From positions 1 to 21,417 of IMG/VR virus record IMGVR_UViG_3300009437_000034: 21,417 nucleotides of DNA, one strand, 5' to 3'. Below, piece by piece: positions 1 to 21,417 of the stretch (positions are counted from its first letter, which is position 1; each line of letters begins with the position of its first letter). Position numbers and translations under genes: made by a program. The DNA is from a virus. The notes under the pieces were generated by a model. It was not told where the DNA came from and did not search any database. It was given only the letters and a program-made list of their open reading frames with translations.

Positions 1-1
1 T

Positions 2-121
2 AAGTATTTTGTTGACAGGTTGAAAGATGATAGAAAAGAGTTGAGTGTTGAAGAAATTATAAATTTAACTCAAGGTCAATATGGGCATGATAAGTTTAAG
101 GATTTCTTTAATAATACTTGA
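2..121 (+). CDS. C-terminal fragment of an unrecognised early protein
   Basis: The frame opening at base 2 is free of stops for 39 codons and ends in TGA at 119-121; its start lies left of the window. The visible tail is hydrophilic, begins KYFVDRLKDDRK, and ends in FFNNT. It has no motif I recognise. The stop codon lies inside the -35 hexamer of the promoter that drives the following genes, so this is the last gene of the preceding transcription unit. That it is coding is an inference from the open frame, charged composition and gene-dense context. Confidence 0.5.
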   Translation, partial: KYFVDRLKDDRKELSVEEIINLTQGQYGHDKFKDFFNNT

Positions 122-146
122 CTTTATAAAGCTTATACATCATAAT
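118..146 (+). promoter_or_regulatory. sigma70-type promoter for the early operon
   Basis: TTGACT (118-123, five of six consensus bases) is followed after a 17-base spacer by CATAAT (141-146, five of six). It lies directly in front of the first gene of the + strand block, with 31 bases between the -10 box and the start codon at 178. The -35 box includes the TGA stop of the upstream gene. Transcription from it is inferred. Confidence 0.6.
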
Positions 147-154
147 ACTAAAAA

Positions 155-177
155 TTACTAACTAAACAAAAAACAAT
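155..177 (+). repeat. A-rich leader motif, copy 1
   Basis: This sequence begins TTACTAACTAAACAAA and ends in ACAAT immediately before the ATG at 178. A near copy, shorter by four bases, lies at 561-579 (TTACTAACTAAAAAACAAT), upstream of the ATG at 586. A weaker relative (TTAACAAAACAAT) precedes the ssb-like gene at 3872. None contains a Shine-Dalgarno core, so it may be an unstructured A-rich ribosome-loading leader. Confidence 0.45.
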
Positions 178-519
178 ATGAACAAAGAAAAATACCCAAA
201 TTTAGAATCAGAGAAAAACTATCAAAACAATCTATATATTGAGGTTGACACAAGCGAAGGCTTGTATAGTGGCGAATCATTAAAAGAAATAATTGATGAG
301 ATTAACAATGACCACAATGGCTCTTGTGTAAAAGCTACTGCGATAATATGCTATTTTTCAAGAGATAGCCAAAAAGTATTATCAGATAAGCATTTACAAA
401 TATTTAATAAATTTCTTGCAGCTAAACTAGAAGAAAAAGCAGAAGAAGATCAAGAGGAATCTTGGGAAGACAACGGCTTTGAATTAGCAAGAAAGGATTT
501 ACAGGATCAATTACTATAA
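178..519 (+). CDS. Hypothetical early protein, 113 aa
   Basis: First gene after the early promoter, starting at an ATG preceded by an A-rich leader rather than a Shine-Dalgarno sequence. The protein is soluble and acidic. It has a possible small folded N-terminal half (about residues 15-65, alternating strands and one helix, with cysteines in the SCVKATAIICYF stretch) and a strongly acidic helical tail (AEEDQEESWEDN, about residues 86-100). No catalytic motif is visible and I do not recognise the family. Its position as promoter-proximal early gene would suit a host-takeover or regulatory role, but that is only inference from place. Confidence 0.7.
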   Translation: MNKEKYPNLESEKNYQNNLYIEVDTSEGLYSGESLKEIIDEINNDHNGSCVKATAIICYFSRDSQKVLSDKHLQIFNKFLAAKLEEKAEEDQEESWEDNGFELARKDLQDQLL

Positions 520-521
520 CA

Positions 522-581
522 ATGGACAATTTAACATTTTACTTATCCGAAGAAGAATATTTACTAACTAAAAAACAATAG
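522..581 (+). CDS. Possible 19-aa microprotein
   Basis: ATG at 522 opens two bases after the preceding stop and runs to TAG at 579-581, five bases before the next gene, so it fills the gap almost exactly. The peptide begins MDNLTFYLSEEEY and is acidic and amphipathic. Its last codons coincide with the A-rich leader repeat of the next gene, so the frame may be open by chance. It has no ribosome-binding site. Confidence 0.2.
   Translation: MDNLTFYLSEEEYLLTKKQ
561..579 (+). repeat. A-rich leader motif, copy 2
   Basis: TTACTAACTAAAAAACAAT. It matches the leader at 155-177 except for a four-base deletion, and again sits just upstream of a gene start (586). Conservation at two starts suggests a functional 5' leader element or a recent local duplication. 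Confidence 0.45.
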
Positions 582-585
582 AAAA

Positions 586-1410
586 ATGACAAAGAAAATA
601 GATTTAACTAAATACAATTTTGGCGAGAAATCAAAAGAAAAATATAAGAATTCAAAAACTAATCAATGGGAAGATTTGGAGGTATGGCAAACTCCTAAAT
701 ATTTACAATCAAAGAAAAAAGCTATCGAATTAATAGAAGATGGTAAATATTTGTTAGACGAGGGGGATTTTTGGATACTTAAAAATAAAGGTGGTTCTAA
801 ATTATGCTATACTGGATTAATAATTAGTCATAATGGCTGCCTTAAAATTAATGATAAAGAGCCACCTGAAAAGCAATTTAAGCCTTCTTGCGTGTCATTT
901 GTAAGAGATGAAGGGGATAAGTCAAAAGTAATGCAATATATAAATGATGAGCAAGGAGTTTTTGAATTTGGAGAGATAAGCCCTTCAAATTGTAAAAATG
1001 ATTATCCTTATGCAATGGTGCTTAAGCGGTTGATGGATAGAGTTATTTTAAAGAATAGCAAAGTAGGATTTTTTGGCATTTATTCTGATTCTGAAAGCGA
1101 TGATTTCAAAGAAAAAATTGAGGAAAAAGAAACTATAGCTAGTAAATTTATTAAAGAACCTACTGGAGCAATGGCTAATATTGCCAATAGTGCTGATGAA
1201 GATTCAAAAGAAGTAAAGAGGCAAGGTGCAGAAAAATATTTTAGAGATTTTAAGGTAGAAATAGAAGGTTGCGGCAGTTGCTCAGAAATAGAAGGTTTAT
1301 TTGAAAGAGATAAAACTAAAATTAATAAATTAGAGCGAGAGCATAAAGATTTATTTGATAAGCTTATAGAATGTGTAAGAATAATGAAGGGAGAATTGGG
1401 CGATGAGTAA
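586..1410 (+). CDS. Early phage protein, probable recombination/DNA-metabolism associated (274 aa)
   Basis: A soluble protein with a central segment typical of a widespread phage family: HNGCLKIND (residues 82-90), then YPYAMVLKRLMDRVILKNSK (140-159), followed by GIYSDSESDDF (164-174). From memory, proteins with this YPYAM-KR-DR-ILK / G-YS-SEAD-F pattern occur next to single-strand-annealing or ssDNA-binding genes in phages; I cannot name a proven activity. The last third (about 175-274) is helical and charged with a GCGSCSE cysteine cluster near 228-234. An ssDNA-binding protein and a VRR-NUC nuclease lie in the same block, which supports a recombination role. The gene overlaps the next by 8 bases (ATGAGTAA). 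Confidence 0.75.
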   Translation: MTKKIDLTKYNFGEKSKEKYKNSKTNQWEDLEVWQTPKYLQSKKKAIELIEDGKYLLDEGDFWILKNKGGSKLCYTGLIISHNGCLKINDKEPPEKQFKPSCVSFVRDEGDKSKVMQYINDEQGVFEFGEISPSNCKNDYPYAMVLKRLMDRVILKNSKVGFFGIYSDSESDDFKEKIEEKETIASKFIKEPTGAMANIANSADEDSKEVKRQGAEKYFRDFKVEIEGCGSCSEIEGLFERDKTKINKLEREHKDLFDKLIECVRIMKGELGDE

Positions 1411-1801
1411 AGCATTAAAAGAATATTACATAGCTTGCAATAATGTTGTAAGTGAGTTTGTAGGCGAGTATTTCGATTGTGAGCATGTAGATTGGAAAGC
1501 TAATCACTATTTTTGCAATTATGGTTACGAATTTACAGCTCACGACGGCGATATAACAGATGACGGACTTAGATGCAGTGGGTACTGGGAAAGCCAAGAA
1601 GTCGGAGGAAATATTGAGATAGACGGTTATATTTTTAGTATGGATAGAATAATTGAAGCCTTAAAATTAGGAGCTACTAAAGATCAATTAATAGAATACG
1701 ATGATTTAGAAATTGAGCGAAATGGTAAAGTCGGCTATAATTTCCAAAACTTTGTTAGATATGGCAAAGATCAAATGGAAGAGGTAATTAAAAAGAAATG
1801 A
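1403..1801 (+). CDS. Conserved phage hypothetical protein, YIACN family-like (132 aa)
   Basis: Starts at an ATG inside the end of the upstream gene (8-base overlap), so it is probably translated by reinitiation. The N-terminal YYIACNNVVSEFVGEYF (about residues 8-24), the WKANHYFCNYG stretch, the central glycine-rich EIDGYIFSMDRIIEAL and a C-terminal NFVRYG segment recall a small family of phage early proteins of unknown function that share Y-ACN-V-F, a central IxDYxFxMxDI segment and a terminal NFxxW/Y motif. It has several cysteines and histidines but no clear metal-binding spacing. There is no membrane segment or signal peptide. Function unknown. Confidence 0.7.
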   Translation: MSKALKEYYIACNNVVSEFVGEYFDCEHVDWKANHYFCNYGYEFTAHDGDITDDGLRCSGYWESQEVGGNIEIDGYIFSMDRIIEALKLGATKDQLIEYDDLEIERNGKVGYNFQNFVRYGKDQMEEVIKKK

Positions 1802-2067
1802 ATAAATTCGGAGCTTTTATTAGAAAAGAGCGATTAAATAAAAACTTAGGATTAAGAGAATTTGCAGATATGATTAATCTAAGCCCTACTTTTATTAGCA
1901 AAATGGAAGTAGGAGACTACAAGCCGCCTAAAGAAGAGAATATTGTTAAAATGGCTAATATTCTTGGTGGTGATAAAGATTATTATTTGGCTATGGCTAA
2001 TAAGATTAGTGAAAAGAATAAACTAAAATTAATTAATGAGATATTAGGCAATAATGATAGACGATAG
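1798..2067 (+). CDS. XRE-family helix-turn-helix transcriptional regulator
   Basis: An 89-aa protein that is almost entirely one lambda-repressor-like DNA-binding domain. Residues 3-60 carry the XRE pattern, with RKERLNKNLGLREFADM (helices 1-2), the recognition region LSPTFISKMEVG (about 28-39) and the following PPKEENIVKMANILG helix. There is no C-terminal dimerisation or self-cleavage (LexA/CI peptidase) domain, so it is not a classical CI repressor and is more likely a small early regulator. It starts in an ATGA overlap with the upstream gene and overlaps the next by 14 bases. Its position in the middle of the early operon suggests feedback control of early or late genes; no operator was identified. 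Confidence 0.85.
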   Translation: MNKFGAFIRKERLNKNLGLREFADMINLSPTFISKMEVGDYKPPKEENIVKMANILGGDKDYYLAMANKISEKNKLKLINEILGNNDRR

Positions 2068-2476
2068 ATTTAAGTTTAGAGTATTTGACTCAAATAAGAT
2101 TATGACATATCTTGTAGGCTTTGCTATTCCTGACTTTTGCAAAGAAGGTGATGGAGAGTTAAATTTTATTGGATTGCAAGGTGGTTTTGGTGGTCAAATA
2201 AAAGGGAAATTAAAAGAATTTAATTTAATGCAATCAACAGGACTTAAAGACAAAAATGGCGTGTTGATATATGAAGGGGATGTCGTTTTATATGAATATG
2301 ATGCAGGGAGGCTGCATAAAGGCGTGGTTAATTGGTGTCAATATGCTTTCTTTGCTAATGCAATAAATGATGAGAAGGAAACCAAGATATTGAATTTACA
2401 TCCCGATTATTTAGAAGATATGGAAGTAATAGGCAATATCTATGAGCATCAACATTTATTAGAATGCAATGAATAA
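2054..2476 (+). CDS. YopX-family protein
   Basis: A 140-aa protein with the full YopX signature: FKFRVFD near the start (residues 6-12), LMQSTGLKDKNG (58-69), IYEGDVV (72-78) and the closing EVIGNIYE (124-131). YopX proteins are common in phages and mobile elements of Bacillota and Bacteroidota and have no proven biochemical role; the fold is a small beta-rich domain. The start lies 14 bases inside the XRE gene and the end overlaps the next gene by 8 bases (ATGAATAA), so the gene is tightly coupled to its neighbours. Confidence 0.85.
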   Translation: MIDDRFKFRVFDSNKIMTYLVGFAIPDFCKEGDGELNFIGLQGGFGGQIKGKLKEFNLMQSTGLKDKNGVLIYEGDVVLYEYDAGRLHKGVVNWCQYAFFANAINDEKETKILNLHPDYLEDMEVIGNIYEHQHLLECNE

Positions 2477-2882
2477 AATTACTTTAGACAAAATTGTAAT
2501 TACAACTAAATATAAATATCCAACATTTGATTCGGATTGTTTATTTGATCAAGGTAAATTCTATATTCATAGTTTTGATTATTCTAATTTTAAGGACTTT
2601 GAGGAAAAAGTAAATGATACTATTAATAATATTAAAATATTGCCAGCAATATGTTATTATGATCAAAACCATTTATTTTGCGAGGTTGACGGTTATTATC
2701 AGTTACTACCAAAACCCCTGCAATATTACAAAAATAATTTTTCAACTTATGGCGGTATAGTGAATACTAACAAATATTTCTTAAGTATCTCTTTAAATTC
2801 TGCCGAATATTTTATAGAAGAAATAAAATTCAATATTTCAATATGGCTTGATGAACTAAGAGAAAGACTAAGCGATGAATAA
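2469..2882 (+). CDS. Hypothetical early protein, 137 aa
   Basis: Unrecognised soluble protein rich in aromatic residues and asparagine. It shows alternating short beta segments (KIVITTKYKYP, GKFYIHSFDY, AICYYDQNHLFCEVDGYYQLL) and a C-terminal amphipathic helix (SIWLDELRERL). No catalytic motif, signal peptide or membrane span is seen. It begins and ends with ATGAATAA 8-base overlaps with both neighbours, which strongly supports translation as part of the operon. The composition and secondary-structure pattern would fit a small regulatory or anti-host protein, but no function can be assigned. Confidence 0.7.
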   Translation: MNKITLDKIVITTKYKYPTFDSDCLFDQGKFYIHSFDYSNFKDFEEKVNDTINNIKILPAICYYDQNHLFCEVDGYYQLLPKPLQYYKNNFSTYGGIVNTNKYFLSISLNSAEYFIEEIKFNISIWLDELRERLSDE

Positions 2883-3312
2883 AATCTATTTCTACGCTAA
2901 TACAAATACCGCCCAGCAGCAAAAAGAAAATAGCAATCTAATGTTGCAATATCTTGAAACTGGCAAAGATTTTTATTGTGAGTTTGGTTTTATAGAAAAA
3001 GGTAAAAGCTATCATCAATTAAAAGCTTTTTATGAAGCATTAAATCAGCTATTACCACAATATAATCAAGGCCAGCAGAATCAAGGTGAGGTTGAGTTTC
3101 ACAAAGACGAGTTTAAGTTTATTCTTAAATATGTTGGCGGTTGGTGTAAAGAGATTAAAAACAAGAAAGGCGAGCCAATGCCTATTGCCAAGAGTTTTAG
3201 TGGTATTAGTAAAAAAGAAATGAGTCTTGTTCTAGATAGAATAAGCAAGTGGGCTTTTAATAGAGGTTTTGTCTTGAATATTGATAATTATATGCGAGAT
3301 TTAGTTGAGTAG
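2875..3312 (+). CDS. NinB/lambda-Orf-like recombination mediator (tentative)
   Basis: A 145-aa soluble protein. The first half contains a pattern of fixed-length phage early proteins (SYHQLKAFYEALNQLLPQ, residues about 44-61). The C-terminal part carries PIAKSFSGISKKEMSLVLDR followed by ISKWAFNRGF, resembling the S-T-S-x-M-x-x-x-E-F...I-x-A-F...RG segment of lambda NinB (Orf), a recombination mediator that helps load annealing proteins on SSB-coated DNA. The ssb-like gene downstream fits. The assignment rests on motif resemblance only. Translation starts in an 8-base ATGAATAA overlap. The short gene at 3500 carries the same C-terminal signature. Confidence 0.55.
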   Translation: MNKIYFYANTNTAQQQKENSNLMLQYLETGKDFYCEFGFIEKGKSYHQLKAFYEALNQLLPQYNQGQQNQGEVEFHKDEFKFILKYVGGWCKEIKNKKGEPMPIAKSFSGISKKEMSLVLDRISKWAFNRGFVLNIDNYMRDLVE

Positions 3313-3446
3313 TCGGCACGGCTAAAAGATAAGTGCAAATTAATGCAATTCGATTCTGCTAAGTGACGATGTTTGGTAATGTAGGTGGTTCGATTCCATC
3401 GAAAGCTTGGTAGCTCAAGTCTGACTGCTAGGAAAGACTAGTATTT
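3313..3446 (+). ncRNA. Structured, tRNA-like non-coding element (tentative)
   Basis: All three forward frames are broken by stops here, unlike the rest of this packed block. GGTGG-TTCGATT-CCATC (3385-3401) has a five-pair stem with a canonical seven-base T-loop, as in tRNA T-arms. TTCGATTC recurs 40 bases upstream (3349-3356). Other hairpins are TGCA-AATTAA-TGCA (3333-3346) and AGTCT...AGACT (3418-3439). CGATG (3367-3371) can pair with CATCG (3397-3401). No complete acceptor stem, anticodon arm or CCA end can be built, so it is not a normal tRNA. It may be a decayed tRNA, a T-loop-containing small RNA, or a leader for the next gene. Transcription from the early promoter is inferred. Confidence 0.35.
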
Positions 3447-3499
3447 ATGGGGAGGGTTTTTTAAAGCTTGCCAATGAAGAAGATGCTTTTAAAGAAGCA

Positions 3500-3745
3500 A
3501 TGAAAATTAGAATGGAAAAAAAAGCTATTGGCGTTAATATGACTATTGATAGCTTTGATTATCTAGTGGATAAATTGCAAAAAACTTTATATTTACCAAA
3601 AAGTTTTAAGGCTGCTACAAAAGAAGAAATGGTTAAATTAATTACAGAATTTGAAGATTTTGCAATAAGGCAAGGTTGGCACGAGATAAGGCTTGAATCA
3701 AAAGAAAAAGAAGAGATGGTTAAATATTATAGTAATATCGGTTGA
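3500..3745 (+). CDS. Short early protein with NinB-like C-terminal signature, N-terminus uncertain
   Basis: The 81-aa frame from the ATG at 3500 contains LPKSFKAATKEEMVKLITEF and FAIRQGW, the same arrangement (KSF, KEEM, hydrophobic helix, G-aromatic) as the C-terminus of the 145-aa protein upstream, so the two may be related. The frame is open, with convincingly coding content (FLKLANEEDAFKEA), back to about 3425, and has no ATG, GTG or TTG there. An ATG at 3447 is out of frame and would join this frame if the T6 run at 3457-3462 gained one base or the ribosome slipped -1. The true start is therefore unresolved: 3500, an ATT at 3443, or 3447 with a shift. The stop overlaps the -35 box of the next promoter. 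Confidence 0.65.
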   Translation: MKIRMEKKAIGVNMTIDSFDYLVDKLQKTLYLPKSFKAATKEEMVKLITEFEDFAIRQGWHEIRLESKEKEEMVKYYSNIG

Positions 3746-3770
3746 CTTTAAAAATAAAATAGTAGATACT
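3742..3770 (+). promoter_or_regulatory. Second sigma70-type promoter, upstream of the ssb-like gene
   Basis: TTGACT (3742-3747), a 17-base spacer, then GATACT (3765-3770, four of six). As in the promoter at 118, the -35 hexamer contains the TGA stop of the preceding gene and continues as TTGACTTTA. It would transcribe the ssb-like gene, the 50-aa gene and the VRR-NUC gene with a leader of about 100 bases. Weaker -10 match than at 118. Confidence 0.45.
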
Positions 3771-3788
3771 AATTATAGTTTAATTTTT

Positions 3789-3836
3789 AGGGCAGGTTCG
3801 GTTTTAGTTCATATTTTTACCTTTGTTGCCTGCCCT
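3789..3836 (+). promoter_or_regulatory. Hairpin in the leader of the ssb-like gene
   Basis: AGGGCAGG (3789-3796) is exactly complementary to CCTGCCCT (3829-3836), giving an eight-pair GC-rich stem with a 32-base AT-rich loop in an otherwise AT-rich region. No U-run follows, so it is not a typical intrinsic terminator. It lies between the promoter at 3742 and the start at 3872 and could be a regulatory leader, a protein-binding site or a processing site. An 8-codon frame (3838-3864) sits between hairpin and gene. Confidence 0.5.
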
Positions 3837-3871
3837 GATGATTAAATTATTAACAAAACAATAAAACAAAT

Positions 3872-4267
3872 ATGCAAAAGCTAAAGCTTCAAAACATTTG
3901 GGATGACCAAACTAAATCTTTTTTAAAAGATCAATTTCACTTAAGGGAAAGCGATAAGGTTATTAGTGGGAGAGTCGCTTTATCTAGTAAAAAAGAAGAC
4001 AAGTGGGTATCAAAAGATATGCCATTTGTTGCTTTTAAATCACAAATAACAGACTCAACAAGAATTGCATTAACTCAAAGCAATGGCAAGTTATTTGATG
4101 CTGAATTTACTATTATGGTAGATGAATTTACAGATAAAGAGGGTCAAGTTAGAAAATATTTTAAGGTTAATATACTTAATGCCTCTTTGTTAGATGCTCC
4201 TACTCAAAGCAATAGCCAGCCAGCAGTTAGCGAAGAAATCGTTGATGATGAAATTATACCTTTTTAA
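3872..4267 (+). CDS. ssb: Single-stranded DNA-binding protein
   Basis: A 131-aa protein with an OB-fold-like beta pattern through residues about 28-108 (VISGRVALSS, MPFVAFKSQI, KLFDAEFTIMVDEF, KYFKVNILNASLL). It has a short disordered glutamine/serine linker (TQSNSQPAVSEE) and ends in DDEIIPF. That acidic tip with a terminal Pro-Phe is the hallmark of bacterial and phage SSB proteins and is the site that recruits recombination and replication partners. The body is divergent from E. coli SSB, so the name rests chiefly on the tip, size and context between NinB-like and VRR-NUC genes. It is the first gene after the promoter at 3742. The start follows an A-rich leader with no Shine-Dalgarno. Confidence 0.72.
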   Translation: MQKLKLQNIWDDQTKSFLKDQFHLRESDKVISGRVALSSKKEDKWVSKDMPFVAFKSQITDSTRIALTQSNGKLFDAEFTIMVDEFTDKEGQVRKYFKVNILNASLLDAPTQSNSQPAVSEEIVDDEIIPF

Positions 4268-4292
4268 GATACAAAAATAAATAATAAAAAAT

Positions 4293-4445
4293 ATGACTAT
4301 TCCTTTTAAAGTTAAATTACTTACAGATACTGCAAAAGCTCCAGAAATGGCAAATGAAGGCGATCTTTGGGACATATTCGCAGATGGGTTTTGTGCTAAA
4401 AATCAAGATTTTAGAGATGTTATTAAAAAGAATGATTTAGAGTAG
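4293..4445 (+). CDS. 50-aa protein resembling the N-terminus of dUTPase
   Basis: ATG at 4293, 25 bases after the ssb-like gene, runs 50 codons to TAG at 4443-4445. That stop overlaps the GTG start of the next gene by one base, so the frame is very likely translated. The first 32 residues (VKLLTDTAKAPEMANEGD then WDIFADGF) resemble the opening strand and motif I region of trimeric dUTPases (VKLLxxxAKxPxxAxxGDAGFDLxA), but one residue of the GD-AG-D motif region is missing and the chain ends about 100 residues early. It may be a decayed dUTPase or an unrelated small protein. The start sits in an A-rich leader. Confidence 0.6.
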   Translation: MTIPFKVKLLTDTAKAPEMANEGDLWDIFADGFCAKNQDFRDVIKKNDLE

Positions 4446-4819
4446 TGCCATTAGGTCCAGAAGATTTACAGCATAAACAATTTGCAAATACGATAAAGCA
4501 TTATAAAGCCCTTAACAAGCTTAATTGTTGTTTTTGGTCTTATAGCCCTAGCGGCGAGAAAAGAAATGCCATAACAGGTTCTCTGTTGAAAGCTAAAGGA
4601 CTAACAAAAGGAATACCTGACTTTGAATTTAGATTGCTTAAAGATAAGATTATGCAGCATATTTATATTGAGTTTAAATATGGTAAAAACAAACAATCAC
4701 CCGAGCAAGTCTATTTTCAAAAAACTTGTGATGAATCAATTAATGATAACTATTATCTAGCTTATTCTGTAGATGATGCGATCAACATATTAATTGATAA
4801 TGGAGTGATTTTAAAATAG
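4445..4819 (+). CDS. VRR-NUC domain nuclease
   Basis: A 124-aa stand-alone VRR-NUC protein of the PD-(D/E)XK superfamily. The core is visible in order: SPSGEKRNAITGSLLKAKG (residues about 34-52), GIPDF with the metal-binding D59 (56-60), IEFKYGKNKQSPEQ with E76-x-K78 and Q88, then a C-terminal helix and strand (YYLAYSVDDAINIL). Length is normal for phage VRR-NUC proteins, which are structure-specific endonucleases acting on branched DNA during recombination or replication. The start is GTG at 4445, overlapping the upstream stop; upstream the frame has no better start. It is the last gene of the early block and overlaps the convergent late-block terminal gene by 9 bases. Confidence 0.88.
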   Translation: MPLGPEDLQHKQFANTIKHYKALNKLNCCFWSYSPSGEKRNAITGSLLKAKGLTKGIPDFEFRLLKDKIMQHIYIEFKYGKNKQSPEQVYFQKTCDESINDNYYLAYSVDDAINILIDNGVILK

Positions 4820-4900
4820 AATCCACTCAACAATAATATAAGCTACTAATACCGCAGCTAGTGGTATAAACATCCAGTAAGTCTTAAGAAATTTAATCAT
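4811..4900 (-). CDS. 29-aa single-span membrane peptide
   Basis: On the minus strand an ATG at 4900 opens inside the end of the 109-aa gene (8-base overlap, ATGATTAA) and runs to TAA at 4811. The peptide begins MIKFLKTYW and continues with an unbroken hydrophobic stretch (about residues 9-29: MFIPLAAVLVAYIIVEWILF), so it is a single transmembrane helix with a positive N-terminus, predicted N-in. The 8-base overlap matches the arrangement used by certain genes elsewhere in the window. It overlaps the 3' end of the VRR-NUC gene on the other strand. A role in membrane modification or superinfection exclusion is conceivable but unproven. Confidence 0.55.
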   Translation of the reverse strand: MIKFLKTYWMFIPLAAVLVAYIIVEWILF

Positions 4901-5222
4901 TGTTAACTTCAAAATAACCTAGTTCTAGTGCGTCTTGATAAGTAATTAATCCTTTTTTTAACTCTTCCAAAGGGCAATCAGAATTAATAGCATAAATTAC
5001 ATCCGTAATATTACCTTGAATGCTACCAATAATAGGCATATGTTTATCATCGCAGTTACAAGTTGAGTTTTTGTGTAAAATAGGCATAGTATATCTATAT
5101 GTTTTATTGTTAAGATTATACCCTAGTATATTGTTAGCCGTACCTACTTTAGGGTTATAGTCATGACCTACTTTATCATAAAAATATTCTAATGACGACT
5201 TTTTATATCCTAAAAATATCAT
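4893..5222 (-). CDS. Hypothetical late protein, 109 aa
   Basis: Begins in an ATGA overlap with the LamG-like gene and ends in an 8-base overlap with the 29-aa membrane peptide, so it is embedded in the late operon. It is soluble with no signal peptide. Features are a tyrosine-rich N-terminal half, a short cysteine motif (NSTCNCDD, about residues 52-59), and a C-terminal helix ending ITYQDALELGYFEV. I do not recognise the family. Its coupling to the LamG-like gene suggests a virion accessory or chaperone role for that protein, by position only. Confidence 0.65.
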   Translation of the reverse strand: MIFLGYKKSSLEYFYDKVGHDYNPKVGTANNILGYNLNNKTYRYTMPILHKNSTCNCDDKHMPIIGSIQGNITDVIYAINSDCPLEELKKGLITYQDALELGYFEVNND

Positions 5223-5995
5223 GAGTCTAATGTGTATTTATTGTTTAAGTAATTATATAACTGGTTTCTTTCAGTTGTATTAACATTTTTTGTATAAAAA
5301 ATTAATTCTTGCATTTCACCTTCAAAATAATTATTGAAGGAAACCGCTATTGAAGGCGTAGCTATTGTACTAAAAGTATTAAATGTTGTTGCAAAAGTTA
5401 AGCTATTATTTAAATAAACATTCATTGATGAGTTGTTCACCACTACATTATAAACTTTATTTTTATTAAGAGTGACGCTAGTCTCTGAAAAAGCAACTTG
5501 TTTACGGTCGTTAGATCCAAAGTCATCATAAATATCACCATTTGTTCCTGCTTCAATCCCCCCATAATGATTAGATAATTTAGAAGGTGATCCAAATTTC
5601 CAATGCGATCCATTACGAGCGGCGACTGCACCAGATGAAGTATCTTTAATAACAACAAATCCACTAATAGTATTTACTCCATTAAATATATCAGGGCAGC
5701 TCAAAAAATCATTAACACCATCAAATATAACTTTTTTATTTATTGAATCGTAAGTAGGTTGATTTGTAGATGTAACTTGTGTTAGATGGTTGTCGTTACC
5801 CGAAGCATCATTCCACTGACTAATCTTAGATGCGCCATTAAAAACAAATTGACTAGAATCGTTACATTTAAACCAAGCTATTAAATTAGATATAGTTTCT
5901 GGCTCTTCTGGTGGCGGTGGCGTGCCTACACCTCCTAATAAGTTCTTTGTCAAATCACTTACTAGATTATTTGTTAAATTTACAGTCAATGTCAT
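5219..5995 (-). CDS. LamG/concanavalin-like domain protein, probable virion or adhesion protein
   Basis: A 258-aa protein. A short N-terminal segment (MTLTVNLTNNLVSDLTKNLL) and a proline hinge (GTPPPPEEPE, about residues 23-32) precede a jelly-roll domain. Recognisable LamG-type elements are LIAWFKCNDSSQ, WNDASGNDNHLTQ, VIFDGVNDFLS, YNVVVNNSSMNVYLNNS and the closing EGEMQELIFYTKNVNTTERN (about residues 226-245) with its terminal YNYLNNKY helix. Such domains bind carbohydrate or protein on cell surfaces and occur in phage tail spikes and decoration proteins. No signal peptide is seen. It lies after the lysis genes and is coupled by ATGA overlaps on both sides. Virion attachment is an inference. 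Confidence 0.75.
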   Translation of the reverse strand: MTLTVNLTNNLVSDLTKNLLGGVGTPPPPEEPETISNLIAWFKCNDSSQFVFNGASKISQWNDASGNDNHLTQVTSTNQPTYDSINKKVIFDGVNDFLSCPDIFNGVNTISGFVVIKDTSSGAVAARNGSHWKFGSPSKLSNHYGGIEAGTNGDIYDDFGSNDRKQVAFSETSVTLNKNKVYNVVVNNSSMNVYLNNSLTFATTFNTFSTIATPSIAVSFNNYFEGEMQELIFYTKNVNTTERNQLYNYLNNKYTLDS

Positions 5996-6348
5996 TTTTC
6001 AATCCAATTAATTTTTAAAGGCAAATTGTAATATTTAACAACATATTCAATCCTTTTAGAATATTTGTCATAATCTTCTTTGCTGCCAATAAGTAGGCAA
6101 TGCGGCTCTTTATTTTGTTTTGCTCCATAATATAGAGCTTGCCCTAAACATTCAGCCCATTTCTTTGCGTGGTCATACTCAATGGCTTCTGCCTTAGTTA
6201 AGCAATCAACTCTTGTACTATCATCATTTCTAACCTCTGTAGCGCCATTTACGAGATCGCAATGTATATCTTGATAATACCTTTCTGTCTTTGCTTGCGC
6301 GTCCTTAAAAAAGAAAAAGCTAATAAGTATTATTAATGATTTTTTCAT
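5992..6348 (-). CDS. Secreted four-cysteine protein with PD-(D/E)XK-like residues
   Basis: A 118-aa protein with a clear signal peptide: KK at the N-terminus, a hydrophobic core through residue 14, and AQA with cleavage expected after residue 19. The mature part has four cysteines (30, 49, 67, 84), enough for two disulfides. TEV (37-39), TRVDCLT (45-51), AIEYDHAKKWAE (55-66) and GQALYY (69-74) match a phage/bacterial hypothetical family I know as TEV...TRVDCLT...AIExDxAxKWAExxGQALYY. The D48, E57, K62/63 and Q70-x-x-Y73 spacing resembles the PD-(D/E)XK nuclease fold, including its Q-x-x-x-Y helix. Nuclease activity is an inference. The start overlaps the 25-aa peptide stop (ATGA) and follows AAAAAGGATTAT, a partial Shine-Dalgarno. 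Confidence 0.75.
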   Translation of the reverse strand: MKKSLIILISFFFFKDAQAKTERYYQDIHCDLVNGATEVRNDDSTRVDCLTKAEAIEYDHAKKWAECLGQALYYGAKQNKEPHCLLIGSKEDYDKYSKRIEYVVKYYNLPLKINWIEK

Positions 6349-6422
6349 ATAATCCTTTTTGTAAATATCTTTCTTATTTTCTTTGGCAAAGACTTAATAA
6401 ATCTTTTTAATCTTGTAAACAT
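6345..6422 (-). CDS. 25-aa strongly cationic amphipathic peptide (candidate lysis-associated peptide)
   Basis: ATG at 6422 opens a 25-codon frame ending in TGA within the ATGA that starts the secreted 118-aa gene, a coupling common in this genome. Ten of the 25 residues are lysine or arginine (positions 4, 6, 7, 10, 14, 15, 17, 18, 22, 23) and none is acidic. The rest are mostly I, F and L. A proline at 13 divides two short amphipathic helices. The gene sits directly after the endolysin. The composition is that of a membrane-active peptide, comparable in concept to the cationic phage peptide disruptin that attacks the outer membrane. No family match is claimed. A nucleic-acid-binding role is an alternative. 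Confidence 0.55.
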   Translation of the reverse strand: MFTRLKRFIKSLPKKIRKIFTKRII

Positions 6423-6460
6423 AATTTGTCATTTATTTTATAAAAATAACACTAAATCAC

Positions 6461-6476
6461 TACTTTAGTTAAAGTA
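6461..6476 (-). terminator. Weak AT-rich hairpin after the endolysin gene
   Basis: TACTTT (6461-6466) pairs with AAAGTA (6471-6476) around a four-base loop, 8 bases downstream of the endolysin stop on the minus strand. In the minus direction the next 20 bases are followed by a T-rich stretch. The stem has a single GC pair per arm, so at best it would be an attenuator between the endolysin and the peptide gene. No clear promoter is seen in the 62 bases up to 6422. Confidence 0.2.
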
Positions 6477-6484
6477 TACTTGTA

Positions 6485-7084
6485 TTAAATACTTATTTTT
6501 CTAGTTACCCAGTTGCCTTTTATTTTTTCAGCAAATTTAACCTCATTTCTATTATCGGCTTCATGTTCGCTAAAGCCTAGATGCAATATATTATTTTCAA
6601 TTAATAATTGGTCAAATTGAATTCTAGATTGAATAACTAACCTTGCTAGTTTATCAGGGGCTAATTCCATACCCAATATTGTAGCTTTAATATCAGCGGC
6701 TAAACCTGCCATGTGGCGGCTAGTAGGAGAGCCACCGACTAATAGATTAACCTGCCAATTTCTGTAGCCACTTGTTATTGTAATTACAACATTACTAGTA
6801 TTAAATTTTTCTTGTAGAAATAGATGCAGGTGCTGCAATTTATCGGAGGTTTTAAGCAAATTTTCTAATATTCTTTGCTCGGTCGGTCTATTATTTATAC
6901 CTTGTTCTCTAGCTGTTCTTGAAGCGTAAAACTCGGTATAGTGAAAATTAGCATTTCCAAGTTCTTCAATTTCAATGAGGCTGGCACTATTTTGCTGATA
7001 CCTTTCATTATTGCCATATATGTTCTTGCTTGGCTTTTTCTTTTTGCAAAAAATAGATAGTAGGTTTTTAATAAATTTCATCAT
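6485..7084 (-). CDS. Endolysin, M15-family zinc peptidase
   Basis: A 199-aa protein whose C-terminal 150 residues form a complete Peptidase_M15_3 domain. Seen in order are FYASRTAREQGINNRP (residues 52-67), TSGYR (104-108), GGSPTSRHMAGLAADI with zinc ligands H124 and D131, FDQLLIENNILHLGF with catalytic-type E163 and third ligand H168. Such enzymes cut D-Ala or stem-peptide bonds of peptidoglycan and act in the periplasm. The first 20 residues are a short hydrophobic patch plus a KKKK cluster, not a standard signal peptide, so export would need a holin. Two consecutive ATGs (7084, 7081) leave the exact start open. The gene lies between the spanin pair and the cationic peptide gene. Confidence 0.88.
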   Translation of the reverse strand: MMKFIKNLLSIFCKKKKPSKNIYGNNERYQQNSASLIEIEELGNANFHYTEFYASRTAREQGINNRPTEQRILENLLKTSDKLQHLHLFLQEKFNTSNVVITITSGYRNWQVNLLVGGSPTSRHMAGLAADIKATILGMELAPDKLARLVIQSRIQFDQLLIENNILHLGFSEHEADNRNEVKFAEKIKGNWVTRKISI

Positions 7085-7105
7085 AAATATTTTTTAAGGC
7101 GCTTT

Positions 7106-7128
7106 AAACCCAAGTAAATCAAGGGTTT
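7106..7128. repeat. Inverted repeat upstream of the endolysin gene
   Basis: AAACCC (7106-7111) and GGGTTT (7123-7128) form a six-pair stem with an 11-base loop in the 61-base gap between the spanins and the endolysin. A second small palindrome, CGACA-TCAA-TGTCG, lies at 7141-7154 over the outer-spanin stop codon. They may limit readthrough or shield the endolysin start. No U-run follows in the transcribed (minus) direction. Confidence 0.3.
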
Positions 7129-7145
7129 TTGCTTTGGTAGCGACA

Positions 7146-7460
7146 TCAATGTCGTCGACTTAATTTATCACATTTTTCAATATATCGCTGCTTGTTTCGA
7201 TCAATTAATTTGCTAAAATATAAAATTAATTTTTCTTCATTTGTAAATTCTTGATTATTTTTTTCTTTTCTTAAAATTTCTTCTTCAAGAATAAAGGCAT
7301 ATTCTTCTAAAGATTTATCCATATAATCTTGCGGGTAAATATAAGTGCTGCAAAAATCACTTTCTATCTTTATTAGTTTTTTGCTCTCGCAAGATGATGC
7401 TAAACATAGAACTAGACTTAGTATTGCTATGCTTTTTATCAGCTTTATTAATGCTTTCAT
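7146..7460 (-). CDS. Outer-membrane spanin lipoprotein (Rz1-like)
   Basis: A 104-aa protein with a lipoprotein signal: a basic N-terminus, hydrophobic core (residues 5-20) and ASSC with the lipidated cysteine at 24. The mature part has DFCSTYIYPQDYMDKS (35-50), which resembles the FC-x-x-Y-P-I-x-x-S segment of Rz1-like proteins of phages from alpha- and gammaproteobacteria. It starts inside the inner-spanin gene in another frame (104 bases shared), the classical overlapped spanin arrangement. Together they would bridge the inner and outer membrane and fuse them at the last step of lysis. It is longer and less proline-rich than lambda Rz1, so the call rests on the lipobox, order and overlap. 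Confidence 0.75.
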   Translation of the reverse strand: MKALIKLIKSIAILSLVLCLASSCESKKLIKIESDFCSTYIYPQDYMDKSLEEYAFILEEEILRKEKNNQEFTNEEKLILYFSKLIDRNKQRYIEKCDKLSRRH

Positions 7461-7596
7461 TATGCTTAATTTTAAATTCTTTAGTTTCTTTTTTTAGATT
7501 ATCAATAACCTTTCTTTTGCCTTTGCTTTCGCCACTTTTAAAAATAACTAGAAAGGATAAAAGTATTGATCCAGCAACTGCAAATATTTCAAACAT
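7357..7596 (-). CDS. Inner-membrane spanin (Rz-like)
   Basis: A 79-aa protein with one N-terminal transmembrane helix (about residues 2-19, FEIFAVAGSILLSFLVIF) followed by a long charged, lysine/glutamate-rich helix (VIDNLKKETKEFKIKHNESI) suited to a periplasmic coiled coil. It has no conserved catalytic residues. The second half overlaps the start of the lipoprotein gene in a different frame, which with the topology identifies it as the i-spanin. It is shorter than lambda Rz. The ATG follows an AAAAAACA leader and overlaps the upstream 61-aa gene stop by 8 bases (ATGTTTGA). Confidence 0.72.
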   Translation of the reverse strand: MFEIFAVAGSILLSFLVIFKSGESKGKRKVIDNLKKETKEFKIKHNESINKADKKHSNTKSSSMFSIILREQKTNKDRK

Positions 7597-7774
7597 TGTT
7601 TTTTAATTCGATTAATTGCTGCAAATTTGTATTACTAGCAACAAGTATTAAAGCATATCCAATACAACAACCTAAAATAAATATTGTCAAAAAAAATATC
7701 CTTGATTGCCATTTTCCCATACCCATACTTCTTAGATATTTAAAATAGTCTAATATATCTTTGATAGCTTTCAT
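7589..7774 (-). CDS. Single-span membrane protein, holin candidate
   Basis: A 61-aa protein with a basic amphipathic N-terminus (KAIKDILDYFKYLRSMGMGK), one hydrophobic helix at about residues 26-47 (FFLTIFILGCCIGYALILVA) and a short polar tail. The size and position immediately upstream of the spanins and endolysin are those of a small class-III-like holin or pinholin, but a single membrane span with no recognised family signature does not prove it. It starts directly after the 227-aa gene stop (TAAATG) and overlaps the i-spanin start by 8 bases. The 120-aa membrane protein upstream is the competing holin candidate. Confidence 0.6.
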   Translation of the reverse strand: MKAIKDILDYFKYLRSMGMGKWQSRIFFLTIFILGCCIGYALILVASNTNLQQLIELKNNV

Positions 7775-8458
7775 TTATTTTTTGCAAAAAAGTTTAATAC
7801 TGCTTGCATAATGCAAAGCGAGTTGAAATACATTATATGGTGTCATTTCTTTAGCTACTCCATTTTCAATAATAGAAGTATCATGACCAAGTTTTTCTAA
7901 AAGTAGTGCAGTTTTAAAACTACAAAATATCTTTTCTAAACTAATATCAAGTATTTCTTCATTATCTTTGCTATCTACTTTGAAGTTTAGTTTTTTAGTT
8001 ATATCGTTAATAGTGTCGCTATCTAGTGCTGACATTGCTGCTGACATCTCACCATAAGGCAAGCCGTGTATTTTTTTTGTAAAATCTTTAATAATTTTTT
8101 TATCAAATTTATCAAAAGTGGCTATAATAACTCTGCCATCATAGTGCTTGACAAAATCCAATAAATCATTAATCTCAACACCACTAAGCATAGCGTCTAC
8201 TGTTTCAGCTTTATAAATACTTGTTGAGTCTATTTCATCAAAGCCTTTAATATAACCAACATGATCTATTGCTAAATCGCCGTTGATCTTATGGACTAAT
8301 CTTGTGAGCGAAAATAACGGATTAAGTAGGTTTTTAAAATTGAGGTTTTTAATATAAAACAAAGCGTGAAATTTATCATGCTCTAGCTTGTTTATTTCTT
8401 CCTGGATATTCTCTAGCCTGTGTATACGCTCTAACTGTTTAATATTTATTTTTTTCAT
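7775..8458 (-). CDS. Hypothetical late protein, 227 aa
   Basis: A soluble, lysine- and aspartate-rich protein that I do not recognise. The N-terminus is an amphipathic helix (INIKQLERIHRLENIQEEIN); the middle has an alpha/beta look (DGRVIIATFDKFDKKIIKDF, about residues 108-127) and the end is helical with FCSFKTALLLEKLGH and a hydrophobic terminal helix. There is no signal peptide or membrane span. It overlaps the upstream 120-aa membrane protein by 20 bases and abuts the 61-aa membrane protein, so the three are transcribed and probably translated together. A cytoplasmic partner or regulator of the two membrane proteins is one reading. Confidence 0.65.
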   Translation of the reverse strand: MKKINIKQLERIHRLENIQEEINKLEHDKFHALFYIKNLNFKNLLNPLFSLTRLVHKINGDLAIDHVGYIKGFDEIDSTSIYKAETVDAMLSGVEINDLLDFVKHYDGRVIIATFDKFDKKIIKDFTKKIHGLPYGEMSAAMSALDSDTINDITKKLNFKVDSKDNEEILDISLEKIFCSFKTALLLEKLGHDTSIIENGVAKEMTPYNVFQLALHYASSIKLFCKK

Positions 8459-8801
8459 TTTTATCTTTTTCTAGTAATTTAAATAATCTATCTAAAGGCT
8501 CTTGCATATTTCTACTGGCGTGCCTAGCAACACTTAGCTTCAAATCATCTTCCATCTGATCTAATCTAGTATTAAAATAATCTTTTAATTCCTCTTTGAT
8601 AGCTTGCCGCTGTTTAGTCTCTTTACAATCTATTTTGGTAATTCTTTTTTCTAAATCGTCAAATCTTTCTCCAATTCTTGACTTATAAACAGTAACACCC
8701 AATTTTGAAATAAGTGTAACCATGCCTAAAAATAAGAAAGCAACAAAACCATAGATAATTGAAGAGATATAATCTAACATTAGTTTAAAAGGTATTTGCA
8801 T
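8439..8801 (-). CDS. Membrane-anchored coiled-coil protein, 120 aa
   Basis: Residues about 8-36 (LDYISSIIYGFVAFLFLGMV and following) form a long membrane helix, possibly a tight hairpin. They are followed by a charged heptad-rich region (RFDDLEKRITKI, EELKDYFNTRLDQMEDDLKL, about 45-90) and a basic tail. This topology is seen in small phage holin-like or antiholin-like proteins and in membrane-anchored accessory proteins; no conserved motif settles it. It begins 33 bases after the 222-aa gene and its end overlaps the 227-aa gene by 20 bases. It lies at the boundary between tail and lysis genes. Confidence 0.6.
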   Translation of the reverse strand: MQIPFKLMLDYISSIIYGFVAFLFLGMVTLISKLGVTVYKSRIGERFDDLEKRITKIDCKETKQRQAIKEELKDYFNTRLDQMEDDLKLSVARHASRNMQEPLDRLFKLLEKDKNEKNKY

Positions 8802-8834
8802 AAAATTATGTTTGTTTTGTGGGAGTGTTTCATT

Positions 8835-9503
8835 TCAAGATAAATCAAGCCTTGTGCCATTTTCATTTTTAGGAATTTCGATTGATTCAATTTCTGCAAC
8901 TGTTGTTGAGTTATTAATAGATTCTTTAATGCTTCTAAAATAAGTGCTATTGATAGCTAATCTATACAACACATGACCCTCTAAAGCCCTTGCTAATTTA
9001 ATATCAAGCCTAACTTGTCCTTTGCGTAAAAAATTACCAGCACTATCTATAATATCACAAAAATAGTCTATAAACTCTTGCAACTTATCTGTATTACTCT
9101 CAAGAGTTCTTACTCTATTCTCAAAATTAGCATTTTTAATATAGTTAATAATATCAACAATATTTCTGCCATTAACTTGCCTAAATTGTAAATCTACTTG
9201 AAAGCTTACACCGCCTGCCTCTGTTTGCAAAACACCATCAATTACTTCATAAGCTGGAAATAAATCATCGTGATAATGATTATAATTACTTGAATCTAAA
9301 TCATCTTTTATACCCTCAAGCTCTTTTAGCTTTTTTTCTTTAGCTTGCGTTAGCTCCCAAGTGTCAATTAAAGGCTTCTCATCAGCTTTTATATTCCCAG
9401 TTGTGCGGTCAATGCAATCTACCCAATCATTTATTCTAAAAGTGCCGCTTAGGTTAGTTTCTTTTTTAATTTCGCCTGTTACTGTATTTCTTGAAATATC
9501 CAT
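8835..9503 (-). CDS. Hypothetical late protein downstream of tail fibre, 222 aa
   Basis: A soluble protein following the second tail-fibre gene, where tail-fibre assembly chaperones often lie. It starts with a beta-like region (MDISRNTVTGEIKKETNLSG). A helical stretch (WELTQAKEKKLKELEGI, about residues 49-65) and a segment with DLFPAYEVIDGVLQTEAGGV recall the DUF4376-type fold of fibre accessory proteins. The last hundred residues are helical and charged. The DUF4376 idea is a guess from pattern and position; I could not find a decisive motif. No ribosome-binding site precedes the ATG. Confidence 0.6.
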   Translation of the reverse strand: MDISRNTVTGEIKKETNLSGTFRINDWVDCIDRTTGNIKADEKPLIDTWELTQAKEKKLKELEGIKDDLDSSNYNHYHDDLFPAYEVIDGVLQTEAGGVSFQVDLQFRQVNGRNIVDIINYIKNANFENRVRTLESNTDKLQEFIDYFCDIIDSAGNFLRKGQVRLDIKLARALEGHVLYRLAINSTYFRSIKESINNSTTVAEIESIEIPKNENGTRLDLS

Positions 9504-9515
9504 AGTTTTATTAAT

Positions 9516-10703
9516 TTAATATTTTTCTTCCCAGCCTTTAGTTCGTGTAGAATTAAAGCTTGTTAATAAATTATTACTCCTTTTGCCGATTTCACCGTTC
9601 TCATTTGCTGTTTCTGAAAGTTGAGAGTATCCTCCAAAATTAATATTTGTTCCTTGACTGCAATAATTGTTCTGAGGATTAATATTAAAGTCATTTAAAT
9701 TTGTGTACAATGTAAAACAAATTGTTGAACTATTGCCCCCTGATTGAGCTAAAAAATCTACCTTTGCATTGGGTGGTACTCTCATGTTAATAGCTTTTCT
9801 TGAAATAGAACTTGAGTTATCAACAAAAATATAACCTTTATATTGGAATCTATACCCGCTTTTATTTACAAAATATTGACCAGCCAATATATTATTACTA
9901 GCATCGGTATAAAAAGCACCGATATATTGCTTTTTGGTTAAGCTATTAGTGCTAACAACACTATCGCCACTAATTGTTGAGCCATCTCTTGTTGTAGTGC
10001 CTATAATGTCAGTTAGCGTTCCATCTGCTGTTGATATAACAAACATATAAACTAAGCCATCAGTTGGTAAAGACTCGCCGCTTACCATACCACCTGCATC
10101 ATCGCCAAGAGCAAAGGTTGCATCAAATTGTTTAGTCAATGCACTAGTTGCCGCCTGTCCGCTGCCATCATCAAAATTCATAACACCAGCTCCAAAATCT
10201 ATATCGTGGTCAGAGTCGGTTGAGTTGTTGGCTATTGTTATTGGTTTAGGGAGTAGGGTTGTTCCTAGTGCTGTTGTGGTGGCTTGTTGCGTATTAATTA
10301 AATTAGCTAAATCACCTAATAATTGCCAATTAGCAACATCAGTTAAGGCGTTACCTTCATTGTTATTTGTGATTGATTCATAAACCTTTGAGCCACCTAT
10401 TTCTCTTGTTATGTCTCCTATATGATAGTCAAGTGATGCGTTATATTCGGGAATACCTTTTTGTGTTAAATAATAAATTTGGCGGCTATTGTTATATTGC
10501 AAGCCTTGCATTTCTTCAAGTGGTGGTAGCTTAGTAGCTCCGCTTGTAGCATCTAACCAGCCGTTATCATAAGCAGCTAGGGCTTGGATAATGTCGGGGT
10601 CATTGCTTTCTATTTTAGTTCCTGCTTGTGATGATCCAAATTGACCATTGTTAGTAGCAGCGTTTGCAAATAATTTGTAATGCTTTCTTGTAATATTAGC
10701 CAT
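9516..10703 (-). CDS. Tail fibre protein B, second of two paralogues
   Basis: A 395-aa protein whose first about 135 residues match the N-terminus of the 694-aa fibre: MANITRKHYKLFA, GQFGSSQAGT, PDIIQALAAYDNGWLDAT, LPPLEEMQGLQYNNSRQIYYL and KGIPEYNASLDYHIGD. This module, common in phage tail proteins, probably attaches the fibre to the baseplate. The rest (about 150-395) is serine/threonine/asparagine-rich and beta-structured, with the CFTLYTNLNDFNINPQNNYC tract near the end, and would bind the receptor. The start overlaps the small 105-aa gene by 8 bases (ATGGCTAA). The two fibres' distal parts are unrelated, consistent with alternative receptor specificity. Confidence 0.85.
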   Translation of the reverse strand: MANITRKHYKLFANAATNNGQFGSSQAGTKIESNDPDIIQALAAYDNGWLDATSGATKLPPLEEMQGLQYNNSRQIYYLTQKGIPEYNASLDYHIGDITREIGGSKVYESITNNNEGNALTDVANWQLLGDLANLINTQQATTTALGTTLLPKPITIANNSTDSDHDIDFGAGVMNFDDGSGQAATSALTKQFDATFALGDDAGGMVSGESLPTDGLVYMFVISTADGTLTDIIGTTTRDGSTISGDSVVSTNSLTKKQYIGAFYTDASNNILAGQYFVNKSGYRFQYKGYIFVDNSSSISRKAINMRVPPNAKVDFLAQSGGNSSTICFTLYTNLNDFNINPQNNYCSQGTNINFGGYSQLSETANENGEIGKRSNNLLTSFNSTRTKGWEEKY

Positions 10704-11013
10704 AATTTCTTAAATCTTCTTCAGTTGATAAGTTATTTATTTCAGAAATTTTTAAATCTATTGTTGATTGATCTCCTGCATATTTACTATTGACATAATC
10801 TATCTTGGCATCTTTTAAATCATTTAATAAAGCTTCTTTAATTTCATTGTGGGAAAAAGAAGGCTTAGGGCAGTTAAACCGCCACAGAGGAAACTCTATT
10901 TTATAAAAGCCATTATCTGCTTTATAAATTCTAGTAGTGTATCGCAAGAATAAGATTTTAAAGTCTTCATTGATACCTTGCGATTCTAAATAAGGTTTTA
11001 TTAATGCTTTCAT
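10696..11013 (-). CDS. Small protein between the two fibre genes, possible fibre-assembly factor
   Basis: A 105-aa protein, soluble, with a beta/aromatic N-terminal part (FKILFLRYTTRIYKADNGFY), an FPLWRFNCPKPSFSHNEIKEA stretch (about residues 41-61) and a helical end (TIDLKISEINNLSTEEDLRN). The W-x-x-N-x-P-x-P-S-x-x-E pattern is reminiscent of small baseplate/fibre genes such as XkdW-type proteins. Lying exactly between two fibre genes with 1- and 8-base overlaps, a chaperone or connector role is the simplest inference. No function is proven by the sequence. Confidence 0.65.
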   Translation of the reverse strand: MKALIKPYLESQGINEDFKILFLRYTTRIYKADNGFYKIEFPLWRFNCPKPSFSHNEIKEALLNDLKDAKIDYVNSKYAGDQSTIDLKISEINNLSTEEDLRNYG

Positions 11014-13097
11014 TATTTTTTAATATTCATATCGATTGAAAAAATATCTACAGTAAAAGAGGAATCGCCAGCAATACCAATTGCTATTTCATCGCCTGTG
11101 CTTATGCTATCAATAATTGTTGTTATTGGATAAGTGTTAGCTCTTGATGATAGTAGTTCTCCTCTAGTTGATGGATGATTGCTTATTTCTACAAAAGAAG
11201 GTTGACCAGCATCTTTACGCATTACATTAACAAATAATTCAGCAGTTGTGCCTGATGTTTTTTGAGCTATTACTTTCGCAGATATTGAGACTGTAGCAGT
11301 TGTTTTGCCTGTATAAATCAAGCTGCCAGTCGATGTCGCTTTAAATCTTTCCGTTTCATCACTTAACCAAGTACCAGTTACTACCTCTATTAGTGTTGTA
11401 GTCGCAGGAAAGGCAATTGTTGAAGTCAATATGTTGTTACCTAGCGTTTGAGAGTCGGGAATAATGCCGCCAGTATTATTCGTAGTTACAACATTATTTG
11501 TTTGATCTAAGCTACCTGTATTAAATATTGCATTTGCTGGAGTCTCAGCAGAGGTGAATGGAACGGCTACACCAAAGCTATCAAGTAAAGTAAATGTTGT
11601 TCCAGTTACATTAACTGCATAACCCCCTTGATCGTAATTATTAGTGCCTTTGATAAATAATGATTGCCCAGTTGTTGGAGCTGTGCCAGTTGTAGTAAAT
11701 AAAGCTAGACCTCCGCTATCTGTTACAGATGTTATATCGTCGATTACTCCCTGTTTAAAAAAGTTATCTATATAGATATTACTGCCATCAAGTAGCGTTG
11801 CTACACCTTGAGCATCATCAGCTACAAAAGTAGCGGTTATATCAAAAGTTCCAAATTGGAAAGTCGGATCTATATTAATGACATTAGATACAGTATAGCT
11901 ACCATTATAATTAGCAGTAAAAGCAATATTAACTACATCGCTATTTTCAAAGGAATGTCCACCAGCTACAATAACCCTAGTTTGACCACCTCCTAAATCT
12001 GCAAATTGGATTATACCACCAAATACATCTCCTTGATAAGGGACGGCAGCCCCTACAGACAGTCCAGAAGTAGGTAAAATTGCAGGATCAACATTTAAAA
12101 TAGATTCTCCTTTTGCTTGAAAAAAAGCAGATGATGAAATATTGGCTTGCCTTAAATTTGTTTTAAAAGTATAAAAAGGATTTCCAGTTGATACAAAATG
12201 GCGACCAACAAAATTAATATGATTAACAACCGAAACATTATCATAAATTAATTCTCCAACTTGAAATTGCTTAACTCCAAGCCAAAAAACACCAGTCATA
12301 TTGATAAAAGTTGCACCTGAGAAATTTTCAAACTGACATAGTGAACATACTACCTCACTTTCTAAAGAGTTTGTGGGGTGACCTGTCAATGTTGCAAGTG
12401 GAGTAGTACCTGTTGCACCTGAAAATCTTAAATTCTTCCAATATAGATATTTAACTCTTTTTCCAGAAGTATTACTAAATCCGTTAGAAGTAGCAGCAAA
12501 AATAATTTGAGTATTGGGTAAACCCGAGCCAACAAAAGCAACAGATAAATCATCTAAATCACAGACTATATTCTTTGTAATAATTAATTGACTAACTGAT
12601 ATATAATACATCGTGTTAGTATCTCTTAAATAGATATTAGATGCGTCTTGATTTTTGAAATCACTTTCTTGCTTAACAATTACAACATTGTTAGCTTGAT
12701 CTAAATTACCAAGTTTACGCCATTTTGAAGCATTGCTTAGAGCTTGCCCAATATTGGTATTGATTAAAGATTTATAAATTAAACCTGTGCCATTCTCTTT
12801 AACCATTGAATCAATATGGTATTCTGTGCCTGCATCATATTCCGCTATACCCTCTTGCAACAAATAAGCATTTTGATAATCATTGACATATTTTAAAGCA
12901 TTTTGCTCTTCAATAGCAGCTTGCTTATCCCCGTTATTATCTTTATAGCCTTCAATCCAGCCGTTCAAATAATCGCTTGATTGTATTAAATCTAAATCGG
13001 TTGTTGTGGTTGGCGTGCCATCTTTGAAGCTACCAAATACTCCTTTATCAACATTTTTTGCAAATAGTTTTTGCGTTTTTCTTGTGAGTTTAGCCAT
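11013..13097 (-). CDS. Tail fibre/spike protein A
   Basis: The largest gene (694 aa). The N-terminus (residues 1-135) is the attachment module shared with fibre B: MAKLTRKTQKLFA, GVFGSFKDGT, NGWIEGYKD, EEQNALKYVNDYQNAYLLQE and YKSLINTN. A beta-rich shaft follows, then a pair of modules of the GHxxxxxDxVNIxxxANYNGSY / GTAPTTGQSLFIKGTNNYDQGG type (about residues 370-440 and 465-535), repeats often found in phage receptor-binding proteins. The C-terminal part looks like a beta-sandwich tip (VNVMRKDAGQPSFVEISNH). No enzyme motif is seen. It overlaps both neighbours by one base (TAATG). Confidence 0.85.
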   Translation of the reverse strand: MAKLTRKTQKLFAKNVDKGVFGSFKDGTPTTTTDLDLIQSSDYLNGWIEGYKDNNGDKQAAIEEQNALKYVNDYQNAYLLQEGIAEYDAGTEYHIDSMVKENGTGLIYKSLINTNIGQALSNASKWRKLGNLDQANNVVIVKQESDFKNQDASNIYLRDTNTMYYISVSQLIITKNIVCDLDDLSVAFVGSGLPNTQIIFAATSNGFSNTSGKRVKYLYWKNLRFSGATGTTPLATLTGHPTNSLESEVVCSLCQFENFSGATFINMTGVFWLGVKQFQVGELIYDNVSVVNHINFVGRHFVSTGNPFYTFKTNLRQANISSSAFFQAKGESILNVDPAILPTSGLSVGAAVPYQGDVFGGIIQFADLGGGQTRVIVAGGHSFENSDVVNIAFTANYNGSYTVSNVINIDPTFQFGTFDITATFVADDAQGVATLLDGSNIYIDNFFKQGVIDDITSVTDSGGLALFTTTGTAPTTGQSLFIKGTNNYDQGGYAVNVTGTTFTLLDSFGVAVPFTSAETPANAIFNTGSLDQTNNVVTTNNTGGIIPDSQTLGNNILTSTIAFPATTTLIEVVTGTWLSDETERFKATSTGSLIYTGKTTATVSISAKVIAQKTSGTTAELFVNVMRKDAGQPSFVEISNHPSTRGELLSSRANTYPITTIIDSISTGDEIAIGIAGDSSFTVDIFSIDMNIKK

Positions 13098-13843
13098 TAT
13101 AATTGAATTATTTTATCATAAGTTAATATTTCGCCAGCAGCATCAGTATCATAAGTCGTAAAGCCTGCAACATTGCTACTATCTATTTGTGTATCATAAG
13201 TCGTAAAGCCAAAGAAAGGCTGATCTCTTACAATTAATCCATTTAGATTTACACCCATCGGCCTTGGCAATACACCTTTGCTAAATGCAATTAAAGCTAC
13301 TCGGCTTTCATTACTTTTTACAAAATAAACCATAGTCATATTATCACTTGCTGATTGCACTATCCTATCTTCAAAAAATAGAAATAATCCGTCATCGATA
13401 GATTTTTCGCTATGATCTGAATTATTTTGAACAATCCTAAGTTTTAAAATTAAGCGATAATCATTATCATTTAATTTATTACCGATTTGCAAGCTTGCAT
13501 ATTCTGAAACTTCCAAGCCATAAGTATTACTGTTATAATCAGCTATTTCTACATTATAAAGCGTGTTTACATCGATATATTCTACAACCTGACCATTATC
13601 ACCTATAGCCTCGCCTGTAGCTTGATAAAATCTATTTACACCGACTAGCTTACCTATAACATCTAACTGCTTACCAACCGCAGTTTCAAGATTAAAAGCA
13701 TTTTCGACTTGCGAATAAATATCATTATTGAGTAAGTTTTTTACAAATAAATCAATCTCAGCCTTAGCTTTTTCTTTTTGATTATATTGTATAATCAATA
13801 AGTTTTGATAATATTTCGAAACTTCTTTAATATCTATTGCCAT
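13097..13843 (-). CDS. Baseplate protein, DUF2612-like
   Basis: A 248-aa protein with the hallmark LLIIQYNQKEKAKAEIDLFV (residues 15-34) and FNLETAVGKQLDVIGKLVGV (about 50-69) that introduce DUF2612 (phage baseplate periphery/tail protein I-like) proteins; then YRLILKLRIVQNNSDHS and FFEDRIVQSASDN. These proteins follow baseplate J in simple contractile tails and connect the wedge to the fibres. The C-terminus has a short tandem repeat (GFTTYDT twice), unusual for a structural connector. It overlaps fibre A by one base at its end. Confidence 0.85.
   Translation of the reverse strand: MAIDIKEVSKYYQNLLIIQYNQKEKAKAEIDLFVKNLLNNDIYSQVENAFNLETAVGKQLDVIGKLVGVNRFYQATGEAIGDNGQVVEYIDVNTLYNVEIADYNSNTYGLEVSEYASLQIGNKLNDNDYRLILKLRIVQNNSDHSEKSIDDGLFLFFEDRIVQSASDNMTMVYFVKSNESRVALIAFSKGVLPRPMGVNLNGLIVRDQPFFGFTTYDTQIDSSNVAGFTTYDTDAAGEILTYDKIIQL
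13146..13165 (-). repeat. 20-bp direct repeat inside the DUF2612-like gene, copy 2 in gene order
   Basis: GTATCATAAGTCGTAAAGCC, identical to 13191-13210, encodes GFTTYDT on the minus strand. The spacing between copies is 45 bases (15 codons, in frame), so the C-terminus carries a duplicated short unit. Only the two copies are seen, with a weaker third trace (LTYD) near the stop. Confidence 0.7.
13191..13210 (-). repeat. 20-bp direct repeat inside the DUF2612-like gene, copy 1 in gene order
   Basis: Identical to 13146-13165 (GTATCATAAGTCGTAAAGCC). The identical 20 bases in a protein-coding region suggest a recent duplication or a site for repeat expansion. Confidence 0.7.
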
Positions 13844-13844
13844 T

Positions 13845-15041
13845 TTAGATTTCTGTAATAGTTATCCTTGCATTATCAACAATCCATTTTTCATCAACTG
13901 TTGCAACATCTAAAAAGTTAACATAAGTTATACCATCATCTGACACTTCTAAATTTAAGGGCACACCACCCCCTCCTAAAGAGTTTATAGCTTCTAAAGC
14001 AATAGCTGTTACTCTTGAAGTCTCAGCAGCCTCGCCAATCTCAAAAGTTAGGTTATCAGTTATATATTGCTTTATGCCGTCAATATCAAAAGAAGTTCCT
14101 GCAACTGTCGATTTTAAATTAAATTGAATCCATAGATTTTTAGAAGTAGGTCGGTCAAACTTAGCTTGGAATATCTCGCCATTATCTTTAATTATATCAA
14201 CGGCTACACTACCTTTTAAACCACATCCGCTATTTTTCTTGGTATATATACCATTAGCAATATCAGTATTAGAACCACCTTCTACGATAGCCCAAATTGA
14301 ATGAGCTGGTATTGAGTTTGCATCAGTTGTATTTGTGAAATTCTCATAAACTCTTGCATCGGTTACGCTATCTACATTTAACAAATCGCCTAACAAGCCA
14401 TCTGTAAAGCCCTTTGATCTATTAGCACTTGATCTTGATAATCTTAATCTAAATTGAGAATCTAATTCTCCATCCTTGCCAAGCTCCAAAACACCGCTTG
14501 GATTGTCAATATTAGTTACGCCTAGAACAACGGTTATTGGGTTTGTTATTGTGTTAGGTAGCGTTGTTATTGAGCCTAATTCTTTAGCTCTAAAAGTTAA
14601 AAGATAAGTACCAGCACTAGCGATATTAGTTGTATCAAGCAAAATAAATTCATTACCTGTATTATCTGCTACTGTGTAGCCTGTGCCATCAATATTATTT
14701 GCGTCATCGTCAAGCCCTTCTAAAGTTAAACTTCTATCAGTTGTTATTTCTACTTGTTGCTGTGTGAATGTTGCACCTTGCCTAGCAATATTTAACAATG
14801 GAGCTAGTCTATCCAAAGCCTCGCCATTGGCTTGATCTAAATCAAAATTGTTGTAGATTGTTTGCAATAATTCCAATAAATCTCTTATTGCTTGAGCTTC
14901 AATATTTATTCTCTGTCCATCGGGTGAGTCGCTAGAAATAGCTATATCATTGCCATAAATATTTTTATAGCCAGTTTCAAAAGCCGTGATAATTTCATTT
15001 AAGCTATCAGTAACTAATCCGTTTTGATCTAATGTACTCAT
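13845..15041 (-). CDS. Baseplate J-like protein
   Basis: A 398-aa baseplate wedge protein. The N-terminus has the family's LNEIITAFETGYKNIYGNDI and SPDGQRINIEAQAIRDLLEL (about residues 14-33 and 43-62), DQANGEALDRLAPLLNI (77-93), and the middle carries DGELDSQFRLRLSRSSANRS and DVDSVTDARVYEN-like stretches typical of the Baseplate_J fold; the last third is DGIKQYI-rich alpha/beta. It forms the inner wedge of contractile tails. The start shares one base with the wedge gene stop (TAATG). Length and order (gp25-like, then J, then DUF2612) are normal. Confidence 0.92.
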   Translation of the reverse strand: MSTLDQNGLVTDSLNEIITAFETGYKNIYGNDIAISSDSPDGQRINIEAQAIRDLLELLQTIYNNFDLDQANGEALDRLAPLLNIARQGATFTQQQVEITTDRSLTLEGLDDDANNIDGTGYTVADNTGNEFILLDTTNIASAGTYLLTFRAKELGSITTLPNTITNPITVVLGVTNIDNPSGVLELGKDGELDSQFRLRLSRSSANRSKGFTDGLLGDLLNVDSVTDARVYENFTNTTDANSIPAHSIWAIVEGGSNTDIANGIYTKKNSGCGLKGSVAVDIIKDNGEIFQAKFDRPTSKNLWIQFNLKSTVAGTSFDIDGIKQYITDNLTFEIGEAAETSRVTAIALEAINSLGGGGVPLNLEVSDDGITYVNFLDVATVDEKWIVDNARITITEI

Positions 15042-15391
15042 TATTGAGTTATAACTATAGTTTCACTTTGTGAATATATAGTTTTGATTTTTGCCGTTAC
15101 TGTTGCTTGTCTGTTTTCTATGTTCGCATCTAAACTTAAAACCTCCGTTACTTCGTTAGTTTTAAGTAAAATGTCCCTTACTTCATCAATTAATATATCT
15201 TTTTGCTTTTTGTAGCCCAATCTATTATTCCAATCTACGCCGTTATTTTGAGCAAAAAAACAATCAGTTTTCCACTCTCTAACCCTAGATATGATATGTT
15301 GTTTTAAGCCTTCATTGGATTTTTTATAATCAGCTTTACCCTTACCAAAAGTCCAATCATCATTTTTATCTAAAGATCTAATAGTAGTCAT
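15041..15391 (-). CDS. gp25-like baseplate wedge protein
   Basis: A 116-aa protein with the gp25/GPW family pattern: DWTFGKGKADY (residues 12-22), LKQHIISRVREWKTDCFFAQ (29-48), NGVDWNNRLGY (50-60) and the EVLSLDANIENRQATVTAKI strand pair. The DWTFG, W-K-x-D-C-F-F and GVDW tracts are the ones shared with short phage versions of this wedge component. The gene starts in an ATGA overlap with the spike gene and precedes baseplate J, the conserved order in contractile tails. Confidence 0.88.
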   Translation of the reverse strand: MTTIRSLDKNDDWTFGKGKADYKKSNEGLKQHIISRVREWKTDCFFAQNNGVDWNNRLGYKKQKDILIDEVRDILLKTNEVTEVLSLDANIENRQATVTAKIKTIYSQSETIVITQ

Positions 15392-16083
15392 TTTAATAAA
15401 TTACTTACTCTAGTTGATAATGCACTTAAGCTTGAAGCCGTGCCAGCGTCAATAGGTAGATTGCCACTAACTGGGTCTACACATTGCAAGCTAGTTATAA
15501 TTGTTATTAATTCATCAATTATAGCCTTTAAGCTTTCTGCTGTATTTTTAAGCTCCAATTTATCATCTAAATTTATTTGACCGCCAGCACTATTAAGCAA
15601 GCTAATTTTTGAATTATCAAGTAAAATCTTATTTGCTAGATAATTAAGCTCTGTCGCCGTATTATTATAATCAGTTATTTTATTAACTTGACTTCTAATA
15701 CCTACTAAAGCAATAGCATCTGCTAAGTCGTGAGTTCTCTTTGTATTAGGTTTTTGGCTTAATCCATCATCAAACCAATTATCAATATCTCTATCATTAA
15801 ATAGCACTAGGCAAGTATCGCCAGCATTTATAGGTATTGTTAAGCCACCGCTCGCCCCTTTGTTTACAATAACTGGCACATCTTGCAACAATGAATAAGT
15901 TTGTAACACCTCGCCATCAATAGTATCTCTTACGCCTTTATCAATTAAGCTAACTGTAGCAGTTTGATTATCACTATCAAAGCTTTCTATCGTGCCTATT
16001 TTATGGCAATTTAATTCTTTGAAAATATCTATTTTCAATCCATCTAAAATATCTATTAAGTCGGGGTTTGATTTATCTATCAT
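15388..16083 (-). CDS. Baseplate central spike protein, gp138/OB-fold type
   Basis: A 231-aa protein. Residues about 20-115 show the gp138 N-terminal OB fold: HKIGTIESFDSDNQTATVSL, LLQDVPVIVNKGASGG, PINAGDTCLVLFNDRDIDNW and the trailing RTHDLADAIALVGI. Then comes a beta-helical spike section (LANKILLDNSKISLLNSAGG) and a C-terminal helical part. The spike sits on the hub at the tip of the tail tube and pierces the outer membrane. Both ends are in 4-base ATGA overlaps with the hub and the wedge genes, as is usual for baseplate cassettes. Confidence 0.85.
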   Translation of the reverse strand: MIDKSNPDLIDILDGLKIDIFKELNCHKIGTIESFDSDNQTATVSLIDKGVRDTIDGEVLQTYSLLQDVPVIVNKGASGGLTIPINAGDTCLVLFNDRDIDNWFDDGLSQKPNTKRTHDLADAIALVGIRSQVNKITDYNNTATELNYLANKILLDNSKISLLNSAGGQINLDDKLELKNTAESLKAIIDELITIITSLQCVDPVSGNLPIDAGTASSLSALSTRVSNLLK

Positions 16084-16955
16084 GATACAAATTTTAAGCC
16101 TTTAGTTAATTTATCGCCAGTTAGTAGCTGTAAGTTAGTTTTAGCCTCGCCACTTGTAGCCTCTGAGATCGTGCCACTATGCTTAACGCCAATTACTTTA
16201 TATTGACCGTCAAACTTTGGATTAAAAGCCGATTCAATTTGCACCACTTGACCCACTCTTATTCTTGGCTCAAATATCAGATCAACATTAATAAAAGTTC
16301 CTTGCAATAATGGCGTGCCTAACAGTCCAGTTTCTGAATTAATATTAAATAATTGGCCTTTTATAGCCTCATTAGGTTTTAACTTGTTTATAGTCTCTAA
16401 GTCAATAAAATATTCATCTTTGAAATTTTTATCAAGTAAATTAAAAGTATTGCCATTAATTGGCACGGCTCTTTTATATTCCCCTTCTGTTTCGCCTACC
16501 GCACCTTTTTTTAACCCAATAAAATTGGCTAATTCATCAAATAAATCCTTCCTAGTTATACCTTTATCAAAGGTTTTATTTATATATGAATTATAGGTAA
16601 GTGCCGCACTATCTAATGCTTGCATATAGGTTATTATATCGCTGCCTTGCCTGTATGAATAAGCCTCCATCAAATCACCTATAAAGATTGTTGATAGCTC
16701 GCCATAACCAGCTTGCAAAACAATTCTACGCTTGTCAATAGTTCGATTTTTCATATCGAATCTATTTTGAAATATAACCGACCTGCTACTTTCTTTTAAA
16801 TTGTAAACCCTAAGTATTGCATTATTAAGAGACGCCCCCGTGCTTCGTTCAATCTGAAATTCAATCGTCAATGGATTAGCTATTTCTATAAATTCAGTTA
16901 GCTTGCCTTTTTCTTTGATCTCTACCAATAATTTATATTGTCTGCCAAATTTCAT
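16080..16955 (-). CDS. Baseplate hub protein
   Basis: A 291-aa protein. The N-terminal region (FGRQYKLLVEIKEKGK; LTIEFQIERSTGASLNNAIL; RVYNLKESSR, about residues 2-57) and RRIVLQAGYGELSTIFIGDL (76-95) are characteristic of gp27/gpD-type hub proteins of simple contractile tails, which share the tail-tube fold. The C-terminal LIFEPRIRVGQVVQIESAFN and GQYKVIGVKHSGT stretch is an OB-like part (about 225-260). It would cap the tail tube and carry the spike. Both flanks are 4-base overlaps with the plug and spike genes. Confidence 0.82.
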   Translation of the reverse strand: MKFGRQYKLLVEIKEKGKLTEFIEIANPLTIEFQIERSTGASLNNAILRVYNLKESSRSVIFQNRFDMKNRTIDKRRIVLQAGYGELSTIFIGDLMEAYSYRQGSDIITYMQALDSAALTYNSYINKTFDKGITRKDLFDELANFIGLKKGAVGETEGEYKRAVPINGNTFNLLDKNFKDEYFIDLETINKLKPNEAIKGQLFNINSETGLLGTPLLQGTFINVDLIFEPRIRVGQVVQIESAFNPKFDGQYKVIGVKHSGTISEATSGEAKTNLQLLTGDKLTKGLKFVS

Positions 16956-17296
16956 GAAATATAAATATCTGTTTCAATTTGAACCACTTCTTCCGCTTCC
17001 AAAACTATTAATTCTATCCTGCCGATTGAAAAATCATCAAGAAATATTGGCTCGCCTGCATCTGTTGAGGTTATAGCAATGCCAAAAGGTAAAACATTTC
17101 TAAAAGCTCTTAATATATTAGCAGCATTTACAATTCTACGACCGTTAATTACAGTATCGCCAAAAGTGATATTATAGAACCAAGCTTGCTGCAAGTCGCT
17201 ATAAGATAACTCTAAGCTAAAAGTATCTTGCGCGTCGGTTGTTATTGTTAATAACTGCCTAGCATCGCTTGAAATTTCTGTTATTTGTTTAGACAT
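16952..17296 (-). CDS. Baseplate plug protein, Pam3 gp18-like
   Basis: A 114-aa beta-rich protein. Features such as DTFSLELSYSDLQQAWFYNI and the following GDTVINGRRIVNAANILRAF resemble small plug proteins that close the tube in the cyanophage Pam3-type baseplate, in which a short strand-rich domain carries a D-Q-x-F/T...W-x-F-x-I pattern. Membership is inferred from size, pattern and position just before the hub gene. It has a good Shine-Dalgarno (GGAGG, 7 bases before the ATG), rare in this genome. The end overlaps the hub start by 4 bases. Confidence 0.75.
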   Translation of the reverse strand: MSKQITEISSDARQLLTITTDAQDTFSLELSYSDLQQAWFYNITFGDTVINGRRIVNAANILRAFRNVLPFGIAITSTDAGEPIFLDDFSIGRIELIVLEAEEVVQIETDIYIS

Positions 17297-17299
17297 ATC

Positions 17300-18109
17300 T
17301 TAACCTCCAAAAAATCTACTTGCTATTGATTTTAAATCCTTTTTCTTACCTTCAACCTTGCCTTTGTTTTTTACATCTGATCTTTGATTAGCCGTCCTAC
17401 TTTGATATTGATTAGCATCTAGCTCTATTGTCTGAGTAGTGGCAAATCTAATTTGTTTTAAAGTAACCGATAAATCCGACTGAAAAGCATTATCCCCTTG
17501 TGTTATAACCAAGCTTTGAATTGCCATATTCTTTAAAAAGCCAAAAGGAGTGTCAACACCTACTAATTGTTTAGCATCATATAAGGCTTTCAAAAAATTA
17601 TATGCCTTAGCTTGTTTCGTCTTTGGTGGATTTAATTCTTTAAATGTTTTAAAAATATCAACACCAGCACCTAAAGAATCATCTAGTAACTGCACTTTGT
17701 CAGCTTTTTGACCAGTTATAACATTATTTAATTGTCTTGCTTGTTGTGTTACTATTGGGACATAGCTATTGATTACAGTTAGCTTTTTAAATAGCTCTAC
17801 AAATTCCCCTTTAGAATCCGCCCTTTCTGCTACTTGCTCGGCTACAAGACCCCTTAAGGTGCACATAAGCGGCTTGTTAGCTATATTATCTTGAACGGCT
17901 GTGTTTTGCTCCGTGTAATGATCCGTTATATCAGCTTGCAATTCTATTTTATGCTCTTCATAAATATCAAAGCCAAGCCCTGCAAGCCCTAAATTGGCAA
18001 TAGGAGATACAACATATTTACCAACTAAACCACTAGCTATATCAGCATTTTTAGTTATGCCATCTACTGTTGGTATTGATAAACTTGTATTTGGAGGTGC
18101 TGCAACCAT
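17300..18109 (-). CDS. Baseplate/hub-proximal tail protein, 269 aa
   Basis: Follows the tape measure, where simple contractile tails encode a hub or distal-tail adaptor. The N-terminus is a hydrophobic glycine-rich tract (VGKYVVSPIANLGLAGLGF); the middle has HKIELQADITDHYTEQNTAV (about residues 53-72) and PLMCTLRGLVAEQVA, and later VGVDTPFGFLKNMAIQSLVI and FQSDLSVTLKQIRFATTQTI (about 189-231). This arrangement (TDHY-E-x-x-AVQDNIA, TPFG-x-L-x-N-M-x-I-x-S, SDLSVTLKQIR) recurs in baseplate proteins that lie next to tape measure genes in DUF3383-type phages. The C-terminus is a lysine-rich tail. The precise role is inferred from position. Confidence 0.72.
   Translation of the reverse strand: MVAAPPNTSLSIPTVDGITKNADIASGLVGKYVVSPIANLGLAGLGFDIYEEHKIELQADITDHYTEQNTAVQDNIANKPLMCTLRGLVAEQVAERADSKGEFVELFKKLTVINSYVPIVTQQARQLNNVITGQKADKVQLLDDSLGAGVDIFKTFKELNPPKTKQAKAYNFLKALYDAKQLVGVDTPFGFLKNMAIQSLVITQGDNAFQSDLSVTLKQIRFATTQTIELDANQYQSRTANQRSDVKNKGKVEGKKKDLKSIASRFFGG
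17304..17308 (-). promoter_or_regulatory. Ribosome-binding site of the baseplate plug gene
   Basis: GGAGG on the minus strand (bases 17308 to 17304), seven bases before the ATG at 17296, embedded in the FGG codons and stop of the upstream gene. It is the clearest Shine-Dalgarno core seen at any start here, where most genes have none. Confidence 0.7.
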
Positions 18110-18110
18110 A

Positions 18111-19541
18111 TTATAAATTATTACCTTGACTTGATTGAACCCTTTTTAAAGTATCGCTTGTGATATTATCAAGACCCCTTGTTAATTCATTTCTTACCGC
18201 TATTGGATCTTGAATACCGTTAATACTTACATTATTATTAATCGTTGTAACTCCTGTTGCTGATGATAAAGCAGGATTTAAGCCTATTCTTTGATTTATA
18301 GAATTTTGGTTGTTACCTAGTATTTTATCAATAAAATTAGTAAAGCCTTCATTTTCATTTAAAGCACCTGCACCCATCTTGCCTAATTTTGCACCTGTGA
18401 AGCCTGCACCAAATACCAAGCCACCTATTCCAAGTAACTTGCCAAGCATTAAAAGATTAGCGCCTTTAAATAATTTCAACGAATTACCAAGTCTACCAAA
18501 AGATAAAGCTAACAACCCTACACCTACCGCAAAGGCTTTTAGACCTACTACCTTATCGCCACCTGAGAACATATCCATAAAGTTACCAATAAGACTTTCA
18601 CCGCCTTTTTGATATACTGCTATATCATCTAATATAATCAACAATGCAGTAAAGCCAAGAAGCATAGGACGCATTGCCAAAGTTATTGCACCAAAGGCTA
18701 GGGCTAGGGCTTTAACACCGCTTTCAATTCCTGTAATATTTGAAATAAAATTAGCTAGAACATTAAAGGCGTTACCTATGGCTTGAGCAAATAAAGTAAA
18801 TCCCTTTGCAAACCCTGTAATTATATTTATTACTTTATCGCCATTATCTTTTAACCAACTAAAGAATTGCTGCACTAGCTCGTTTAGTTGTGGAGCTATC
18901 TTTGCAACCGCTTGATCTTTTAAGGCTATGAATCTTAATTTTAGGGCTTTTATGCTAGTTCCTACCCTGTCAATATTTTCTCTTTGCTTTGGATTTAAAA
19001 AAGTGTTTTCGCTTAATTCTTCAAATTCCTGTCTGCTTAATTTTAAAATATTGATAAAGTCGGGGGTTAATCCAATTTGAGTTAATAGGTTAGTAGCTGT
19101 TGCATTGTCTAAACCTTTAATTGAGCCTCTTAATTCATCTAATACGCCAAAAGCATCTTGGCCAACATTGACGCCTAATAATTGAAAGGGGGTTATATCG
19201 CCTTGACCTAGTCTTATTTGTGATAGGTTTTGTTGAACATTGCCTATTGATTGAGCTATTTGGTCAGCACTAATAGCTAGATTAGATAATTGACCTGCTT
19301 GTTGCCATTTTTGCAACTCTTCAATCGCAAGCCCTGTTTGATTAGATAAATTTTGTAAAGCTACAACGCCACGCAAAGAGCCATCAACAAATCTATCAAG
19401 CCCTACAACTGCACCAGCAAAGGCGGCACCGAGAGCAATAGTTCCATTTCTAATTGATTTAATACCATTATCTACACGCTTAAGGCTAGCCTCATCGGCT
19501 TTAATTCCTAAACTTATAAATAATTCTCCTACGCTAGCCAT
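18111..19541 (-). CDS. Tail tape measure protein
   Basis: A 476-aa protein. Residues 1-60 (SVGELFISLGIKADEASLKR; IKSIRNGTIALGAAFAGAVV) are the typical beginning of short tape measure proteins; the middle is long helix with WLKDNGDKVINIITGFAKGF and several hydrophobic segments (about 230-400, such as TALLIILDDIAVY and VGLLALSFGRLG) that probably insert in the membrane during DNA ejection. The C-terminus (TTINNNVSINGIQDPIAVRN, about residues 436-455) is the tail-end motif of many tape measures. The length predicts a short tail. The ATG overlaps the preceding gene by 8 bases (ATGGCTAG). Confidence 0.88.
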   Translation of the reverse strand: MASVGELFISLGIKADEASLKRVDNGIKSIRNGTIALGAAFAGAVVGLDRFVDGSLRGVVALQNLSNQTGLAIEELQKWQQAGQLSNLAISADQIAQSIGNVQQNLSQIRLGQGDITPFQLLGVNVGQDAFGVLDELRGSIKGLDNATATNLLTQIGLTPDFINILKLSRQEFEELSENTFLNPKQRENIDRVGTSIKALKLRFIALKDQAVAKIAPQLNELVQQFFSWLKDNGDKVINIITGFAKGFTLFAQAIGNAFNVLANFISNITGIESGVKALALAFGAITLAMRPMLLGFTALLIILDDIAVYQKGGESLIGNFMDMFSGGDKVVGLKAFAVGVGLLALSFGRLGNSLKLFKGANLLMLGKLLGIGGLVFGAGFTGAKLGKMGAGALNENEGFTNFIDKILGNNQNSINQRIGLNPALSSATGVTTINNNVSINGIQDPIAVRNELTRGLDNITSDTLKRVQSSQGNNL

Positions 19542-19803
19542 TTTTATTTAAATCTAAATATGCTTTTTCATAATCACTGCAAAAATCTTCATATTGAATT
19601 ATTTTCATAACCCAATCACAATCCATATCTGCAATGCTTTGAGGTATGCCCCCGCCATACCCTGCCTTAGCTAGTCTTAAACAAATTAAATCTAGCTCGC
19701 TTGCTGCAATTTCTATTTCAGGCTTCCTTCCTTTTTGACCGCTAAGCCATTTAACTTTGAAATAAGGGGCTTGAGAAAAGGGCTTAAATTTAGCTTTAAG
19801 CAC
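19534..19803 (-). CDS. Tail-assembly chaperone, frameshifted part
   Basis: An 89-aa frame between chaperone and tape measure. It opens with GTG at 19803 inside the upstream gene but has no ribosome-binding site, and it is in the -1 frame of the upstream gene, so it is more likely the product of a -1 frameshift (as in the lambda gpG-T arrangement) than an independent protein. Residues about 25-89 (RKPEIEIAASELDLICLRLA; DMDCDWVMKIIQYEDFCSDY) are helical, soluble and negatively charged. A shift on the CAAAAAG at 19737-19731 gives a 193-aa fusion (128 + 65 aa). Chaperones of this kind coat the tape measure before tube assembly. Confidence 0.7.
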   Translation of the reverse strand: MLKAKFKPFSQAPYFKVKWLSGQKGRKPEIEIAASELDLICLRLAKAGYGGGIPQSIADMDCDWVMKIIQYEDFCSDYEKAYLDLNKNG

Positions 19804-20114
19804 TCAATGATTATTTCATAATAATTTTCCCTAGCTTTCTCATCTTCAAAGGTAGCCTCTGTTATTCTTTCTTTGTTATAAGTAGATTTACCAATACAAG
19901 CAAAGACTGCTTTTAAAACATCTTCGCTGCAATCTACTGCCAAAATGCTATCAATGATAGTTTCAGCATTGTTTAAATCAATATTAGCTAGCTTTACGCC
20001 TTGAGCTAATAGAGCTCTAGCTATTGCACTTTTTAGTTTGATACAGTTTGAAAATGAAGCAATATTAATTACCGCCTCATCTCCATTATCAAATATTATT
20101 TCGTTGCTTGTCAT
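19713..20114 (-). CDS. Tail-assembly chaperone, upstream (gpG-like) part
   Basis: A 133-aa helical protein immediately downstream of the tail tube gene, the canonical place for a tail-assembly chaperone. It has a small beta start (IIFDNGDEAVINIASFSNCI) and then helices (KLKSAIARALLAQGVKLANI and CSEDVLKAVFACIGKSTYN), ending LAVKKEGSLK. The last 91 bases are shared with the -1 frame that continues into the downstream gene. Similarity to known chaperones is only in size, location and the overlapped frame; the protein itself is divergent. Confidence 0.72.
   Translation of the reverse strand: MTSNEIIFDNGDEAVINIASFSNCIKLKSAIARALLAQGVKLANIDLNNAETIIDSILAVDCSEDVLKAVFACIGKSTYNKERITEATFEDEKARENYYEIIIECLKLNLSPFLKPLISKLNGLAVKKEGSLK
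19731..19737 (-). promoter_or_regulatory. Candidate -1 ribosomal frameshift site
   Basis: On the minus strand the codons GTC-AAA-AAG of the chaperone contain C-AAA-AAG, a one-mismatch variant of the efficient A-AAA-AAG heptamer. Reading back by one base after AAG continues in the downstream frame (GGA AGG AAG). It lies 16 bases upstream of the zero-frame stop (TAG, 19715-19713), as expected for chaperone frameshifts. A GGAAGGA sequence follows. Confidence 0.6.
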
Positions 20115-20118
20115 AAAT

Positions 20119-20574
20119 TTATGCTATTGATTTTGAGCCGTTAGAAAATTTTAATCTATAAATTGTTAAAGCCTGTTCAGTGTCACCTTCAACATTGCTT
20201 TGAGTGTCGTTGCTTTGTGAAAATACACCACCACTAAGTGATATTATTTCACGGCTAACACCACCTAAGCCATCACCAATTCTTTTAACAAATTCGCCAT
20301 TAAGAAGGACAAAGGATGCAATATCAGATTGCATTGATAGCTTGATTGAGTTTAAGAATTTATCATCGCTAGAACCTCTTAAAATCCTTAATTCAACATC
20401 AGCTTGCTTACCAGTTTCATTAAGAGAATAAATAGCATTGCCATTTTTACCAGTCTTTACTGCAACTAATTCATTTGGGAATGTTATACTTACAACCGAA
20501 CCATCGCCGAAGTCGGTTAAAACTCTATCGTTAATTGTGATAGTGTCGTTTCCTGTTTGTGTACTTGTAGACAT
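20119..20574 (-). CDS. Tail tube protein (DUF3277-like)
   Basis: A 151-aa protein with a beta-sandwich pattern: NDTITINDRVLTDFGDGSVV (residues 9-28), VSITFPNELVAVKTGKNG, then the polar AIYSLNETGKQADVELRILRG tract and a C-terminal DTEQALTIYRLKFSNG-like strand. This is the set of features of the tube protein that follows the DUF3383 sheath in this phage class (known as DUF3277). The tube is the inner channel through which DNA leaves the virion. The gene is 7 bases after the sheath gene and 4 bases before the chaperone. Confidence 0.85.
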   Translation of the reverse strand: MSTSTQTGNDTITINDRVLTDFGDGSVVSITFPNELVAVKTGKNGNAIYSLNETGKQADVELRILRGSSDDKFLNSIKLSMQSDIASFVLLNGEFVKRIGDGLGGVSREIISLSGGVFSQSNDTQSNVEGDTEQALTIYRLKFSNGSKSIA

Positions 20575-20581
20575 AATTTAA

Positions 20582-21417
20582 TTATCTTTCAATGTTAACA
20601 ATAATATTTACTGAATGTAAAGCCCCTGCTAATTTAATAGCAATTTGAACAAGTGGAGCTTGTCTTGCTTCACGCTCTGACTGGTCTTGTTGTGCAATAG
20701 GTAGGCTATAAATGAAATAACCTTTGTCGGTTATATTTCTTCTAAAGTCTTCTGGATTACCAAATGTTTCTGCTGAATTCCAAGTTAAGCCAAGTGCAAT
20801 AACTCCATTATTAACTGCCTTTTCGCACGCATTATTAGCTATAGCGGCTTTTAGTCCGTCCATACCGCTTTCAATTTGTGGTTTCTTGGTATTAGTTTTC
20901 CTTAGATAATTAAAACTAGATACTTCAACGGTAAATTTAAACCATTGTTGATTATAGACATTATCAAAGAAATCATTAGCACCATGCGAAAAAGTAACAC
21001 CTAAACCACTAACCGATCCGTAAATATCAGCCCCAGCATCTTTTGCTTTAGTTAGTATAGTTTGATTTATTGCAACATCTGGAGTTATTCCTGCCAATGT
21101 TTTATTGAACATTGTTTGAGAAGTATTTGACCCGCTAAAATTAACACTAAAAGCACGACCAACCCAAGCAGCCTTCATTTTATTAGCTTCTTGAGGGCTA
21201 ACCGAATAATACAAGCATCTAGTTTTAGTTTGTGTTGCATCTTTGATTATTGAGCAAATACCCGTTGTATCTTCTAAATCTTCACTACTAGAAAAATGAT
21301 GAATAAACATTTTATTTTTAGCTTGTATCGCTGTAGCTGTTGAGCTGACAACCGCATCTTCAATTTGTAAGTTAGAGAATACACCAACAAAACCAGTTTG
21401 CTCTTCTACTCTAGCCA
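20582..21417 (-). CDS. Tail sheath protein, DUF3383-like, N-terminus outside the window
   Basis: The frame is open to the right edge; 277 residues are visible from A-R-V-E-E-Q onward (codons from 21415), so the internal ATG at 21310 is not the real start. It carries the DUF3383 sheath features: ADIYGSVSGLGVTFSHGAND near the middle, SAETFGNPEDFRRNITDKGY and, towards the C-terminus, LPIAQQDQSEREARQAPLVQ with the closing KLAGALHSVNIIVNIER. DUF3383 proteins are contractile sheath proteins of T4-unlike myophages and are usually about 450-500 aa, so about 40 percent is missing. Head genes would be upstream, outside the window. Confidence 0.88.
   Translation of the reverse strand, partial: ARVEEQTGFVGVFSNLQIEDAVVSSTATAIQAKNKMFIHHFSSSEDLEDTTGICSIIKDATQTKTRCLYYSVSPQEANKMKAAWVGRAFSVNFSGSNTSQTMFNKTLAGITPDVAINQTILTKAKDAGADIYGSVSGLGVTFSHGANDFFDNVYNQQWFKFTVEVSSFNYLRKTNTKKPQIESGMDGLKAAIANNACEKAVNNGVIALGLTWNSAETFGNPEDFRRNITDKGYFIYSLPIAQQDQSEREARQAPLVQIAIKLAGALHSVNIIVNIER

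Follow-up and report, generated by a model that had tools for sequence, protein, structure and literature searches.

A small cationic peptide gene in a phage lysis cassette that also holds spanin-like genes, and its counterpart in a second phage lineage

A gene for a cationic, amphipathic peptide of 25 aa was found between the endolysin gene and the gene for a secreted protein in the window (the whole 21,417-base virus contig analysed, 32% G+C), and another lineage holds a counterpart that has kept its position and properties, which makes this very probably a genuine, translationally coupled small gene of the lysis cassette. The second lineage is represented by contigs 3300026187_000004 and 3300009124_000103 (L023/L024), which were found via a search with the 118-aa secreted protein of the window, the match being confined to the signal-peptide region. 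These contigs are identical in the peptide gene and were counted as one lineage. The minus-strand gene order in the window is 120-aa gene, 227-aa gene, putative holin, Rz-like, Rz1-like, M15 endolysin, peptide, secreted protein (118 aa) and structural protein (258 aa), and the features relevant here are the following.

8439–8801, minus strand: membrane and coiled-coil gene, 120 aa; 54% identical to a 116-aa gene of L023
7775–8458, minus strand: conserved cassette gene, 227 aa; 40% identical to a 231-aa gene of L023
7589–7774, minus strand: putative holin, 61 aa, containing a hydrophobic segment; 40% identical to the L023 gene (62 aa) that occupies this slot
7357–7596, minus strand: putative i-spanin, Rz-type, 79 aa; weak match (0.023) to phrog_1026 Rz-like spanin
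7146–7460, minus strand: putative o-spanin, Rz1-type lipoprotein, 104 aa; signal and lipobox-like LASSC
6485–7084, minus strand: endolysin, Peptidase_M15_3 (PF08291, 5.9e-13; phrog_894 endolysin, 4.2e-19)
6345–6422, minus strand: peptide gene, 25 aa, MFTRLKRFIKSLPKKIRKIFTKRII; from the ORF reading and the counterpart at L023:4912–5004
6345–6348, minus strand: ATGA overlap of peptide stop and secreted-gene start, the geometry of translational coupling
5992–6348, minus strand: secreted protein, 118 aa; signal-peptide-like N-terminus MKKSLIILISFFFFKDAQA
L023:4912–5004: counterpart peptide, 30 aa, MRKIINCFKNLSKKVKRELKKIKLCLSKKI, directly after the endolysin; 12 K/R and 1 D/E

The peptide frame runs on the minus strand from an ATG at 6422–6420 to a TGA at 6347–6345 and, as claimed in the first-pass annotation, its 25 codons include ten for K/R and none for D/E, with a proline (P13) at the centre, giving a net charge of +10. 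Mean hydrophobicity is -0.24, and nowhere in the core are charged residues more than four positions apart. No hydrophobic stretch of sufficient length for a transmembrane segment and no Cys or lipobox was found in the 25 residues, and a signal peptide is absent. The amphipathic character that had been noticed was confirmed by a hydrophobic moment of 0.51 with its peak at 100 degrees, the expectation for an alpha-helix; the moment of the best 18-residue window has a shuffle p of 0.009, and of 0.003 for MRKIINCFKNLSKKVKRELKKIKLCLSKKI.

The ATGA reported to be shared by the peptide stop and the secreted gene is present, the ATG of the latter beginning at 6348, and the AAGGA site for the secreted-protein gene sits inside the last peptide codons. 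On the endolysin side, 62 untranslated bases separate the endolysin stop (6485) from the peptide ATG (6422) in a gap of 140 nt overall, and the earlier description of a frame lying exactly between the two genes therefore holds on the secreted side only. A scan of all genes of the window phage (32% G+C) found that most are without a Shine-Dalgarno site, thus the absence of one before the peptide frame is no strike against its translation. The scarcity of such sites in this AT-rich phage may hint at a host such as a member of the Bacteroidota.

The tail module of the window phage was read as that of a myovirus from a baseplate J-like gene, with Bdellovibrio phage phi1422 as the best named match (38% identity). 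In the lysis cassette, the holin role of the 61-aa gene is putative and was assigned from position and hydrophobicity. The putative i-spanin has one N-terminal transmembrane segment followed by a cationic coil, and its copy in L023 matches phrog_8821 (3.2e-4) and phrog_1026 (1.1e-3). The gene for the putative o-spanin partly overlaps that of the i-spanin, and its product aligns with the Rz1 proteins of L023 and of the two relatives L006 and L008, the L023 copy matching phrog_1275 Rz-like spanin (8.6e-12). The claim that this phage encodes spanins was thus borne out at the level of sequence by a probable Rz/Rz1-type pair at 7146–7596, and the same appears to hold for L023. The endolysin of the window is 43–44% identical to that of L023/L024, and both M15 endolysins carry a cationic N-terminal extension of ~40 aa before the catalytic domain (window 6950–7084, minus strand, FIKNLLSIFCKKKK; L023:4308–4430), which is possibly a membrane-surface anchor.

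In the second lineage, the frame encoding MRKIINCFKNLSKKVKRELKKIKLCLSKKI and the end of the endolysin gene share 8 nt, and 2 nt lie between the peptide stop and an ATG of the secreted gene. The hydrophobic moment of this peptide is 0.61, again with the peak at 100 degrees, and it was predicted as one continuous helix with a pLDDT of 96, which is weak evidence as the prediction was made from a single sequence. Both lineages share the cassette order putative holin, Rz, Rz1, M15 endolysin, peptide and secreted gene, and the flanking cassette genes are only 40–54% identical, indicating that the slot of the peptide has been kept over a long divergence.

Whether such a frame could have arisen by chance was assessed by shuffling the 140-nt gap 60,000 times with dinucleotide content preserved. 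A chance frame in an A-rich gap, untranslated, has in its favour that AAA and AAG codons are cheap at 32% G+C, and some frame of at least 20 aa was present in 17% of the shuffles. However, a frame with a net charge of at least +10 appeared in only 0.08%, and none of the 60,000 shuffles of the window gap combined that charge with a helical moment of at least 0.5, in agreement with the earlier claim that a gap-filling chance frame would rarely be so biased; both charge and moment were reached in 0.018% of shuffles of the L023 gap. Among 1,055 frames of 20–35 aa from ten phage sequences, six reached the charge density of MFTRLKRFIKSLPKKIRKIFTKRII, and these include the window peptide itself and its counterpart in the relative. 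In a subset comprising 722 short background frames, 0.3% had a moment as high as that of the window peptide and none had one as high as that of the counterpart. The features tested were picked after the peptide had been seen, which makes these chance figures somewhat optimistic. A like frame also occupies the same slot in a distant lineage, and a chance product is very unlikely.

Position, size, charge and amphipathicity are conserved between the two carriers, and homology at the level of residues is marginal. The residue match of MFTRLKRFIKSLPKKIRKIFTKRII and MRKIINCFKNLSKKVKRELKKIKLCLSKKI has a shuffle p of 0.03 and a pairwise E of 0.02, and offsets of -1, 3, 6, 10 and 14 all score well, so that the register is not unique, as expected from the helix periodicity common to both peptides. 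When all frame pairs of the two stretches were compared, this pair scored 34 and the other eight 13–27. Nucleotide identity at offset 6 was 0.58, 0.42 and 0.29 for codon positions 1, 2 and 3, an order that matches the expectation for coding sequence but is weak at 24 codons. It is likely that the two peptides derive from one ancestral peptide gene, and this is argued from synteny, the residues being no proof.

The first-pass annotation had pointed to relatives for conservation of the frame, and it was found in those with the same endolysin type (L023/L024) and not in those with another. Relatives L006 and L008, whose baseplate J proteins are 63–65% identical to that of the window, have other endolysin types and cassettes without the peptide. 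The peptide therefore tracks the arrangement of M15 endolysin and secreted protein, not the tail module. The near-identical contigs L002–L005 either stop short of the lysis region or do not match it, and are uninformative on the peptide. No match to the window baseplate protein was found in the L023/L024 phage, the structural genes of which look podovirus-like by eye. As the tail genes of the two carriers are seemingly unrelated, the lysis cassette, including the peptide, appears from sequence comparison to have moved between tail types. In both phages the lysis module is also followed, as seen by eye, by a VRR-NUC-like gene and by a small gene, alike in the two, that is possibly an SSB gene (window 4445–4819 and 3872–4267, plus strand; L042:8099–8596 and 8917–9324, minus strand), suggesting that the common block may exceed the lysis cassette.

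Two independent lineages were found to carry the peptide, the window and L023/L024. No peptide-like sequence was found in 50,697 phage records, no usable match to the peptide in Pfam, PHROGs, NCBIfam or the phage collection, no known phage that resembles the region at the DNA level, and no carriers in scans of bacterial genomes. Scans for further carriers with the endolysin, the 227-aa and 120-aa genes and the signal-peptide DNA returned the two known contigs plus distant M15 enzymes. A PDB match of the peptide to the CLEC4M neck (E 5e-4) was rejected as an artefact, being a sum over six repeats that contribute about 3 bits or less each. Very basic frames of 38–45 aa, such as MARKAKGFGVDNYHKRKRVKRKGRVSKSPNKRYTKKKRIGQGKPS, were observed shortly downstream of the endolysin gene at distant M15 loci (L032:5650–5787, L033:5644–5781 and L036:1040–1156), and at least two of the three are alike. 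These frames were considered as relatives of the peptide and judged unrelated by eye, as they are 38–45 aa and unlike it in sequence.

Homologues of the 118-aa protein family occur in Salicola, Nitratiruptor, Rhizobium and other phages, and in the alignment E38, D48, E57, D59, K63, G69, Q70 and Y74 are invariant (pattern E..D..ExDxxxK..GQxxxY). From this pattern, the protein is possibly a variant nuclease of the PD-(D/E)XK kind, in which the lysine is displaced and a QxxxY motif like that of RecB is present. A structural model reached a pLDDT of only 54, and no significant fold match to it was found. In both carriers a Sec-secreted protein is encoded immediately downstream of the peptide, in L023 an SNase (thermonuclease; PF00565, 8e-14). 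The signal peptides of the window and L023 proteins are nearly the same (FFFFKDAQAK) and the mature proteins unrelated (slots at window 5992–6348, minus strand, L023:5007–5420 and L022:4980–5408), as if mature domains had been swapped behind a fixed secretion signal. The gene for the L022 relative of the 118-aa protein is preceded by no such peptide gene.

The first-pass annotation had also suggested a disruptin-like addition to a spanin-encoding phage. The peptide resembles the disruptin of phage phiKT in that both are short, phage-encoded and cationic, have an amphipathic segment and are encoded directly after the endolysin gene. However, gp28 of phiKT, which we take to be this disruptin, is of 56 aa with 11 K/R and 4 D/E, whereas the window peptide is of 25 aa with 10 K/R and 0 D/E. 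A tblastn search of the phage collection, including phiKT, found no match even at E 10, at the limited sensitivity of so short a query. For the disruptin of Escherichia phage phiKT, PMC12819732 and PMC9239132 cite Holt et al. 2022, the former naming the phage and the peptide type. Disruptins were found by examining phages without identifiable spanins, and their diversity complicates their prediction (PMC12819732). In contrast, the window and L023 have a spanin-like pair. The suggestion thus stands for charge, helix and gene position and falls for sequence match to gp28 and for the spanin-free context. By analogy, the peptide may be disruptin-like in mode and is not demonstrably a disruptin; as sequence similarity is lacking and spanin-like genes are present, it is better filed as a variant, candidate phage-encoded cationic lysis peptide. 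Rz/Rz1 spanins of the lambda type serve the outer-membrane step, and the pair lies in the same cassette as the peptide, which, unlike spanins, is without a transmembrane anchor or lipobox and is an extra gene beside them. LL-37 has been named as a comparison for disruptin (PMC12819732). The peptide shares with peptides of that type a high charge (net +10), an amphipathic helix and a length of 25–30 residues, but is a predicted intracellular phage product.

The reading tentatively preferred is that the peptide is a translationally coupled, membrane-active lysis accessory that acts at the outer membrane beside the Rz/Rz1 spanins. The peptide would be translated from one message together with the endolysin and the secreted protein that follows, and would remain cytoplasmic or lie on the inner leaflet until holin lesions form in the inner membrane. 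It would then leave with the endolysin through these lesions, bind anionic lipid and LPS, and assist the spanins by destabilising the outer membrane, and the weakened outer membrane would help to release virions and the periplasmic protein of the neighbouring gene. The first-pass annotation was largely right about the gene, and function is a separate matter. What the sequences show is the frame, how improbable it is by chance, its conserved position and physicochemistry in the second lineage, the geometry of coupling and the spanin-like genes of the cassette; that the frame is translated, and from one message with its neighbours, that the peptide binds membranes and targets the outer one, and when it acts, is inferred. 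Against this reading, an Rz/Rz1 pair ought to be enough for the outer membrane, P13 may kink the helix, the two peptides are only marginally homologous in their residues, and the peptide is present in two independent lineages only and absent from the cassettes of L006 and L008.

Action at the inner membrane instead, as a holin helper, antiholin or timing modulator on the cytoplasmic leaflet with the spanins handling the outer membrane, is credible though rather unlikely. Binding to anionic membrane surfaces is common among cationic amphipathic helices of this size, and the peptide is without a signal peptide, spanins are present in the cassette and both endolysins also begin with a cationic stretch. 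However, the gene lies after the endolysin gene and not beside the holin, and the peptide has no transmembrane segment, in contrast to known holins and most antiholins. It is quite unlikely that the frame is only a leader whose translation tunes expression of the secreted gene after it, the peptide itself being unimportant. The ATGA overlap, the AAGGA within the last codons and the L023 peptide stop 2 nt ahead of the next start agree with such coupling, but for a mere leader there is no need for two lineages to have retained the charge and the amphipathic helix, and RNA structure in the gap was not in excess of chance (z -0.73). Binding of nucleic acid alongside the following secreted nuclease, for example in coating or compacting DNA, could be proposed from the high K/R density and from the next gene, an SNase gene in the L023 lineage and possibly a nuclease gene in the window, but is highly improbable, as a regular amphipathic periodicity of 100 degrees speaks for a membrane surface and the L022 relative of the 118-aa protein has no preceding peptide.

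If the peptide is membrane-active, disruptin-like peptides can accompany spanins and not only replace missing ones. A broader proposal, that a conserved class of cassettes has, in addition to holin, endolysin and Rz/Rz1 spanins, a cationic helical peptide of its own in translational coupling with a secreted nuclease, the two being exchanged as one unit between tail types, is unlikely; were it true, outer-membrane disruption and the destruction of released (or superinfecting-phage) DNA would be delivered together. Genes this small escape gene callers and such peptides could therefore be widespread, and frames in the gaps after endolysin genes can be screened by charge, helix moment and positional conservation. 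Against the difficulty of disruptin prediction noted in PMC12819732, the peptide provides a concrete second sequence type to test.
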